Source of the DNA: Spirochaetota bacterium
GTDB lineage: Bacteria; Spirochaetota; UBA4802; UBA5550
NCBI GenBank assembly: GCA_017999915.1
Contig: JAGNKX010000010.1
Coordinates: 76,381-140,380 of the forward strand
Direction of reading: 5' to 3'
DNA: 64,000 nt
Under the pieces are notes generated by a model that did no database searches, was not told the origin of the DNA, and saw only the letters and a list, made by a program, of their open reading frames with translations. This document shows, in pieces, positions 1 to 64,000 of the stretch. The position numbers and the translations under genes are program-made. Positions within the stretch are counted from its first letter, which is position 1. Every line of letters starts with the position of its first letter.

Positions 1-2329
1 GCAGAAGCAATGGTTCTCCGCATAATTTCGGGGTATCCTTTGAGCCAAAAAATTCTTGAATCCTTGCTGCTATTATTGGGATATCACCTGATTCGTAATC
101 AATATTTTTACGGCTTCCCGATGGAAGTGTTATCTGCTCCGGTGCCAGAGTGTCAAGCTGATGAAGATTCTCCCACCCCAAGCGGTTTTTCAATGCTTCA
201 AGGAGTATTTTTTCCGTAAATATGGGACCGCCGGAATAGTCTCCCAACGGAATGAGCCATGTATCGACTTCAGTCTCCAGCGCTTTGGTTTGAAAATCAG
301 GCCATTTACTCTGACATCCATATTTCTGTACAAACTGAATTCTTGCACAAAAACGCCTTGATTGTTCGTGCCATGGCAGGCAGTCAAATCCTTCTTTAGT
401 AATCCGTTCAATGATAATAGGAGCTATCTCATCGGCTGATGCTGTTTTCCCTTTTCTTCCTTTAAGAATAAGATTTCCCACACGTGTCATTGTCCGTAAT
501 CGCGGTGTCCACCCGTCCCATTCAACACGATGCTCTGTCGTAAGCTGCCCGGCCATGCCGCTTTCAAGGTCACCGATAGTTATCGGTGCCGCCAGAAATA
601 TGCGTGCGTCAGTTTCACCGCCGTCCAGCTCGGCAGCAGCCAGAAAATCCGCATCCCCCAGGCTGCCATTGAGCCGCGCTCCACGCCCGGAGGCCAGGAG
701 CCATCGTGAGACTGCGCCTCCGGCGGTTTTCTGCGCCGCGCGATCCGGGTAGGCCAGAAGGAGCAGTTTTCCCGCAAGTTCGACATCAATATCCGCGCCA
801 TGGGTTCCCTGCTGCTCTGACCCCGTCATGCGGAGAATCCGCCTGACTTCATCGGCGATGTGCCGGGCCGCGCCCTCGGGCAGGGCTCGGCGTTCCCCCC
901 GGCTCCATGCGGACCAGGCTGAAATCCTGTCGCGGAAATCCGGATCCTCTCCGCCAAGCGGATCGCCTTCCTCAAGGATGGCGGCGGCAACTGCTGCGGT
1001 GCCAAGCCAGCCCCTCGTCTTTGCCTCCAGTACCATGCGCCCGAGGCGGGGATGAAGGCCCATGGCTGCGGCGCCACGTCCGGTATCTGTAATCCGATTA
1101 TTGGTATCGATAAGACCAAGCATGAGAAGAAGTGATTGTGCCCGTTCCACCGCGGCCCGCGGCGGGGTTGTGAGCCATTTCAGGTCAAAGGGCGAGGCAC
1201 CCCACAGGGCGGTCTCTAGCACCAGGGGTGCCAGGTCCGATTCGCTTATTTCCGGGGGCGAGAATTCATCCCGCCTGTCGGATTCACTCCACCATCGCAG
1301 GCAGAGGCCAGGCCCAAGCCTTCCGGCCCTTCCCTTGCGCTGTTCCGCCGATGCGTTGCTGATGGGCGCCGTGTCCCAGTGGTCCATGCCGGTGCGGGGC
1401 AGATACCGGACCCTCCGCTCCAGGCCGCAGTCAACCACGGCGCGCACCCCCGGAATGGTCAGGCTCGTCTCAGCCACGTTGGTTGAAAGGATGATCCTGC
1501 TCTGACCCCCCGGCCAGGGGTTCAGCACCCTGCGCTGCTCCTCCGGAGGAAGCTGTCCGTGAAGCGTGACAATATCAGCGCCCAGGTTCGGATAATCCCT
1601 GTCTAAGGTTTCCCTGGCGCGATTGATTTCCCTGAACCCGGGGAGGAACACCAGTGTGTCGCAGCCGCCTTTGGCATCAAGGAGCTCCTGCGCCTCAGCT
1701 GCCAGCCGCGCGGCCCCCGCCCACGGCTTCTCGCCGGACCGCGGCGGCCGGTACAGGACGCGTACCGGATGGGTCCGGCCCGGCACTGAAACAAGGTTGA
1801 TATCGCCGAAGACGGAGCGGATATTTCCTGTGGGAAGGGTGGCGGACATGAAGAGGATCCTCAGGTCGGGCCGTAGAGTATCCCGGCAGTCCCAGGCGAG
1901 GGCCAGGGCCAGGTCCGCCTGGAGGTTCCGCTCGTGGAACTCGTCGAAGATCAGCGTCCCGTATCCTTCAAGGGACTGGTCATTCTGCATGATGCGCGTC
2001 AGCACCCCCTCGGTGACCACTTCAAGGCGGACTCCCGCGCCGGTCACGGTCTCGGTCCTGGTGCGCAGGCCCACGGTGTGCCCGACTTTCTCGCCGAGAA
2101 GGTCGGCGATGCGGTCCGCCGCGGCCCGCGCCGCGATCCGCCGGGGCTGGAGCAGCAATATCTTTGTGCTGCTGAAAGCCGGATGCGACAGGAGCCGCCA
2201 CGGCACCAGGGTCGTCTTGCCCGCGCCGGTCTCGGCGTGAAGCTGGAGCGTGCCGTCACGGGCCAGTGAATCCGCTATTTTGCCGAGGTGGGAATAAATC
2301 GGCAGGGTCTGCATATCATTCGGAACCAT
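1..2329 (-). CDS. hrpB: ATP-dependent RNA helicase HrpB (C-terminus cut by window edge)
   Basis: DEAH-box superfamily 2 helicase of the HrpB family, thought to act on RNA; its cellular role is poorly defined in most bacteria. The frame is open from the ATG at 2329 to the left edge, about 776 codons, and family members are roughly 800-850 residues, so only the last few dozen residues are missing. Visible motifs are GAGKTT (residues 35-40), DEFHER (129-134), MSATLP (161-166) and QRKGRAGR near residue 340, all intact. The HrpB-specific C-terminal part follows, with the sequence IQEFFGSKDTPKLCGEPLLL close to the edge. The next Met at residue 6 is an alternative start; the Shine-Dalgarno is weak either way. 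It diverges from the next gene. The 18-nt palindrome described at 571-588 lies inside the coding region. Confidence 0.93.
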   Translation of the reverse strand, partial: MVPNDMQTLPIYSHLGKIADSLARDGTLQLHAETGAGKTTLVPWRLLSHPAFSSTKILLLQPRRIAARAAADRIADLLGEKVGHTVGLRTRTETVTGAGVRLEVVTEGVLTRIMQNDQSLEGYGTLIFDEFHERNLQADLALALAWDCRDTLRPDLRILFMSATLPTGNIRSVFGDINLVSVPGRTHPVRVLYRPPRSGEKPWAGAARLAAEAQELLDAKGGCDTLVFLPGFREINRARETLDRDYPNLGADIVTLHGQLPPEEQRRVLNPWPGGQSRIILSTNVAETSLTIPGVRAVVDCGLERRVRYLPRTGMDHWDTAPISNASAEQRKGRAGRLGPGLCLRWWSESDRRDEFSPPEISESDLAPLVLETALWGASPFDLKWLTTPPRAAVERAQSLLLMLGLIDTNNRITDTGRGAAAMGLHPRLGRMVLEAKTRGWLGTAAVAAAILEEGDPLGGEDPDFRDRISAWSAWSRGERRALPEGAARHIADEVRRILRMTGSEQQGTHGADIDVELAGKLLLLAYPDRAAQKTAGGAVSRWLLASGRGARLNGSLGDADFLAAAELDGGETDARIFLAAPITIGDLESGMAGQLTTEHRVEWDGWTPRLRTMTRVGNLILKGRKGKTASADEIAPIIIERITKEGFDCLPWHEQSRRFCARIQFVQKYGCQSKWPDFQTKALETEVDTWLIPLGDYSGGPIFTEKILLEALKNRLGWENLHQLDTLAPEQITLPSGSRKNIDYESGDIPIIAARIQEFFGSKDTPKLCGEPLLL
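571..588. repeat. Copy of the CACCGATAGTTATCGGTG palindrome, inside hrpB
   Basis: The sequence CACCGATAGTTATCGGTG has 8-bp inverted arms around a 2-nt centre. The core GATAGTTATCGGT recurs at 4303-4315, 19699-19711, 49861-49874 and 49978-49991, with a one-mismatch copy at 49883-49896. A given 13-mer is expected well under once in 64 kb. Here the copy sits within codons for LAAPITIGDLE of hrpB and does not break the frame. Confidence 0.6.
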
Positions 2330-2461
2330 GGAGAAAATTTCTTCAGGAAGCGTCTTATACTTCAACTTTTATTTTGAATTTTCTTGTAATGCTCTTATTT
2401 TTCTTTTATACAATAACCTCTAACGCGGCATGTTCTATATCCTACATATAGGGGGATCGTC

Positions 2462-3343
2462 ATGGAAAGATCAACATCACACATGCCTGCGCCGCACTCG
2501 GACGCGGCCATCATCGGATTGTTCGGCAACCTCTCGTGGGAGGAAGGATGGAAGCTTGTAAGGGACACAGGCGGGAAAGGCGATGTGGGCAGGCTCATTA
2601 AAAAGGCCAATGCCCAGATCGCCGCTGCTGATACAGAGGAGAAGGTGCGTGAGCTTATACTCACCTATGAGGAAGTTCTGGAGATAGACCCGGGTAATTA
2701 CGAGGCGCTCTGGAGCCTGGGAAGGTACTACATGCTGCTGGGAATTGGCTATAGCGGCGGCAAGAGGGAGATGGAGGAATGCTTTTTCCGCGCGATTCGC
2801 TATTGCGAACGGGGCATGTACACGAACAGCGAGTTTAAAAAGCTCGTTGATGGCGGAACGAAGGAGTGGGACGCCGTCGCGGCCCTGACCGTTCGCGAGA
2901 TTGCCGCAATGTATTACTGGTATGGCGCCCTCGGGAACATCTACCGGATCTGCATGAATCCGGTGGAGAAGATTATCAATATGCGCTGGGTGGGCAGGAA
3001 CAAAAAAATGCTTCTGCGCATGATGGAAATCGATCCCGCGTGGGGCGGCGGCCATCCCTACCAGGCCATTGCCAGTTATTATGCCGTGCTCCCCCGTGTT
3101 CTCGGAGGAGACCTGAAAAAAGCGGCTTATTATTTCCAGAAAGCCGATGAAGCCGGACCTGACTGGGTGTACGTGAGGTTTTGGAGAGCCGTTGTGCTTC
3201 ACCGGAAAACCGGCGACCGCGAAGCGTTTATAAAAGATCTCCAATGGGTCATAGCGCAGGATCCACGAAAAGCCAGGAGTCCCTATCCCTGGAATGTCTT
3301 TTTTCAAAGGGAGGCGAAAAAGATGTTGGAGGAAAAATGGTGA
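2462..3343 (+). CDS. TatT-like TPR protein (TRAP transporter T-component family)
   Basis: A 293-residue helical repeat protein. The stretch YWYGALGNIYRICMN (about residue 150) and the segment GGGHPYQAIASYYAVLPRVL followed by GGDLKKAAYYFQKA (about 200-235) match the TatT family, known from the Treponema pallidum lipoprotein Tp0956, a trimeric TPR partner of a TRAP-type substrate-binding protein. Unlike that protein, no signal peptide or lipobox is present: the frame upstream of ATG 2462 reaches a stop at 2414 without another start codon, and AGGGGGA at 2450-2456 is a good ribosome-binding site. No TRAP transporter gene is nearby. It converges with the 5'-nucleotidase gene. Family assignment is from sequence pattern; the ligand is unknown. 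Confidence 0.75.
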   Translation: MERSTSHMPAPHSDAAIIGLFGNLSWEEGWKLVRDTGGKGDVGRLIKKANAQIAAADTEEKVRELILTYEEVLEIDPGNYEALWSLGRYYMLLGIGYSGGKREMEECFFRAIRYCERGMYTNSEFKKLVDGGTKEWDAVAALTVREIAAMYYWYGALGNIYRICMNPVEKIINMRWVGRNKKMLLRMMEIDPAWGGGHPYQAIASYYAVLPRVLGGDLKKAAYYFQKADEAGPDWVYVRFWRAVVLHRKTGDREAFIKDLQWVIAQDPRKARSPYPWNVFFQREAKKMLEEKW

Positions 3344-3351
3344 TATGTTTC

Positions 3352-3389
3352 GCCTGTGAGGATTACGAAAGATCGGAATTCTCACAGGC
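3352..3389. terminator. Bidirectional terminator-like hairpin between convergent genes
   Basis: Inverted repeat GCCTGTGAG (3352-3360) / CTCACAGGC (3381-3389) around a 20-nt loop, lying in the 57-nt gap between the convergent TatT-like and 5'-nucleotidase genes. There is no clear T-tract on either side, so the terminator role is inferred from position. Confidence 0.5.
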
Positions 3390-3400
3390 CCTATTCATCG

Positions 3401-5029
3401 CTACTCCCTCGTTATCCTGCCCTCGATCTTCGCGTCGATTTTTCCCTGCTTCCGGATCGTGTCCACCAGGAGCTCCCTGAGGGGAAGACCAGTCTTCGTC
3501 GAGGGCTTGCCTATGAAGACCTTGTACCCGTCGCCGCCGGAGTACATGAAGTCGGTGATGGTGACCGTGTAGGTCTTTGCCGTGTCAAGGGCCGCTCCTC
3601 CTATGGTGACATCCGCCACGGATTTGTCCTTGATCTTGAATTTGATTCCGGACACGTGGAGAAAGCCGCCGTCCTCGTCCTCACGCTTGCCCTGAACGGA
3701 CCGGGTCAGGGTTTCAAGCACCTCGGCGCCGGTGAGTTTCGCCACGATGATCTCGTTCGGATAGGGCATCACCTTGAAAATTCCCTCTATGGTGACGGGG
3801 CCCTTGTCCAGGCTCGATCGGAGCGACCCGGCGTTGATGAAGGCCATATCGGAGCTCGTGTAGTTCCGCATGATATCGCCCACGAAATTCCCCAGGTTCG
3901 TTTCCTCGTATCGGATGCGGCCCCGTTCCCCGTCGAGAAAGACAAGGGACTCGCCCACCACTTCCTTGAACGTGGCGCTCAGTTTTGCGTTATAGGCGTC
4001 GAGGATCTTCGTTACCTCGGGATCCTGCTTGATGCCCGGCGTGATGGGGATGTATTTCGACTTTTCCACCACCGCCTTCCTGGTCCTGGGATTGACGGCG
4101 ATATCGAGCCTGCCGAGGAAGCGGCCCTTTTCAAAGGCCTGGAATATGGGGACTCCCGCCGCGTACTTGACCGGGTCGAAGAGGATCTGGTCGTGGCCGC
4201 CGATGATTGCAGTGAGCTTCGGATTGGCCTTGGCTATATCGGAATCGGTCTGGAACTTGCTGTGGGAGAGAAGTATCGCTGGGCCCTTTACCGCCGCCTT
4301 ACGATAGTTATCGGTTACGGTCTGTATCGAGTCGAGCACGTCGAGCTTTTCGACATTGCCCGGCGCGGTGGTGACCAGGAGCTCGGTGGTGGTCGCGCCG
4401 ATCACCGTGAGAACCACCCCCTGCCCGAGGGGAAACGACACGGACGGCTCATTCATCAGCCTGCTGTTATCCTTCCAGATAATATTGGAGCTGATGATGG
4501 GGAACCTGGCTGCCTTCTTCATTGCGATGAAATTCTCCAGGCCGAAGTCGAACTCGTGGTTCCCCACGGTCATGACGTTCACGCCCATGACGTTTAATAT
4601 CTCGATGTCAGGCTTGCCCTGGAATACCGTTGACATCGGCGTGCCCTGCAGCACGTCGCCCGCCACCAGGAGGAGCGTCTTCACGCCTTTTTTATCGTTC
4701 TCCGCCCTGATCTCCTTTACCAGGGTTGCGATGCCGGCAATTCCTCCCACTTCAGCGTAGGTGCCGTCATCCTTCCTGACCTTGAAGGGCATCAGGTTTC
4801 CGTGCAGATCGTTGAAGAAAAGGACCGTCGTCCTGACCTGCCGCGCTTCGGGCTGCTTTTTTTTAGAGGGTTTCGCCTTGGCCAGAAGCTCGCCCCGGCC
4901 GGTGTCTAGCCATGACCGGTCCGCGTCGGCGCGGACGAAGCTCTCGGCGGCGGCGCGGGGCATCGGCGCCAGGCCGGCCGCCATGACGAGGGTCAGAGTA
5001 ACCAGCGATAGTCGCTTGAACAGTTTCAT
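3401..5029 (-). CDS. Exported 5'-nucleotidase / 2',3'-cyclic phosphodiesterase (UshA family)
   Basis: A 542-residue bimetallic phosphoesterase that hydrolyses nucleotides outside the inner membrane, releasing nucleosides for salvage. A Sec signal peptide is visible (MKLFKRLSLVTLTLVMAAGL, then APMPRAAA). The calcineurin-like domain carries FFNDLHGN (71-78), AGDVLQGTPMS (123-133), GNHEFDFG (156-163), a later SHS and GGHD; these are the metal-binding motifs of the family. The 5_nucleotid_C domain follows from about residue 335 with NLGNFVGDIMRN, FINAGSLRSSLDKG and VMPYPNEI. Length is typical. It appears monocistronic, converging with the TatT-like gene. The sequence does not decide between UshA, YfkN or CpdB-like specificity. 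One palindrome copy (4303-4315) falls in its coding region. Confidence 0.9.
   Translation of the reverse strand: MKLFKRLSLVTLTLVMAAGLAPMPRAAAESFVRADADRSWLDTGRGELLAKAKPSKKKQPEARQVRTTVLFFNDLHGNLMPFKVRKDDGTYAEVGGIAGIATLVKEIRAENDKKGVKTLLLVAGDVLQGTPMSTVFQGKPDIEILNVMGVNVMTVGNHEFDFGLENFIAMKKAARFPIISSNIIWKDNSRLMNEPSVSFPLGQGVVLTVIGATTTELLVTTAPGNVEKLDVLDSIQTVTDNYRKAAVKGPAILLSHSKFQTDSDIAKANPKLTAIIGGHDQILFDPVKYAAGVPIFQAFEKGRFLGRLDIAVNPRTRKAVVEKSKYIPITPGIKQDPEVTKILDAYNAKLSATFKEVVGESLVFLDGERGRIRYEETNLGNFVGDIMRNYTSSDMAFINAGSLRSSLDKGPVTIEGIFKVMPYPNEIIVAKLTGAEVLETLTRSVQGKREDEDGGFLHVSGIKFKIKDKSVADVTIGGAALDTAKTYTVTITDFMYSGGDGYKVFIGKPSTKTGLPLRELLVDTIRKQGKIDAKIEGRITRE
4303..4315. repeat. GATAGTTATCGGT copy inside the 5'-nucleotidase gene
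   Basis: The same 13-base core as at 571-588, here within codons for VTDNYRKA of the 5'-nucleotidase. The flanks (ACGATAGTTATCGGTTACG) keep a 12-bp palindrome CGATAGTTATCG. Listed because the repeat recurs in the window in both coding and non-coding DNA. Confidence 0.5.
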
Positions 5030-5129
5030 GTGTCATGCCTCCGGGAATGATGATAGCGTATTAACATTCTCAATACTGGCGGGTAAACAAATAAAATCAA
5101 CCACAAATTGACGCGGTTTCACAACACGT

Positions 5130-6053
5130 TTAGTGCTGTTTTTTATTTTTATCGGGAATCAGGACGGAAAGAAGGATTGAAACGACGAGGAGACCGCCCA
5201 CCACCGACAGGGCGATGGACACCGGGATCTTGTAGAATTCGGAGATGAGCATCTTCACCCCCACGAAGACCAGGATAAGGGAGAGCCCATAGTTGAGGAA
5301 CCGGAAGAGCTTCATGATTCCCGAAACGGCGAAGTAGAGGGCGCGGAGCCCCAGGATGGCGAAGATGTTGGACGTGAACACGATAAAGGGATGCAGCGTA
5401 ATCGAGAGTATCGCCGGGATGGAGTCGATGGCGAAGACGATGTCCGTTGTTTCGATCACGATGAGGGTCACGAAGATGGGCGTGGCCAGCCTTTTCCCGG
5501 CCTTCTTGATGAAAAAATTCCCGCCCTTGTAGTCGTAGTCGACCGGATATATCTTGTTGAAGGCCCGGAGGGCGGGATTCTTCTCGGGATGTATCTCCTT
5601 CTCTTTTTCAAAGGCCATCTTGATGCCGATGTAGACCAGGAAGGCCCCCAGGACATAGATGGCCCAGTGGAGGCGCTGGATGATGGCCACGCCGGCCAGG
5701 ATGAAGGTTGCCCGCATGATAATGGCGCCCAGGATCCCCCAGAAGAGGATCTTGTGCTGGAACCGCGGCGGGATGTCGAAGTAGGTGAATATCAGGATAA
5801 AGACGAAGATATTGTCGACGCTCAGGGCCTTTTCGATGAGATAGCCGGTGAGGAACTCCAGAGCGTAATCCTTTCCCATGTAGAAATACACGCCGACGTT
5901 GAACAGGAGGGACAGGACGATCCAGAAGAGGGTCCATAGAAGGGCTTCCCTGACCCGGATGTCACGGTCCTTTTTCTGCAGTACCTTCAGGTCGAGGACC
6001 AGCATGCCGATGATGAACGCTATGAAACCGATCCATAACAGCGCCTGTGTCAT
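5130..6053 (-). CDS. TerC/Alx family integral membrane protein
   Basis: A 307-residue polytopic membrane protein with about eight or nine hydrophobic segments. The family hallmarks EKALSVDNIFVFILIFTYF (about residues 78-97) and VIETTDIVFAIDSIPAIL (about 200-217) hold the conserved acidic residues within membrane segments. TerC-family proteins (TerC, Alx, MeeF/MeeY) have been linked to tellurite resistance and, more recently, to manganese export; which applies here cannot be read from sequence. It ends in a charged cytoplasmic tail DKNKKQH. The manganese-sensing yybP-ykoY riboswitch often found before such genes is absent: only 69 AT-rich bases separate the start from the dedA stop codon, so the two may be co-transcribed. 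Confidence 0.9.
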   Translation of the reverse strand: MTQALLWIGFIAFIIGMLVLDLKVLQKKDRDIRVREALLWTLFWIVLSLLFNVGVYFYMGKDYALEFLTGYLIEKALSVDNIFVFILIFTYFDIPPRFQHKILFWGILGAIIMRATFILAGVAIIQRLHWAIYVLGAFLVYIGIKMAFEKEKEIHPEKNPALRAFNKIYPVDYDYKGGNFFIKKAGKRLATPIFVTLIVIETTDIVFAIDSIPAILSITLHPFIVFTSNIFAILGLRALYFAVSGIMKLFRFLNYGLSLILVFVGVKMLISEFYKIPVSIALSVVGGLLVVSILLSVLIPDKNKKQH

Positions 6054-6122
6054 TGTTGCATATCCTTATGGTGTGATAATTGTAATAATAATGTAATTAT
6101 TTGACAAGGGATGTCAATATAA

Positions 6123-6785
6123 TTATTCCGATACCGCCGGTTCCTCTTTTTTCTCGAAGCGCATTCGTACCACCTGGTAGACGATCGGTATCACGGATAT
6201 TACGATAATGACAATGACGACCAGCGAAAAGTATTTTTTTACAAACGGCAGGTTCCCGAAAAAGTATCCGGAAAGAACGAAGATCGCAGGCCAGAGAATG
6301 CCGCTGAAAATATCAAAGGCAAGGAACTTGGCGTAGTTCATTTTACCGATCCCCGCCACGAAGGGCATGAAGGTCCTGATGATCGGCGCGAATCGTCCGA
6401 AGATAACGGCAAGCCCGCCGTGCTTTTCGTAGAATTCATGGGTACGGTCAAGGTGCTTCTTGTTGAGGAAGCGCACGTTTTCCCTGCTGAAAATTCTGGG
6501 ACCGATGGAGCGCCCGATCCAGTAGTTGACATTGTCGCCGATGATGGCGGCCGCGGGAAACACGACCATAAGGATAGTTACGTCAAATGACCCGATGCCG
6601 GCCAGGGCCCCGGCAGCGAAGAGGAGCGAATCGCCGGGAAGGAACGGCGTGATAACGAGGCCTGTTTCGCAGAAGACGATCACGAAGAGTATTATGTAGG
6701 ACCATACGCCGAAGGTCTGGATGATCATGTCCAGGTAACGGTCGACATGGAGGACGATATCTATGAATTTCAGCACTAATTCCAA
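6123..6785 (-). CDS. DedA family membrane protein (TTG start)
   Basis: A DedA/SNARE-associated (VTT) family membrane protein, related to undecaprenyl-phosphate and phospholipid translocases. Recognisable features are VFCETGLVITPFLPGDSLLF, then GDNVNYWIGRSIG, RFAPIIRTFMPFVAGIGKM and about five hydrophobic segments. An in-frame ATG exists at 6899, but it would add 38 polar residues not seen in the family. The TTG at 6785 begins LELVLKFIDIVLHVD, which matches the usual DedA N-terminus, and has AGGA seven bases upstream, so I choose it (220 residues, the normal length). Likely co-transcribed with the TerC gene downstream; diverges from the rubrerythrin gene. Confidence 0.88.
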   Translation of the reverse strand: MELVLKFIDIVLHVDRYLDMIIQTFGVWSYIILFVIVFCETGLVITPFLPGDSLLFAAGALAGIGSFDVTILMVVFPAAAIIGDNVNYWIGRSIGPRIFSRENVRFLNKKHLDRTHEFYEKHGGLAVIFGRFAPIIRTFMPFVAGIGKMNYAKFLAFDIFSGILWPAIFVLSGYFFGNLPFVKKYFSLVVIVIIVISVIPIVYQVVRMRFEKKEEPAVSE

Positions 6786-6926
6786 ATCATTATCCTGTCT
6801 ATATTTATTCGATGACGTGAAACCATATGAAATGACCGGTTCCTTGTCAAGAAAATATGAATAAAATGAATCCAGGGTACGGCTGAAAATTGCTTGCAAT
6901 TATTTATATTTGATAATGATGTACAT

Positions 6927-6958
6927 GCATATTCCCCGTGTATACATGGGGAATATGC
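6927..6958. promoter_or_regulatory. 11-bp inverted repeat in the dedA/rubrerythrin divergent region
   Basis: Perfect arms GCATATTCCCC (6927-6937) and GGGGAATATGC (6948-6958) around a 10-base centre. It lies 31 bases before the rubrerythrin start and about 140 bases upstream of the dedA start. It could be an operator for a dimeric regulator, or a hairpin in the rubrerythrin leader. No match to a known box is claimed; ATTATAATTAA just downstream (6964-6974) only loosely resembles part of a PerR site. Confidence 0.5.
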
Positions 6959-6988
6959 CAGCATATTATAATTAAGGAGGATTTATTG

Positions 6989-7603
6989 ATGAAAAATCTG
7001 TTAATAAGCGTTATCTGTTTCGGCGTGGCCATCACCGTCTTCACCGGTTGTAAAAAGAAGGAAGCCACTGTTGAGAATTTAAAAAGCGCCATCACCGGCG
7101 AGACCACGGCGAGCGCCAAATATGCCGCCTACGCGAAAAAGGCCAAGGAAGAGAAGTTTGACAAGATAGCGAAGCTTTTTGAGGCCGCTTCCACGGCCGA
7201 GGCCGCCCATGCGAAAAAACATACCGGGGTGCTGGAAAAGATGGGAGTGAAGATGGATCCCATTAAACCGCAATTCACCGTGATGTCGACGAAGGAGAAC
7301 CTCGATGACGCGCTGAAGGGAGAAACCCACGAAATCGACACCATGTATCCCGACTACATCAAAAAGGCCAAGGAAGAAGGAAAGGATGACGCGGTTACTA
7401 CCTTCGATTGGGCCATGCAGGTTGAAAAAATGCACCAGGCTTTTTACAAGGCGGCCATCGAGGCCCTGGCAAAGAATGATTTCAAAGGTCTTTCCGACAC
7501 CTATGCCGTGTGCCCGGTATGCGGCAATACCGTCGCGGGCAATGCTCCAAATACATGTCCGTTATGCGGTGCAGCTCAGGCTGATTTCGCAGTTATCAAA
7601 TAG
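6989..7603 (+). CDS. rbr: Rubrerythrin as a predicted lipoprotein
   Basis: A 204-residue rubrerythrin, which reduces peroxide at a diiron site using electrons from its rubredoxin-like domain. The four-helix domain shows GETTASAKYAAYAKKA, EAASTAEAAHAKKH (an ExxH), GETHE and EKMHQAF (the second ExxH), so the full ligand set is present. The C-terminus has CPVC and CPLC, the rubredoxin-like iron site. The unusual part is the N-terminus: MKNLLISVICFGVAITVFTG then C is a lipoprotein signal, so the protein would be anchored outside the cytoplasmic membrane, whereas rubrerythrins are normally cytosolic. The start at 6989 is set by AAGGAGGA at 6974-6981; an upstream ATG at 6938 lies inside the inverted repeat and lacks such a site. 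Confidence 0.92.
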   Translation: MKNLLISVICFGVAITVFTGCKKKEATVENLKSAITGETTASAKYAAYAKKAKEEKFDKIAKLFEAASTAEAAHAKKHTGVLEKMGVKMDPIKPQFTVMSTKENLDDALKGETHEIDTMYPDYIKKAKEEGKDDAVTTFDWAMQVEKMHQAFYKAAIEALAKNDFKGLSDTYAVCPVCGNTVAGNAPNTCPLCGAAQADFAVIK

Positions 7604-7614
7604 CGTGATGGAAC

Positions 7615-7641
7615 CAGGGAGGTCCGAAAGGTGCCTCCCTG
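7615..7641 (+). terminator. Terminator after the rubrerythrin gene
   Basis: CAGGGAGG (7615-7622) pairs with CCTCCCTG (7634-7641) around an 11-base loop, followed by ATTTTATCGTT. It starts 11 bases after the stop codon. The T-run is short, so termination may be partial. Confidence 0.7.
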
Positions 7642-8004
7642 ATTTTATCGTTACCTCTCGCATTTTGATTTACCCGATCACCGATTTGCCTGATTTATCC
7701 TACATTATGTCGTGTTAAATTATCCTGTTATCAAAAAACAGGTACAATTTATAAAAAATTAATAATTGTATACAAAATTCCAGTTGACATTCGAATAAAA
7801 TGGTATAATTATTCATTGTCCTGAATTAATTCGGGATACATTTCCGGTCTTTAGAATAAACCATCAAGGCAAGCTTGTAAAACAGGGTTCTCATTGTGAA
7901 AGCAGTGATGACTCCGTTTTCAGCGGAATATGCCTGCAAGGGAACGACCTTTTTCATTTGGGAGGCTCCCTCGTACTACTTCCGTGGGGATTTTTGGAGG
8001 CTCT
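7642..8004. other. AT-rich intergenic region with an extended -10 promoter element
   Basis: No gene is visible. At 7801-7809 the bases TGGTATAAT form an extended -10 element (TGnTATAAT). A TTGACA lies at 7784-7789, but the spacer is 14 bases, shorter than usual, so the extended -10 may be doing the work. The inferred transcript would run about 190 bases before the Gre-domain gene at 8005, leaving a long untranslated leader. Confidence 0.45.
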
Positions 8005-8412
8005 ATGCGCAAGGGAAAAATTTTTACACGTCAAGATTATGAACGGCTCTGGAGCATCATTACGAGCAGGGAAGCAGTATCAGGCATCGAGGCTGGTACC
8101 GTCAATACCCTGAAGCGTGATCTGGAGCATTCCCGCCTTGTGGAGCCTGATGAAATAAGATCGAACATCGTAACCATGAACTCGAAATTCAGCCTCAAAA
8201 ACCTCGGCAATGGCAAAAAAGATATTTACTCGCTGGTATTTCCCAAGGACAGCACGGAAAAGAATAAAATCAATGTCCTCTCCGGCCTTGGAGCGCAGAT
8301 CCTTGGCAGTCCTGTCGGCACGGTCATAAAGACCAGCCCCGCGGGGGAACAGTATTATATCATCGATGATATTGTCTATCAGCCCGAAGCGGCCGGCGAC
8401 TACCATCTATAG
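8005..8412 (+). CDS. GreA/GreB C-terminal-domain protein (Rnk-like)
   Basis: A 135-residue protein whose second half (from SNIVTMNSKFSLKNLGNGKK to QYYIIDDIVYQPEAAGD) resembles the C-terminal FKBP-like domain of GreA/GreB transcript cleavage factors. The N-terminal part is short and helical (TRQDYERLWSIITSREAVSG), as in Rnk-type regulators, rather than the long acidic coiled coil of true Gre factors. It probably binds RNA polymerase near the secondary channel without cleavage activity; this is inference from domain content. GGAGG at 7996-8000 fixes the start at 8005; an in-frame ATG at 7930 would add 25 unrelated residues. It stands alone, between a long leader and the hairpin array. Confidence 0.75.
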   Translation: MRKGKIFTRQDYERLWSIITSREAVSGIEAGTVNTLKRDLEHSRLVEPDEIRSNIVTMNSKFSLKNLGNGKKDIYSLVFPKDSTEKNKINVLSGLGAQILGSPVGTVIKTSPAGEQYYIIDDIVYQPEAAGDYHL

Positions 8413-8820
8413 AAAACCTCCATTATGACCTGCCCTACGGCGAGGTCCATTAAAATTTTACTTGCAGAAATTTAACCGTTTGGTTAAGTATGCCCGTTAT
8501 TGAAAATCCTTTTATATATTAGCAGTTTGCTGAAAAACAGCAAACTGCTAAACGATACATGGATGTATCTCCATTTTTCGAGGCATTAGCCGAGAAAAAT
8601 GTGAGGTTTTACGAATTCACTTCGTAAAACCGACCCTGGAAAACTCCAAGGAGGGAGTTTTTCAGGAAATTACCAGATGCATTGCAATACTCTGTGTGAT
8701 TGATCATGCTTGCCCGCGCCGCTTTCGGGGGCGGGGCAACTATCATGGATCATTAAGTTACGCAAAAAGTCTATCGCGTAATTAGTATTATAAAGCCAGA
8801 TATCGTTCACGGGATGAATA
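8413..8820. other. Gene-free region holding seven or more hairpins
   Basis: No coding region is seen. Directly after the Gre-domain gene are GACCT/AGGTC (8428-8448) and TTAACC/GGTTAA (8472-8487), which may act as weak terminators. The array of five closely packed hairpins follows (separate entry). A further GC-rich stem-loop spans 8701-8752, closed by TGATC and GGATCA with an inner GCCCGC/GCGGGGC region. The small membrane protein starts 68 bases after this. Confidence 0.6.
8519..8666. repeat. Array of five tightly packed hairpins
   Basis: Five inverted repeats follow each other with only 2-5 bases between them. (1) TTAGCAGTTTGCTG 8519-8532 with 8538-8551, a perfect 14-bp stem and AAAAA loop. 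(2) GATACAT 8554-8560 with 8563-8569. (3) ATTTTTC..GGC 8573-8584 with GCC..GAAAAAT 8589-8600. (4) GGTTTTACGAA 8605-8615 with 8621-8631, perfect 11 bp. (5) CCTGGAAAACTCC 8635-8647 with 8654-8666, 13 bp with one G-T pair. CTGAAAAAC in hairpin 1 (8530-8538) can also pair with GTTTTTCAG of hairpin 5 (8657-8665), so the ends could close the whole unit. A structured RNA or a small palindromic mobile element both fit. Confidence 0.75.
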
Positions 8821-9330
8821 ATGAAAGCATTAGATGAAATCAAACGGGTGTTCACGGAAAACAGGAGAATGATACTGTACAGTGCCGCTCTCACGCTGGT
8901 ACTGGCGGTCTACTTTATCATCTGGCACTTTACGATTATCGTATTCGGCTCCTTTTACTCTGTGCTGGATGTGACGGATGGGTTCCTGAAGCGCTCCAAT
9001 TACTATCTCCTGGAAAGCTTTATCTTCGCCGGCGTCGCAGCCATGGTGATGATAGTGTTCCGGAGGGCCATCATTAAAAAGATTTTTATCGGAATCTTCA
9101 TGGCTGTGTTCCTGTTTTCCGAAATTGTGCGAATAGTGGACTGGGGAGCCCTCTACTTCATGGGGAACCATATCGACAGCAACTTCTGGGCCCATTTGTT
9201 TTATACCGACGGCATGGTCTTTCTCATCGCCAAGGAGTCTTTTGCGCTTTACGCGGCCCTTATATTATTCCTGGCCGTGGTTTATCATATTCTGAAAAAA
9301 ATGTACCTGATCGGCACTGCGGAGAACTGA
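8821..9330 (+). CDS. Small polytopic membrane protein preceding the LtaS-like gene
   Basis: A 169-residue protein with about four hydrophobic segments (about residues 19-45, 62-80, 83-105 and 132-155) and short loops. It is not recognised from sequence alone. It ends three bases before the start of the LtaS/sulfatase-like gene, so the two are surely translated from one transcript. In lipoteichoic-acid-synthase-like proteins an N-terminal membrane domain of about five segments precedes the catalytic domain; the next protein has only one segment, so this ORF may be the separated membrane part of such an enzyme. That is inference from arrangement. Confidence 0.75.
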   Translation: MKALDEIKRVFTENRRMILYSAALTLVLAVYFIIWHFTIIVFGSFYSVLDVTDGFLKRSNYYLLESFIFAGVAAMVMIVFRRAIIKKIFIGIFMAVFLFSEIVRIVDWGALYFMGNHIDSNFWAHLFYTDGMVFLIAKESFALYAALILFLAVVYHILKKMYLIGTAEN

Positions 9331-9333
9331 GCA

Positions 9334-10932
9334 ATGAAACTGAAGCTTTTAGCCGTCATCATATGCGTCAACTGCGTCGTCTGCCTTGTCGCCGGCGGTC
9401 TCGTGCATTCGCTGGCTTACCTGGGCGGGATCATCCGCGCAAAGACCATGGAATCCGCCGAACAGAAGGGTGATGAATCCGTCAACATCGATCTCAAGAA
9501 AAAAACGCTGATGGACCGCGAAAAAACCATGGCCACGGTGGAGAACATAAAGAAGAGCTACTCCAGGGTAAAAACCACCGATCCACAGATATACAACCAG
9601 CTGCCGGAGCGCGTTTTTTTCCAATCCCTCTTCAGTTATTATTTCCTGTCCCATATGCTCAGCTCCAAGGAGGTCATCCTTGACCCCGAGATCGTCACGG
9701 AATTCAAAAACCAGGGCATGATCCTCTACTCGATGGACAAGAAATATCCATTCATGAAAAAAAGCATCTACCTCGATCCCTCGCACAGGACCTATGACAG
9801 GCCGACGATCCGCGTCGGCACCAATGTGATTATCGTGTTCATCGAATCGTGCTCCTACTTTTTCCTTCAGGACGAGATCCATGGCGTTAAGGGTCTCACC
9901 CCGAACATGAAGAGGGTGGAGCAGGAATGCTTTTCCTTCACGGACATGTACAACACGAGCTATCCCACCATCAAGGGCCTCATCGCCGCCCTGGGATCGG
10001 CCATCTACCTCCTCGACGAGAGCGTCGGCGGCACCCGTATCCCGGTCCCGTGCCGCTTCCTCTTCCTGTCGAATATACTGAAAAAGCTTGATTACACCAC
10101 CATCCATATCCAGGCCGGGAGCGAGCGCTTCATCGGCATGAAGAACCTCTTCATAGAGCGGCAGGGATATGATCAATTTTACGGGAGCGAGAGCCTCGCC
10201 CTCGACAATATCAGCAGGCTCGAGGGGGGATTCGGGGTCGATGATGAAAAGGTCTTCGATTACACCGTTGAATGGCTGGAAAAGTACCAGGCGAAGAAGC
10301 CGTTCCTCCTGACCATATCCACCATCAATTCGCACCCGCCCTATAAGGGCTCCCACAAGCACCCCGATTCCGGCGGCAACCCGATGCTGAACGGTCTCTA
10401 TTCAACGGATCTGGCCTTCGGCAAGTTCTGGGATTATTTTAAAAAGTCGAAATTCAGCGGCAACACCGTGGTGGTCATCACGGCCGACCATGCCATGGGA
10501 AACAGCAATGAATACATCAGCTTCGTCAAGAAATTCGAAGAATATTACCGGCCCTTCTTCGACAGGATCCCCTGCTTCTTCTATTTTCCCGGAGGCGCGT
10601 GGAAGGGGAAGCGGAACGATACCCAGTGCGCCAGCATAGACCTCACTCCCACCATCCTGGACATGATGAACCTGGACCTGGCCAATCCCTTCATGGGGAT
10701 GTCAATATTCGCAGATCGTCCCTATTACACGAGCAACGCGAATACTCCGGGAGGGAAGGGTAAAGGCGGGGACGGGAAAAAGACAGGCAAGAAAGAGCGG
10801 CCCGCCATGGATCTCAGCATGAAAATGGACGCAAAACAGTATGAAAAGGCGAAGAAGATCCTCGGCTTTTACCTCAATACCTACCGGGAGGACAGGATCC
10901 TTCCCAAAGATTATACCGTGAAGCTGTACTGA
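9334..10932 (+). CDS. LtaS/sulfatase-family phosphotransferase-like protein
   Basis: A 532-residue protein with one N-terminal membrane segment (about residues 4-28) and an extracytoplasmic alkaline-phosphatase-superfamily domain. Seen: NVIIVFIESCSYFF (about 162-175, with the metal-binding Glu), YNTSYPTIKGLIAALGS (the likely Thr nucleophile region), TINSHPPY (about 327) and VVVITADHAMGNS (about 376-388, the metal-binding Asp-His pair). This set is typical of lipoteichoic acid synthase and phosphoglycerol transferases of the sulfatase clan. A spirochaete is not expected to make lipoteichoic acid, so decoration of another glycan or lipid is likelier. A low-complexity basic stretch rich in Gly and Lys precedes the C-terminal helix. 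Follows the small membrane protein at a 3-base gap and precedes the TerB-like gene by 10 bases. Confidence 0.85.
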   Translation: MKLKLLAVIICVNCVVCLVAGGLVHSLAYLGGIIRAKTMESAEQKGDESVNIDLKKKTLMDREKTMATVENIKKSYSRVKTTDPQIYNQLPERVFFQSLFSYYFLSHMLSSKEVILDPEIVTEFKNQGMILYSMDKKYPFMKKSIYLDPSHRTYDRPTIRVGTNVIIVFIESCSYFFLQDEIHGVKGLTPNMKRVEQECFSFTDMYNTSYPTIKGLIAALGSAIYLLDESVGGTRIPVPCRFLFLSNILKKLDYTTIHIQAGSERFIGMKNLFIERQGYDQFYGSESLALDNISRLEGGFGVDDEKVFDYTVEWLEKYQAKKPFLLTISTINSHPPYKGSHKHPDSGGNPMLNGLYSTDLAFGKFWDYFKKSKFSGNTVVVITADHAMGNSNEYISFVKKFEEYYRPFFDRIPCFFYFPGGAWKGKRNDTQCASIDLTPTILDMMNLDLANPFMGMSIFADRPYYTSNANTPGGKGKGGDGKKTGKKERPAMDLSMKMDAKQYEKAKKILGFYLNTYREDRILPKDYTVKLY

Positions 10933-10942
10933 GGGGTCCGCC

Positions 10943-11395
10943 ATGTTGGGTAAAATCGTCTCCCTGCTGGCATCTAAAAACGGCGTTTTACGAGAAACCG
11001 CCGCTGATCGTAACAGGCGCATCACCATCGCGGCCTGCGTCATCCTTCTGGAGATGGCCAGGGCCGATGAGGACTTAGCGGCTTCCGAGCTGGACCAGGT
11101 AAGGAAGGTCCTCTCCGGCGGCCTTGGCGTCGCCCCGGACGATGTCGATTCGATCCTTGCCATAGCCGGGCGGGAGCAGGAAGAGGCGACAGACCTCTGG
11201 GCCTATACCAACCTGATCAATGAGCATTTCGACAAGGCGGAGAAGCAGAGGCTTATCGAGATGGCATGGGAGATCGCCTACGCCGACGGGCGCCTCGACC
11301 AGAACGAGGATTATCTTGTCCATAAGATCGCCAATCTTCTCCATGTGCCCCACAGCGATCTCATCGCGGCCAAGCTCAAGGCAAAGAACGGCTGA
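10943..11395 (+). CDS. TerB-like (tellurite resistance TerB domain) protein
   Basis: A 150-residue all-helical cytoplasmic protein with the TerB fold pattern: ITIAACVILLEMARADEDLA, a middle segment, then LIEMAWEIAYADGRLDQNED followed by YLVHKIANLL. The two acidic helix-ends (ARADED and YADGRLDQNED) are the conserved, possibly metal-binding elements of the family. TerB-like proteins occur in many contexts and their function is not fixed. It lies 10 bases after the sulfatase-like gene and converges with nrnA with a 14-base gap, so it is the last gene of that operon. Confidence 0.88.
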   Translation: MLGKIVSLLASKNGVLRETAADRNRRITIAACVILLEMARADEDLAASELDQVRKVLSGGLGVAPDDVDSILAIAGREQEEATDLWAYTNLINEHFDKAEKQRLIEMAWEIAYADGRLDQNEDYLVHKIANLLHVPHSDLIAAKLKAKNG

Positions 11396-11409
11396 TCCGG
11401 CTCCGCCGT

Positions 11410-12393
11410 TTATTTGAAAAGAACGCTCATTTTTTCGATTGCCATCGCGTAGGTCTCATCAAGGGACAGCTTGGATTTGAAGCCCGCCGCGTTCCGGTGC
11501 CCGCCGCCGCCGTTTTCCATGGCTATCTTCGCCACGTCCAGCTCGCCCTTAGTGCGCATGCTCACCTTGACGGGGCCGTCGAGGTCCTGCTTGACGAGGA
11601 GGCTCGCCACCACTCCCTTGACGGTGAGGGGCAGGTTGATGGCCGGCTCTCCCTCGGTGAAGGTGGCTCCCGTTTGCTTCATCATCTCCGGCGTCAGCTT
11701 CATCCCGATCATTTTCCCGTCGTTGAGCACTTCCATGGTGGCGAGAATATGGCTCCTGAGCTCGAAGCTCGAAAGGGCGTTCTGCTCGTATATCTGCTCA
11801 TGGATGAAGAAGGGGACGACCCCGATCTCCTCCAGGTGAGCCGCGATGCGGAACGTTTCAGGCGACGTTTTCGGGTACACGAAAGACCCGGTATCGAAAA
11901 CGATCCCCGCGAAGAGTGCCTGGGCCGCCCTGAGGGAGATCGGCTTGTCGTAATGCCGGATGATATTATAGACGATTTCGCACACCGACGATGCCTCGGC
12001 CTTGATGATGTTCGACCCGGCCCGTTCGGCGTCTCCCTCGTGGTGGTCCACGATGAAATAGGCCCGCACCTTGTCCTTGAGGACATGATAGGCGGAACCG
12101 ATGTTGTCGTAATCGTTCGTATCCAGGACGAGCTGGGCGTATTCGTTGATGTCGGCGGGAAGGGTGAAGCCGCCGTCCATGACGTTAATGTCATGCTCGA
12201 CGTCTAGAAACTGGAAGCTGTCGGGCGTCGGGTCGGAATTGATGATAAGCGGCTTTTTCCCCAGGTGCTTCAGGAGTTCGAACATGGCGATTTCGCCGCC
12301 GAGGCCGTCCCAGTCCGGGCTTTCATGCGTCGATATGACGAACTTGTCATATTTCGCAAGGAACGCGTCGAGATAGCCTAACTCATCTTGCAT
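11410..12393 (-). CDS. nrnA: DHH-family oligoribonuclease / pAp phosphatase (NrnA-like)
   Basis: A 327-residue DHH/DHHA1 phosphoesterase that degrades nanoRNA and often dephosphorylates 3'-phosphoadenosine 5'-phosphate. Metal-binding motifs seen are HESPDWDGLGGE (23-34), VLDTNDYDN (about 89-97), FIVDHHEGD (the DHH signature, about 113-121) and GIVFDTGSFVYP (about 163-174). The DHHA1 domain ends with MENGGGGHRNAAGF, the glycine-rich substrate-binding loop. Length is typical of the family. The start overlaps the stop of glyQ by one base (TAATG), which implies translational coupling. Confidence 0.9.
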   Translation of the reverse strand: MQDELGYLDAFLAKYDKFVISTHESPDWDGLGGEIAMFELLKHLGKKPLIINSDPTPDSFQFLDVEHDINVMDGGFTLPADINEYAQLVLDTNDYDNIGSAYHVLKDKVRAYFIVDHHEGDAERAGSNIIKAEASSVCEIVYNIIRHYDKPISLRAAQALFAGIVFDTGSFVYPKTSPETFRIAAHLEEIGVVPFFIHEQIYEQNALSSFELRSHILATMEVLNDGKMIGMKLTPEMMKQTGATFTEGEPAINLPLTVKGVVASLLVKQDLDGPVKVSMRTKGELDVAKIAMENGGGGHRNAAGFKSKLSLDETYAMAIEKMSVLFK

Positions 12394-13289
12394 TAACGGG
12401 CCCTGGCTTCCTGTTTTTTAAGAAGCGGGAAGCCCATATCCTCGCGTATCGCCACGTACTGTTCGGCGCAGCGACGCGCGATGTTGCGCACCCGCGTGAT
12501 ATATCCGACGCGCTCGGTCACCGATATGGCGCCCCGGGCGTCTAGCATGTTGAAGACATGGGAGCATTTCAGGACATAGTCGTATGCCGGCAGCACCACT
12601 TTCTGTTTCGGGTTATCCAGTATGGCGAGGCATTCCTTCTCGTACAGGTCGAAGAGCTTGAAATGAAGCTCGGTGCCGGCCATGTTGAAGTTGTAGTGGG
12701 AGAACTCGAACTCGCTCTGGCGGTGGACGTCGCCGTACTTCACGGTTTCGTTCCACATGATGTCGGTGAAATGGTCGACGCCCTGCAGGTACATGCAGAT
12801 CCGCTCGAGGCCGTAGGTCAGCTCCACCGATACCGGGGAGAGCTCGATGCTGCCGCACATCTGGAAGTAGGTGAACTGCGTGATCTCCATGCCGTCAAGC
12901 CAGACCTCCCACCCGAGGCCGGCGGCGCCCAGGGTCGGCGATTCCCAGTCGTCCTCGACGAAGCGGACATCGTGCTCCTCCAGCTTCACCCCCAGGTGCC
13001 TCAGGGAATCGAGATACTGATCCTGGACATCGACCGGGGACGGCTTCAGGATGACCTGGTACTGGTAGTAGTGCTGCAGCCGGTTCGGGTTGTCGCCGTA
13101 CCGTCCGTCGGTGGGGCGCCGCGAGGGCTCCACGTAGGCGACCTTCCACGGTTCCGGGCCCAGGACGCGCAGGAACGTGGCGGGATTGAAGGTCCCGGCC
13201 CCGACCTCAAGGTCGTATCCCTGGATGATGAGGCATCCCTTTTCCGCCCAGTATTCGTTCAGCTTGGCGATCAGATCCTGAAAATACAT
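12393..13289 (-). CDS. glyQ: Glycyl-tRNA synthetase alpha subunit
   Basis: A 298-residue class II aminoacyl-tRNA synthetase subunit that, in the tetrameric bacterial enzyme, forms glycyl-adenylate and charges tRNA-Gly together with the beta subunit. The sequence is highly conserved from [19 protein letters not shown] through [20 protein letters not shown] and [12 protein letters not shown] to the C-terminal RARR-like end. The start at 13289 is chosen because GAGGAG lies seven bases upstream on the minus strand and matches the family N-terminus; a frame extension to 13346 adds unrelated residues. The beta-subunit gene glyS, usually adjacent, is not in this window; nrnA occupies the downstream position instead. 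Confidence 0.96.
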
Positions 13290-13474
13290 CGTAAACTCCT
13301 CGGTATGGCGGGGTTTCCAATCCCGCGACGGTGATGGCCGGCGCACGGCACTACAGTAAATTTGTTTGAAAAATGATTTTAGTCAAGTAATTAATTTGGG
13401 CTTCCCATGAATGCGGGCTTATATGACAGAGTGCGGGGTTGCATTACCGGGGGCGGGGTCGCTTTACAGTGGGC

Positions 13475-13490
13475 GAGGTTGCGTAACCTC
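13475..13490. repeat. Small GAGGTT/AACCTC palindrome after the HDOD gene
   Basis: GAGGTT (13475-13480) and AACCTC (13485-13490) around GCGT, in the context GGCGAGGTT..AACCTCTCCTTC. It resembles, in degraded form, the palindromes at 20316-20359 and 41799-41830. It lies immediately downstream of the HDOD gene's stop codon and could be a terminator, but no T-run follows. Confidence 0.4.
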
Positions 13491-13495
13491 TCCTT

Positions 13496-15031
13496 CTACT
13501 GTTCCTGGTTCTCATAGGACTCCCGGAGCGTTTTATGGAGGATTTCAAAGGATTTGCGTTCCGTCAGGTTGAAATATTTCAGCACATCTTCATCGATGAA
13601 TTCATAGCGGGTTCGGTTTTTGTCCATTTCCACGAGGCAATCCGCCAGGTAGACGGTGTATATGGTCTGTTTCAGGTTTTCCGGGGCCAGGTGCGGCCGG
13701 TGATGGTACTCTATCGTCTTTACCAGTGTTTCATTGAAATTCCACTTGCTGAAGATCATCCCCCCCAGGGTGCTGTGGGAAAGGCCCAGGCTGATCTCCT
13801 CCAGGAGGTTGGAATCATCCATTCCCTTGAAGCCGGCGATGTTCTGCAGCTTCTTCAATATGGACGATTTCAGGGAAAACATCACGATATAGCCGATATC
13901 GGACAGGAGCGCGGAAAGGTAGGTCAGCTCGGTCGCCCGTGTCCTGTTCATCTGGATCAGTATCTTCTGGGCGTAGGCGGCGCGCTTGTACGAATCCTTC
14001 CAGACCGATTCGGAGCGCTTGTAGCGCGCGTCGAGGACCTTGTACACGCCGGTGGCGAGGAGGAGGGTGTTGATCCCCTTGACGCCGATGATCTTGACGG
14101 CGTCCTCGATGGTCTCGGTTTTTTTCACGGTAAAATATCCCGCCGAGTTGGCGAGCTTGAGGATGGACGTCGTGAGGCCCGGGTCCATCGAAATGGCGGA
14201 GGCTATCTCCTTTATCGTCGCGTCCGGGTTCGCGCAGAGCTTCTGTATGTGCAGGATGTTATCGGGGAACGCCGGGATCTCCTTGATCTCCTTGAGTATC
14301 TCCTCCGCTATCTGGACCCGCGAGCGGATCCTGTCCATATTCTGCGGTATGGCTATGGCCGCGATGGTGAGTTCGCCCTTGCGGTAGATCCTGAAGGCCT
14401 CCGGCGGCATGCCGATGTTCTTGAAGATCATGAGGGCCATGATGAGGCCGAGGCCGGCCCCTTCGGATTCGTCGAGGACCTCCTCGAAGGCCTCCGCGAT
14501 GTCCTTGTACTTGTAGGCCTTTTTTATCCGCGCGTTGATCTTGGATATCTCGGTATCCAGGATCGGGACATTGTTGATGACGTTTATGTAAAGATACTCC
14601 TCGGTGCTTTTAAAGGATATCCGGACCACCAGGTTCGACGTCTCCAGTTTGCCTAGATAATCCTCGGTGCCCTCGTAGGCTTCTTCCTTGAAGCTTTCCA
14701 TGCCCGCCCGGTAATCCTCGGTCTTGTCGATATCCAGGCCCTTGAGCTTGAAAAATATCCTTTTCAGGTTCGCCTTGATGGCGTTGTTGACCAGCTCCTT
14801 GATGATGTTGATGATCTGGTTTTTTATATAGGAGAGATCATAGTTTTCCAGGTACCGGTGGATGCTTTTTATAATCGCCCCTTCGGTTTCGGCATTGAGG
14901 GTATGAAACTGAATATAGAAGTCAGCTTCGCTGGCGATTGCGGTCTTGTAATCGGTTGGGTGAATGGTATAGTGTTTATCTTCACCGCTGGATAAACCCG
15001 ATTCTTCCTCGCTGATTCGTACCTGGCTCAT
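13496..15031 (-). CDS. GHKL ATPase-like / HDOD fusion protein
   Basis: A 511-residue cytoplasmic protein. Residues about 40-230 look like a GHKL (histidine-kinase/anti-sigma) ATP-binding domain: N box KELVNNAIKAN (78-88) and G box SEGAGLGLIMALM (189-201). In between, INVINNVPI sits where the D box is expected, with Asn in place of the ATP-contacting Asp, so nucleotide binding may be altered. Residues about 245-450 form an HDOD domain (IPAFPDNILHIQKL, then SMDPGLTTSILKLANSAGYF, VKIIGVKGINTLLLATGVY, EISLGLSHSTLGGMIFSKW), a relative of HD domains used in signalling. No membrane segment is present. The partner and output are unknown; the pairing suggests a signalling adaptor. Confidence 0.8.
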   Translation of the reverse strand: MSQVRISEEESGLSSGEDKHYTIHPTDYKTAIASEADFYIQFHTLNAETEGAIIKSIHRYLENYDLSYIKNQIINIIKELVNNAIKANLKRIFFKLKGLDIDKTEDYRAGMESFKEEAYEGTEDYLGKLETSNLVVRISFKSTEEYLYINVINNVPILDTEISKINARIKKAYKYKDIAEAFEEVLDESEGAGLGLIMALMIFKNIGMPPEAFRIYRKGELTIAAIAIPQNMDRIRSRVQIAEEILKEIKEIPAFPDNILHIQKLCANPDATIKEIASAISMDPGLTTSILKLANSAGYFTVKKTETIEDAVKIIGVKGINTLLLATGVYKVLDARYKRSESVWKDSYKRAAYAQKILIQMNRTRATELTYLSALLSDIGYIVMFSLKSSILKKLQNIAGFKGMDDSNLLEEISLGLSHSTLGGMIFSKWNFNETLVKTIEYHHRPHLAPENLKQTIYTVYLADCLVEMDKNRTRYEFIDEDVLKYFNLTERKSFEILHKTLRESYENQEQ

Positions 15032-15514
15032 AATTGATATCGTTTGCTATACTCTTGTTTTCCATTCATTACTGATCCGCCCGGGTGGATTCCTTTGTAA
15101 AGATTCTCTGGAAAAACTTCCTTCCGGGCAGTGAGAACTCGTCCCATCGGTTTTACCGTTCATGCAATATGTCGTGTCCGGAAGCAGTGATTCATACCCG
15201 CCCTCCGCGGTCTCCCCCCGGTCATACGACAATATTAATGATGCTAATACTTGCTCAAGTATTATATCGCACTATTCCTGAAAATAATCAAGTATTTTGT
15301 TGGTTTTTTAACCGGCAGATTGCTGAAAAACTGCTGACTGCAGGGTCGTGATCCCCCGCAGGAACGGTTTTTTCATCTTGACAATGCCGGTTCGTTTTAT
15401 TAGTAGTTGCAAAAATTATTGTCCTGTAACAGAATTGGTGTGTTACTGATGGTAATGGCCTAAAACGCAGTAAGGCTTATTTCATTGTTGCCAGGATTCT
15501 AAAGGGAGGAGTGA
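15032..15514. other. Divergent intergenic region with a 20-nt palindrome
   Basis: No gene is visible. TAATACTTG (15245-15253) and CAAGTATTA (15256-15264) form a near-continuous palindrome, and the half-site TCAAGTATT recurs at 15288-15296; this spacing looks like an operator region between the divergent HDOD and receiver genes. TTGCTGAAAAAC at 15320-15331 repeats a piece of hairpin 1 of the array at 8519. AAAGGGAGGAG just before 15515 is the ribosome-binding site of the receiver gene. Confidence 0.45.
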
Positions 15515-15973
15515 ATGAAGGGCAAAGGTGAATTCCCGAGCTTGAATACCAAGACGGCCGACGGCATCAAACCGGGCGGCAGGCCGTATAAGATCATGGT
15601 TGTTGAAAGCAAGGAATTTGTTAGGAAGCAGATAGTCCAGATTTTTGAATCGGAGCGGTATATGGTTGTCGCCACCGCTTCAAACGGCCAGGAAGCCATT
15701 GACAAGATGGGCAAGATCGATGGGAGACTGGACCTCATAACCACGACGCTTGATATGCCCGTCATGGACGGCTATGCCTTCATGCATGAATTGAGCAAGA
15801 AACCGGGCCGCCCCCCGGTTGTCTTTATCAGCGAAGAAACGACAAAGGGGGTCATGGCCGACCTTATAAAGCTCGGCGTCTATGATTTTATCCTTAAGCC
15901 GATTGACAGGAGAGTCGTTCTTCAACGGGTCAAGGCCGTACTGCAGAAATACAGATTGGCCAATCCGGAATAA
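15515..15973 (+). CDS. Single-domain receiver lacking the phospho-acceptor aspartate
   Basis: A 152-residue CheY-like receiver with a 24-residue N-terminal extension. The fold is clear: YKIMVVESKEFVRKQIVQIF, LDLITTTLDMPVMDGYAF, PVVFISEETTKGVM and DFILKPIDRRVVLQRVKAVL. In canonical receivers the phosphorylated Asp lies three residues before the Met of the MP pair; here that position is Thr78 (TTTLDMP), and the acidic pair near the N-terminus is Glu-Ser rather than Asp-Asp. The conserved Lys of LKP is kept. It is therefore probably regulated by binding rather than phosphorylation, or uses the neighbouring Asp80. A strong ribosome-binding site (GGGAGGAG) precedes the start. It is 110 bases upstream of the tail-anchored protein and may share its transcript. 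Confidence 0.87.
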   Translation: MKGKGEFPSLNTKTADGIKPGGRPYKIMVVESKEFVRKQIVQIFESERYMVVATASNGQEAIDKMGKIDGRLDLITTTLDMPVMDGYAFMHELSKKPGRPPVVFISEETTKGVMADLIKLGVYDFILKPIDRRVVLQRVKAVLQKYRLANPE

Positions 15974-16083
15974 AAAATTCTTGTAAAAATAGAACATGTC
16001 TGGACTCATGAAGAGCGGCATGGGCTTTCCCGATAGGGAACCCGCCCATTGATGATAATCAACCATTGTATGCTGGAGATATA

Positions 16084-17157
16084 ATGCCGGAAAATCTTGA
16101 TACCGCCGCCGGTTCCCTGTCGGATTACACCAGAAAGCTTGAGATAGCGACCTTCTACGCCAATGGCGATGAAGAGCGGGCCAAGCAGATCGTCGCCGGC
16201 GCCTTGAAGGACTTCTATGCCATTAAGGGAAGGTTTGCCTCCACGACGTCCTACGGCGCCTTTATCGCATTCGCCAATATAAGTTATCTTTCACTGAACT
16301 CCCTTTTCGTGGTCATATCCAATTCCTTCGAGCTGAAAGACATCAAGACCTTCGATGAATGGATGACCTACGAACGGGACATCACCGAGTTCATGAAAAA
16401 TAATGAGCATGACGACGTTCTGGCGCGGCAGTTCAAGAACACCTTTTCCGGGTCCTTCACCTACCAGTTTGCCTCTGAATTGAGAAAGCTCGTGAGTGAA
16501 AAAAAAGATATGGATATCAACCGGCTGTTCCAGCAGGTCGTCCAGAGCCGCATGGGCCTTCAGAACGTGAACATGGTCGTGGACGTGGAGGAGATATCCT
16601 CTGTCGAGATGGAGCTCAATTCCATTACCTGCAGCAAGATGGCGGAGCAGCCCCGTGGCAAGGACAAGGGGGGAGGGGAGCCAGATATCCAGGTGGATAC
16701 CGACGAGGATGAAAAGGAGGTCCTGAAAGGCAAGGACGTCAGGATGCTCCTCCGGGGAAGCCTTATCCTGTCTCCCCTGGGTGGGAGGGAGATCGGCCTC
16801 CTCGTCGTCGGCGACCGGCTGAAGATCAATATCACGGACCGCCATGAAAAGGCCATCCACGTTCTCAAGGCCTTTGACGCCATCGACGAAGACGGGGTGA
16901 GACCCATAATGGGACGGATCGTTCATGTCAAGCACCGCGTCGACGGCGGATACACGATCTACACCGTCGTGGCCAAGGGAATATATGTAAAGATAGAGGA
17001 AATGGAGGAAGGGATCAAGGTCGCCATCGATAATGCGTCCCAGAATGCCAAGGCGGAGCCACAGGGCATGTCCCGGGCGACCATCGGCATCCTCGCGGGC
17101 CTGGCCGTGGTCCTCGTGGTTCTCGTGGCCCTGATAATCTATGTTTTTACCAGGTGA
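16084..17157 (+). CDS. Tail-anchored protein of unknown function
   Basis: A 357-residue protein that I do not recognise. It is soluble and mostly helical for the first 170 residues, then has an acidic, charged linker (IQVDTDEDEKEVLKGKD), a likely beta-rich segment (about 220-320, with LLRGSLILSPLGGREIGLLV and IVHVKHRVDGGYTIYTVVAK), and one hydrophobic helix at the very end (AGLAVVLVVLVALIIYVFTR). That places it as a C-terminally anchored membrane protein with its bulk in the cytoplasm. The start at 16084 is preferred over ATG 16066 because GGAGA lies six bases upstream. It follows the degenerate receiver, which hints at a shared signalling role, and converges with hisF. Confidence 0.75.
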   Translation: MPENLDTAAGSLSDYTRKLEIATFYANGDEERAKQIVAGALKDFYAIKGRFASTTSYGAFIAFANISYLSLNSLFVVISNSFELKDIKTFDEWMTYERDITEFMKNNEHDDVLARQFKNTFSGSFTYQFASELRKLVSEKKDMDINRLFQQVVQSRMGLQNVNMVVDVEEISSVEMELNSITCSKMAEQPRGKDKGGGEPDIQVDTDEDEKEVLKGKDVRMLLRGSLILSPLGGREIGLLVVGDRLKINITDRHEKAIHVLKAFDAIDEDGVRPIMGRIVHVKHRVDGGYTIYTVVAKGIYVKIEEMEEGIKVAIDNASQNAKAEPQGMSRATIGILAGLAVVLVVLVALIIYVFTR

Positions 17158-17169
17158 GAACAACCCTGC

Positions 17170-17934
17170 CTAGAAGGGATAGCGCACCGGCACGCCTCGC
17201 GCCCGGAGCTCCCGTTTGACCTCCGCGATCGAAATCTCCCGGAAATGAAAGATGGACGCGGCGAGCACCGCGTCGGCCCTTCCCATGGTGAGCCCCTCGT
17301 ACATGTGCTCGATGGTGCCGACGCCGCCCGAGGCTATGACCGGTATGCTTACGGTTTCGGCTATGGTGCGCGTCAGCTCGATGTCGTAGCCGATCTTGGT
17401 GCCGTCGCGGTCCATGCTGGTGAGGAGTATCTCGCCTGCGCCCAGGTCCCGGACGCGGGCGGCCCATTCCACTGCGTCGATGTCGGTGGGCGTGCGGCCG
17501 CCGTTCAGGTACACCGTCCAGCCGTCGCGGTCGTTCCGCTTGGCATCGATGGCCACGAGGATGCACTGGGACCCGAAGCGCTTCGCCGATTCGGTGATGA
17601 GGGACGGATTTTTGACCGCCGCGGTGTTTATGGATATCTTGTCCGCTCCATTTTCCAGTATGAGGCGCACGTCGTCGATGGTGCGAATGCCGCCCCCCAC
17701 GGTGAAGGGAATATGCACCTGTTCCGCCACCTGCTTTACCATGTCCAGGATAATATCGCGACGGTCGGACGAAGCGGTGATATCGAGGAATACGAGCTCG
17801 TCGGCCCCCTCGTTGTCGTAGTATTTCCCGTTTTCGACCGGGTCGCCGGCGTCGACGAGATTGACGAAGTTTACCCCCTTGACGACGCGCCCCTTGTCGA
17901 CGTCAAGGCAGGGGATGATGCGCTTGGCCAGCAT
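17170..17934 (-). CDS. hisF: Imidazole glycerol phosphate synthase cyclase subunit
   Basis: A 254-residue TIM-barrel enzyme that, with the glutaminase HisH, converts PRFAR to imidazole glycerol phosphate and AICAR in histidine synthesis. The catalytic Asp pair is present in [15 protein letters not shown] (near residue 11) and [10 protein letters not shown] (near residue 130). The phosphate-binding loops [12 protein letters not shown] and [12 protein letters not shown] are also intact. The start at 17934 matches the family; an upstream in-frame ATG at 17997 would add 21 residues not seen in HisF. No other his gene is in the window. Its by-product AICAR is the substrate of the transformylase at 43961. 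Confidence 0.95.
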
Positions 17935-18291
17935 GATTACCGCTCTCCGCACATGGTCTTGATGCCAGCATATCCATGCATGGATTTTAGCAATCAATTT
18001 TTTAACCTGGGCTGATTATTATATTACGGCCTGGTAACATTGACGAGTCCAATGTCGGACCTCGCCCCGCCTTCGGCGCGCGGAGCGGGGTGAGGTCTAA
18101 AAGCGGTGAAGGGGGGTGAGGTCAAACAATGGAGAAGGGGTAGGGGGATGAGAGGGCGCAAACGGAGAAAATGGCATGGGATGCACTCGGAGCAAGATCA
18201 AGGGTCAACATGTCATATTGAAACTGACATGTCATTTTTTTGTTGATTATTGCGCGCGGGCGGATAGTGTTGGACTCCGCGAGGAAATGCA
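17935..18291. other. Intergenic region with two hairpins upstream of the ceramidase gene
   Basis: No gene is visible. GACCTCGCCCCGC (18058-18070) pairs with GCGGGGTGAGGTC (18085-18097); its CCCCGCCTTCGGCGCG part matches, in reverse, the repeat near 58020. ACATGTCA (18208-18215) pairs with TGACATGT (18225-18232) and is followed by seven T at 18235-18241, the form of an intrinsic terminator reading rightward. Because hisF points the other way, that terminator lies in the leader of the ceramidase gene, 50 bases before its start, and may attenuate it. Confidence 0.5.
18208..18241 (+). terminator. Intrinsic terminator in the ceramidase gene leader
   Basis: An 8-bp stem (ACATGTCA / TGACATGT) with a 9-base loop and a T7 run. 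No rightward gene precedes it within the intergenic region, so it is either an attenuator for the ceramidase gene or the end of a small unannotated RNA. Confidence 0.6.
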
Positions 18292-20313
18292 ATGAAGACA
18301 CTGACGATGCCTGTAATAATACTGTTTACGCTTGTCGCCGCCGGATGCGCGTCGCTGAAGCCGGTGACGATCTCCATCGGCAAGCCGGCGCCGCTGGCGG
18401 CGTGGGACGTTCCGACTCTCCTGGCCGGGGCGTCCCGGGCCGATATCACGCCCCCGCCGGGCCTTCCCCTGGCGGGCCATTCTCTGCAGGGAGGATTCAG
18501 CAAGGGCGTGAGGACCCGTCTCTACGCCAGGGTCATCTATCTCAAGCCGAAAACGGGACGGCCCGTGGCTCTGGTCCAGGCCGACATCCTGTCGGGGTCC
18601 AGGATGCTCCATCATAAGGTCGCGGAGCTCATCGCACCCAAAACCGATGTCGAGGCGGGCGGCCTCGTGATAGCCGGCACCCACACCCATTCGGCCCAGG
18701 GCAACTATTTCGGCGACATCATTTATGACAGGATGGCTTCGCCGGCGGAAGGCTTCGAGGAGAAGCTTTTCAATTTCATGGCGGAGCAGATCGCCGGCGC
18801 CGTGATCCGGGCTTGCGAGGGCCGCCGTCCCGCGAAGATCGCCACCGGTATGATAGAGATTCCCGGCGTCAACCGCAACCGCAGCCTTCCGGCCCATCAC
18901 AGGAATAAAACCCTTGAGGGGAGGAAGCCGGGCCCGCGCGAAGCGGTGAACCCGGAGCTCCGGATGATCCGCGTCGACTGCCGGACGGCCGACGGAGCCT
19001 ATGTGCCGATTGGCGCATTTTCGACATTTTCACTCCATCCCAACCTCGGCAATGAGGACACCGGCATGGTCTACAGCGGCGACATCACGTCCTATGCGGA
19101 GCGGTTCGTCGAAAACGGCATCAGGCAGCGCTATCCTTCCGCCGCGGATCCGGTGCACGCCATGGCCAACTTCACCCACGGCGACACGACGCCTGATTAC
19201 GGCGATAAGGAAAAGCTCGGCTACGAGGCGATGCGCCGCATCGGCGCCATGATCGGGAACAAGGCGCTGGAGCTCTTTTTCTCCCTTGAAAATAAGAGCG
19301 CCGGCGACGCCGTGATACGATACCGCTCCGGCGAGGTCGATGTATATGCCGACCGATGCTGTGAAAGCGAATGTCTCTGCGAAAAGCCGGCCGCCGGCGA
19401 AGCGACCTTCGGCGGGGCCACCGACCGGCCCGTGAAATTCCTCAACTGGCTCCCCGGCTTCGCCCCCGGGTGGCCCCGGCGCAACCCGGGCAAGGACTGC
19501 CAGGGCGCGAAGAGGATCATGGGCGGCTCCCTCCAGCACAGGCTCTTTCCGGTGTCGGAGTATCCCCGCCATCTCTTTATCCAGGCCCTGCAGGTCCACG
19601 ACATGGTGCTCCTCCCGCTACCCTTTGAGGTCACCGTCGAGGCCGGCAGGCTCGTTGCCGGACGGTGCCGCGACGCGGCCCTGAAGGCGGGGCTGCCCGA
19701 TAGTTATCGGTACACGGTCATGGATGTCTCCAACGGCTACTGGGGCTACTGCGCCACCGCCGATGAGTATTCCCTCCAGTATTACGAGGGAGGCAGCACC
19801 CTCTACGGTCCCGGAACGGCCGGTTACCTGGCGGCGAGGCTGAGCCGTCTCGTGGCCGACCTGCCCATGGGAAGCGGCGGGGATCTTCCTTCGGCGTGGA
19901 CCTTTGTCGTCAAGGAAGGGAAGAGCTATTATCCTGCCGCCGGCGAGGCGGCAGGACTGAGGATCATAGAGAAAAACCCCGAATTGATCGATCTCGCGAA
20001 GAAGGGCGGCGAATCCTTCTGGACCTTCCGGTGGCGGGACGTGCAGCCGGGACTGATACGCCTCCACGAGCCCCTGGTTGCGGTGGAGGTGAGCGATGAC
20101 GGCGCTACCTGGCGCCCCCATGCCACGGGCGGAGAGGCGGCCGATGATCGGGGCTGCGATATAGCCATCCTGTGCGTGAAGCCGAAGGCGTCACCGGGGA
20201 TGGCCCTGTACGAGGCGCGGTGGTACAACCCGGTCAGGGAAAAAGGAAGGTTTTATCGCTTCACCATCCATCCGCGGAAGGGCCAGGCCGTGCTCCACTC
20301 GCCTGCGTTTTAA
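18292..20313 (+). CDS. Neutral/alkaline ceramidase family lipoprotein
   Basis: A 673-residue protein of the neutral (non-lysosomal) ceramidase family, zinc amidases that split ceramide into sphingosine and fatty acid. The N-terminus is a lipoprotein signal (MPVIILFTLVAAGC). The family pattern follows: LLAGASRADITPPPGLPLAG (about 44), ALVQADILSG, VIAGTHTHSAQGNYF (about 123, the zinc-binding His pair), NRNRS (about 204) and FSLHPNLGN. The later half contains GNYAA-like turns less typical of the family and a NGYWGYCATADEYSLQYYEGG motif similar to the family's active-site Tyr region. Actual substrate is unproven; related bacterial proteins may act on other N-acyl lipids or amino sugars. The polyprenyl synthase and hydroxylase genes follow in the same direction after a 44-nt palindrome. 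Confidence 0.85.
   Translation: MKTLTMPVIILFTLVAAGCASLKPVTISIGKPAPLAAWDVPTLLAGASRADITPPPGLPLAGHSLQGGFSKGVRTRLYARVIYLKPKTGRPVALVQADILSGSRMLHHKVAELIAPKTDVEAGGLVIAGTHTHSAQGNYFGDIIYDRMASPAEGFEEKLFNFMAEQIAGAVIRACEGRRPAKIATGMIEIPGVNRNRSLPAHHRNKTLEGRKPGPREAVNPELRMIRVDCRTADGAYVPIGAFSTFSLHPNLGNEDTGMVYSGDITSYAERFVENGIRQRYPSAADPVHAMANFTHGDTTPDYGDKEKLGYEAMRRIGAMIGNKALELFFSLENKSAGDAVIRYRSGEVDVYADRCCESECLCEKPAAGEATFGGATDRPVKFLNWLPGFAPGWPRRNPGKDCQGAKRIMGGSLQHRLFPVSEYPRHLFIQALQVHDMVLLPLPFEVTVEAGRLVAGRCRDAALKAGLPDSYRYTVMDVSNGYWGYCATADEYSLQYYEGGSTLYGPGTAGYLAARLSRLVADLPMGSGGDLPSAWTFVVKEGKSYYPAAGEAAGLRIIEKNPELIDLAKKGGESFWTFRWRDVQPGLIRLHEPLVAVEVSDDGATWRPHATGGEAADDRGCDIAILCVKPKASPGMALYEARWYNPVREKGRFYRFTIHPRKGQAVLHSPAF
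19699..19711. repeat. GATAGTTATCGGT copy inside the ceramidase gene
   Basis: Same 13-base core as the copy at 571-588, encoding part of LPDSYRYTV. The flanking bases (CCCGATAGTTATCGGTAC) keep a 14-base palindrome CCGATAGTTATCGG. Confidence 0.5.
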
Positions 20314-20315
20314 TC

Positions 20316-20359
20316 GATATTTCGAAGGCGAGGTTGCGCAACCTCGCCTTCGAAATATC
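20316..20359. repeat. 44-nt perfect palindrome, GAAGGCGAGGT family
   Basis: Two perfect 22-base arms (20316-20337 and 20338-20359) with no spacer; the inner part reads GAAGGCGAGGTTGC then its complement. It starts three bases after the ceramidase stop codon. No T-run follows. Related palindromes lie at 33185-33222, 41799-41830, 58028-58075 and, with a different core, 43823-43852. It could form a strong RNA hairpin that ends or stabilises the ceramidase transcript. Confidence 0.8.
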
Positions 20360-20403
20360 CCTCCCCAAAATCCTCTTGACAAAGCCTTCCATCGGAGAAG
20401 ACA

Positions 20404-20451
20404 ATGGCGGCCTATGAAAAAGACCTCCCCGTCATCGAACAGTTTTCGTGA
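20404..20451 (+). CDS. Possible 15-residue leader peptide overlapping the polyprenyl synthase start
   Basis: A short frame MAAYEKDLPVIEQFS with GGAG six bases before its ATG, a better ribosome-binding site than that of the polyprenyl synthase ATG at 20414, which lies inside it in another frame. It may drive translational coupling. Alternatively it could be the remnant of a shifted N-terminus. No homology is claimed. Confidence 0.3.
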   Translation: MAAYEKDLPVIEQFS

Positions 20452-21496
20452 TTTCGGCAAGCAGTATGTCCCGCTGATCGACGCTTCAATGAAAGAGTAT
20501 TTCAAGCTCAAGATCAGCGGAGCCGAGATGCCGGATATCCGGGAGATGTACGGGCTCCTGTCCGAGTACTGCATGAGGGACGGGAAACGGGTGAGGCCCC
20601 TGGTCCTTCTCGCTTCCTGTTTCGGCTACGGAAGCGTGTGGAACCGGGACGACCTCGTGCGCATGGCCTCGGTGCTGGAAATGATGCACTCGTTCCTCCT
20701 CATACAGGACGATATCATCGACCGGTCGGCCCTGCGCCGGGGCGGAAAGAGCCTGCACCTTGTCTGCGATGACAGCTACGGGAAGCGCTCCCACGACGAG
20801 GCGATCGGGAGCCACATCGCCCTGATCCTGGGGGACGTCCTGTTCGCCAACGCTCTCGAAATTGTCGGCTCCACCGGCATATCGCCCCGCCTGAAGGACC
20901 GTTTCATGAAGAACCTGTCCGCGACTCTGGAGGTCACCGCGTGGGGGCAGACCCTGGACATCCTCCACTCGGCCGCGCGGACATACACCTCAAACAGGGA
21001 AACGGCGACGCAGATAGCGATGATGAAAACCGCCTATTACACCGTCTACTACCCGATGCTCATGGGGTACGCCCTGACCGGCAGGGATTCTCCCAGGGAA
21101 AAAGAGCGCATCAGGGCCTTCGCGCTTCCCCTGGGGCAGGCCTTCCAGATCAGGGACGACATCCTCGGCGTATTCGGGAAGGAGAATGATACCGGCAAGC
21201 CTGCCGATACTGACATCGTCGAGGGCAAGATCACGATCCTGATAAGCAATGCAGCCGAGAGCCTTCGCGGGAAGGACCATGACCTGTTCATCTCCCTTTT
21301 CACGAAGAAGCGCAAGCAGAAACGCGATGTAGCCATTATAAGAAAAATGATCGAGCGGAGCGGTTCCCTGGACTCCGCCAGGGAGCGTCTTTGGGAATTC
21401 GTGGAACAGTCACGGTGGCGCCTAGCCGACCTTTCCGTGTCCGCCGAATACCATGAGGTCCTCCACGGCCTGGTGGACATGATCGCGGTGCTGTAA
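20414..21496 (+). CDS. Polyprenyl (geranylgeranyl-type) diphosphate synthase
   Basis: A 360-residue trans-isoprenyl diphosphate synthase that condenses IPP with allylic diphosphates. The first Asp-rich motif is IQDDIIDRSALRRG (about 97-110); the second is QIRDDILGVFG (about 239-249), of the DDxxG form found in many GGPP synthases of the IdsA type, rather than the DDxxD of IspB-type enzymes. GKRVRPLVLLASC is the IPP-binding region. Chain length cannot be fixed from sequence. It precedes a sterol-desaturase-family gene by 34 bases and follows the ceramidase gene, so a shared role in membrane lipids is plausible. The window holds a second, IspB-like synthase at 35602. Confidence 0.9.
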   Translation: MKKTSPSSNSFRDFGKQYVPLIDASMKEYFKLKISGAEMPDIREMYGLLSEYCMRDGKRVRPLVLLASCFGYGSVWNRDDLVRMASVLEMMHSFLLIQDDIIDRSALRRGGKSLHLVCDDSYGKRSHDEAIGSHIALILGDVLFANALEIVGSTGISPRLKDRFMKNLSATLEVTAWGQTLDILHSAARTYTSNRETATQIAMMKTAYYTVYYPMLMGYALTGRDSPREKERIRAFALPLGQAFQIRDDILGVFGKENDTGKPADTDIVEGKITILISNAAESLRGKDHDLFISLFTKKRKQKRDVAIIRKMIERSGSLDSARERLWEFVEQSRWRLADLSVSAEYHEVLHGLVDMIAVL

Positions 21497-21530
21497 TCAC
21501 TATAAATGAACAGAATGAAAGGGGCTCCCT

Positions 21531-22397
21531 ATGTCGGAACAGTTGTTGTCGTTATTTCAATTCAGCGAAGCCGCCGTCCGCATGACGGTTTGGATCATTA
21601 TATTCGCGGTCATGGCGGTCTGGGAGATCGCCGCTCCCCGGAGGACGCTCGCCGCCGCCAAGGCGAACCGCTGGTTCTCTAACCTGGTAATCGCATTTAT
21701 CAACGTCGTCCTGGTACGGATTATTTTCCCGGTCGTTCCGGTGGCCCTGGCGGCCCTGGCCGGGGCGAAGGGATGGGGCCTCCTCAACCGGTTTGAGGCC
21801 CCTGCCTGGATCGAGTTCATCATCGCCATCGCGCTTCTTGACCTGGCCACCTATCTCCTGCATGTCGTGTATCACGTGCTGCCGCCCCTCTGGCGGCTTC
21901 ACCTGGTCCATCACGCCGACCTGGACACGGACGTCACCACGGGCCTCCGGTACCACCCGGTGGAAATCGTTCTCTCGCTCCTGGTCAGGCTGTCGGTCGT
22001 GTCGGTGATCGGTCCCGATCCCGCGGCCGTGGCCGTCTACGAGATCGTCCTGGGCGGCATGGTCATGTTCGACCATGGCAACGTGCGCATTCCCGCAGGG
22101 ATCGACGCCGTTCTTCGCCATATCGCCGTGACGCCGGACATGCACCGGGTACATCATTCAGCTGCCGTAGCCGAGACCAACAGCAATTTCGGATTTGTCC
22201 TGTCCTGGTGGGACCGTCTTCTCGGCACCTACCGCGTAGAGCCGGCGGCGGGCCACGAGGCCATGACCATCGGCCTCGGGCGTTACCGCGACGCGGCCGG
22301 GCTTTCTCTGCCGAAGCTCATTATCCTGCCGGTAACGGCAGATACCGGCGGGTATGATATTAACCGGCGCGGCCCCGAAGAGGCGGACGCCGATTAA
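21531..22397 (+). CDS. Fatty acid hydroxylase / sterol desaturase superfamily protein
   Basis: A 288-residue membrane di-iron enzyme with four or five hydrophobic segments. The His clusters of the superfamily are present: HVVYH (about 109), HLVHHADLD (about 125), the HPVE of LRYHPVE, MVMFDHGNV and HRVHHSAAVAETNSNFG (about 205-221). Members hydroxylate or desaturate sterols, carotenoids, ceramides and fatty acids using oxygen. That is notable next to anaerobic features elsewhere, so the organism may be facultative or the enzyme may act under microoxic conditions. The close spacing to the polyprenyl synthase and the upstream ceramidase suggests an isoprenoid or sphingolipid substrate; this is inference. 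Confidence 0.88.
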   Translation: MSEQLLSLFQFSEAAVRMTVWIIIFAVMAVWEIAAPRRTLAAAKANRWFSNLVIAFINVVLVRIIFPVVPVALAALAGAKGWGLLNRFEAPAWIEFIIAIALLDLATYLLHVVYHVLPPLWRLHLVHHADLDTDVTTGLRYHPVEIVLSLLVRLSVVSVIGPDPAAVAVYEIVLGGMVMFDHGNVRIPAGIDAVLRHIAVTPDMHRVHHSAAVAETNSNFGFVLSWWDRLLGTYRVEPAAGHEAMTIGLGRYRDAAGLSLPKLIILPVTADTGGYDINRRGPEEADAD

Positions 22398-22435
22398 GGA
22401 TATGGCTGCATCGGATAGAGGAGCGGGGTCCTCCT

Positions 22436-23134
22436 TTATCTGGCCAGAATGGTTCCCCTCTTGTCCTTGTACTGATCCGGAAAAGAGAGCTTGCCGTCGT
22501 CCATCAATAAAAAGAATACGGGATAATCATCGGGCTTGCTGTTCTTCATCCAGATGATGTTCTTGTACTGCAGTATCTCCCCCGAGGCTTTCTCCGCGAG
22601 GTTCTTTCCGTCTTTCTTGAACATCATCTCGTTCTGCGTTACGTTGAATTTCCCGTCGGGGGAGCATTTGTACACGATGAGCCGTCCTCCCAGGACCGTG
22701 CGTATCTCCCGGAATTTCCACCGCTCCGGCCCGGTGAAGTTCGCCGGAAAGGCCAGGAAGTGATCGAATACCCATCCCTGGACGACTATGTTCGTGGTAT
22801 CCTGCACGAAGGCCCATTTTCCCTTCATCCCGCCGATGGTTTCCTCGCCAGGCTTGATATGGAGAACCGTGACCTTCCTGCTCACCGGGAGCTGGCAGAT
22901 AACTTTGGATGTTACCACCGGGCGGTTTCGGAGATTGACCACGTTGCCGGTGATCAGCGCGAAGCGCTGGTATACGGTTTCAAATTGCCCCTTGACGCAC
23001 TGACCCGAGAGGCACCCCTTTCCCAGCTTCGGGACCTCCACCTCCTGCGAAGAGCTTCCCGATTTCGAGCAGGCCGCAGGCAGCATCAGCATTATGATTA
23101 ATACGAGATATATCGACGAAAGCATTGATCTCAT
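22436..23134 (-). CDS. SH3-like domain lipoprotein
   Basis: A 232-residue exported protein with a lipoprotein signal (SSIYLVLIIMLMLPAAC). Residues about 55-125 look like a bacterial SH3 domain: VYQRFALITGNVVNLRNRP, ICQLPVSRKVTVLHIKPGE, then GKWAFVQDTTNIVVQGWVFD. The second half (about 130-232) is beta-rich and not recognised. Such SH3 domains bind cell-wall or protein ligands. MLSSIY three codons in is an equally good start. Nothing nearby defines its role; it converges with the hydroxylase gene, with 38 bases between stop codons. Confidence 0.72.
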   Translation of the reverse strand: MRSMLSSIYLVLIIMLMLPAACSKSGSSSQEVEVPKLGKGCLSGQCVKGQFETVYQRFALITGNVVNLRNRPVVTSKVICQLPVSRKVTVLHIKPGEETIGGMKGKWAFVQDTTNIVVQGWVFDHFLAFPANFTGPERWKFREIRTVLGGRLIVYKCSPDGKFNVTQNEMMFKKDGKNLAEKASGEILQYKNIIWMKNSKPDDYPVFFLLMDDGKLSFPDQYKDKRGTILAR

Positions 23135-23258
23135 GTTGGTGTCTCCATGATATGGCTGTGATTTTCAGCAAAAGTAAAAAATCGAATGTTTAATGTCAAG
23201 AGTTTCGTCAAGGATGGTGTCGTTTTGGACATCCTTTTAGGATCGGGGGCATCAACAT

Positions 23259-23288
23259 AAAAAGCCCCCTCGCGGGAGGGGGCTTTTT
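23259..23288. terminator. Strong bidirectional intrinsic terminator
   Basis: AAAAAGCCCCCTC (23259-23271) pairs with GAGGGGGCTTTTT (23276-23288) around GCGG. With T-tracts on both strands it can end transcripts in either direction. It lies 31 bases after the stop of the minus-strand gene that ends at 23319. Confidence 0.92.
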
Positions 23289-23318
23289 GCATCCTTATAT
23301 GAAAGCGATTATGCCATG

Positions 23319-24227
23319 CTATTTGACATTGGGATCTTTGGGCGTGATCCACTTGATCAGCTCGGCTATGTCTTTTTCCTTGGGAAAGGTCTGGATCATC
23401 TCCTTCTCGTCGTCGACGTTGCCGTAGACCACCTCGTTGGCGAGCTTGCCGATAAGGCTTTCGATGTCCTTGTCGGTATTCTTGTAGATGAAGATGAGGT
23501 CCGAGCCTGACTTGTAGCCCCAGTTGAACCCGTCCTTGGCCGTAACGGTAAATGTCTCGGTTACGCCGTCGCCGTCGGAGTCTTCGCAGGCGTAGATCGT
23601 GCCGTCATAGGCCCGGGCTTTGACAAAGGTATAGTATTTGTCATTATATTTTCCTATATCTTCTATGTAGATGGGACGGGGAAGGGGCTTTCGATTGATG
23701 AAGATGTCGGCCTCTTTCCGGTTTCTCAGGATCTGGTGCAGCTTGTCAACGTGCTCCTTTATGAACTTGTCCCGTATCGATTTGTAAAATGTGCCGAAGT
23801 TGGAGGTTACGAATTCCTCGTTGGAATTTTTCATGATCAGGGTGCGGCGGTCGTAGATCTCGATAAAATCCGGCTTGGTGTTTATCTTGTTGGGCCAGAC
23901 AATATCAAAATCGTTTTCGCTGTTCTCGTTGCGCATCGCGGATTTCCATCTCCGAATCTTGGCCTCGTAGAGGTCTTCATATCCGTCAACAAGAAGGAAC
24001 ATCTTCCGGTCCTTGATGACCAGGAGGGATTCAAAGGAGTTATCCCTGAGAATATCGATGTTTTTTTCGATATGCTGGAAGGCCACCCGGTCATTGTCAT
24101 AGCTCGAAACCTTCATGGGGTTTATCGGGGAAAAATCAAAATCGCGTGAAAACAGGCTTATCGCGCCAAGCATGACTATGATAAAGATACCGGCCGTGAT
24201 GAATTTCCATTGTTTTTGTAATTTCAT
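23319..24227 (-). CDS. Membrane-anchored exported protein of unknown function
   Basis: A 302-residue protein with an N-terminal signal anchor (FITAGIFIIVMLGAISLF) and a hydrophilic body outside the cytoplasm. No domain is recognised. A short acidic loop CEDSDGDGVTETF (about 210-222) resembles a calcium-binding DxDxDG loop of EF-hand or thrombospondin type and is followed by a beta-rich end. The gene has its own terminator and stands alone, diverging from the MORN-repeat gene. Confidence 0.7.
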   Translation of the reverse strand: MKLQKQWKFITAGIFIIVMLGAISLFSRDFDFSPINPMKVSSYDNDRVAFQHIEKNIDILRDNSFESLLVIKDRKMFLLVDGYEDLYEAKIRRWKSAMRNENSENDFDIVWPNKINTKPDFIEIYDRRTLIMKNSNEEFVTSNFGTFYKSIRDKFIKEHVDKLHQILRNRKEADIFINRKPLPRPIYIEDIGKYNDKYYTFVKARAYDGTIYACEDSDGDGVTETFTVTAKDGFNWGYKSGSDLIFIYKNTDKDIESLIGKLANEVVYGNVDDEKEMIQTFPKEKDIAELIKWITPKDPNVK

Positions 24228-24606
24228 AGTAACACCGTTATGTATAATTTCCGGAAATACTCGTTTATTTGGAATAAATATCGGTATTATGGATATTTTT
24301 CTTGAATATTAAGTTATTATTACTGGAATAATAAATGGCCCCGGCAGGCCTGGCGGCCGGAAAAAAAGGCTCGGCGGAATTGAAAAATCTTGACAACAGG
24401 CGCCTTTCCACGGTACATCTTACCATTGAAATCAATGTGTCACTTCACTTGAGCATCCTCATAAGCATAATCGGGCATCCGGCAAGCGGTTTTCTGCAAC
24501 TGCCCGGTCATGGCGTATAGAGGGCCTGTAATATAGAGAAAAACCGTTGCCTCAATGGACATGTGACACACCTCCCGCAATTTCTGTTTTAGGAAGAGGA
24601 ACCGTC
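24228..24606. other. Divergent intergenic region
   Basis: No gene is visible in these 379 bases between the exported protein and the MORN-repeat lipoprotein. It is AT-rich at the left. A TTGACA at 24391-24396 could be a -35 element for the rightward gene, but no good -10 follows at normal spacing. AGGAAGAGG at 24591-24599 is the ribosome-binding site of the MORN-repeat gene. Confidence 0.35.
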
Positions 24607-26613
24607 ATGAAGAAAATAACATTGCTGACCCTGACCATGGTCATCATCGCGTTATCCGGATGCGATATCAATAAAAAGCAGATACGCACCGATCAGGACC
24701 GTAAAACGGGGGACCGCAAGACAGAAGATCGTAAAACAGATGATCGCAAAGCCTCTGAGGACGTGGACGCCCGGAAAGGAAAAAAAGATGTCAAGGCCGA
24801 GAAGGGGATTCCCTGGAACGGCGGCAGGTACGTGGGCGAAACGAGAAAGGGGAAGCCCCATGGCAAGGGGGTCCTGTATATCCTGGATAAAGACGGCAAT
24901 GTCATCAAGACGATAGAAGGCACCTTTGAAAACGGCGTGCCCGTTGGCGAGGTCGTCGTGTCGGAATTCGACTCGAAGGGAAGGCTCATCAGCAAGTACA
25001 CGGGAACGTTAAAGAACGGGAACTTTGACAGGGGCACCCTGGTGACCTATCATGAAAACGGAAAGGTCGCCAGCGCCTACACCGGGACTTTCCGGGACAA
25101 CAAGCCCCATGGCGACGGCGCCCTGAAAACCTACGATGAGCGGGGCGTCCTCCGGAGCGAATATACGGGCGAATTTGAGAACGGCAAGCCCGACGGCAAG
25201 GGGACCCTTATTACCTATGATAAGGACGGGAAGATCGTTTCAAAGATCGTCGGCACTTTTTATGAGGGAAGGCCCAGCGGTCCCGCAGACGTGTACACCT
25301 ATGATAAGGACGGCAGGCTTCTCAGCAAGATATCGGGGAGATACCTGAACGGCACGGTCAACGGCGAGGCCACCATCATCACCTATGACAAGGACGGCAA
25401 GGAGAAGACCAAGTACACCGGCAGGGTGAAAGACGGCAAGCCCGACGGGGAAGGGACCCTCATCACCTACGACAGGAACGGGAATATCGTGAGCAAGTAT
25501 ACCGGCTCTTTCAAGGACGGCAAGCCCGACGGCGATGGAAAGCTGGTCAAGTATAACAAGGACGGCGCGATCATGGAGGAGTACACGGGCCAGTTCAAGG
25601 ACGGCAAGCCCGAAGGCGACGGCGTCCTCGTCACCTATAACGATAAGGGCGTGATGACGAGCAAGTATGAAGGAAAGTTCAAGGACGGCTTGAAGCACGG
25701 CGACGGCACCCTCTACACCTATGACGAGAACGGCAGGCTCATAAAGAAATACGTGGGCGAGTTCAGCAAGGGGGTGCGCGACGGCCAGGGCTCCGAGTTC
25801 GTCTATAACGATAAGGGGAAGGTGATACGCAAGTACCTCGGCATGTATCTCAACGACAGGGAGACCGGCGAGGCGTCGATCCTGACCTATGACGATGACG
25901 GGAACCTGGTGTCCCATTATCTCGGACAGGTCATCGACGGCAAGCCCAACGGCGACGGCACCCTCCTCACCTATGACAGGGACGGCAGGCTCAAGACGAA
26001 ATACATCGGCCAGTTTCTTGACGGCAAGCCCCACGGCGACGGCTCCCTCTTCGTCTACGACGAGAAGGGTAACATCGTCAGCAGGTTCTATGCCAGCTGG
26101 AGCTACGGCGTCATGATGAAGGAGAAGAAGCTCACCGTCGGCGAAGGCGATTCCTACACCGGCGACTGGAAGAACGGGCAGAAGCACGGTTTCGGCACCT
26201 ACACATGGGGCAAGAGGTCCGAATGGTTCGGCGCCAAGTATGTCGGCCAGTTCGAGAATGACCGGCGGAGCGGCCAGGGGTCCCTCATACTTCCCTCGGG
26301 GGACAAGTATGTGGGAGAATTCAAGGACGGCAGGATACACGGCAAGGGCGTCTGGTTCTACATTGACGGCTCACGCTATTTCGGCCGCTTCAAGGAAGGG
26401 GAGCGCGACGGCCGGGGAACGAAGATATGGGCAGACGGCATGAAGTATGTCAGCGACCTGGACAGCTACTATCACAGCCAGAAGAACGCTTACTGGCCCA
26501 ACGAAAAGAAATACATCATGAAAGAATGCCCCGAGAAGAACAAGAGCGGCAAGGGAACCTTCGTGTGGGAAGAGGACGAGGAGTACGATGATTCCCGGGA
26601 AGACGGGAAATAG
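24607..26613 (+). CDS. Lipoprotein with fifteen 28-residue MORN-like repeats
   Basis: A 668-residue protein with lipoprotein signal MKKITLLTLTMVIIALSG then C19. A short linker repeats DRKT (DRKTGDRKTEDRKTDDRK, residues 31-48). From residue 75 fifteen repeats follow, each 28 residues (one has 27), of the form YTGxFxxGKPxGxGxL plus TYDxxGxxxSK; the first half is a MORN motif and the second half is an inserted beta-turn unit. Four ordinary MORN repeats (YTGDWKNGQKHGFGTY, YVGQFENDRRSGQGSL, YVGEFKDGRIHGKGVW, YFGRFKEGERDGRGT) then follow. MORN arrays form long twisted beta sheets, and in bacteria are often surface or envelope proteins. The ATG at 24607 has AGGAAGAGG upstream; the longer frame from 24547 lacks this. 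It precedes the GGDEF-like gene by nine bases. Confidence 0.88.
   Translation: MKKITLLTLTMVIIALSGCDINKKQIRTDQDRKTGDRKTEDRKTDDRKASEDVDARKGKKDVKAEKGIPWNGGRYVGETRKGKPHGKGVLYILDKDGNVIKTIEGTFENGVPVGEVVVSEFDSKGRLISKYTGTLKNGNFDRGTLVTYHENGKVASAYTGTFRDNKPHGDGALKTYDERGVLRSEYTGEFENGKPDGKGTLITYDKDGKIVSKIVGTFYEGRPSGPADVYTYDKDGRLLSKISGRYLNGTVNGEATIITYDKDGKEKTKYTGRVKDGKPDGEGTLITYDRNGNIVSKYTGSFKDGKPDGDGKLVKYNKDGAIMEEYTGQFKDGKPEGDGVLVTYNDKGVMTSKYEGKFKDGLKHGDGTLYTYDENGRLIKKYVGEFSKGVRDGQGSEFVYNDKGKVIRKYLGMYLNDRETGEASILTYDDDGNLVSHYLGQVIDGKPNGDGTLLTYDRDGRLKTKYIGQFLDGKPHGDGSLFVYDEKGNIVSRFYASWSYGVMMKEKKLTVGEGDSYTGDWKNGQKHGFGTYTWGKRSEWFGAKYVGQFENDRRSGQGSLILPSGDKYVGEFKDGRIHGKGVWFYIDGSRYFGRFKEGERDGRGTKIWADGMKYVSDLDSYYHSQKNAYWPNEKKYIMKECPEKNKSGKGTFVWEEDEEYDDSREDGK
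24829..26085 (+). repeat. Tandem 84-bp coding repeats in the MORN lipoprotein gene
   Basis: Fifteen in-frame units of 84 bp (one of 81 bp) encode the 28-residue repeats. Neighbouring units share long stretches such as GACGGCAAGCCCGACGG, as expected from recent tandem duplication. Such an array is prone to copy-number change by recombination, giving length variants of the surface protein. Confidence 0.85.
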
Positions 26614-26622
26614 CGATACGCC

Positions 26623-28176
26623 ATGTCCCTGAGAATCAAGGTCATTGCGGCGGGGGCCGTTTTCCTGGTCATCGGCCTGTTCCTCTATTTTACGCTTCGC
26701 TTCACCAATGTCGAAAACGAGCGGCTCGGTTCGCTCGTAAGGACCACCAACAGCATCGTCGGTGAATACCGCGACCTGGAAAAGCGCCTGGCCGCCGAGA
26801 ACAGGGTGCCGGCCCCGGGGGACCTTTCCGGCTTTCTCGAATCGGCCCACAGGAAATACCGCCAGGTCGCCCTGATGGCCGTCACGGACAGGACCCTGTC
26901 GGTCCGTCTCTCCAGCAAGAATGACCGTTACATACACACCGTCGACCTCTTTGAAGCCATTTTAAAGGATTTCACCCAGGACAAGTTCAACATTACAAAG
27001 GACAATCCCTACGTTGTCCGGTATTACGATGAAAAGACGGCGCGAGGCGTGGAGCAGCTCCGGTTCTATGTCTTTCTCACGAGGATCGGCGGATACCGCC
27101 TTCTCGTGGTCTATCCCCATGCCGTGGGCGGCACGGTCATCACCAGGTCCGTTCTGGAAGTGTCTCTGCTGGTATTATTGATCGTTATCATTACCGCCGC
27201 GGCGTATATAATGGCCTCGAAAAAGCCGACGCAGCAGGGCAGTGACGAAGGCCGAATCATTGACCTGAGCCTCCAGGGCGGCCCCCCGTCCTCCGGCGAC
27301 ACGGCGCTGCCCAATGAAACAGCCAGCGTTGTTTCAGACGGGCTCAGCGGCTACATCCACGATCTCTTCAAGGCCATAAACGCTTCCTGTGACACCGATG
27401 CCGTTTCATTGTATATCTTCCATTACTCCGGAAAGCTGGTCAAAACAATGGAGCTTACGGGCAGCACCTTCCTCCGGATCGATTCAGTCAGCTTCGATAC
27501 CATTGACGTGGACAACGAGGCCGGCCGGGAGCTGCGCGGCGGCGCCTCCATGGTCCTTGAGGAGGGGCGGACGATAATCATACCCCTTGTTTACAATGAA
27601 GCGTTCCTGGGGGTCGTGAAGATGACACGGCGGGACGGCCTCCAGGGCAGTCAGATGCGCGATGCCAGGTCGGCCGTGACCGGCGTATTGAAGAACATCC
27701 ACGATTATATCATGGTCAATGACGTGATGACCGATGCCGGGACCGGTCTTCATAGCAAAATATACTGCAACCTGAAATACAATGAGTGCCTCAAGGCGTG
27801 GAGCGGCAAAGGCAAGGATTTCTCCATCCTTTATATCCTGCTCTGTGACGCCTTTGAACGGCTCGGGGACGCGGAGAAGAACGGCATTATCAAGCTGATC
27901 GGGCCGGCCGCGGCTGATATCATCGGCAATGACGGATACCTGTGCCGTCATGACAATTATCTCGCCCTCATCATGCCTGATGTCAACGCGCGGAAAGCAA
28001 AGGCAGTGGAGAGGCGCCTGAAAAGTTCACTGGATACGTTCCGGATCAAGATTACCGATGATACGGTCGTGAAGATCGATGCCAGGATCGGCCTTGCGTC
28101 ATCAGATACCGCCAGCCCGGGGGAGGATCCTGCCGCCCTGGCGATGCGGCAGGTGACCGGATCGACAGGCCCATGA
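26623..28176 (+). CDS. Membrane sensor with GAF-like and degenerate GGDEF domains
   Basis: A 517-residue protein: one membrane segment (about 7-25), an extracytoplasmic sensor region to about residue 172, a second segment (VLEVSLLVLLIVIITAAAYIM), then cytoplasmic domains. Residues about 245-370 look like a GAF domain. The end resembles a GGDEF domain by position (MTDAGTGLHSKIYCNLKYNE is like the usual DxLTGLxNR start), but where the GGDEF signature should be it reads RHDNYLALIMPD. The catalytic Gly-Gly-Asp/Glu residues are lost, so it should not make cyclic di-GMP and may act as a binding or signalling module. It starts nine bases after the MORN lipoprotein gene, suggesting one operon. Confidence 0.72.
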   Translation: MSLRIKVIAAGAVFLVIGLFLYFTLRFTNVENERLGSLVRTTNSIVGEYRDLEKRLAAENRVPAPGDLSGFLESAHRKYRQVALMAVTDRTLSVRLSSKNDRYIHTVDLFEAILKDFTQDKFNITKDNPYVVRYYDEKTARGVEQLRFYVFLTRIGGYRLLVVYPHAVGGTVITRSVLEVSLLVLLIVIITAAAYIMASKKPTQQGSDEGRIIDLSLQGGPPSSGDTALPNETASVVSDGLSGYIHDLFKAINASCDTDAVSLYIFHYSGKLVKTMELTGSTFLRIDSVSFDTIDVDNEAGRELRGGASMVLEEGRTIIIPLVYNEAFLGVVKMTRRDGLQGSQMRDARSAVTGVLKNIHDYIMVNDVMTDAGTGLHSKIYCNLKYNECLKAWSGKGKDFSILYILLCDAFERLGDAEKNGIIKLIGPAAADIIGNDGYLCRHDNYLALIMPDVNARKAKAVERRLKSSLDTFRIKITDDTVVKIDARIGLASSDTASPGEDPAALAMRQVTGSTGP

Positions 28177-28266
28177 TCGCGCGCCTTCTCGTTGTTTTTC
28201 TGGAACAACAGCTCCTTGTTTTTTGTTACTGCCGATGTAAATCTAAAAGAATTTTTTATTATTTTG

Positions 28267-28299
28267 TTGACATATAAGTCCTAAATTAAAATATATAAT
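28267..28299 (+). promoter_or_regulatory. Candidate sigma-70-like promoter of the qrc-like operon
   Basis: TTGACA at 28267-28272 and TATATA/TATAAT at 28292-28299; the spacer is 19 or 21 bases, longer than the usual 17. A short stem AACGGC/GCCGTT (28309-28329) lies in the leader, closed by ATTAAA and TTTAAT. AAAGGAG at 28376-28382 is the ribosome-binding site of the first gene. Confidence 0.35.
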
Positions 28300-28389
28300 T
28301 CAATTAAAAAACGGCAATGCCACAGCCGTTGGTGTTTAATCAAAACCAATTTTTACCTTACTTAAAGATATACAAAAAGGAGAAGCTTG

Positions 28390-28962
28390 GTGAAACGGAC
28401 AATACTTCTTATCGGGATCCCCTTTATCGTGTGTTTTTATTCCACCTATATTGTTTCCCAGATTGGATGCAATTATGCAATGGCAAACCATCCTGAGAAA
28501 TCGGTCTACTTTAACCACAAAACCCACCTTACCAAGTATATGCCGGCGAACGGTATGTCGAAAGATGACTGCGAGACATGCCACGGGTATTATGAGAACG
28601 GCAGGTTCAAGGGCCTTCCCACGGTCGCGGAGTGTAAATCGTGCCACGATCCGAAAGGACCGGATAAGAACGCCGGTCCGGAGACCGCTCTGCGGAAACC
28701 CATGCTGGATAAATACAAGGATACCGATAAGCCCTGGGGCTCCTACGCCAAGCAGCCTGACCTTGCTTATTTCAGCCATAAGGTCGTCATGACGGCGCAA
28801 TACGAGGACGGCAGGAAGAAGGCCCGCTGCGGATCGTGCCACGGCGACAAGGCGGACTCTACCAACATGGCCATGATAAAAGGAAAAATGCCGATGGGTC
28901 AATGCGAGGATTGCCATACCGCCCTCAACATCAGCAACAAGTGCGCGGTCTGCCACGACTGA
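28390..28962 (+). CDS. qrcA: Pentaheme cytochrome c subunit of a Qrc-like menaquinone reductase
   Basis: A 190-residue exported cytochrome with an N-terminal membrane anchor (TILLIGIPFIVCFYSTYIV) and five CxxCH heme sites: CETCH, CKSCH, CGSCH, CEDCH and CAVCH. Additional His (SVYFNHKTH, YFSHK) can serve as distal ligands, giving a c3/c7-like fold. In the Qrc complex of sulfate reducers the QrcA subunit, described as hexaheme, takes electrons from periplasmic cytochrome pools. Here only five motifs are present, as in ActA of alternative complex III. The start GTG at 28390 sits seven bases after AAGGAG; TTG at 28387 is the other possibility. It is the first gene of four in one operon. Confidence 0.83.
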   Translation: MKRTILLIGIPFIVCFYSTYIVSQIGCNYAMANHPEKSVYFNHKTHLTKYMPANGMSKDDCETCHGYYENGRFKGLPTVAECKSCHDPKGPDKNAGPETALRKPMLDKYKDTDKPWGSYAKQPDLAYFSHKVVMTAQYEDGRKKARCGSCHGDKADSTNMAMIKGKMPMGQCEDCHTALNISNKCAVCHD

Positions 28963-29004
28963 TATTCCGATACCATGAAACTTGCCAGAGGAGATGAATA
29001 ATCC

Positions 29005-30972
29005 ATGAAAAAAATAGAAAGAAAAGATTTCATAATGATGGGCGGCGGCGCCGTCGTCGGCGGTCTCACCGGATACGTCTTTTCCGGGGCTCCCTTTCTC
29101 GGTCTGCAGTGGCTCGTCGAGTGGACCCAGGACCAGTACGTGCCGGTTCCCGGCAGGGAAGCGTACCTGAAAACGATCTGCGACGCGTGCCGCGAAAAAT
29201 GCGAGATGTCCATCCGCATGATAGGCGACCGGGCCGTTAAAATTGAATCATCGAACAGCGGTTGTCCCTTCAGCCAGAACGCGCTCCAGCTTCTGTACCA
29301 TTCGGAAAGGATCGACGCGCCCCTGAAGAGGACGGGGAAGAAAGGGACTGTGAAGCCTTCGGCCTTCGAAAAGGTGACCTGGGAAGAGGCCCTGACGGCG
29401 GTCGCGAAGAAAATGAACAGCCTGGTAGCCGCGAAAAAGGGCGGCCTCATAGCCGGCATCAGCAAGAACGAGAATCTCACCGCCGCGCTCCTCAACAGGC
29501 TGATCAAATCGGCCGGCAGCGGCAACTCATACTATGAGCCCTCGCTGGCCTCCCTCTCCCAGGCCGCGCTGGGCGGTTTCGTAGACTACGATTTCAGCAA
29601 TGCTGATTATATACTGAGCTTCGGCGCCCGCCTCTTTGAAGGCTGGGGAACGGCCTGCGTGATGAACAAAGCCCTCGTCGATATGAAACAGAAAGGCGCG
29701 AAGCTGGTCCAGGCCGACGCGGTCTGCACCCGGACGGCCTCTCTGGCCGACCAGTGGCTCCCCGTCAAGCCGGGGACCGAGCTGATCCTTGCGATGGGCA
29801 TAGCCAACTGTCTCAAGAAGAAAGGCCGGGCTGCCGGCGGCGGCGACTGGATGGCCGTCGTCGACGCGTACACCCCGGATAAGGTCGCGGCCCTTACGGG
29901 GCTCAAGGCTAAGCAGATCGAGGACGTGGCCAACGCCTTTGCCGCGGCCAGGAGCCCCATCGCGGTCGCCGGACGCGGCGGCGCCGGCGTTTCCTCGTCG
30001 GCCGCGGAGCTCATGGCCGTGTACGCCCTGAACGCCATGGTGGGCGCCCGCGGGGCCCAGCTTAAAAAGATCCAGGGCCTTGGCGAGCCGGCCCTTGGAG
30101 CCGATGCGGCTGCGATCCTGAAAGACGCTAAAAAGTTTGCCGGCCTTGACGATTTCATCAAGAACGGCAATTTCGAAATGCTCTTCATAAACGAGGCTGA
30201 TCCCGTGTACAAGAGCGTATACGGCGCGGACCTTGCCACGAAGATGGAGAAGGCCTTTGTCGTGGGAATCATGCCCCTCCTGAACGACACGGCCATGTAT
30301 GCCGATTATATCTTCCCGTCCCTGAGCTTCCTCGAGTCCGAAAGCGCGGCCGGCGCGGCCCCGGTGAAGGCCTATGAAAAAGCGATCCATGCCGGGGACG
30401 CCATCATCAAGCTGGCCCAGAAGGTCGACGGCGCGAAGGCCAACTTCAACTGGAACGGCTATGTTGATCTGGTCAAGACTTACGGCGGCGCGGCAGGCGC
30501 CGGCGCCGTGAACTTTAACGCCAAGGTCCTGAAGGACACCCTCGCGGCACTTGAAAAAACGCTCAAGGCGACCGCGGAATTCCCCGTCGCGCTCATCCCG
30601 ACGGAAGTGACCTTCGTGGGAGACGGCGACGGATTGGCCTTCCCTTACGTGCTCAAGGCCATCGACGACAAAACCTACTCCGAAGGCAAGCTCTGGGTCA
30701 TGATAAACAGAGAGACGGCCGATAAGCAGGGCGTCAGCGAAGGAGAGCGGATTGACATCGAATCTTCACGTGGCGAGATCGGCAGCGTCAAGGCCCACCT
30801 CACCGATATAGTGGCGCCTGATACGATAGCGATTCCCCTGGGGTTCGGCCACAAGGCCTATACCAAGTACGCGAAGAAGAAAGGCGTCAATCCCAAGGAA
30901 ATCATGGCGAGTGACATCGATCCCCTGACCGGGGCCGCGAACTGGTGGCTCACCAGGGTCAAAATCAGCTAA
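29005..30972 (+). CDS. qrcB: Molybdopterin-oxidoreductase-family subunit (QrcB-like)
   Basis: A 655-residue periplasmic subunit of the complex iron-sulfur molybdoenzyme superfamily. ICDACREKCEMSIRMIG and SGCPFS supply the four Cys of the N-terminal [4Fe-4S] cluster. The family core follows (VTWEEALTAVAKKMN, FGARLFEGWGTA, PGTELILAMGIANCL, NDTAMYADYIFPSLSFLES, the C-terminal domain with WVMINRETADKQGVSEGERI). At the place where Mo is usually bound by Cys, Ser or Sec, the sequence is EPSLASLSQAALGG, without Cys. In characterised Qrc and alternative complex III the related subunit carries no molybdenum, and that probably holds here. The N-terminus IERKDFIMMGGGAVVGG resembles a twin-arginine signal but with Arg-Lys. 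The subunit is shorter than catalytic relatives. Confidence 0.82.
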   Translation: MKKIERKDFIMMGGGAVVGGLTGYVFSGAPFLGLQWLVEWTQDQYVPVPGREAYLKTICDACREKCEMSIRMIGDRAVKIESSNSGCPFSQNALQLLYHSERIDAPLKRTGKKGTVKPSAFEKVTWEEALTAVAKKMNSLVAAKKGGLIAGISKNENLTAALLNRLIKSAGSGNSYYEPSLASLSQAALGGFVDYDFSNADYILSFGARLFEGWGTACVMNKALVDMKQKGAKLVQADAVCTRTASLADQWLPVKPGTELILAMGIANCLKKKGRAAGGGDWMAVVDAYTPDKVAALTGLKAKQIEDVANAFAAARSPIAVAGRGGAGVSSSAAELMAVYALNAMVGARGAQLKKIQGLGEPALGADAAAILKDAKKFAGLDDFIKNGNFEMLFINEADPVYKSVYGADLATKMEKAFVVGIMPLLNDTAMYADYIFPSLSFLESESAAGAAPVKAYEKAIHAGDAIIKLAQKVDGAKANFNWNGYVDLVKTYGGAAGAGAVNFNAKVLKDTLAALEKTLKATAEFPVALIPTEVTFVGDGDGLAFPYVLKAIDDKTYSEGKLWVMINRETADKQGVSEGERIDIESSRGEIGSVKAHLTDIVAPDTIAIPLGFGHKAYTKYAKKKGVNPKEIMASDIDPLTGAANWWLTRVKIS

Positions 30973-30987
30973 GAGGTGGATACCAAC

Positions 30988-31791
30988 ATGAAAATGAAAA
31001 GAAGATGGGGAATGGCTATAGATCTGGACAAGTGCACGGGCTGCGGCACATGCACCATCGCCTGTTCTCAAGAAAACAATTTGCCTCTGTTCGAGGATGA
31101 TTCCGACCTGGTGAAGCGCGTTCAGTTCATGGACCTGATGAAGGTCACCAACGACCGCGATGCCAAGTACCCCAATGTCGAGGTCTGCTATATACCGAAG
31201 ATGTGCCAGCACTGCGACGGGAACGATCCGAAAAACCCGAAGCCGCCCTGCGTGTCGGTATGCCCGGTCGTGGCAACCGACGTCGGAGATGACGGCGTTG
31301 TCAGCCAGGTCTGGTCGCGCTGCATCGGATGCCGGTACTGCCAGGCCTCATGTCCCTACGAGGCCCGGGCCTTCAACTGGTGGAAACCGAGACACGAGGG
31401 CTCCTTCAAGAATTCATTGAATACCGACGTATCAGTGCCGTCGCGCGGAACCGTCATCAAGTGCCAGTTCTGCAGCCATATCTGGAAGCGCGAGCGCGAC
31501 AAGGCTGCGGCCAAGGGCGAGCTTGACATCAACGCCGTCACCTACACGCCGGCCTGCGTCGCCTCCTGCCCGACCAAGGCTATGGTCTTCGGCGACCTGG
31601 ATGATCCGAACTCGGAAATCAGCCAGCTTCTTGAAAAGGAAAAGAAGCGGAAGTTCCGCCTTGTCCACACAATTGACGACAAGGACGAGAAGACGAAAGA
31701 AAAGATGATGCATATCAAGAATTTCCCCAATCCGAAGGTCTACTACCTCACCAGCAAGGCCTGGATCAAGGAAATGATGAAATTCAAATAG
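30988..31791 (+). CDS. qrcC: Ferredoxin-like subunit with four iron-sulfur clusters (QrcC-like)
   Basis: A 267-residue DmsB/PsrB-type electron-transfer subunit. Sixteen Cys form four cluster sites: CTGCGTCTIACSQEN, CQHC with CVSVCPV, CIGCRYCQASCPY, and CQFC with CVASCPT. In such complexes the subunit passes electrons between the molybdopterin-family subunit and the quinone-binding membrane subunit. The ATG at 30988 is chosen because GAGGTGG (30973-30979) lies eight bases upstream; a GTG at 30976 overlaps that site. It lies 15 bases after the previous gene and 30 bases before the next. Confidence 0.9.
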   Translation: MKMKRRWGMAIDLDKCTGCGTCTIACSQENNLPLFEDDSDLVKRVQFMDLMKVTNDRDAKYPNVEVCYIPKMCQHCDGNDPKNPKPPCVSVCPVVATDVGDDGVVSQVWSRCIGCRYCQASCPYEARAFNWWKPRHEGSFKNSLNTDVSVPSRGTVIKCQFCSHIWKRERDKAAAKGELDINAVTYTPACVASCPTKAMVFGDLDDPNSEISQLLEKEKKRKFRLVHTIDDKDEKTKEKMMHIKNFPNPKVYYLTSKAWIKEMMKFK

Positions 31792-31821
31792 ACTCCGATA
31801 TTCAGGTAAAGGAGAAAAACA

Positions 31822-33105
31822 GTGGGTAAACTTATAGGTTATATCAAGCAATACATAGAATTCGTCAAGAAGGAATGGAACAGCTATTCGAAGAACGTGA
31901 AGATAGCCCTCTACATCATGCTGTTTTTCACGGCCGGTTTTGCCATCTTCGGCGTGCAGATCCTTTTCTGGGGATTGGGCTACACCGACATGAGCAACAT
32001 GTATCCCTTCGGCCAATGGATCATCGGTGACCTGGGACTGGTCGGTCTGGGCGGCGGCGCCTTCACCAGCGGTTTCATACTCTATATTTTAAGGAATGAC
32101 AAGCTGGAGCCGATGATCAACTCCTCGGTCCTCATCGGTTTTCTCTGCTACCTGTTCACGCTGGTCTTCCTGGTGTTTGACATTGGCCAGCCTCTCCGGG
32201 CATGGTTCGGATACGCCTACCCCAACTGGGGACCCGGCCTGATGCCTATCTCGATGCTGACTGAAGTTGTCTGGTGCCTCACCTTTTACTTCATGATCCT
32301 CTGCGTTGAGCTGATCCCGGTGGTCCTGAAGCACAAGGTCCTCGACGCGATACCGGCCCTTCACTATATCGGCCACTATCTCCACCGCCTGATGTGGATC
32401 TTTGCCGCGGCCGGAACCTTCCTGTCATGCTTTCACCAGGGGTCCCTGGGCGGCGGGATGTGGGATATCATGTATGGTAAGGCATCGTGGTTCCGGGCCC
32501 ACCATATTTACTTCTTTGTCGTAATAATCGGCGCAACTGCGGGCGGCACCGCGTTCATGACGCTCTGCGCTTATATAGCCGGAAAGGTAATGAAGAAGGA
32601 AGTTCTTCCCAAGGAAACCTTCTATTCGATAGCCAAGGTCTCCGGCACAATGATGGTATTCTACCTGATCGCCCGGGTGGTCGATGTCAGCCTCATGGCC
32701 GCCAAGTGGACCCCGCTCTTCGACCGGAGTTTTTCCAGCCTGCTGGGCGGATACTACGGCTGGTGGATACTTGTCCTGGAGTTCCTGCTGATCGCAACCG
32801 CTATCGCGATGCTTCTGGTAAAGAAGAACCGCGAGCAGGAAAAGACATTCCTTATCGGCATAGCCAGCGGGGCCGGCGCCTTGTTCATGAACAAGCTGTT
32901 CGTCGTGCTGAACGGCTCTTCTGTTCCGAATTTTCCCTGGAAGGGGTTTATCGGTTACAATCCGACAATCCAGGAGTGGTTCGTTATGCTGGGCGGCATA
33001 TCGGTCATGATACTGATCTACATGTGGTTCGCCAAGTATACGCCGCTCTTCCCCCATGCCGCACACCAGGACCATGCCGGGGGAGAAGGCCACGCAGCTG
33101 AATAA
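31822..33105 (+). CDS. qrcD: NrfD/PsrC-family quinone-binding membrane subunit (QrcD-like)
   Basis: A 427-residue polytopic protein with about ten membrane segments of the NrfD family, which bind menaquinone near the periplasmic side and may contribute to charge separation. Family patterns seen are FTSGFILYILRNDKLEP, LVFLVFDIGQPLRAWFG, the HYLHRLMWIFAAAGTFLSCFHQ His-rich helix and RAHHIYFFVVIIG. It starts at GTG 31822 with AAAGGAG 10 bases upstream. It ends in a His-rich tail (HAAHQDHAGGEGHAAE). It closes the four-gene operon, followed by a terminator and a palindrome. The order cytochrome, Mo-family, FeS and NrfD equals qrcABCD. Confidence 0.87.
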   Translation: MGKLIGYIKQYIEFVKKEWNSYSKNVKIALYIMLFFTAGFAIFGVQILFWGLGYTDMSNMYPFGQWIIGDLGLVGLGGGAFTSGFILYILRNDKLEPMINSSVLIGFLCYLFTLVFLVFDIGQPLRAWFGYAYPNWGPGLMPISMLTEVVWCLTFYFMILCVELIPVVLKHKVLDAIPALHYIGHYLHRLMWIFAAAGTFLSCFHQGSLGGGMWDIMYGKASWFRAHHIYFFVVIIGATAGGTAFMTLCAYIAGKVMKKEVLPKETFYSIAKVSGTMMVFYLIARVVDVSLMAAKWTPLFDRSFSSLLGGYYGWWILVLEFLLIATAIAMLLVKKNREQEKTFLIGIASGAGALFMNKLFVVLNGSSVPNFPWKGFIGYNPTIQEWFVMLGGISVMILIYMWFAKYTPLFPHAAHQDHAGGEGHAAE

Positions 33106-33132
33106 GCGCAACGGTTGAAATGGCAATAACGG

Positions 33133-33160
33133 AAAACGGCGGTGCGAATCGCCGTTTTTT
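33133..33160 (+). terminator. Intrinsic terminator of the qrc-like operon
   Basis: AAAACGGCG (33133-33141) pairs with CGCCGTTTT (33150-33158) around an 8-base loop and ends in six T. It starts 27 bases after the qrcD stop codon. Confidence 0.88.
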
Positions 33161-33184
33161 CATGCCCTGAAGGCCGTGCCGCAT

Positions 33185-33222
33185 ATTCTGAAGGCGGGGT
33201 CACGTGACCCCGCCTTCAGAAT
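33185..33222. repeat. 38-nt perfect palindrome, GAAGGCGGGGT form
   Basis: Two 19-base arms (33185-33203, 33204-33222) with no spacer; the core reads GAAGGCGGGGTCAC followed by its complement. It belongs to the same family as 20316-20359. Because a proper terminator already lies 25 bases upstream, this palindrome is probably not needed for termination. Confidence 0.78.
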
Positions 33223-33363
33223 GAACCGAAACGCGACAACCGTCTGCCTGGACGGTGCGCCCGGCGTTGTTTAAAAAATCGCGCAATTAATCTTCTGCAT
33301 AGTGCTTGACAGTATGACGATAATGATATTGAATTATTTCAAATCTTCCTTCCGGGCTATTTA

Positions 33364-33741
33364 ATGGTTAATACATATGTCGAACAGTTTGGCGATATTG
33401 TGGTAATCCACATAGAGGGAATATTTAATATCGACAGCCTCACCAAGATCGAATACGTGTGGATGGCCCAGATCAGAAAAATGCCGCGGGTGATCGCCAT
33501 CAACTGTCAGAAGCTTGAATCGCTTGATTCATCGGCGATCGGCTTTATCGTCAAGTTTTTCAATTATGCCATGGCCCAGGGCATCATGCTGGTGTTCTAC
33601 GATTTGAATCCCCTGCTCCAGAAACTTTTTGCGACCGCCAAGCTCGACCGGTATTTTAACATTACATCGCGGTCCGATTTTGAAAACCGCTATGTCCTCC
33701 ACACGGCGCCCTCCCTGTACGCCTCCTATGAGGTCATGTAG
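33364..33741 (+). CDS. STAS-domain protein (anti-sigma factor antagonist-like)
   Basis: A 125-residue STAS protein with the SpoIIAA/RsbV fold: VNTYVEQFGDIVVIHIEGIF, VIAINCQKLESLDSSAIGFI and MLVFYDLNPLLQKLFATAKL. The Ser in LDSSAIGF sits at the position phosphorylated by RsbW-type kinases in known partner-switching systems. No kinase gene is adjacent, so its partner may be the GHKL protein at 39106 or 13496, or one outside the window. The C-terminal 20 residues are unusual for the family. Confidence 0.86.
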   Translation: MVNTYVEQFGDIVVIHIEGIFNIDSLTKIEYVWMAQIRKMPRVIAINCQKLESLDSSAIGFIVKFFNYAMAQGIMLVFYDLNPLLQKLFATAKLDRYFNITSRSDFENRYVLHTAPSLYASYEVM

Positions 33742-33812
33742 GCCCCCGGCACCTCGCCATCGCGATTGTTATCCGACACGTTCACGGTGAGTGAAGTTAT
33801 TTCGCGGGGTGA

Positions 33813-34814
33813 CTATTTTTGCTTTATTCCCAGGTTATGCCCGCATTTCGAGCAGGAGCCGCCGGCGAGGTTCTCTATCCTGATATGGTAGCCTGCCCTC
33901 CTTATGGCCGTTGCGCCGCAGGAGGGGCAGCGGGTGTCATGTCCCCGTTCATGGGACGAGACGTTGCCGCAGTATACGTAGTCCAGTTTTTTCTCGGCTT
34001 CCTCGTGGACCTTCATCATGAAGGCGACATCCGTGGCGTCTCGGTCGTACCGGTAATTGGGGTAGTAGCGGGATATGTGCCACGGTATGGCGCGGTCGAC
34101 CGAGGCGATGAAGTCGATGATATCCATCATCTCCGTCATATCGTCGTTGATGCCGGTGACCACCAGGGTGGTCAGCTCGATATGGCAGCCCCGCTCATGG
34201 GCGAGACGGATCGTCGAGAGCACGTCGGCGAGCCGCGCTTTCTGGACCTTTTTCATGGTGTCTTCGCGAAAGGTTTTCAGGTCTATGTTCATGGCGTCTA
34301 CGCAGCCGAGGAGCTTTTCCAGGGGCTCCCTGTTGATGAAACCGTTCGTCACCATGACGTTGAGGAGGCCCCCCTCCCTGGCCAGCATGGCCGTGTCATG
34401 GACATACTCGTACCAGATGATCGGCTCCGAATAGGTATAGGCGATGCCGATGGAACCCTCCCTGAGGGCCGCGCCGACGATGTCCGCTGATGAATAATAG
34501 GAGGTGCGGGCCGCCAGGTCCTGTGAGATATGCCAGTTCTGGCAGTAGGGGCACTTCATGTTGCATCCCTTGGTGCCGATGGAGAGTATGGCCGTTCCGG
34601 GATGAAAGTGATAGAGGGGCTTTTTCTCAATGGGATCCATGGCCACGGCCGTGAGGCGGCCGTAGATCTCGCTGATCAGGACGCCGCCGCTGTTTTTGCG
34701 GGCGCCGCAAATGCCGTGCTTGCCTTCATTGATGGAGCAATTGTGGGGGCAGAGAAGGCACCGGACCGATCCGGCGCCCTGTTTTTCATAAAAAGCGGCT
34801 TCCCGCGCGTTCAT
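33813..34814 (-). CDS. amrS: AmmeMemoRadiSam system radical SAM enzyme
   Basis: A 333-residue radical SAM enzyme of the AmrS family, co-conserved with Memo and AMMECR1 proteins; its reaction is not established. CNMKCPYCQNW holds the SAM-binding [4Fe-4S] cluster. RCLLCPHNCSINEGKHGICG is the N-terminal Cys-rich signature of the family. The core continues with IAYTYSEPIIWYEYVHD and IDLKTFRED. A Zn-ribbon-like C-terminus (CPSCGA and CSKCGHNLG) is present. A Memo-family protein is encoded 25 kb away at 59357; no AMMECR1 gene is in the window. The bactofilin gene ends 18 bases before this start, so the two may be co-transcribed. Confidence 0.9.
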   Translation of the reverse strand: MNAREAAFYEKQGAGSVRCLLCPHNCSINEGKHGICGARKNSGGVLISEIYGRLTAVAMDPIEKKPLYHFHPGTAILSIGTKGCNMKCPYCQNWHISQDLAARTSYYSSADIVGAALREGSIGIAYTYSEPIIWYEYVHDTAMLAREGGLLNVMVTNGFINREPLEKLLGCVDAMNIDLKTFREDTMKKVQKARLADVLSTIRLAHERGCHIELTTLVVTGINDDMTEMMDIIDFIASVDRAIPWHISRYYPNYRYDRDATDVAFMMKVHEEAEKKLDYVYCGNVSSHERGHDTRCPSCGATAIRRAGYHIRIENLAGGSCSKCGHNLGIKQK

Positions 34815-34831
34815 GACGCCCTTGCCTGGTG

Positions 34832-35278
34832 TTATGCCTCTGCTGCTGCCTCTTTGATGGAATCTTTCGCGGAATGCGCGTCGTCGGTTTCTTTATCCGG
34901 CTTTTTGCCGTCGCCCTTGATCATTTCACAGGTGCCCTCGAAAACGACGCCGTCGGCGATCTGCAGCTTCGCCGTCCGTATGTTGCCGTAGAGCTTGCCG
35001 GTGGCGTGGATCTCCAGCCGCGCCGCGGCTTCGATGTTCCCGTACACGGTGCCCTGCAGAATCACGGTTTTTGCCTTGATGTTAGCCTTGACCACGGATC
35101 CTTCCCCGACGACCAGGAAGCCGCCGGAAACGATCTCCCCTTCAAAGTAGCCGTTGATCTGGAGCGATTTCTTGAAGGAGAGGTCGCCGAAGAATTCGGT
35201 ATCCTTGCTGAATACCGTGGTGATCATGCCGATATCGTATACCGGATTCTTGTTTATCTGGATTACCTTTTTTGTCAT
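34832..35278 (-). CDS. Bactofilin (polymer-forming cytoskeletal protein)
   Basis: A 148-residue bactofilin. The central DUF583 domain (about residues 25-115) forms a right-handed beta helix; hydrophobic and Gly positions repeat about every 17-18 residues (VFSKDTEFFGDLSFKKSLQI, NGYFEGEIVSGGFLVVGEGS, LQGTVYGNIEAAARLEI, GKLYGNIRTAKLQIADGVVF). The tail is charged and probably disordered. Bactofilins polymerise without nucleotide and scaffold cell-shape or envelope functions; in Leptospira a bactofilin contributes to helical shape. It sits between a small TPR gene and amrS in a minus-strand cluster with small gaps. Confidence 0.9.
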   Translation of the reverse strand: MTKKVIQINKNPVYDIGMITTVFSKDTEFFGDLSFKKSLQINGYFEGEIVSGGFLVVGEGSVVKANIKAKTVILQGTVYGNIEAAARLEIHATGKLYGNIRTAKLQIADGVVFEGTCEMIKGDGKKPDKETDDAHSAKDSIKEAAAEA

Positions 35279-35287
35279 TGCCCCTAC

Positions 35288-35509
35288 CTACTTTGTTGTC
35301 ATGACGAAAACGCCGTCCCAGTTTTCCGCGGGAGGGTTTTCCTTGAAGCTGCGGGAACGCTGGAGATAGAGCTCCGAAGGGCCGTCGCTCGGATTGATGC
35401 TGAGCGCCTTCTCGAAGGCCCGGATCGCCTCGTCCCATTTTCGCTGCTTGTACGCAGTAAGGCCCAGGTTATAGTATTTCAGAAGCTCTTCCATTTCCTT
35501 GGTGATCAT
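35288..35509 (-). CDS. Small TPR protein
   Basis: A 73-residue protein with one clear tetratricopeptide repeat, ELLKYYNLGLTAYKQRKW then DEAIRAFEKALSINPSDGPS (about residues 8-44), followed by a short tail similar to the end of some TPR-containing cyclases and signalling proteins (SELYLQRSRSFKENPP). It is nine bases upstream of the bactofilin gene, so probably works with it. Function is not known. Confidence 0.75.
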   Translation of the reverse strand: MITKEMEELLKYYNLGLTAYKQRKWDEAIRAFEKALSINPSDGPSELYLQRSRSFKENPPAENWDGVFVMTTK

Positions 35510-35601
35510 GGGAAACCTCCCCGCGCCTGGTTTGTATCCTCATTTCAAATATAATTCCGGGGTCATTAATTACAACTGAAATTTTTAAAAAACGGGCGCC
35601 G

Positions 35602-36594
35602 TCAGTACGTTCTGCCGAGCAGAAAATCCGAAAGCTCAAAGAGTATGGTCCTGAACTGGGAATCGGGAAAGCGCTTCAGGATCTCGCGGGCCTTCTCTAT
35701 GTAATCCGCCGCGAAGCGGACCGTGTATTCGATCGAGCCGATGTCCACGAGACGTTTTTTGATCTCCATCCATCCTTCGGGCGTGGGCTTCTCGATATAG
35801 CGCTTCAGCCGCTCAAGGTCGCCGGATCCGCCCGTTTCGATGAGGTGCAGGAAGGGAAGGGTGATTTTTCCGTCCTTGAAATCGCTCCCGACGTCCTTCC
35901 CTACCTGTTCGGAGGCCTGCATGATGTCAAGGGTGTCGTCGATGATCTGGAAGGCAAAGCCCAGATTGAGGCCGAATTGGTACATTATTTCGCGCTCCTC
36001 TTCCGGGAGCCCGGACTTGGTCGCGCCGAGGCGCGTGCATGACGCCATGAAGCGGGCCGTCTTGAGCTCGATGATCGTCAGGTAGTGTTCGCGGCGCGCC
36101 TTGTCGAGGTCGGCGTATTCCAGCTGGCAGAGCTCTCCCATGACCATGTCCTTGGTGCCCACCACCATGAGGGGGAATATGGCGGGATCGCCGTCCTGGA
36201 CCGCGGTGTTGAGGGCCACGGCGTACATGAAATCGCCCACCAGGACCGCCACCTTGTTGCCCCATTTCTTGGGAACGGTGATGTTCCCGCGCCGGAACAT
36301 CGACTGATCGATGATGTCGTCATGGATGAGGGACGATGCGTGGACGATCTCCGTGGCGGCGGCAAGCTCGATGATTCCCCGGGGGATCTCTCCGCGGAGG
36401 CCGCTGGAAAGGATCACCAGGGAGGCCCGTATCCGCTTCCCGCCGCTCAGGAACAGATGGAGCGCGCTCGCGTCGATGACCGGGATGCCGGTCCTAAGGC
36501 GCTTTTGTATTTCTTCATCAACCCTCCTGAGATGCTGATCCAGGGGCGCAAGAATATCTTTTAGATCTTTGTCCATGCCGGGTAACGGTATCAA
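35602..36594 (-). CDS. Long-chain polyprenyl diphosphate synthase (IspB/HepT-like)
   Basis: A 330-residue trans-isoprenyl diphosphate synthase. Both Asp-rich motifs are of the DDxxD form: LIHDDIIDQSMFRRG (about 93-107) and QIIDDTLDIMQ (about 219-229), with GKRIRASLVILSSG as the IPP-binding region. The LIHDDIID / RRG pattern is usual for the enzymes that make the quinone side chain, which fits the menaquinone-using complex at 28-33 kb. The gene overlaps the upstream STAS gene by four bases (ATGA), so they are translationally coupled. Confidence 0.9.
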   Translation of the reverse strand: MIPLPGMDKDLKDILAPLDQHLRRVDEEIQKRLRTGIPVIDASALHLFLSGGKRIRASLVILSSGLRGEIPRGIIELAAATEIVHASSLIHDDIIDQSMFRRGNITVPKKWGNKVAVLVGDFMYAVALNTAVQDGDPAIFPLMVVGTKDMVMGELCQLEYADLDKARREHYLTIIELKTARFMASCTRLGATKSGLPEEEREIMYQFGLNLGFAFQIIDDTLDIMQASEQVGKDVGSDFKDGKITLPFLHLIETGGSGDLERLKRYIEKPTPEGWMEIKKRLVDIGSIEYTVRFAADYIEKAREILKRFPDSQFRTILFELSDFLLGRTY

Positions 36595-36920
36595 TCAAAG
36601 GTAGAGAGGCATTCGCGCTGGGATTCGTATATTTCAAACACTTTGTCAAGCATGGTTGTTTCGAACAGCCGCAGAAGGTTGTCGTTGACGATGACAAGCT
36701 TGATATCGCCTTCATTGTCCTTGATCCTTCTCTTGATGGCGACCAGGACGCCAAGGGCGGAGCTGCATATATGCTTTACATCCATCATGTCGATGCATAT
36801 ATTGTTTTTTCCATTGTCGAGACAGTTCTGCAGCAACGTTTCAAGCTCTTCCGACCCTTCCTGGTCGATCCTACCGTCTAAAATCAGAATTTCAACGTTA
36901 TCGGTTGATTTTCTCTTCAT
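36591..36920 (-). CDS. STAS-domain protein coupled to a polyprenyl synthase gene
   Basis: A 109-residue SpoIIAA/RsbV-like protein: VEILILDGRIDQEGSEELET, NNICIDMMDVKHICSSALGV and KLVIVNDNLLRLFETTMLDK. The Ser pair in ICSSALGVL lies at the usual phosphorylation site. The four-base overlap with the polyprenyl synthase is odd, as the two have no known functional link. It may be a signalling gene inserted at the head of a housekeeping operon. Confidence 0.87.
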   Translation of the reverse strand: MKRKSTDNVEILILDGRIDQEGSEELETLLQNCLDNGKNNICIDMMDVKHICSSALGVLVAIKRRIKDNEGDIKLVIVNDNLLRLFETTMLDKVFEIYESQRECLSTFD

Positions 36921-37059
36921 ATACAGTTCTCCATGCGGTTGAGGTAAATGTATCTGGAAAAAGCGATCGTGTCCTGCATTATTCAGGAATACATCATTAT
37001 ACGGGCATTATGCAATGGTCAATAATTATATTGACCCTGTGTCCATTTTAAAATAAAAT

Positions 37060-37764
37060 TCAAAACTTTTCAAGCCTTTTTACGTCTGTTCGGGCAATAG
37101 TCAGGGAAAATACTTGTTCGGCCCCCGCCATCCGCAGCTGCCGGGCGCATTCGTTAATGGTGGCCCCGGTCGTGTACACATCGTCGACAAGAAGGACGCT
37201 CTTTCCGGACAGATTAGGCCCTTTGACCGGCTCATATCGTCCCAACGAGTGAATGAAGCGGTCCCTGAGGCCCAGGTCCCGCTGGGCCCCGGCGCCCCGT
37301 TTTTCCCTCAGGAGGGCCCGGCCGGGGATTCCCGTCTTTTTTGAGATGAACGATGAGATGCGCTCCGACTGGTTAAAGCCGCGGCGCCATTCTTTCTTTG
37401 AGTTCATGGGGACCCAGGTTATGATGTCTGCCGATATGGATCGGCGGACGATTTCCCGTGCGGCCAGTGAGCCCAGGGCGGAATATATCCCGCGGATCCC
37501 GCCGAATTTCATTTTCCGGATGGCGCTTTTCATGACGCCGCTGTAATCGGAAAGGGCTATGTGACGCGTGATATACCAGTGCCGGTCGGCGCAGGAAGGA
37601 CAGGGGGATTTGCCGGCGGGACCGGAACAGAAGGGGCACCCCTCTTCCAGCACGTCGATCCGGCCGGCGCAGGACGGGCACAGACGGCGATCGGCCGAGG
37701 CGACCGTGGCGCCGCAGGCGGCGCAGCGCGAAGGGAAAAGGATGTCCAGGAAAATGCCGAGCAT
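37060..37764 (-). CDS. comF: ComF-family phosphoribosyltransferase-like protein
   Basis: A 234-residue protein with an N-terminal Zn-ribbon (CAACGATVASADRRLCPSC, later CPFC and CPSC) and a phosphoribosyltransferase domain. The PRPP-loop VLLVDDVYTTGATINECARQ is intact near residue 190. ComF supports uptake of single-stranded DNA in naturally competent bacteria and is known as GntX in E. coli; here no other com genes are seen. Its start codon follows the stop of queC directly (TAAATG), so the two are one transcript. Confidence 0.9.
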   Translation of the reverse strand: MLGIFLDILFPSRCAACGATVASADRRLCPSCAGRIDVLEEGCPFCSGPAGKSPCPSCADRHWYITRHIALSDYSGVMKSAIRKMKFGGIRGIYSALGSLAAREIVRRSISADIITWVPMNSKKEWRRGFNQSERISSFISKKTGIPGRALLREKRGAGAQRDLGLRDRFIHSLGRYEPVKGPNLSGKSVLLVDDVYTTGATINECARQLRMAGAEQVFSLTIARTDVKRLEKF

Positions 37765-38454
37765 TTATCGCCGGTCCCGGTACCTGGTAGGGTCGGGAAC
37801 GCCGGCGTCCCTGAATCCGTTTTTTCTTATAATGCAGCTATCGCAGGCGCCGCAGGCGAGGCCGCCGGGGCCGGGATCGTAGCAGCTGTGGGTGATGGCG
37901 TAATCGACGCCGAGGCGCGCGCCGGTGCGGATGATCTCCGCCTTGCCCATCGCGATGACCGGCGTTTCGATGACGATCCCCGCGCCGGATACGCCGGCCT
38001 TCGTGCCCCTGTCCGCCATCGCCTGGAAGGCTTCGAAGAATTCGGGGCGGCAGTCCGGGTAGCCGCTGTAATCCACCGCCGTGGCGCCGATGAATATGCG
38101 CGACGCGTCGATCGATTCCGCGAAGGCGAGGCCGTAGGAGAGGAAGAGGATGTTGCGGGCGGGCACGTAGGTGTCGGGGATCTCCCCGCCTGCTTCCGGA
38201 TCGGCGTTCTTGCGGACTTCGATCGACGTATCGGTCAGGGACGAGCGGAAGATCCCGGCGGGGATATCGATAGTGACGTGGCGCCTGATCAGGAAAAATT
38301 CGGCCAGCCTGGCCGCCGACGCGACCTCGACGAGGTGGCGCTGACTGTACCGGAACGTCAGGGCGGACAGCTCAAAGCCGCGGTCAATGGCGATCGCCGC
38401 AGTCGTGGCGGAATCGATGCCGCCGCTAAGAAGGATTACCGCCTGTTTGTTCAT
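37765..38454 (-). CDS. queC: 7-cyano-7-deazaguanine (preQ0) synthase
   Basis: A 229-residue ATP-dependent amidase/nitrile synthase that converts 7-carboxy-7-deazaguanine to preQ0 in queuosine synthesis. The PP-loop AVILLSGGIDSATTAAIAID opens the protein; the zinc-binding Cys are CYDPGPGGLACGACDSC near the C-terminus. IFIGATAVDYSGYPDCRPEF is the family's substrate region. The ATG at 38454 has GGAGG five bases upstream; a GTG at 38466 is less likely. FolE (41854) supplies the pathway's first substrate, 7,8-dihydroneopterin triphosphate. Confidence 0.94.
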   Translation of the reverse strand: MNKQAVILLSGGIDSATTAAIAIDRGFELSALTFRYSQRHLVEVASAARLAEFFLIRRHVTIDIPAGIFRSSLTDTSIEVRKNADPEAGGEIPDTYVPARNILFLSYGLAFAESIDASRIFIGATAVDYSGYPDCRPEFFEAFQAMADRGTKAGVSGAGIVIETPVIAMGKAEIIRTGARLGVDYAITHSCYDPGPGGLACGACDSCIIRKNGFRDAGVPDPTRYRDRR

Positions 38455-38562
38455 CCTCGCCTCCACCCGGTATTTCGAATCTGAAGATCGGTTGCTATGC
38501 TACGATACCGCGCGCTTTGCCGCAACAAAAAAAGGGGCGCCCCGGTGCCATGGCGGTCACCG

Positions 38563-39012
38563 TCACTGCAGCCATGGTGTCGGGTTGAATTTCCGCCGCT
38601 CCCTGAACGGCCGCGCCAGTCGCCCGGCCAGGGACGGCCTGTTCTCCTTTACCAGGTCTGCGATATGGATGATGATGTGGCCGATCGGTTTCTTCTTCAA
38701 TAGTTTCAAATCACCGATCCCGGCCGGCCTGTTGGGGGCCTCGTCATAGAGCTGGAACAGCTCTTTTTTGGTCCAGGGGAAATCGTGGCGCAGGACGTTG
38801 GGAAGGAGGGCCAGCACGGGCGGCTCGAACAGAAATTCATATCCGGTCGCGTCCAGGAACTTGATGAAGCGGTCATAGGGCTTTTTGCACCGCAGGAGCA
38901 GGTATGTGAGCTGCGCCATATCCCGTGCGCTGTAGAGATCCTCATCGTCGATGACGATGACGGGAAAGACGATGTCACGGTATTGATCGAGAAAGTAAGT
39001 GTTTAATTTCAT
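38563..39012 (-). CDS. Conserved-looking protein of unknown function
   Basis: A 149-residue soluble protein that I do not recognise. It has alternating hydrophobic and charged residues (YFLDQYRDIVFPVIVIDDED, RDMAQLTYLLLRCKKPYDRF) and a basic C-terminus (GRLARPFRERRKFNPTPWLQ). Codon use and the clear start favour a real gene. It lies 93 bases after the 7TM kinase gene and about 110 bases before queC on the same strand. Confidence 0.65.
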   Translation of the reverse strand: MKLNTYFLDQYRDIVFPVIVIDDEDLYSARDMAQLTYLLLRCKKPYDRFIKFLDATGYEFLFEPPVLALLPNVLRHDFPWTKKELFQLYDEAPNRPAGIGDLKLLKKKPIGHIIIHIADLVKENRPSLAGRLARPFRERRKFNPTPWLQ

Positions 39013-39105
39013 GGAATCCTCCCTGAGTCATGGTAACGGTCCGGTGCCATGGGGCGGGGCCGTCTATGGAGGTATACGAACGAGAAGATGTTCTGTTGAA
39101 AATTT

Positions 39106-41250
39106 TCACGCGCTGCGCGCGAATTTTTTCAGCAGGGTGACCTGGTTGCCTTTTTCGTTGTAGGCCACGGAGTCGAAGATGTTCTTCGCCATGGATATGC
39201 CCCTCCCGTGGGAAAGGAGGTTCGCGCTGGCGTCCCGGGCGTCACTGCCGGAAAGGGCCCCGTGGCTGAAGCCGTCCCCCTCGTCCGTGATCCGGTAGAC
39301 GACCTTGGACGGGCTCAGGGAATACTCGATGAGTACCTTGCGGTCCCGGTAGCGGGGGTCCTGGCGGCGGTTCGCGATCAAGGTGAAATAAGTGTCGTTC
39401 ATTATCGCTTCAGACTTTTCGTTGAAGGATATGCTGAGGTTGCCGTGCTCGATGGCGTTGATGACCAGCTCCCGGAGGGCGATGCGCAGGAGGCTCGCCT
39501 GTTTCTGCTCCATGTATTTTTTCAGGTTGCGCGTCAGTCTCTGCGTCACGTCTTCCGCGGCCATGATGTAGTTGTTGATCAGGAAATTTTGCTGCTCGCT
39601 GTCGATGAAAGGTATGAGGACATCTTCCTCGACGCTCGTGGCTTTTCCCAGGATTTCGTTCTTGCCCTCGATGTTGATATATTCAAGACGCACCTGCATC
39701 TCCTTCGGCTCGGCGATGATGGTCGACTTGAACATGACCTTGAAGCCGAGGGGCTCGCGGTTTGCGAGGAGCTCCCCGAGCTTTTCCCTGACCAGGTTCT
39801 TGCTCACCGCGGCGTCGTCGGTTTCGTCGTAAATGAGGTCGAGGAAATTCATGGAGACGATCGATCCGGGATTGACCTTGAGGTGGGTCATGATCGCGTT
39901 GTTGGCGGTGATGAAGTTCCACTCCTCGTCAAGGGAGAAGATAATGTCGCTGGAGCCTTCGACGAGGAGCTTGTATTTTTCCTGCGCCTGGATCGTGGCC
40001 CGCTGGGCCTCCTTTTTCTCCTGGTTCATGATGTTTATGCGGTCCGCCAGTGCAACGGAGAGGAGGGTCACCTCAAGGGCGGAGCCGATCTGGTTCGCGT
40101 ATTCGGTGATGAACATGACCGGGATGACGTTGAGCTTGTTCAGCGCGATGAGTACGAGGCCGCAGAGGAAAAAAAGCCACGCCATGAGAAAGAAGCGCGC
40201 GGGCCGGTATCCCCGGGCCATGGAAACCACGGCTGAGACGATGGTCACCACCGCGGCAAAGACCATCAGCTTCATCGCCGATTCTATGGCGGTCAGGTAA
40301 TCGCCGAGGACGGAATAGACCATCGTCATGATGCCGATGACCATGATGGCGACCATGGACCAGAACATGGCCCTGGCCTTGTCCCATAAATGGAGAAAAC
40401 TCTGGGTGAATATGGCCATCCAGAGGATCGCCAGGCCGATGAGGAAGGGAAGGCTGACCCTGTGCCACCACGGAAGATCCGGCCAGAGGTATTCGAAGGC
40501 CATGCCGTTGTAGGCCATCTGCACCATGCCGTAGGTCGCGATGTAAATGACATAGAGGAGGTAGCTCCTGTCGCGTATGAAAAAGAAAAGAATGAGGTTG
40601 TAGCACATCATGACAATGATGATACCGTAGTAGACGCCGAGGAGGAGCTTCTCGTTGATCGCTTTTTCCGCAAAGGCTTCCGGAGACCAGAGGGTGAGGG
40701 GGAACTGCTTGGAGCAAGAGCCGGCGAAATGGAGATACACGGTCAGGCTTTTCCCCCTGGGCACCGCAATGGAAAAAACAAAATTCCGGTAGCGTAGCTC
40801 CCGCCTGTCGAATTTATATATGTCGCCTGTTTGCTTTCGCATATAGGAGCCGTCCCGATCCTTGTAGTAGGCCTCGAAGACATCCATGTGGGGATATTCG
40901 AGCTCAAGGAACCAGCGATCGTCGCGGGGAAGGGTGTTGGTAACGCTGAAGCGCACCCAGTAGTCGGTGCTGTTGAAGCCGAAGCTGGGGGACTCGGTTC
41001 TGCACGGAACATATCGGTCCGCCATCTCCGGTGACGATGCCTCCCGTATGGTCAGGGCCCCTGTCCTATCCTCGAGAATGGCAATGTGAAGACCCAGGGG
41101 GATCCGGGCGCTTTCCGCGGTCAGCATGATGGATCCGGTCTCGGCGGGTGGTCTCGGCGCGGCGGCTCTGCACGGCCTATGCGCGGGCACGATCAGGAGG
41201 AGCGCGATGAGGGGCGCTGCGGCAATGAAATTTTTCATGAGATTATTCAA
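39106..41250 (-). CDS. 7TM-DISM sensor with PAS and RsbW-like ATPase domain
   Basis: A 714-residue membrane signalling protein. After a signal peptide (residues 1-30) comes a 7TMR-DISMED2 beta domain (RFSVTNTLPRDDRWFLELEY, then PHMDVFEAYYKDRDGSYMR), a seven-helix membrane region (about 190-400), a PAS domain (about 430-545) and a C-terminal GHKL ATPase (ALRELVINAIEHGN; TDEGDGFSHG; RGISMAKNIFDSVAYNEKGN). No His-kinase phosphoacceptor segment is seen, and the ATPase is of the RsbW/SpoIIAB type, which phosphorylates STAS proteins. The downstream end of the upstream STAS gene overlaps this start by eight bases, so the two are a coupled sensor and antagonist pair. Confidence 0.84.
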   Translation of the reverse strand: MNNLMKNFIAAAPLIALLLIVPAHRPCRAAAPRPPAETGSIMLTAESARIPLGLHIAILEDRTGALTIREASSPEMADRYVPCRTESPSFGFNSTDYWVRFSVTNTLPRDDRWFLELEYPHMDVFEAYYKDRDGSYMRKQTGDIYKFDRRELRYRNFVFSIAVPRGKSLTVYLHFAGSCSKQFPLTLWSPEAFAEKAINEKLLLGVYYGIIIVMMCYNLILFFFIRDRSYLLYVIYIATYGMVQMAYNGMAFEYLWPDLPWWHRVSLPFLIGLAILWMAIFTQSFLHLWDKARAMFWSMVAIMVIGIMTMVYSVLGDYLTAIESAMKLMVFAAVVTIVSAVVSMARGYRPARFFLMAWLFFLCGLVLIALNKLNVIPVMFITEYANQIGSALEVTLLSVALADRINIMNQEKKEAQRATIQAQEKYKLLVEGSSDIIFSLDEEWNFITANNAIMTHLKVNPGSIVSMNFLDLIYDETDDAAVSKNLVREKLGELLANREPLGFKVMFKSTIIAEPKEMQVRLEYINIEGKNEILGKATSVEEDVLIPFIDSEQQNFLINNYIMAAEDVTQRLTRNLKKYMEQKQASLLRIALRELVINAIEHGNLSISFNEKSEAIMNDTYFTLIANRRQDPRYRDRKVLIEYSLSPSKVVYRITDEGDGFSHGALSGSDARDASANLLSHGRGISMAKNIFDSVAYNEKGNQVTLLKKFARSA

Positions 41251-41596
41251 TGTCGAAAAATTTGGTTATATGAAGTATCTCAAATGTTTTTTTTATGAAG
41301 GGGGAAAGGTTTTTAAGCGTGAACTGCTTGTTGTTTTCATTCATGTGACTGTTGAACTCGACGAGCATGGAGATGACCGTTGAGTCAATGGTGTTTACGT
41401 TGATGAAATCAAGAACCAGTCGTTTATCATAATTGTGGGCGGTTTCCAGGAGCTGTCTGAGCAGATCATGGGTGTTATGTATTGTCAGAAGCTTGGTGGT
41501 AATGGTTAATGTAACGGCATCATCGACCTGGATGGATATCACGCGCCATTCCTCCCCCTGTTCATAAAACACATCAGAGATGTTAAATGAAATCAA
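41243..41596 (-). CDS. STAS-domain partner of the 7TM-DISM kinase
   Basis: A 117-residue STAS protein, with LTITTKLLTIHNTHDLLRQL, LVLDFINVNTIDSTVISMLV and FTLKNLSPFIKKTFEILHIT. The Ser-Thr in IDSTVISM lies at the phosphorylation loop. It overlaps the start of the 7TM-DISM/RsbW-like gene by eight bases. In partner-switching systems the kinase phosphorylates this protein, releasing or capturing a downstream target; the target is not evident here. Confidence 0.85.
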   Translation of the reverse strand: MISFNISDVFYEQGEEWRVISIQVDDAVTLTITTKLLTIHNTHDLLRQLLETAHNYDKRLVLDFINVNTIDSTVISMLVEFNSHMNENNKQFTLKNLSPFIKKTFEILHITKFFDIE

Positions 41597-41798
41597 GCCA
41601 TTTTTACCGTTGCGGCCAAAAATTACTTTAAAACGCAGGCGCCATAGGACATAATAATTGAAAATCCGACATCGTGTCAGTTTCCGGATCGCGATCCATG
41701 GTGAAGGCCGATAATAATAATCGGCGGTCCATGCAATTTGTTATTGAAAAAATGTGTATAATTTTCAGAATGATAAGCGGCGCCGTGGCGGGCGCGAT

Positions 41799-41830
41799 AT
41801 GAAGGCGAGGTCATGCATCCTCGCCTTCAT
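41799..41830. repeat. ATGAAGGCGAGG palindrome upstream of folE
   Basis: ATGAAGGCGAGG (41799-41810) and CCTCGCCTTCAT (41819-41830) around TCATGCAT. It lies between two divergent genes, so it cannot be a terminator for either; it is 24 bases before the folE start. It is a member of the family of 20316-20359. Confidence 0.7.
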
Positions 41831-41853
41831 GGCTAGTACAGGAGGATCGGCAG

Positions 41854-42408
41854 GTGGACAGGGAACGAATAAAGAAGGCCGTCGTCGAGATACTTCTCGC
41901 GATCGGCGAGGACCCCGGGCGCAGCGGCCTTGAGGAAACCCCGGACCGGGTGGCGCGGATGTACGAGGACATTTTCGGCGGAGAACAGGAGGACATAGCC
42001 AAGGTCCTGGGAAAGGCCCATGAGCTAGAACATGACGAGATGGTGATCGTCAAGGATATACAGTTTTACTCCATGTGCGAGCACCACATGGTGCCGTTTT
42101 TCGGGGTCTGCCACATAGGATATATACCTGACAGCAAGCGGATCGTCGGCATCAGCAAGCTGGCCCGCATTGTCGAAGTTTTCAGCAAGAAACTCCAGGT
42201 GCAGGAGCACTTTACCACCGAGATCGCCGATGCCATCATGGAACACGTCAAGCCAAAGGGGGTGGGGGTCGTGGTAAAGGCGAGGCACCTGTGCATGGAA
42301 ATGCGGGGCGTGCGCAAGCCGGGGGCCAGCACCATAACATCCGTGGTGCGGGGCTCTTTCAGGAGCGACATGCGGACCAGGGAGGAATTTCTCAAGCTTA
42401 TTGAATGA
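41854..42408 (+). CDS. folE: GTP cyclohydrolase I
   Basis: A 184-residue homodecameric zinc enzyme that opens GTP to 7,8-dihydroneopterin triphosphate, entry to folate and preQ0 synthesis. Zinc and substrate motifs are present: MCEHHMVPFFGVCHIGYIP (about 67-85), GISKLARIVEVFSKKLQVQE and GVVVKARHLCMEMRGVRKPG. Length is typical of the short bacterial form. The GTG start at 41854 has GGAGG at 41841-41845. It is followed by purN after 47 bases, and both pathways use 10-formyl-tetrahydrofolate chemistry. Confidence 0.96.
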   Translation: MDRERIKKAVVEILLAIGEDPGRSGLEETPDRVARMYEDIFGGEQEDIAKVLGKAHELEHDEMVIVKDIQFYSMCEHHMVPFFGVCHIGYIPDSKRIVGISKLARIVEVFSKKLQVQEHFTTEIADAIMEHVKPKGVGVVVKARHLCMEMRGVRKPGASTITSVVRGSFRSDMRTREEFLKLIE

Positions 42409-42455
42409 ATTAATCTTGACAGATGGTTAAAGGGACATAATACTATTTCCATACC

Positions 42456-43076
42456 ATGATGCAAACCAGGAAAAAAACCAAGATCGCGGTGTTCGTCTCC
42501 GGATCCGGGACCAATCTCCAGTCCATTATCGACAAGGCGGAGTCAGGATGGCTACCGGTGGAGGTCGCATGCGTCATATCGGACAAAGAAAAGGCCTTTG
42601 GCCTGGAACGGGCCCGAAAGCACGGCATCCCCGCGTTTTTCGTGGACCGTAAGCTGCACGCCCTTCGGGAGGACCATGAAGAGGCGATAATTGCGATACT
42701 TAAACAATACGACGTGGAACTGATCGTGCTGGCGGGATACATGCGGCTGCTCACCTCACACCTCATCGGCCAGTACCGTAACAGGATCATCAATATTCAT
42801 CCCGCGCTGCTGCCCAGTTTCCCGGGAACCGACGGCTATGGCGACGCGTGGCGGTACGGGGTAAAGGTCAGCGGGTGCACCGTTCATTTCGTCGACGAGG
42901 GATGCGACACGGGACCGATAATTCTGCAGGGCGTCAACACGGTCGATGAAAGCGACACCCTGGAAAGCTTTCGCGAGCGGGGGCTCAAGATCGAGCACCA
43001 GGTGCTGCCCGAAGCGATCAAGCTCTATTGCGAGGGCAGGCTGAAGGTTGATGGCAGAAGAGTAAAAATTCTGTAA
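42456..43076 (+). CDS. purN: Phosphoribosylglycinamide formyltransferase
   Basis: A 206-residue 10-formyl-THF-dependent enzyme that formylates GAR in purine synthesis. VFVSGSGTNLQSIIDKAESG is the substrate phosphate loop, and RIINIHPALLPSFPG contains the catalytic Asn-x-His pair; the catalytic Asp lies in HFVDEGCDTGPII. YMRLL is the family's folate region. It precedes purO by 11 bases, so the two are one operon. Confidence 0.95.
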   Translation: MMQTRKKTKIAVFVSGSGTNLQSIIDKAESGWLPVEVACVISDKEKAFGLERARKHGIPAFFVDRKLHALREDHEEAIIAILKQYDVELIVLAGYMRLLTSHLIGQYRNRIINIHPALLPSFPGTDGYGDAWRYGVKVSGCTVHFVDEGCDTGPIILQGVNTVDESDTLESFRERGLKIEHQVLPEAIKLYCEGRLKVDGRRVKIL

Positions 43077-43087
43077 AGGAGTGAACC

Positions 43088-43807
43088 ATGGAAAAAGGTT
43101 TTGAAGCGCTTTCGCACATGCAATATCCCGGGCGTATTATTATAATCGGAAAAAGTCCGGCCGGAGACGATGTCGTTCTCTATGCCGTCACGGGAAGGAG
43201 CCCGTCGAGCCAGGCCCGGAAGTTCGAGAAAGAGAAGAAAACCGTTTTCGTCAAGCCGACCGACGAGAAGACGCTGCAGTCGGGAAACCCTGATCTGCTG
43301 ATATATCCATCCATCATCGTCGGCAAGTTCAAATGGATCGCGGTGAGCAACGGCAAGCAGACCCCCGATATTGCGGCCCAGTTCAAAAAAGGCATGACTC
43401 CCATAGCGGCCCTCGGCAACGCCCTGCGCAACTGGGACTACGAGCCTGACGCGCCGAACCATACGCCCCGCATCAGCGGATGCCTCATCGAGGACGCGGC
43501 GCTTTCCATCGTGAAGCGCGCTCCGGACGGCGCGGTTCACCGGATCTATTTTGAGGTCCCGAAGGCTAGCGGAAAGGGAAAGCTCATCGCGACATACACC
43601 GGGGTCAACACGGACCCGCTCCCGGTCTTTTCCGGCGAGCCCATCGACGTGGAAATCCCCTATGCTTCCGCCAAGGAGGCCGTGGCGGCGTTCTACAAGG
43701 CGCTGGCGCCGGAAAAGGGAAAGGACGATTACCGCGTCGCCGTCGCCGCGGTATACAGGGATGGGGCGGGCAAGATAAAATTCGTCATAAAGAACAGGAA
43801 CAAGTAA
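43088..43807 (+). CDS. purO: IMP cyclohydrolase, PurO-like
   Basis: A 239-residue protein of the PurO-type IMP cyclohydrolase family, which closes FAICAR to IMP. The sequence begins YPGRIIIIGKSPAGDDVVLY and continues with YAVTGRSPSSQARKFE and TPRISGCLIEDAALSIVKRA, typical of this family. It is not related to the N-terminal cyclohydrolase domain of PurH. PurO was first found in archaea and occurs in a scattered set of bacteria. The next gene is a stand-alone AICAR transformylase, so the pair replaces the usual fused PurH. Confidence 0.88.
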   Translation: MEKGFEALSHMQYPGRIIIIGKSPAGDDVVLYAVTGRSPSSQARKFEKEKKTVFVKPTDEKTLQSGNPDLLIYPSIIVGKFKWIAVSNGKQTPDIAAQFKKGMTPIAALGNALRNWDYEPDAPNHTPRISGCLIEDAALSIVKRAPDGAVHRIYFEVPKASGKGKLIATYTGVNTDPLPVFSGEPIDVEIPYASAKEAVAAFYKALAPEKGKDDYRVAVAAVYRDGAGKIKFVIKNRNK

Positions 43808-43822
43808 TACCTGTCGCGAAAG

Positions 43823-43852
43823 GATAGGCGCGGTCTCGAGACCGCGCCTATC
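43823..43852. repeat. 30-nt perfect palindrome between purO and the transformylase gene
   Basis: GATAGGCGCGGTCTC (43823-43837) is followed directly by its complement (43838-43852). Structure and position resemble the GAAGGCGRGGT palindromes, but the core is AGGCGCGGT. It lies 16 bases after the purO stop and may end or attenuate the transcript before purH. Confidence 0.68.
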
Positions 43853-43960
43853 GTCCGTATATCCACATGTTTTTCTTGACACGGGACCGTGGTGTTGCAT
43901 CAATCGCATGGTAGCCTGATTTCTTTAATCCCCGGCACAAATTCATCAACGGAGCATAAT

Positions 43961-45115
43961 ATGGCAACTGATGTATCTTCATTTAAAGACGCATATAAAA
44001 AAGCCATCAAGGGCGATTTCCCCGACGAGGCGATGATCGTTATCGGCACTACCAGGATCCCCCTCAAGAAAGTGGCCTACCAGCTGCGTTACGGGACAAA
44101 CCCGCACCAGCCCTTCATCGCCTACGCCCCGACGGGCAGCGCGGCCCTTTCCGTGGGCAACCTGGACATCCTCAAGGGTGGGAAGGAGGGACTGTCCCTG
44201 ACGAACCTCCAGGACATGAGCCAGGCCCTCAACATTCTCAAGTTTTTCGACAAGCCCGCCTGCACGGTGATGAAGCATGTCAACCCCTGCGGCTTCAAGG
44301 TCGAAACCGGGGGGGAGCCCATGGCCGAGATCTACCGCATCGCCAGGAACTGCGACGAGCGGAGCGCCTTCGGCTCCATCGTGGGATTAAACCGGAAGGT
44401 AGACGCAGCCACGGCGGAGGCGGTGATGGAATCCTTCGTCGAGGGGATCATCGCCCCCGATTACGACCAGGATGCCCTCGCGGTGCTCAGGCGTAATGAA
44501 GGTACGAAAAAGCTCAACAACGCCATACGGGTCGCCAAGGTCCCCAACATGGACCGGATACCGAAATTCATCGGCGACGATATCGAGGGGTATTACAACC
44601 TCCGCAACCTGATTGACGGGTCCTTCACCCTTGAGGTGCCGTACCTTACCCGGATACGGTCAGCCGCCGATTTTATAGTCGATCCGATGATCCCGAATTC
44701 AGACCCGGCGAAGAACGGGGGCAGGGACTATGTCGTGCAGAGAAAGCCCACCGCCGCAGAGCTCGATGACTGCCTCACGGCCTGGTACGTGAACATCAAC
44801 GTCAGGTCCAACGGCATCGTCTTCGTGAAGGACGGCGCCGCCATAGCCGTCGGGACCGGCGAGCAGGAGCGCGTCGGGGCCGTGGAGCAGGCCATCGACA
44901 AGGCGCTGAAGAAGGGTCACAGCCTCAAGGGAGCCGTCATGTCGTCGGACGCATTTTTTCCCCAGCGGGACAGCATCGACACCGTTGCAAAGGAGGGGGT
45001 CACCGCCGTCGTGTGGCCTGCCGGGTCTATGAACGACGCGCTGGTGATCGAGGCCGCCAACGAGCATTCGATTGCCCTCATGGCCACGCTGGAGCGGTGT
45101 TTCCTGCATATATAA
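43961..45115 (+). CDS. purH: Stand-alone AICAR transformylase (PurH C-terminal domain)
   Basis: A 384-residue protein equal to the transformylase half of PurH, which formylates AICAR with 10-formyl-THF. Catalytic Lys-His is in VMKHVNPCG (about 103-111); RYGTNPHQPFIAYA, SAFGSIVGLNRKV, and AVGTGEQERVGAVEQAIDKA then SSDAFFPQRDSID are the family blocks. The usual N-terminal cyclohydrolase domain is missing, which is why I read this as a natural split, with purO upstream supplying the other activity. The ATG at 43961 is preferred over one at 43889 that adds 24 unrelated residues. Its AICAR substrate also comes from HisF. Confidence 0.93.
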   Translation: MATDVSSFKDAYKKAIKGDFPDEAMIVIGTTRIPLKKVAYQLRYGTNPHQPFIAYAPTGSAALSVGNLDILKGGKEGLSLTNLQDMSQALNILKFFDKPACTVMKHVNPCGFKVETGGEPMAEIYRIARNCDERSAFGSIVGLNRKVDAATAEAVMESFVEGIIAPDYDQDALAVLRRNEGTKKLNNAIRVAKVPNMDRIPKFIGDDIEGYYNLRNLIDGSFTLEVPYLTRIRSAADFIVDPMIPNSDPAKNGGRDYVVQRKPTAAELDDCLTAWYVNINVRSNGIVFVKDGAAIAVGTGEQERVGAVEQAIDKALKKGHSLKGAVMSSDAFFPQRDSIDTVAKEGVTAVVWPAGSMNDALVIEAANEHSIALMATLERCFLHI

Positions 45116-45140
45116 CTTAATTGGATCATGTAAGCCATCT

Positions 45141-45243
45141 TCCCCCTCCCTCGATGGGAGGGGATAGGGGAGGGTGATAATATGCATGGAGAAGTACAGT
45201 CATGTTGCACCCCCACCCTTCCCTCCCCCGTCAAGGGGGAGGG
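45141..45243. repeat. C-rich inverted repeats after the transformylase gene
   Basis: Two hairpins: CCCCTCCC (45143-45150) with GGGAGGGG (45156-45163), and CCCTCCCCC (45221-45229) with GGGGGAGGG (45235-45243). They resemble the C-rich, G-rich intergenic repeats seen in many bacterial genomes and the elements at 57961-58046 and 59341-59370. No open frame is present. Confidence 0.6.
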
Positions 45244-45359
45244 TATCCCTTGAAAACTTGATAGTTAATGATATCCATCACCCACTCTCATAATTTTTTA
45301 TTAATAACTTGATTTCTTCGGCGATACCATTACCATAGAACAGGGATGGGGGAATAGTG

Positions 45360-48300
45360 ATGGCCAACGCGCGAATCCTGGTTGCGGAAGACGACGCCAT
45401 ATCCGGCAAGTATATACAAAAAACACTGCAGGACAATGGTTATGACGTGCCGGCCGTTCTCATGGCGGGCGAAGAGCTGGTGGATAATATACACACCATC
45501 AATCCCGACCTCATACTCATGGACATCAAGCTCCAGGGCGACAGCGACGGCATCGATACGGCCAGGCACATCCTGTCGCAGTATGATGTTCCCGTCATCT
45601 ACATGACCGCCCACGTGGACCCCGATACGGTCGGCAGGGCCAAGACGACCAATCCCTACGGCTATCTGGTGAAGCCGTTCAACATGAACGAGCTCATTAT
45701 TGCCATCGATTTCACCCTTTACCGCCACCAGATGGAGAAAAAGCTCAAGAAGACCCAGGAGCGCTACCGGGCCATTGTGGAGTCGATGCCCCTCATGATC
45801 TGCCGGTTCCTTCCCGGCGACAGCGTGATCACCTTCGTCAACGATGAATACTGCCGCTATTTCAACCTCAGGCGGGAGGACCTTCTCGGAACCAGCTTCC
45901 TGGACCGCATGCCCGAATACGAGCGGGACAGGATCGGCGGTCATCACCTGACCTTGAGCCGGGAGAAGCCGCTGCTGAATTACGAGTGCGGCGTTCCCGG
46001 TCCCGCCGGCGAGCGGTGGCAGCACTGGACGGTGCAGGCGCTCTACGACGATATGGACAACCTCGCCGAGTACCAGGCCATTGGAAGGGATATAACGGAA
46101 AGTATGCGGGCCAAGGAGGCCATCCGCGTGTCCGAGGAGAAGTTTTCCAGGGCCTTCCATTCAAGTCCCGCCGGCATGGCCATCATCCTGTTGAAGGATG
46201 GTACGTTTATAGATGTCAACCTGAACTTTGCCCGCATAAGCGGTTTCAACCGGGACGAGCTCCTGGGCACCCCGATAACATCGCTGGAAATATATACGGC
46301 TCCTGACGACAGGCAGGCCATAACCGACGCCATAGAGAAGAAGGGCGTGGTCCACGACCACGAGATCCATGTGAAGACGAGGACCGGCGATCTCCGCACG
46401 GTGATCGTTTCCGCGGAAATCATACAGGTTGCAGACAACCGGTGCCTCCTGGTCGTCGCGAGGGACATTACCGAAAGGCTGCTCATCGAGGAGACCCTTC
46501 GCAGGAGCGAGCGCCAGTACCGTCTCCTGGCCGATAACATGTTCGACCTGGTGGGGATGTGCGATGTCAACGCCAATTTCACCTATGTGAGCCCTTCCTA
46601 CGGGACGGCGCTGGGCTATTCGGAGAAGGAGCTCTTGGGCAGGCCGATCTACTGCCTTGTTCATCCCGATGACCTGCCGGGCGTCCTCGCGACGATCAAG
46701 GCGAACCGGTACAGCGGCAACAAGGTCGTGGCGGTATACCGGATGATTCATAAGGACGGGCGCGTCCTCTGGTTCGAGTCGAACGGCAAGGTCGTCAGCA
46801 GGGACAACGGGGTGGTCATGGGAGCGGTCTTTTCCTCGAGGGAAATTTCGGACCGGAAGGTCATTGAGGACAGCCTCCGCATGGCCCAGCGGCAGCTCAT
46901 GGAGATCATCGATTTTTTCCCGGACGCGACCTTCGTCATTGACAAGGAAAAAAAGGTCATTACCTGGAACAGAGCGATGGAAAAGATGACGGGCGTTCCC
47001 GAGGAGGCCATGCTGGGCAAGGGGGATTACGAATACGCCATCCCGTTCTTCGGCGAGAGGCGGCCCATCCTGATCGACCTGGTAGGCGAGGAGGTCCCGC
47101 GGAACAATGGGCACTACCTGACCTTTTCCAGTGACGGCGACTCCATTATCGCGGAATCGTATATTCCGTCGCTCCCCTTCACCATGAAGGAGACCTACCT
47201 GTGGGGCAAGGCCTCTCCCCTCTATGACGGCCACGGGGCCATCATCGGGGCCATCGAGATAATTCGGGACATCACCGAGATCAAGCGCATCGAGATGGCC
47301 CTGCGCGAAAGCGAGGAAAAGTTCCGCCACCTCTTCGAGGAGTCGGCCGACGCCCAGTTCCTCATCGACGACAAGAGGATTATCGATTGCAACGTGGCCG
47401 CGATAAACCTCTTCAGCGCCGGACGGAAGGAGGTGCTCCTGGGAAAGTCGCCCCACGAGCTCTCCCCTGAGTTCCTGCCCGACGGCACCCTCACGGAGCT
47501 GAGAATGAACGAGATCATGAAGTTCGTGTTCGAGATGGACAGCCTCAGCTTCGAGTGGGTGCATCTCTGCTTTGACGGCCGGCAGGCGCCGGTGGACATT
47601 ACCTTCACGGTGGTCCCCATAGCCGGCAAGCTGATGATCCACGCGGTCCTGAAGGATATCACCCTGCGCAAGCTCGCCCAGGAGGCGCTGCGGAAGAGCG
47701 AGGAGCGGTACCGGGTGCTGGTGGAGACGATGAGCGACGGCCTTGTCCAGGGCGACGGCGCCGGGACGATCACTTTCGTCAATGACCGATTCTGCGAGAT
47801 GGTCGGCGCCCTGAAGGACGACATCATCGGTAATTCCATACTCAACCTCATTCATGAGGACGACCGGGAGAATTTCATGGAGCAGGTGCGCGGAAAGGAG
47901 AGCCTGCGAAAGAGCGCCTTTGAGATAAAGCTGAAATCGAAATCGGACGGAAACATAGACGCCATCGTGTCGCCCCGTCCCCTCATCGACGACAGGGGCC
48001 ACATCGCGGGCATTGTGGCGGTCTTTACGGATATCACCGAGCGGAAATACCTCGAGCGCCAGGCCCTTGAGATCAGCATGAAGGAGCAGCAGCGCATCGG
48101 CCGGGATCTTCATGACGACCTCGGGCAGATCCTCACGGGGACCGGCTTCCTGTGCGAGTCCCTTGTGAGAAAGCTGTCGAACAGGTCCCTGCCCGAGGCC
48201 GAGGATGCGCGGGGGGTTTTCGCCCTTATCAACGAGGCCAAGGACCATACCAGGATGCTGTCACGCGGATTGTCGCCGATGGAGATCGATTCAGGCGGCA

Positions 48301-48674
48301 TCGTCGCTGCCCTGGAGCGCTTCGCCCGCACCGTCGAGGGCATTTACTCTGTGTCCTTTACCCTGAATATCGACCCGGCCATCACTATCAATGATAGCAT
48401 GGTGGAGACGCAGTTTCATTATATCGTCCAGGAATCGGTGACCAATGCCATCAAGCACGGGAAGGCCAATACCATTGCGGTGACCCTGAATAAAAACAAG
48501 GGGAGGATCCATGTCAGCATCACCGATGACGGCATCGGGATCCCATCGGACATCGACAGCCACAAGGGGATGGGACTCAGGATAATGCATTACCGCGCCA
48601 ACGCCATCGGGGCTTCTTTGAAGATAACGAAAAACAGGGGCAGGGGCACCACGGTATCGTGTATCTGGCGGTGA
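45360..48674 (+). CDS. Multi-PAS hybrid histidine kinase with N-terminal receiver
   Basis: A 1104-residue cytoplasmic sensor kinase. Residues about 4-120 are a receiver with an intact phospho-Asp (LILMDIKLQGDSDG) and the conserved Lys (YLVKPF). Six PAS domains follow, starting at YRAIVESMPLMIC, FSRAFHSSPAGMA, YRLLADNMFDLVG, LMEIIDFFPDATFV, FRHLFEESADAQFL and YRVLVETMSDGLV. The kinase part has a HisKA_3 segment with QQRIGRDLHDDLGQIL (phospho-His) and a GHKL domain (QESVTNAIKHGKA, TDDGIGIPSD, GMGLRIMHYRANAIG), i.e. a NarX/DesK-type kinase. There is no membrane segment. The NarL-type regulator 132 bases downstream is its probable partner. The ATG at 45360 and an overlapping GTG at 45357 share one ribosome-binding site. 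Confidence 0.92.
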   Translation: MANARILVAEDDAISGKYIQKTLQDNGYDVPAVLMAGEELVDNIHTINPDLILMDIKLQGDSDGIDTARHILSQYDVPVIYMTAHVDPDTVGRAKTTNPYGYLVKPFNMNELIIAIDFTLYRHQMEKKLKKTQERYRAIVESMPLMICRFLPGDSVITFVNDEYCRYFNLRREDLLGTSFLDRMPEYERDRIGGHHLTLSREKPLLNYECGVPGPAGERWQHWTVQALYDDMDNLAEYQAIGRDITESMRAKEAIRVSEEKFSRAFHSSPAGMAIILLKDGTFIDVNLNFARISGFNRDELLGTPITSLEIYTAPDDRQAITDAIEKKGVVHDHEIHVKTRTGDLRTVIVSAEIIQVADNRCLLVVARDITERLLIEETLRRSERQYRLLADNMFDLVGMCDVNANFTYVSPSYGTALGYSEKELLGRPIYCLVHPDDLPGVLATIKANRYSGNKVVAVYRMIHKDGRVLWFESNGKVVSRDNGVVMGAVFSSREISDRKVIEDSLRMAQRQLMEIIDFFPDATFVIDKEKKVITWNRAMEKMTGVPEEAMLGKGDYEYAIPFFGERRPILIDLVGEEVPRNNGHYLTFSSDGDSIIAESYIPSLPFTMKETYLWGKASPLYDGHGAIIGAIEIIRDITEIKRIEMALRESEEKFRHLFEESADAQFLIDDKRIIDCNVAAINLFSAGRKEVLLGKSPHELSPEFLPDGTLTELRMNEIMKFVFEMDSLSFEWVHLCFDGRQAPVDITFTVVPIAGKLMIHAVLKDITLRKLAQEALRKSEERYRVLVETMSDGLVQGDGAGTITFVNDRFCEMVGALKDDIIGNSILNLIHEDDRENFMEQVRGKESLRKSAFEIKLKSKSDGNIDAIVSPRPLIDDRGHIAGIVAVFTDITERKYLERQALEISMKEQQRIGRDLHDDLGQILTGTGFLCESLVRKLSNRSLPEAEDARGVFALINEAKDHTRMLSRGLSPMEIDSGGIVAALERFARTVEGIYSVSFTLNIDPAITINDSMVETQFHYIVQESVTNAIKHGKANTIAVTLNKNKGRIHVSITDDGIGIPSDIDSHKGMGLRIMHYRANAIGASLKITKNRGRGTTVSCIWR

Positions 48675-48806
48675 TGCGGGAGCCGCCCCGGCAATGGAAC
48701 ATGCCGCGCAGCAAGGCGCGGGGGATTTCGCTCTTTGCGATAAAATATATTGACAGGCTGCTTGAATGAAGTATAATCGAGGCCTTGATTTGACAGGAAG
48801 AGGCTG

Positions 48807-49463
48807 ATGACAAAAAACAAGGTTTTAATAGTCGATGATCACCCCGTGGTGCGCCAGGGACTGGCGGCCTTCATCAATGGCGAGGAGGATTTTATCGTCT
48901 GCGGCGATGCCGAAGACGCGGATACCGCCATCCGGATAATTAACGACCTGAAGCCTGACATCATTATCGCGGACCTCTCCCTCAAGGGAGCCGGCGGCAT
49001 TGAGCTCACCGCCGCTATAAAATCGCGTTTTAACATCCCTGTCCTGATACTTTCGATGCATGACGAGAATTTTTACGCCGAGCGGGCGATCCGGGCCGGG
49101 GCCCGGGGATACGTCATGAAAAAGGAGTCCATGGAGGTCGTCATCAGGGCGCTCCGCGACATCCTTGCGGGCAGGATCTACGTAAGCGAGGACCTGAAGG
49201 AAAGGCTCCTGGGCAGGCTCCTGACCACGCCGGAAATTCGGCAGTCTCCCCTTGAGAGCCTCACGAACAGGGAGATGGACGTATTCCAGCTTATCGGGAG
49301 GGGGCTTTCGAACCGCCATATTGCGCAGGAGCTTTCTCTCAGCGTTAAAACCGTGGAGACATATCGTTCCCGAATAATCGAAAAATTAAAGTTGAAAGAT
49401 TCAGGAGAGCTTGTGCAATTTGCCATCCAGTGGAATCAGAGCAGTAGTCCTGAAAGCCATTGA
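48807..49463 (+). CDS. NarL/FixJ-family response regulator
   Basis: A 218-residue regulator: receiver domain (VLIVDDHPVVRQGLAAF; phospho-Asp in DIIIADLSLKGAGG; Lys in GYVMKKESME), then a LuxR-type helix-turn-helix (LTNREMDVFQLIGRGLSNRH, IAQELSLSVKTVETYRSRII). The conserved residues are all present. It follows the HisKA_3-type multi-PAS kinase, the usual partner type. A weak hairpin TGTAGG/CCTACA (49486-49506) follows the gene. Confidence 0.93.
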   Translation: MTKNKVLIVDDHPVVRQGLAAFINGEEDFIVCGDAEDADTAIRIINDLKPDIIIADLSLKGAGGIELTAAIKSRFNIPVLILSMHDENFYAERAIRAGARGYVMKKESMEVVIRALRDILAGRIYVSEDLKERLLGRLLTTPEIRQSPLESLTNREMDVFQLIGRGLSNRHIAQELSLSVKTVETYRSRIIEKLKLKDSGELVQFAIQWNQSSSPESH

Positions 49464-50434
49464 TCTCCAGACTTTTATCGCGCCTGTAGGTGGATTCCCC
49501 TACAAAAATTTTCGTCTTTCACCCTCAATCAAATAACTTTTTCAGGGATTGCATTTCATATGTAGTATGTTGTATATTACAAGAGTTAACGGTCTCAAAT
49601 ACTGCTTATTGTAAGTGGAGGTTTTGCTTTCAGTTAAGCTTTAGAGACAGAATGTTATCCTGCTCTCTACAGTATACGGCACAATAAACTACACCTTGAA
49701 ACAGAAGTGGATGAATGTGTTACCCAAACAACAATGTTTCATATCCCCCCCCATTTTTCTCCATGCCGCGTACTGTAGATGAGCAGTTTTTCTTTTTATC
49801 CCACTGCTCATCGAATTAAATCTTATCTTTAACTTTTTTAATTTTTGTACACTTTTTTATGATAGTTATCGGTGTTAAGACCGTTAGTTATCGGTGCCTG
49901 GCAGGATAAATCCCCCTGCATATCCGGTTTCCGCCTCTGTGGTAATTCAATCCCTTCGTTCATCCATATCTCCTGCCGATAGTTATCGGTGATATCCTCT
50001 TTTTATATATAAATTAATGTTTTCAAAAATATTAATATGTCTAGAATAGCAATAAAAGATAAAAAATCACAAAAAAATTGTTATATAGTTATAAAACATT
50101 AATTTATGATTATATTTCCAAATAATCGTTATTAAATCATTATAAAAACCCCCCATTGCCCTCAACATTGTCACCAAAGGTGGCGAGAATTCGAATAGGG
50201 ATACGTATCCCTACTTTACTCTGTGAGATCTTTGAAAACTTTATTAAACTGGGTAGGCTAATCTGTACAGAGAGTTCCAGTCTTGTATAGGCCCAAATAT
50301 AAGCCTGGAATGTCTCGCCCCGGCTGTTGCGGAAAGGCTTCAGCCGCTTAACTGGTGTATTCATTCGATTCCGCCGCCCTCGGAATCAGAATGGCATGGA
50401 AGCCAGAATACTAGTCTCAACAAAGGAGTGTAAA
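49464..50434. other. 971-base intergenic region upstream of the flagellin cluster
   Basis: No coding region is seen. The left part holds a stem GATGAGCAGT (49778-49787) / ACTGCTCATC (49803-49812) with a T-rich loop. Three copies of the GATAGTTATCGGTG repeat lie at 49861-49874, 49883-49896 (one mismatch) and 49978-49991. An AT-rich tract (50000-50150) follows, then an 18-nt palindrome TAGGGATACGTATCCCTA (50196-50213) and a stem GATTCCG/CGGAATC (50367-50387). These lie in the probable flagellin leader; AAAGGAG before the ATG at 50435 is its ribosome-binding site. No sigma-28-type promoter was recognised. Confidence 0.5.
49861..49991. repeat. Three copies of the GATAGTTATCGGTG repeat before flaB
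   Basis: Copies at 49861-49874 and 49978-49991 are exact; 49883-49896 reads GTTAGTTATCGGTG. The last is flanked as CCGATAGTTATCGG, a 14-base palindrome. Three copies within 131 bases, against five or so in the rest of the window, suggests a binding-site cluster or local repeat amplification. Confidence 0.6.
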
Positions 50435-51286
50435 ATGATAATTAATCACAACATGAGTGCGATTAATGCCAACCGGACGATCAAGTTCAAGGATTGGGAT
50501 CTCCAGGGAAACATGGAGAAACTGTCCTCCGGACTCAGGATCAACAAGGCAGGCGATGACGCGTCCGGACTGGCCGTATCCGAAAAGATGCGGACCCAGA
50601 TCCAGGGATTGCGCCAGGCTGAGAGGAACACCGAGGACGGCATGTCCTTCATACAGACCGCCGAAGGTTATCTCAACCAGACCTCGTCCATTATCCAGCG
50701 CATCAGGGTACTGGCTGTACAGGCTGCTAACGGTATTTATTCCAATGAAGACCGTCAGCTCATACAGGTAGAGGTTTCCGCCCTTGTCGACGAAGTTGAC
50801 AGGATCGCGTCTCAGGCGGAGTTCAACAGGTTTAAATTACTGACTGGAAGCTATTCCAGGACCAATCCCAAGGCGAGCATGTGGTTCCAACTCGGGGCCA
50901 ACATGAACCAGCGCAAACGGGTGTACATCGGGACGATGACGGCGCAAGCCCTCAAGTTCCGCGATGGCACCGGTAAAATCATCGTTTCGCTGTCGGCCCC
51001 GCAAGGCGCCAACTCCGCCATAGGGATCATGGATCAGTCACTGCAGCGAATAGGCAAGCAGCGGGCCGACCTCGGCGCCTATTACAACAGGCTCGATATG
51101 ACCGCGAAAGGTCTCATGGCTGCGTATGAGAATACGCAGGCATCGGAATCGCGGATCCGGGACGTTGACATGGCCGAGGAAATGTCGGAGTTTTCGAGAA
51201 ATCAAATTCTCCAGCATACCGGAACGGCAATGCTTGCCCAGGCGAATGTCCTTGGTCAATCAGTATTAAAACTACTGGGTACCTAG
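50435..51286 (+). CDS. flaB: Flagellin (FlaB-type, periplasmic filament core)
   Basis: A 283-residue flagellin with conserved D0/D1 ends and no central D2/D3 domain, as in spirochaete FlaB. N-terminus [14 protein letters not shown] and [20 protein letters not shown] are typical; the middle has [20 protein letters not shown], and the C-terminus [20 protein letters not shown] then [17 protein letters not shown]. It is exported by the flagellar type III system without a signal peptide. The ATG at 50435 is fixed by AAAGGAG upstream and the family N-terminus. The C-terminal LGQS replaces the more usual KPQS. A second flaB follows after 313 bases. Confidence 0.94.
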
Positions 51287-51599
51287 CAGTACCGGTAATG
51301 ATCTCACGAGTAAAGAGACAAAGGTTCTTTGAAAATTCAGCGCGATTCTCACCCCTCCTGGTGAGGCCCGACTGTCCTGCGCCCGGCTGTTTCGGCAGCC
51401 CGTGATGCGGGGAGGGCATCACCGGCTGCCGGAATATCCGGAGCCGGTGTTGTCGTGATTATGGGCAGTCAGGGCAGCACAACAAGGAGCTAACCTTCGG
51501 ACCGGCTGCGGTCCCGGCCGTTCCATGATGGAGCGGCTGAAAAACCTGCGATTCGGGCCGGGCAGGCCTGGCCGCGGAATACACTAAGGGAGGGAACCA
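51287..51599. other. GC-rich intercistronic region between the two flaB genes
   Basis: No coding region. A strong stem-loop spans 51393-51431: CGGCAGCC and GTGATGC pair with GCATCAC and GGCTGCCG around a 7-base loop, with one C-C mismatch. GGCTGAAAAACCTGCG at 51535-51550 repeats part of the hairpin 1 sequence of the array at 8519. AAGGGAGGG before 51600 is the ribosome-binding site. The stem may terminate some transcripts or protect the upstream flagellin mRNA. Confidence 0.5.
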
Positions 51600-52445
51600 A
51601 TGAGAATCAATCACAACATGAGTGCCGTATTCGCAGCGAGGCGCTTGAAGGAAGTGGCGGTCCAGATGGACAAGAGCATCGAACGGCTCTCATCCGGCGA
51701 GCGGATCAATACTGCGGGCGATGATGCCTCCGGTCTGGCCGTGTCCCAGAAGATGCGGACCCAGATTAACGGCCTGGTCCAGGCTGAAAAGAACGCCCAG
51801 AACGGGCTTTCTTTTATCCAGGTCGCGGAGGGATCATTGCAGCAGATTAATGATATCATGCAGCGGATCAGGGTTCTTTCGGTGCAGTCGGCCAACGGGA
51901 TTTATTCCCGGGACGATCGGGTTCAGATACAGGTTGAGGTATCTCAGCTTATAGACGAGGTCGATCGTATCGCCTCTTCCTCGGAGTTCAACCGGATGAA
52001 GATGCTCCGGGGAGAATATGCCAAGAACAGCAAAATCAGCAGCATGTTTTTCCATGTGGGCGCCAATCAGGATCAGCGGGTCAGGGTGTATATCGCCACT
52101 GTCAGCTCGAAAGCCTTCAACCTGGTAAGTGAGGGGAACACAAAGCGGACGATTTCAACGGTGGCCGGCGCAAATGCGATGATAGGTTATGTCGATTCGG
52201 CTCTTGATAAGCTGAACCGGCAGCGGGCAGACCTTGGAGCGTATTACAACCGGCTCGAAAACACGATAAAAGCACTGACCCAGACATACGAGAACATGAT
52301 GTCGGCGGATTCACGGTTACGCGATACGGATATGGCAACTGAAATGGTTGAATTCACAAAGGACCAGATTCTCGTTCAAACCAGTGTCGCAATGCTGGCC
52401 CAGGTCAACAACAAGCCTAAGCTGGTATTGAAACTGTTTGAGTGA
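51600..52445 (+). CDS. flaB: Flagellin (second FlaB-type)
   Basis: A 281-residue flagellin close in form to the first: [60 protein letters not shown], and a C-terminus DTDMATEMVEFTKDQILVQT then LAQVNNKPKLVLKLFE. The hypervariable middle domain is absent, as in spirochaete FlaB. The N- and C-terminal parts form the coiled-coil core. Two flaB genes in tandem are usual in spirochaetes, and relative amounts differ along the filament. Confidence 0.94.
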   Translation: MRINHNMSAVFAARRLKEVAVQMDKSIERLSSGERINTAGDDASGLAVSQKMRTQINGLVQAEKNAQNGLSFIQVAEGSLQQINDIMQRIRVLSVQSANGIYSRDDRVQIQVEVSQLIDEVDRIASSSEFNRMKMLRGEYAKNSKISSMFFHVGANQDQRVRVYIATVSSKAFNLVSEGNTKRTISTVAGANAMIGYVDSALDKLNRQRADLGAYYNRLENTIKALTQTYENMMSADSRLRDTDMATEMVEFTKDQILVQTSVAMLAQVNNKPKLVLKLFE

Positions 52446-52607
52446 GAATAACTCTAATGCGGAGTATCTATGCAGTGCGGATGTCTCCGGTCCTCTTCGG
52501 TCCTTCTGCCCGGGTAGCGCTGCCCGGACCGGAGGCCGAAGGGGGACAATTTTTTAATTAAAAGGGAGGTTGAGAGATTGGGTCTCTCGTTAACATGGAG
52601 GTTAATT

Positions 52608-52976
52608 ATGTACGTTAAAAATGTCAGTTACGATTCGGTGGATCCCGGCGGAGCCTATGCCCGCAAGGGAGAAATGGCGCAGGATGCGCCCGTTGTCACC
52701 CAGGCCCAGCATGTTCAGAAACCGCAGACCCAGAATGCGCAGCGAGAGCTGAGCAGGGAAGAGGTTTCAGAAGTCGTCGATAGACTGAACAAGGGCGTGA
52801 AGGAAATACACGAGCGCATGTCTTTCTCGTATCACGAAAAGACGCAGCGAATCATTGTCAAGGTCATGAAGAACGATTCCGACGAGGTCATACGGGAAAT
52901 CCCTTCAAAGGAAGCGATAAGGCTTCTGGAGCATATCCAGGATTTTCTCGGTATGATAGTTGATGAATCGCGATAG
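52608..52976 (+). CDS. flaG: FlaG family flagellar protein
   Basis: A 122-residue FlaG protein. The N-terminal half is polar and Gln-rich (AQHVQKPQTQNAQRELSREE); the C-terminal half holds the FlaG pattern VVDRLNKGVKEIHERMSFSY, EKTQRIIVKVMKNDSDEVI and REIPSKEAIRLLEHIQDFLG. FlaG affects filament length in other bacteria. The start at 52608 is chosen for GGAGG at 52597-52601; the longer frame from 52578 lacks a ribosome-binding site. It lies between flaB and fliD in the usual position. Confidence 0.9.
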   Translation: MYVKNVSYDSVDPGGAYARKGEMAQDAPVVTQAQHVQKPQTQNAQRELSREEVSEVVDRLNKGVKEIHERMSFSYHEKTQRIIVKVMKNDSDEVIREIPSKEAIRLLEHIQDFLGMIVDESR

Positions 52977-53317
52977 CTGATTTCGCGGCGTAGGGACGTT
53001 GGCAGTAATATGTTTTTGCGAAAGGGGACCGAAATGTCCTCCCAGGATACCTTTGTAATCTTTTAAAATCAGGCACCCTGCAAAAAAAAGCATAAAAATT
53101 ATTTCCCCGGTTGATTCAGTAAATTATTGTACAAATAATATAATTATATATATAAATTTAAACAAAATAATTTATCTTCTCCGATTCTGATCTAATCTGT
53201 CAGTTTTTTTCACTACTATTTATTATCCTCTTATTAAATTATGATATTATGTCGATAACTATGATGTAGGAGTCCTATAATGGTGAAGTATCATAATAAG
53301 CAAGGGAGGGCTTGCAT
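52977..53317. other. AT-rich region upstream of fliD
   Basis: Apart from the possible 17-codon leader at 53280, no gene is visible. The middle is strongly AT-rich (53100-53260). GTCGATAACTAT at 53251-53262 partly resembles the GATAGTTATCGGT repeat in reverse. The region must contain the fliD promoter, but none was recognised with confidence. Confidence 0.4.
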
Positions 53318-53333
53318 ATGCCGGTTTCAATGA
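53280..53333 (+). CDS. Possible 17-residue leader peptide overlapping the fliD start
   Basis: ATG at 53280 has AGGAG (53268-53272) seven bases upstream and encodes MVKYHNKQGRACICRFQ before a TGA at 53331-53333. The fliD start at 53318 lies inside this frame at a different phase, and its own GGGAGGG also lies inside. Such an overlap can couple or limit fliD translation. No conservation test is possible here. Confidence 0.35.
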   Translation: MVKYHNKQGRACICRFQ

Positions 53334-55345
53334 GTGGAATGGCATCCGGAATGGATACCGATGCCATTGTTGACAAGCTGGTTAACGTAGAAGCCAGACC
53401 GATTAAGCAGCTGGAAATCCGTAAAAGAAACTATAATGCCCGGAAGGAAGCGCTCAAGTCATTGGGTAAACAGCTCTCTGACATCAATAACGCGGCCAGG
53501 GACCTGTACGGCTTCAGGACATCTTTCAATGATAAAGGCGTTACCAGCTCGGACAACTCCGTAATAGAAGCCAAGGCGTCGGCGCAGGCCGATAAGGGCG
53601 TAAAAAAGATCAAGGTCAACCAGATAGCGACTTCACATAAAGTATCCACCGACCCGATGAAGGAAAAAGACCAGCTTCCCGCCGGGAAGTTCACCATAGA
53701 GGTGGATGGCGCCAAGCAGACCATGGCGTTCAAAGGGGGCACCCTGAAAGACCTCGGCCAGAGGATAGAGGAAACCGCCTCGGAACTTGTCGCCGCTTCT
53801 TATATGCGCAAGGACGGCGAAAACTACATACTTACCATGGAATCGAAAAAAACCGGCGAGAAGGGCGAGATCAAGCTGAGCGGGGACAAGGACCTCCTTG
53901 ATAAGATCGGCCTGACCGGCGGCATCGCGAAGGACCAGAAGAACGAGGTCGCCATCTCCTTCGACGCGAGATATTTTACATCCTACATGGGCGACAAGAA
54001 GGCCGGTACAGAGAACGGGAACATCAAGGTGAAAGAGAGCGGTAAAGCGGTTTCTGTCCGCGGGATCCTGTGGCGCGAGTACGCGCTTCCGGTCGAAACG
54101 GCGATCAAGAGCGATACGACCCTTGAATTCGAACTTACGTACAGGGAACAGGGGAGCGGAGATGACGAAAGGATACCGAAACGCCTGAAGATAGGTCCGA
54201 AGGAAAGGGTCAATATCAAGGGCATAGTCCTGGACAGTTATAACGTGGAGCGCAAGCGCGAGGGAAAGAAGGAGGACCAGAAGGACCTTGACAGCCTGAT
54301 GGGCATCGGCCTCGTGGCCGTGGAGAACGGGAAGCGCGTTGAGAAGCTATATCCCCTCGGGAAGGACATGAAAGGGCCACGGACGATAGCGATCGGCAAG
54401 GACCTCAAAGAAGGCAGGATCAGCAAGGTCATACTGTATTGCAATCGCGGGACCATGGAAGTTTCAGGGGTCCGCCTCGCCACGCCGGCGGAGCAGAAGC
54501 CGGGATACGCGTTGAAGAACGTCATCGCTCCCGCCCATGACGCGAAGCTCACCGTCGACGGCATCGATGTGACCAGAGACCGCAACGACGGCCTGAATGA
54601 TGTCATCAAGGGCGTCACCCTCACCGTGAAGCGGCCGTCGACCCATGAGGTGGACCTGAACATCGAGCAGAACATCGAGGCGTCCGTGGATAAGATCAGG
54701 AAGCTGGTCGACGCCTATAACAAGTACCTGGATATGCACCATGACCTGACCAAGGCGGCCATAACGGAGAAACCGGGTGATTTTGACAAGAGCTTCGGCC
54801 AGAAGGGGCTCTTCATGGGCGATATGTCCCTCATGAGGCTGCAGGGCACGCTCCAGACGACCATGACCAGCGCATACCCGAACAGCGCCGATGTGCCGAT
54901 CAAGATGTTTTCACAGATGGGGGTTTCCACCGGCTCGATAAACGCCGAGTGGGAATCGATCAAGAACGGCAAGCTCATCATCGACGATATTGTATTGAAG
55001 AAGACCATACTGGAAAATCCGGAGGGGGTGACCCAGTTTTTCGGGTCCGATTCGGACGGTGACAACAAGGCGGACGGCGGCATGGCGTTCAGGCTCGCGG
55101 CTATGCTTAAGCCCTATGTCTCGCCCGGTAAGAACATCATCGCCTCCAAGATCGACATGGAAGACAGCTCCATTAAGCTGGCCGACGATAGCATCAAGCA
55201 GAAGGAAGAACATATCAAGAAATACGAGGAGAAGCTCAAACGTAAATTTTCCTCGATGGAGCGGGCGCTCTCCCAGACCAACGCGCAGAAGCAGTGGATG
55301 AAAAACCAGCTCGGCGGCTCGGACGGCGACGGAAAAGAGAAATAA
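53318..55345 (+). CDS. fliD: Flagellar filament cap protein FliD
   Basis: A 675-residue filament cap, which promotes flagellin assembly at the filament tip. The FliD N-terminal domain (MPVSMSGMASGMDTDAIVDK then LVNVEARPIKQLEIRKRNY) and C-terminal domain (VDAYNKYLDMHHDLTKAA, FMGDMSLMRLQGTLQTTM, then the charged coiled-coil end) are both clear. The middle (about 250-400) is longer and more charged than in E. coli. The ATG at 53318 has GGGAGGG seven bases upstream; an in-frame TTG at 53312 is less likely. Confidence 0.92.
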   Translation: MPVSMSGMASGMDTDAIVDKLVNVEARPIKQLEIRKRNYNARKEALKSLGKQLSDINNAARDLYGFRTSFNDKGVTSSDNSVIEAKASAQADKGVKKIKVNQIATSHKVSTDPMKEKDQLPAGKFTIEVDGAKQTMAFKGGTLKDLGQRIEETASELVAASYMRKDGENYILTMESKKTGEKGEIKLSGDKDLLDKIGLTGGIAKDQKNEVAISFDARYFTSYMGDKKAGTENGNIKVKESGKAVSVRGILWREYALPVETAIKSDTTLEFELTYREQGSGDDERIPKRLKIGPKERVNIKGIVLDSYNVERKREGKKEDQKDLDSLMGIGLVAVENGKRVEKLYPLGKDMKGPRTIAIGKDLKEGRISKVILYCNRGTMEVSGVRLATPAEQKPGYALKNVIAPAHDAKLTVDGIDVTRDRNDGLNDVIKGVTLTVKRPSTHEVDLNIEQNIEASVDKIRKLVDAYNKYLDMHHDLTKAAITEKPGDFDKSFGQKGLFMGDMSLMRLQGTLQTTMTSAYPNSADVPIKMFSQMGVSTGSINAEWESIKNGKLIIDDIVLKKTILENPEGVTQFFGSDSDGDNKADGGMAFRLAAMLKPYVSPGKNIIASKIDMEDSSIKLADDSIKQKEEHIKKYEEKLKRKFSSMERALSQTNAQKQWMKNQLGGSDGDGKEK

Positions 55346-55359
55346 TCAAGAGGTGTGAT

Positions 55360-56355
55360 ATGCAGGTACTTATAAACGATTGCCCGGTGGATTTCGAGCT
55401 TCAGCAGGATAACAGGATCTCCGATGTCATCAATTCCATATCGGAATGGACCCGCGATCGCGACCTGGTTTTTTACGAGCTCTATATCGACGATCACAAC
55501 TATCCCATAGATGACGCCCCCGACGCCAGTCTCAATGACATCAAGGTCATCAACTGCATCGTGCAGTCGAAGGCGGATATCGTGTTCTCCTCCGTGGACG
55601 AGGCGACGCGTTACTGCGACCGAGTGACTGCGTTCATGGAGCGCGTTGCGGAGACGCGGCAGTGCGGCCGGAACGACATCGATGACATCCTCTCCGGCAT
55701 ATCGTGGCTGCTGGAGGTCCTCTCCAAGGTGACGGGCCTCCTCGGCGTCAGCTATAACAGGCTCAAGTACAAGGACGGGGAGCTGGCGCACCACGTCCGC
55801 GCCATCGAGGCCTTCCGGGACAGCCTGGCGGTCGCCGGCAACGACGCGAAGGACATCATTGCCCTGCACCGGGACATTTTCGCCGACATCAAGCATATTT
55901 TCAGGATGCTCCTGATGAGCGACGAGATGCGGTCCCTGATCGTGCAGAGCATCGATTCTCCGGACGTGCTGATATCGTCGATCTCCCAGACCAGGGAGGA
56001 GCTGGCCGAACAGCTCGCGGGCGTGCAGGCGGCGGCCGTGGCCTACCAGATGGGCAAGGACATGGAGGGATCGGAGCGGCTGAAGTCCTTTGTCGATTTC
56101 ATATACCGGTACACCAGGACCTGCTATCAGCTCGTGCCGATGTTTCACGTGGACCTGGCCGAGATCAGCGTCGAGGGGATCAGCCTGGAGGAGAAGAACC
56201 GCGGGCTGCGCACTCTTCTCCATGAGATCATAACCGTGATGGAGAACAACGATATCATCAGCCTCTCCGATATCCTTGAATACGAGATCAGGCCGGCCCT
56301 GGAAAACCTGGGAGCGTACCTGGATCAGCTGGCAGGGAAGATCACCGGCAAGTGA
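55360..56355 (+). CDS. Helical protein of unknown function next to fliD
   Basis: A 331-residue soluble protein I do not recognise. The first 70 residues are beta-rich (MQVLINDCPVDFELQQDNRI then ELYIDDHNYPIDDAPD); the rest is helical with many charged residues and conserved-looking blocks such as WLLEVLSKVTGLLGVSYNRL and FVDFIYRYTRTCYQLVPMFH. It starts 14 bases after fliD, in the place where fliS, the flagellin chaperone gene, is often found, but it is more than twice FliS size and shows no FliS pattern. Position suggests a flagellar role: chaperone, export or regulation. Confidence 0.78.
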   Translation: MQVLINDCPVDFELQQDNRISDVINSISEWTRDRDLVFYELYIDDHNYPIDDAPDASLNDIKVINCIVQSKADIVFSSVDEATRYCDRVTAFMERVAETRQCGRNDIDDILSGISWLLEVLSKVTGLLGVSYNRLKYKDGELAHHVRAIEAFRDSLAVAGNDAKDIIALHRDIFADIKHIFRMLLMSDEMRSLIVQSIDSPDVLISSISQTREELAEQLAGVQAAAVAYQMGKDMEGSERLKSFVDFIYRYTRTCYQLVPMFHVDLAEISVEGISLEEKNRGLRTLLHEIITVMENNDIISLSDILEYEIRPALENLGAYLDQLAGKITGK

Positions 56356-56551
56356 CCGGGCGCGGTTATGCCGCGGAATGTCGCGCCATGACCGCAGTTG
56401 GACGCGCCGCTTCCCCGCCGCTCCCTCAAGCAATCGAAAACCCGCCGGTTTTAAATGACTTGATTTTTATTACCTGACTTCGACAGTTGTGCGCGAGGGA
56501 CCGGAGGCGGTCCCGACGTTACCATTATCCGATCATACAGGAACCGCTGCC

Positions 56552-57940
56552 ATGGGAAAGGACAAGGAACAGAAAAAGCCGTGGGGGGGCCGCTTCACCG
56601 GCTCCCTGTCGAATATCGCCGAGAAGCTTTCGGCGTCGATCGGCTATGACAGGCGCCTCTGGCGCCAGGATATTCGGGGGTCGCAGGCCCACGCGAAAAT
56701 GCTCCACCGGATCGGCATACTCGCCGACGGCGAGCTGTCGGACATCCTGGGAGGCCTGGACGGGATCGGGAAGGAGATAGAAGCGGGTGTCTTCGAGTTC
56801 AAGGATTCCCTTGAAGACATCCACATGAACATCGAGGCGGCCCTGACGGAGCGGATCGGCGACGCCGGCAGGAAGCTCCATACCGCGCGGTCACGCAACG
56901 ACCAGATCGCCCTGGACATGCGCCTCTACATCCGCGATGAATCGGAGGAGATCCGTGCGCTCCTCGCCGGACTCGCGGGTCTCCTGGCGGACACCGCAGA
57001 AAAGAACATTGACGTCATCATGGCCGGGTACACCCACCTCCAGGTGGCCCAGCCGGTCCGCTTCGGCCAGCACCTCCTCGCCTACGCCTGGGGGCTCCTG
57101 CGCGACGCGGAGCGCCTCGACGCCTCGGTGCGCGCCTGCTCGAAGCTCCCCCTCGGATCAGGGGCGCTGGCCGGACTCAACTACCCGGTGGACCGCGAGT
57201 TCGTGCGGAAAGAGCTCGGCTTCGATGAGATCGTGCCCAACACCATGGACGCGGTGAGCGACCGCGACTTCATTTTCGATTTCTGCTATTTCGCCGCGGT
57301 CTGCGCCGTGCGCCTCTCCCGCTTCTGCGAGGAGCTGGTGCTATGGTCCACGACGGAATTCGGCTACATCCGCCTGGGGGACGGCGTCACCACCGGATCG
57401 TCCATCATGCCGCAGAAGCGCAACCCTGACATCGCCGAGCTCATCAGGGGTAAATCGGGAAGGTCCATCGGGAACCTCATGTCGCTCCTTACACTGCTGA
57501 AGGGCCTCCCCATGACCTATAATCGCGACCTCCAGGAGGACAAGGAGCGCCTCTTCGATTCCATCGATACGATCAAGCTTGCCCTGGCCGGCATGATCGA
57601 GATGATCTCCACCATGACCGTGAACAGCGACCGGATGAAAAAGGCGGTGTACAGCAACTTCTCCACTGCCACGGACCTGGCCGATTACCTGGCGCGCAAG
57701 GGGGTCCCCTTCCGCAAGGCCCACGAGATCGTGGGCGCCATCGTCAGGACCTGCGAGGAGGAGGGGACCGATTTCTTCGCCATGAAGGCGGCTGATTTCA
57801 GGAGATTCTCGCCGGAATTCGGTGATGATATCGCCGATATCATCAATCCGGAGACCAGCGTCGAGCGCAAGGTATCGACGGGAAGCACGGCGAAAAAAGA
57901 GGTGCTGGCGCAGATAGAGGCGATACGGAAAAAGATATAG
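56552..57940 (+). CDS. argH: Argininosuccinate lyase
   Basis: A 462-residue fumarase-superfamily enzyme that cleaves argininosuccinate to arginine and fumarate. The signature GSSIMPQKRNPD (about 283-294) and the catalytic blocks TARSRNDQIALDMRLYIRDE and AGYTHLQVAQPVRFGQHL are intact; the N-terminus KPWGGRFTG is typical. The ATG at 56552 is chosen over an upstream frame from 56489 that adds non-family residues; AGGA lies 11 bases upstream. Other arg genes are absent. Confidence 0.96.
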   Translation: MGKDKEQKKPWGGRFTGSLSNIAEKLSASIGYDRRLWRQDIRGSQAHAKMLHRIGILADGELSDILGGLDGIGKEIEAGVFEFKDSLEDIHMNIEAALTERIGDAGRKLHTARSRNDQIALDMRLYIRDESEEIRALLAGLAGLLADTAEKNIDVIMAGYTHLQVAQPVRFGQHLLAYAWGLLRDAERLDASVRACSKLPLGSGALAGLNYPVDREFVRKELGFDEIVPNTMDAVSDRDFIFDFCYFAAVCAVRLSRFCEELVLWSTTEFGYIRLGDGVTTGSSIMPQKRNPDIAELIRGKSGRSIGNLMSLLTLLKGLPMTYNRDLQEDKERLFDSIDTIKLALAGMIEMISTMTVNSDRMKKAVYSNFSTATDLADYLARKGVPFRKAHEIVGAIVRTCEEEGTDFFAMKAADFRRFSPEFGDDIADIINPETSVERKVSTGSTAKKEVLAQIEAIRKKI

Positions 57941-57972
57941 CCCCCCCCGTCCCCCGGAGGGGGCATATTTAT

Positions 57973-58075
57973 CCCTCACCCCCTTCCCCCTCTCCTTTTT
58001 GCCAAGCTTCATGGGAGAGGGCGCGCCGAAGGCGGGGTGAGGGTATATTGAATCGAGTGGCGTGACCCCGCCTTC
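57973..58075. repeat. Compound inverted repeats after argH
   Basis: CCCTCACCCC (57973-57982) pairs with GGGGTGAGGG (58034-58043), with an inner CCCTCTCC (57988-57995) and GGAGAGGG (58014-58021). Overlapping the right part, GAAGGCGGGGT (58028-58038) pairs with ACCCCGCCTTC (58065-58075), a member of the GAAGGCGRGGT palindrome family with an inserted loop. The CCCTCACCCC..GGGGTGAGGG form is a common type of intergenic repeat in many bacteria. Confidence 0.65.
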
Positions 58076-58211
58076 AAACACATACCCACAATTATCCTTG
58101 ACAATTATTCCGCCATCCGTAAAAACTATCCCTTAATCAAAAAATACGGTGGACAGGATCGGCGCTATGGATCGACCATGGCCACAATCAGACCACCGGC
58201 AGGATACGGAA

Positions 58212-59246
58212 ATGAATATGCAAGACAAAACACGGGCCCAGCTTGATTGGAAAAATCTCCCCTTCGGTTACGAAAAAACCGATTATAACGTCCGCTATTA
58301 CTGGAAAGACGGTAAGTGGTCTACCGGGGAAATGGTAACCGACGAGCATATTCCCCTCCACATGGCGGCCCCGTGCCTTCATTACGGCCAGGAGGCCTTT
58401 GAGGGTCTCAAGGCCTTTGAGACAAAGGACGGCAGGGCCGTTGTGTTCCGTCCCCTCGAGAATGCGCACCGGCTGCAGAAAAGCTGCAAGCGCATCTTCA
58501 TTCCCGAGTTCCCGGACGACCTGTTCATGGATGCGGTCACCAGGGTGGTGAAGGCCAACCGGCGATTCCTGCCGCCCTACGGCACCGGCGCCAGCATGTA
58601 TATCCGTCCCCTGGCGATCGGGATCGGCGCCCGGGTCGGCCTGGGCCCGGCGAGCGAGTATCTTTTCATAATGTTCGCAACACCGGTAGGCCCTTACTAC
58701 AAGGGCGGTTTCAAGCCGGTCAAGGCGCTGGTCGTGGAGCAGTTCGACAGGGCCGCTCCCCAGGGCGTGGGCGACTGCAAGGTGGGAGGCAACTACGCCG
58801 CGGGCCTCGGCGGGGGCGAGTACGGCCATGACCTGGGATACCCGGTGGTGCTCTACCTTGATTCCAAGGAGCACAGGTACATCGACGAGTTCAGCACTTC
58901 GAACTTCATCGGGATACGCGACAACACCTATATTACGCCGAAATCGAACAGCATACTGCCGAGCATCACCAATGACAGCCTCTCCATCATCGCCCAGGAC
59001 ATGGGGATGATCGTGGAGCGGCGTCCCGTGGAGGCGACGGAGCTGGAGAGCTTCAACGAGGTCGGCGCCGTGGGCACCGCCGCGGTCATCACGCCGGTGA
59101 ACACGATCAGGTTCCGCGACCGCGACTTCACCTTCGGCGACGGGGACAATCCCGGCCCGGTGGTGAAGAAGCTCTATGACCGTCTCACGAAGATCCAGAC
59201 GGGCGACGCCGAGGACAAGTTCGGCTGGCTCTACGAGGTGAAATAG
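58212..59246 (+). CDS. ilvE: Branched-chain amino acid aminotransferase
   Basis: A 344-residue class IV PLP aminotransferase that makes leucine, isoleucine and valine from their keto acids. The PLP-binding Lys is in GDCKVGGNYAAGL (about 191-203); HYGQEAFEGLKAF, YIRPLAIG and EFSTSNFIGI are conserved blocks. The protein is of the longer type II form (about 340-360 residues). The ATG at 58212 follows AGGATACGGA; another ATG at 58218 is possible. A GC-rich hairpin at 59301 follows. Confidence 0.95.
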   Translation: MNMQDKTRAQLDWKNLPFGYEKTDYNVRYYWKDGKWSTGEMVTDEHIPLHMAAPCLHYGQEAFEGLKAFETKDGRAVVFRPLENAHRLQKSCKRIFIPEFPDDLFMDAVTRVVKANRRFLPPYGTGASMYIRPLAIGIGARVGLGPASEYLFIMFATPVGPYYKGGFKPVKALVVEQFDRAAPQGVGDCKVGGNYAAGLGGGEYGHDLGYPVVLYLDSKEHRYIDEFSTSNFIGIRDNTYITPKSNSILPSITNDSLSIIAQDMGMIVERRPVEATELESFNEVGAVGTAAVITPVNTIRFRDRDFTFGDGDNPGPVVKKLYDRLTKIQTGDAEDKFGWLYEVK

Positions 59247-59300
59247 GCGCGCTTTTCCGGGGATACCCCGCAAAAAAAACGCAGCATGAGTCCTGTTATA

Positions 59301-59328
59301 GAAAGCGCGGTCACTGGATCGCGCTTTC
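59301..59328. terminator. Hairpin between convergent ilvE and Memo-like genes
   Basis: GAAAGCGCG (59301-59309) pairs with CGCGCTTTC (59320-59328) around a 10-base loop, with TATA on both sides extending the stem after one bulge. It lies between convergent genes and may end both transcripts; T-runs are weak. A C-rich G-rich repeat (CCCCCTCCGGGGG, 59343-59355) follows. Confidence 0.6.
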
Positions 59329-59356
59329 GTTATATGCAAGTCCCCCTCCGGGGGAT

Positions 59357-60247
59357 TTAGGGGGCTTGGGTGTTAACCTTTTTGTTCCCGTACAGCACGA
59401 AGAAATAGCTGGTGGTGGGCACGTTGCGGCCCGCCATCCGGGCCGAGTCCGTGTTGTGGAGTATCTCCATGGAACCGGATTTACGCGCCTTCACATAGGC
59501 CATGAGCGCCATGAGCCCCTTCCGGCAGTCCATCTCCGCGTATCTGACCGTTTCAGCGGAAACCTCGTCCCGGAACTTTACCAGGATCTCCCGCGTCCGC
59601 TTGTCGAGCCTTCGGGCCTCGGCGCTGGACCTATCATGGACGAAATCGGAGGAAAGGATGAGGATCGCGCCGGCGCCCGCCTCCGCCGCCAGGGCCAGGC
59701 CGAGACGGCGTGCCTCCTCCCATGACATGCGGTAGCTCAGAAGAAGGGGCGCCACCTTCGACCGGGGAAAGTAATGGGCAATGAAAGGAATGACGGCGCC
59801 GACGGAGTGCTCGCCGATAAAGGCGTCCTCGTCGATGGCTGCCGCGCCGGCCGCGCAGAGGCGGTCTGCCAGGGCAAGGTCCGGCGGGCACGTGCCGAAG
59901 GGCGTTTTCCACGGGCGCCTGGTCGCGGCGGTTATGGCGGCGCACTGCCGGCGGTGGTCCGGCCCCAGGATGATGAAAGTCCGGGGCGCCTCCCCGGCCG
60001 GGGCCTTCCGGATCGTGGCGAAGAAGGCGGAGATGTGTCCGCCCGCGAAGAGGTGGTGGCTCACGATACCGCCGTGTATCTCGTCCATGGCCGAAGGGAA
60101 GGTCTTACCGTCCCGGGCGAATCCCTCGTAAAATTCCCGCTCGTCGCTCCGGGAGGAATAGTGGACCGGCCCCGGCGCGGCGCAGCCGGCGGCGGCCGCG
60201 ACCAGGAGCGCGGCCGTCAGTCCGCGGAGGGGATGAGCCTGAGCCAT
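59357..60247 (-). CDS. Memo-like AmmeMemoRadiSam system protein B as a lipoprotein
   Basis: A 296-residue Memo-family protein. Family blocks seen are GIVSHHLFAGGHISAFFATI, FIILGPDHRRQ, GEHSVGAVIPFIAHYFP, ILILSSDFVHDRSS and the C-terminal TTSYFFVLYGNKK. The metal-binding His of the family lie in SHHLFAGGH, GPDH and EHSV. Unlike typical cytosolic Memo, the N-terminus (MAQAHPLRGLTAALLVAAAA, then G-C) is a lipoprotein signal, so it is exported. The start at 60247 lies 31 bases inside the 3' end of the DUF3160 gene in another frame. A longer frame from 60307 would hide the signal. AmrS is encoded at 33813. Confidence 0.85.
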   Translation of the reverse strand: MAQAHPLRGLTAALLVAAAAGCAAPGPVHYSSRSDEREFYEGFARDGKTFPSAMDEIHGGIVSHHLFAGGHISAFFATIRKAPAGEAPRTFIILGPDHRRQCAAITAATRRPWKTPFGTCPPDLALADRLCAAGAAAIDEDAFIGEHSVGAVIPFIAHYFPRSKVAPLLLSYRMSWEEARRLGLALAAEAGAGAILILSSDFVHDRSSAEARRLDKRTREILVKFRDEVSAETVRYAEMDCRKGLMALMAYVKARKSGSMEILHNTDSARMAGRNVPTTSYFFVLYGNKKVNTQAP

Positions 60248-62649
60248 GACGGTTCCCGCTGCTTCAGGTAGTCCCTGCCCGCGGGATTGTACACCTTGCC
60301 GCGCCATTCCTCGTCGGTCATGCGGGCGCTCATGGGCGCCTTGAACTCGTAGTACGAATACACGTAGCCGATGCAGACCCGGGCGCCGTTCCGGTCGCTC
60401 ACGAACATGAAGATCTCCTTCGGCATGCCCACGCCCACTTCCAGCACCTGGCCGGAGGAGGAATCCGTGTGCACGTCGGCGACGACGGCCATTTTCTTGT
60501 AGGTGTCGTCCATGAAGACTTCCTCGCGGGGGAGAACGATGCCGGATAGTGTCTTCGTGCAGTTTCCTATGTACATGAAGTCATCGTCGCCGATGGGGGC
60601 GTTGCCCGCCTCCCTGTCGGCGATGGCGGCCAGGCGCTTCAGCACGCCGCCGAAGACGCCGAGCTTTTCCCGGTACTCGTCGGTGAGGACACCGGCGGCT
60701 GAGAGCTTTTTCATGGTCATGTCTGTCAGCGCGACGATCCGCCTGAAGAAAAGGGGATTCGGCTCCACGTAGCCGCGGGGGATCCGCGGCTGCCCCGCGT
60801 AGTACACGGTCTCCGGCTCGGGGCCGCCCATCTCCGCGTAGGACTGCTTGGCGTAGAGGATCGTGTCATGGCGGAGCTCCGCCCATGATCCGTGGGCCGA
60901 AAGGAGGAGCCGGTATTGCCATTCCGGGTTCCCCATGAATGCGGGGAGGCCCTTGTCCGGCTTCGTGAAGAGGGACCTGATGCAGTTGAGCCAGCCCCAG
61001 TAGATGTTCTGGCTGAAGACATCGTCGCCGTAGTCGCCGAACTCCTTCTTCAGCTGGCGGTACTGCTCGCTGAACCGGGGGATCTCCCTGATCTCGCTTT
61101 CCAGCAGGCGCTCCGATTCGGCCGATCCCAGGATCGCCATCACGTCGAGGCCCCGGGGAAAGTTCCGGGGACGGGCGTTGCTCCCGATCCGGGGCGAGGT
61201 GAACATGGTGAAAATGTAGGAGTCGGGGATGAAGCGCTGGCCCATGAAGCGGAAGCCCCGCGTCATCTCCTGAGCTTCCTTCAGGTCCGGGGCCTTTCCG
61301 CCGGTCATGGTTTTCGTCGAAATGATCTTCGGAGCCTTCAGGGTCTTTAAGTACTCGCTGAATTTTTTCAGCTGTTTCTCTCCGGGGTTTGTTCCGGGCG
61401 AGTAGCCGCTCCCGAACACTTTTTTCATGGCCTGCTGGAAATCGTACACGTCAAGGTCGTCGCTCCGTCCCACGATGAAGGACGTGGGAATGTAGATCGA
61501 TTCCCACGCCTTCAGGTATTCCTTTTTCGAAAGGAGATCGGTTATGATGATGGCCGGCAGCGGCTTGTCAGCCGGGAAATAGATCCGCCCGTACCACATC
61601 ATCACCTTGAAGTAGGTGCGGAGCTTCTCATCCTTGTTGTAGTGGCCCCGGGGGCGGTACTGGCTGTAATCCTCGTCCTCCCCGGTAATGGCCGATTTGG
61701 CGAAGCCGGAGGCGCTCTTGATGCTCCGTATCTCGCCGGCCACCAGGGCCTCGATCTGCGCGTCGCCGGCGCTCCCGCCCATGACCGACAGGGGAACGCA
61801 GAAGAAGGCGGCCGCCAGCCTGTATGCGTCCTTCATGGCCGGGTCCGACGCCGAGCGGTATCCCTTCAGCGCTTCCCGCGCCAGGGACTCGGTAAGGCTC
61901 TTGATGGCCGGATAGAACTTTTTCTTCTCGATGTCCTCAACCATCCGCATGAACAGGAGGTGGTAGAGATGGAGCAGGTAGTCCGACGATATGAAGAGGG
62001 GCGTGACGCTGTAGACCGGTGTCTCATCGATCTCCGTAAGCTCCACGACCTCCCGGGGTTTCTCGATACCGCTGTAGAACTGGTAGAGGTCCACCATGTC
62101 GTCTATGTTGATGTTGGGAAGGCGGTCATGCTTCACGCTCCTTATGTAGAAGCCGCTCTTTTTCAGCCGGGTCGACTCTGCGGCGCTGAAGCCGTATTCG
62201 GTGTACTTGTACCGTCCCGATTCGGGGGCCCCGAGGAGTGACTGCCTGCTCTTGAACTGGACCGGCGTGGCCTTCAGGCGGATCGTCTTCGGGATGTCGC
62301 CTTCGACGGCGGACTTCCCGCCCCTGTCTCCGCCGTCATCCATCCGCTCCCCGGAGGGGTCCCGGACATAGGCGCCGTAAATCCATCCTTTTTTACCGGG
62401 TCCGGTTTTCACGTAACACCAGGGCTCCTCGAAATTGAGATATTTTTCTCTGTGCTCACTTTTTTCGAGGAGCTGCACCTTCTCTCCCTTTGAAAGCATA
62501 GTCACCGCGTTGCCCTTGAAGGACGGCTTGTCCAGGAGAACCCGCTCATCCGTCACCACCAGGGTCCGCGGCTTCTTATCAGCGCCGCTGAGATCCTGGA
62601 CGGTAACGGCAAATAGAATGATTGCGATTGTGATTATGCAGCGTTTCAT
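60217..62649 (-). CDS. Exported DUF3160 protein with SH3-like N-terminal domain
   Basis: An 810-residue exported protein with a Sec signal peptide (MKRCIITIAIILFAVTVQDL). Residues about 28-95 resemble a bacterial SH3 domain (VLLDKPSFKGNAVTMLSKGE, VQLLEKSEHREK and GWIYGAYVRD). The large remainder matches DUF3160 by its opening blocks, PVYSVTPLFISSDYLLHLYH and LLFMRMVEDIEKKKFYPAIK, and its later YIGNCTKTLSGIVLPREEVF. Function of DUF3160 is unknown. The 3' end overlaps the Memo-like start by 31 bases, which strongly implies co-translation. It is the first gene of this pair. Confidence 0.85.
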   Translation of the reverse strand: MKRCIITIAIILFAVTVQDLSGADKKPRTLVVTDERVLLDKPSFKGNAVTMLSKGEKVQLLEKSEHREKYLNFEEPWCYVKTGPGKKGWIYGAYVRDPSGERMDDGGDRGGKSAVEGDIPKTIRLKATPVQFKSRQSLLGAPESGRYKYTEYGFSAAESTRLKKSGFYIRSVKHDRLPNINIDDMVDLYQFYSGIEKPREVVELTEIDETPVYSVTPLFISSDYLLHLYHLLFMRMVEDIEKKKFYPAIKSLTESLAREALKGYRSASDPAMKDAYRLAAAFFCVPLSVMGGSAGDAQIEALVAGEIRSIKSASGFAKSAITGEDEDYSQYRPRGHYNKDEKLRTYFKVMMWYGRIYFPADKPLPAIIITDLLSKKEYLKAWESIYIPTSFIVGRSDDLDVYDFQQAMKKVFGSGYSPGTNPGEKQLKKFSEYLKTLKAPKIISTKTMTGGKAPDLKEAQEMTRGFRFMGQRFIPDSYIFTMFTSPRIGSNARPRNFPRGLDVMAILGSAESERLLESEIREIPRFSEQYRQLKKEFGDYGDDVFSQNIYWGWLNCIRSLFTKPDKGLPAFMGNPEWQYRLLLSAHGSWAELRHDTILYAKQSYAEMGGPEPETVYYAGQPRIPRGYVEPNPLFFRRIVALTDMTMKKLSAAGVLTDEYREKLGVFGGVLKRLAAIADREAGNAPIGDDDFMYIGNCTKTLSGIVLPREEVFMDDTYKKMAVVADVHTDSSSGQVLEVGVGMPKEIFMFVSDRNGARVCIGYVYSYYEFKAPMSARMTDEEWRGKVYNPAGRDYLKQREPSWLRLIPSAD

Positions 62650-62947
62650 GGAAGACCTCCAGACAATTGTTATCTAATGCGCGGTGGGTTCATCAGCTTG
62701 GCCGCTCACGGGCATCCGTGCCCTCCGCGGCATTCCTGTCTTCCCGGCAGTAACATGCGACCAGGATGCAGGATATCGCCGGTTCCGACGAGTCAGCATG
62801 GTGCGCTGGCCAGGAGGGCCGAGTGCAGGGCCGCGACAGGAGGTCGCATTTGGCTCTGCTTATACGTGGCGGACGAGCGATGGACCCCCGCGCATATATA
62901 AAGAGTGTTATTATATGAGGGAGTGATTCCATCTCGCCCGCGATTTT
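62650..62947. other. Intergenic region before the DUF3160 gene
   Basis: No gene is supported in these 298 bases between the SGNH hydrolase stop and the DUF3160 start. It is GC-rich at 62690-62870 and has no clear promoter or terminator motif that I could recognise. Short open frames here lack ribosome-binding sites. Confidence 0.4.
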
Positions 62948-63616
62948 TCATTTCTTCAAATTTTTCTTGAGCACATCCATCAGGACGTCCTGCCCCGCCT
63001 TGTTCAGGTGCACCGGGTCCATGGCGTAGTCCGGATTGAGGCCCCCGTTTTTCAGGAGATGGGGATACACGTTGACATAGGTCACGCCCCTCTTTCGGCA
63101 GATGCGTTCGAGCTGTTCGTTGAGCGCGACCAGGGTGGAATTCTTGATGATAATGGCCGGGTCCACCGGCAGGTTGCTGAGGCAGTAGACGTTTTTGCTG
63201 ACACCCTTGTAGTAGCCGAGGAGCTCGTCATAATTGCGGTACGTGTCCTCCGACGGGAGCTTGGCGACGAGGTCGTTCCCGCCGACTAGGACGACGATCC
63301 GGGCAGGTTTAAGCAGGGAGACCTTTTCCCTGCGATCGAGGAGCGTCCTGGTGGTGCTGCCGCGGTAGGCGTAGTTGCAGGCCGGCTCCGACAAGTAATC
63401 CTGCACGTTGATCAGCTCGATATTGCTGTCTCCCTCGAAGAGCGTGCATCCGGCGGCGCACGACTTCTTGTTGATCTCCTGGATTTTCTTTACGTGGTCG
63501 GTGAACTTTTGATAGTTGGATACCCTCCTGGCGGCGCAGCCAGAGAGGAAGGCCGCCAGGACGAGAATGATTGCGGCGGTGAAGGCCCTGCGGGCCCGCG
63601 TCTTTCGCGGGGCCAT
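62948..63616 (-). CDS. SGNH/GDSL-family hydrolase lipoprotein
   Basis: A 222-residue esterase-like protein. The lipoprotein signal is TRARRAFTAAIILVLAAFLS then G-C. The SGNH motifs are FEGDSNIEL (block I with the nucleophile Ser), a Gly in block II (NYAYRGSTTRTLLD), GGNDLVAKLPSED (block III Asn) and DPVHLN (block V Asp-His). Such hydrolases act on acyl esters of lipids or sugars. A start at 63700 directly abuts the stop of the small upstream gene (TAGATG) but would add 28 polar residues before the signal, so I prefer 63616. It is likely in an operon with the MshEN-like gene. Confidence 0.86.
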   Translation of the reverse strand: MAPRKTRARRAFTAAIILVLAAFLSGCAARRVSNYQKFTDHVKKIQEINKKSCAAGCTLFEGDSNIELINVQDYLSEPACNYAYRGSTTRTLLDRREKVSLLKPARIVVLVGGNDLVAKLPSEDTYRNYDELLGYYKGVSKNVYCLSNLPVDPAIIIKNSTLVALNEQLERICRKRGVTYVNVYPHLLKNGGLNPDYAMDPVHLNKAGQDVLMDVLKKNLKK

Positions 63617-63700
63617 GGAGCGATCGGATCCCCCGGTCCCGGTATCGGCGATGATGGGCAGCGCCTCGGCCGTTTTTGGGAATGCCGTGAAGGGACGCAT

Positions 63701-63895
63701 CTATGACGACGTGACCCTCTCCGCCTGTATGGCAAGGTACTTCACCAGGGTCTGCTCTGTTATTGCGCCCATGGTAACGAGGATGATCCCGATCAATCCT
63801 CCCTCTTTTTTCTGTATCTCAATGGCCTTATCCAGCTGTTCCTTGGATATTTCCTTGTTTTCCAACAGAATCTCACCCAACAATGGTCGTGCCAT
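63701..63895 (-). CDS. Stand-alone MshEN / type II secretion ATPase N-domain-like protein
   Basis: A 64-residue protein, RPLLGEILLENKEISKEQLD then KAIEIQKKEGGLIGIILVTM and GAITEQTLVKYLAIQ. It matches the start of GspE/PilB ATPases, the T2SSE_N or MshEN domain, whose paired L-x-x-L motifs can bind cyclic di-GMP. The rest of the ATPase is absent, so this is either a free-standing sensor domain or a remnant. Its stop abuts the possible start of the SGNH hydrolase gene. Confidence 0.7.
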   Translation of the reverse strand: MARPLLGEILLENKEISKEQLDKAIEIQKKEGGLIGIILVTMGAITEQTLVKYLAIQAERVTSS

Positions 63896-64000
63896 GATTA
63901 TCCTCCCGGTAATAATTATACATGGTAATGCCCTATGGCGTTATTTCTACAGCAACAATCTCCTGATGGCGTCCTTCCAGATGGCGATCTGGTGCTCTCG

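Follow-up and report, generated by a model that had tools for sequence, protein, structure and literature searches.

A mobile five-hairpin repeat with two fixed ANGGAN loops, a probable carrier of CsrA-docking RNA

The locus and its five hairpins

The window, by which we mean the whole 64,000-nucleotide stretch of a Spirochaetota genome that was analysed, contains a 158-bp element of subfamily A at 8519-8676 (+), one of about 21 A and B copies in the genome. Upstream of it lies an ORF with a GreA/GreB domain (7930-8412). The nearest downstream gene (8821-9330, +) starts 145 bp after the element, encodes 169 aa with no Pfam family and is a possible cis target of the window copy; the gene run that it starts also includes a sulfatase-family membrane protein (9334-10932, +). 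A first-pass annotation had described five densely packed hairpins at 8519-8666 with no gene inside, and all five are present at those positions, with no convincing ORF among them. The start at 8519 proves correct, but the real unit is 10 nt longer, as copies genome-wide stop at 8676; these limits were set by aligning the copies together with their flanks.

Hairpin 1 (8519-8551, +) is the terminal inverted repeat (TIR) hairpin, a 14-bp stem with an AAAAA loop whose outer 4 bp are the target TTAG paired with an internal CTAA. The left target-site 4-mer TTAG itself occupies 8519-8522 and is followed by the left TIR, CAGTTTGCTGAAAAAC, at 8523-8538 (+). Hairpin 2 (8553-8570, +; about 7 bp, loop TGGA) is the first CsrA-type hairpin, GATAC-[AUGGAU]-GUATC, and its AUGGAU (8559-8564, +) is a hexaloop of the ANGGAN consensus (PMC7652899). 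Hairpins 3 (8572-8601, +; interrupted stem) and 4 (8605-8631, +; 11 bp) are plain, and they are followed by the second CsrA-type hairpin, hairpin 5 (8635-8666, +), which has 13 bp including one G.U pair in the window copy and carries the ANGGAN hexaloop AAGGAG (8648-8653, +). The right TIR (8657-8672, -) reads GTTTTTCAGGAAATTA on the plus strand and has decayed from GTTTTTCAGGAAACTG, and the right target 4-mer (8673-8676) has decayed to CCAG from TTAG. The window copy therefore retains both ANGGAN loops intact while its right end is decayed. The inverted ends of the element are CAGTTTNCTGAAAAAC. Pairing between the two ends had been reported as well, and CTGAAAAAC (8530-8538) does pair with GTTTTTCAG (8657-8665). 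The annotation had also considered a possible switch between two competing folds ahead of the envelope genes at 8821; the one feature seen that bears on it is this end-to-end pairing, for which the terminal inverted repeats of a transposon already account.

The plus strand of 8500-8690 folds with an MFE of -78.7 kcal/mol, against -34.7 +/- 3.9 kcal/mol in 200 dinucleotide shuffles (z = -11.4), so that the suspicion of a hairpin density beyond chance was justified; the minus-strand fold of the same region gives a z of -9.4. Fragments of the end sequence had also been pointed out at 15322 and 51536. The former is a degenerate lone left end, CGGCAGATTGCTGAAAAAC, at 15313-15331 with the rest of the element absent, but the latter (GGCTGAAAAACC) has neither a hairpin nor any other part of the element around it and looks like chance. 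Directly 3' of the element lies a GC-rich inverted repeat (8697-8752; TTGCCCGCGCCGC TTTC GGGGGCGGGGCAA), and similar CCCGCCGCC hairpins flank two other copies, L012 and L027.

Dispersed copies, ends and target sites

A search of the 5.46-Mb source genome returned the approximately 21 dispersed copies, along with shorter pieces, at 90-98% identity over query positions 15-165. Subfamily A is 158 bp long, whereas the five copies of subfamily B measure 214 bp and contain an extra segment of about 60 bp with two further hairpins, placed before hairpin 5. The loops of these extra hairpins, GGACAGGATGTCC and GCGCAGGATGCGC, are CsrB-like and bring the number of sites to four. Counting two loops for each of 16 A copies and four for each of five B copies, we estimate that the source genome holds about 50 intact or near-intact loops. 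GGA has been lost from hairpin 2 of L010, L014 and L060 and from hairpin 5 of L012 and L014, and therefore not every copy can be functional. Very short versions of 52-73 bp (L024, L025, L026) retain the ends alone. Additionally, single perfect ends with no remainder nearby occur in the genome of a distant relative (G164:C1:625542, 736952, 864665, 2379048 and others) and may be end-only derivatives.

Across copies the TIRs (CAGTTTGCTGAAAAAC / CAGTTTCCTGAAAAAC) are bordered by TTAG, and the target duplication is 4 bp long and YTAR-like, being TTAG in the source genus. In 24 of 40 cases a copy has the same 4-mer at both ends, as compared with 16.4 after permutation (maximum 21 in 200), the informative pairs being ATAG/ATAG (L006), CTAG/CTAG (L061) and TTAA/TTAA (L063). 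Targets are more varied among gammaproteobacterial copies (CTAG, TTAA, TTAG, ATAG, CAAG and others), where identical 4-mers are found in 20 of 31 copies against 3.7 after permutation (maximum 10 in 1000). Empty sites are also present. For example, the closest sister species, G003, whose flanks are 86-90% identical, has a single ATATTAGAATTGACA where the source genome has ATATTAG[element]TTAGATTTGACA (L016). At L022, four sister species have a tight, intact stop-SD-ATG junction that is split by the element in the source genome; at L010 the target does not align cleanly. The element is thus short (158 or 214 bp), non-coding, TIR-bounded, flanked by a target-site duplication and dispersed, with empty sites in relatives, all of which are features of a MITE. 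The annotation's proposal of a palindromic mobile element is borne out by the many copies, inverted ends, target duplication and empty sites. In hairpin 1 of L065, L072 and L181 a variant target 4-mer (TTAT, ATAG) is matched by the internal arm (ATAA, CTAT), a match that may stem from guided choice of the target or from subsequent correction of the palindrome.

The element is probably moved by a DDE-type transposase acting in trans. The IS5 and IS701 groups are IS elements with 4-bp YTAR targets, and our element shares the size and sequence of their target duplication; it differs from them in that searches of the source genome (G000) and of G164 revealed no transposase of this sort whose ends match, and no pair of TIRs brackets a gene in either. 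IS701/DDE_5, considered as the autonomous partner, is absent from the source genome. The partner could have been lost or could be present in unsampled strains. A TA-only duplication (IS630/Correia style) was dropped because a duplication of 4 bp fits instead. Palindromic HUH elements of the IS200/IS605 type insert without target duplication, and the 4-bp duplication rules out an element of this type.

Covariation and fixed loops among relatives

In an alignment of 28 A copies from three species of the genus, 94.7% of cells pair and two-sided changes occur at 15 of 56 pairs, compared with 5.1 in shuffled data, with compensatory changes being most abundant in hairpin 4. A covariance model built from these copies was run against 296 genomes of the phylum, a search that leans towards the loops used to build the model, and it recovered relatives in 21 genomes, several of which contain 4-10 copies. 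The first-pass annotation had proposed looking for copies and for covariation in relatives, and both are found. Phylum-wide, two-sided changes affect all 56 pairs (1001 cells versus 234 shuffled) and the covariation score is 0.300 versus at most 0.051 with partners slid, figures that lean upward as the alignment was fitted to the structure. The stems have mostly been rewritten among relatives by compensatory changes while the two GGA loops are unchanged. Gammaproteobacteria also keep the five-hairpin layout; in Immundisolibacter it consists of a TIR hairpin, GGGGCAGGATGCCCC, two plain hairpins, an ANGGAN hairpin and a TIR. The hairpin-4 core has no exact match in GTDB or in viral contigs, nor did phages, plasmids and viral contigs match the element.

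On rewritten stems, distant relatives retain A(N)GGA as the loop of both hairpin 2 and hairpin 5, as in GGCAAAATAGGATGTTTTGCC and GTCCACGGATGGAC of G164, GTACAGGGATGTAC of G148, GTACAAGGATGTAC of G182 and GAAAACATGGATGTTTTC of G179. Identity in this distant set is 61-74% at the GGA positions versus 18-50% in other loops. To remove the bias of the covariance model, we scanned GTDB genomes with the hairpin-5 stems fixed and the loop given as six Ns, which returned at least 122 distinct hairpins from at least 28 assemblies (Spirochaetota, Gammaproteobacteria, Myxococcales and others). Among the matches listed, ANGGAN is present in 110 of 122 hairpins, where about 1% would be expected, and in 25 of 28 assemblies; the loop A, G, G and A are each 93-95% fixed whereas both N positions vary, the first of them being C46 T41 G25 A10. 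Since these hairpins are related by descent and the 122 listed are not independent draws, the argument rests on free versus fixed positions and not on the count. The region upstream, which was not selected for, contains a sense GGA hairpin in 49 of 94 matches listed, an antisense one in 3 of 94 and one in 1 of 82 controls. A strand bias of 39 versus 6 had been obtained before mis-oriented loci of the Rfam family TD-2 were corrected.

An ordinary MITE whose hairpins matter as DNA only, either as GGA tips and stems recognised by the transposase or as products of palindrome-correcting replication, would have the mobility, TIRs and target duplication described above with no role for CsrA. Template switching is able to mend hairpin arms and so imitate covariation; covariation alone consequently does not prove an RNA, and such repair could be a contributor to the pattern. 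Moreover, mismatches of the G.U kind do not differ clearly from those of the A.C kind (27 cells and 19 types versus 16 cells and 13 types), and a strand call from them was abandoned as too weak, so that the pairing by itself does not identify the strand. Template switching would, however, account for the arms only, and a loop in which ANGGAN is conserved while its N positions vary freely does not follow from it. The restriction of the motif to one strand in both counts above, its recurrence in a second, unrelated family of repeats in the source genome and the biased orientation near start codons (see below) likewise speak against a purely DNA-level role, which we regard as unlikely. The copies and their relatives make up a mobile, TIR-bounded, TTAG/YTAR-targeting repeat superfamily in which the five-hairpin fold is maintained and two ANGGAN loops are fixed on one strand.

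CsrA, neighbouring genes and known families

CsrA is a global post-transcriptional regulator, and to our knowledge little is known about how its regulon gains and loses genes or about CsrA antagonists outside the Gammaproteobacteria. The source genome encodes a single canonical CsrA (MLVLARRLNES...VTVHRKEIY; gene at G000:C7:155905-156060), and a FliW-like ORF lies upstream of its gene. As in CsrA/RsmA-binding RNAs, the element has A(N)GGA in hairpin loops and at least two such sites per RNA, in hairpins 2 and 5. The SELEX consensus for CsrA is RUACARGGAUGU and the ANGGAN hexaloop is seen in RsmE structures (PMC7652899); some relatives match this consensus exactly (GUACAGGGAUGU in L157, GUACAAGGAUGU in L155). 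In Leptospira, a spirochaete, CsrA binding to flaB leaders is GGA-dependent (PMC8668096). Two features run against a CsrA-docking role. SELEX preferred short stems, which in most ligands did not exceed 4 bp (PMC7652899), and the 13-bp stem of hairpin 5 is longer. Additionally, the loops are about 84 nt apart linearly, which is beyond the reported bridging range of 10-63 nt unless the folding of hairpins 3 and 4 draws them closer together.

The sequence-unrelated repeat family, with 15-20 copies in the same genome, carries a pair of CsrA-type ACANGGAYGU hairpins, GACATGGATGTC and AACATGGATGTT, in which GGA is fixed and neighbouring bases are variable. Its pattern is CCATCCCGGCGAGA AGGCGACATGGATGTCGCC ... 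AACATGGATGTT ... GGGATGG, found at L010:2240-2340 and L247-L265 (e.g. C7:92121-92568) and also in the sister genomes G003 and G004. A further family of repeats with five hairpins (CATTTGAGTTGTTGTAAAAC...GTTTTGCAACAAGTTTATTG), in which GCAGGATGC and CAGGGACG form loops, occurs in G003 at L197:1001-1141 (-) and has one full copy in the source genome (L030/L269, G000:C8:192833-192973). The window also contains a hairpin, CCGGTACAGGACGCGTACCGG, at 1748-1768 that is a possible lone CsrA-type site.

We consider the element likely to be a MITE, a transposon of the non-autonomous kind, whose cargo is a structured CsrA-docking RNA; the transcription of this RNA and its binding by CsrA are predicted from sequence. 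Read-through transcription in the plus direction, mostly as a leader or as an intergenic spacer within operons, would yield an RNA that folds into the five hairpins, and hairpins 2 and 5 would offer their ANGGAN hexaloops to a CsrA dimer, a prediction to which the sequence gives strong support. Hairpins 3 and 4 may serve as rigid spacers that would bring the two CsrA sites together. The most likely effect would be CsrA tethered just upstream of the ribosome-binding site of the next gene, with a change in translation or mRNA stability, and many copies together may also titrate CsrA. Covariation, the conserved loops and the orientation of copies close to start codons lend support to the structured non-coding RNA that the first-pass annotation had entertained; it had been set against a mobile element, but the two readings are not alternatives and describe one and the same object.

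In a set of 82 copies, those no more than 30 nt from a translation start comprise 13 in sense and 1 in antisense orientation (p = 0.0018); in L003 and L019, for example, the right end is 11-19 nt ahead of the ATG. Selection need not be the cause, since TTAG orients insertion and is able to overlap a TAG stop codon, so that the pattern could instead reflect a preference for inserting at stop codons. The 13 sense copies adjoining start codons, together with the covariation, are also what a cis-regulatory RNA, be it a true riboswitch or a leader family, would exhibit if it were copied by recombination or selection without transposition. However, target duplications, TIRs and empty sites make this fail as a sole explanation, many copies occupy divergent or antisense positions, and the downstream genes looked at have no evident common theme, so that we hold it to be most improbable. 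Paired ANGGAN hairpins, the additional CsrB-like loops of subfamily B and the high copy number would also be in keeping with a dedicated family of CsrB/RsmZ-like sRNA genes, the copies of which are separately transcribed sponges with incidental mobility. This is rather improbable given that many copies sit inside operon junctions, that no Rfam Csr/Rsm family matches and that no promoter or terminator of their own was established.

At the gathering threshold of Rfam the window element has no match, and at an E-value threshold it retrieves only sub-threshold TD-2 and TwoAYGGAY and chance miRNA models. A bulk search of other copies gave no match, and gammaproteobacterial copies gave one weak match to RsmV. 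The nearest known family is TD-2 from Treponema (RF03162; clan CL00124, with clan-mate TD-1, RF03155), whose model scores the window element at 28.6 bits, below the cut-off of 48.7, and the element is therefore not filed as TD-2. Similar to our element, TD-2 is multi-copy, with at least 13 copies per genome in several Treponema-family genomes. In TD-2 a plain hairpin stands between two ANGGA hairpins, an arrangement found in hairpins 2, 4 and 5 of the window element, and the last hairpin of TD-2, GCTGAAAAA..ACAAGGATGT..TTTTTCAGC, resembles hairpin 5. Two loci are matched by both models (G289:C25, G218:C23). What sets the window element apart is its five-hairpin layout, together with its TIRs and duplicated target, in a comparison that covered the hairpins, scores and copy number of TD-2. 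TwoAYGGAY (RF01731; 18.5 bits for the window element versus 43 needed) and Bacillaceae-1 (RF01690) also have two hairpins with CsrA-type loops and have been predicted to bind CsrA without belonging to the classical sRNAs (PMC4333381), but they come from other taxa and the literature examined does not describe them as mobile repeats.

The sRNAs CsrB, CsrC, RsmX, RsmY and RsmZ likewise contain several GGA hairpin loops, which sequester CsrA, and the CAGGATG loops of subfamily B equal the CsrB repeat CAGGA(U/A/C)G (PMC7652899). In contrast to the dispersed, TIR-bounded element, which has no Rfam match, they are single-locus genes. Prokaryotic MITEs (Correia/CREE, ERIC, RUP, Coxiella QMITE) are also short, non-coding, TIR-bounded and dispersed intergenically, but the element differs from them in its conserved five-hairpin layout and GGA loops fixed across phyla. 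Some MITEs affect transcripts, for example through RNase cleavage or protein (IHF) sites, and the review describing this (PMC10969869) contains no mention of CsrA. The sole co-mention of "miniature inverted-repeat" and "CsrA" in the literature examined is in the Rfam 12 database paper.

On balance we favour the broader proposal of a multi-phylum transposon superfamily with a conserved CsrA-docking RNA cargo, in which insertion at start codons would enrol genes in the CsrA regulon, or the mass of copies would set the level of free CsrA, and in which binding would have kept the loops fixed while stems were rewritten. In this way the element may disseminate CsrA control within genomes, or else a sponge for the protein. 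If the repeats bind CsrA, they would constitute a large reservoir of CsrA sites and a prefabricated mobile tag that turns CsrA control on or off, in parallel to eukaryotic transposons that bear transcription-factor sites. Such CsrA-docking repeats would also explain the multi-copy TD-2 RNAs of Treponema.

Elsewhere in the window are four long perfect palindromes (20316-20359, 33185-33222, 41799-41830 and 43823-43852) that have a common AAGGCGRGGT / ACCYCGCCTT core and different centres, and perhaps represent another palindromic repeat family.
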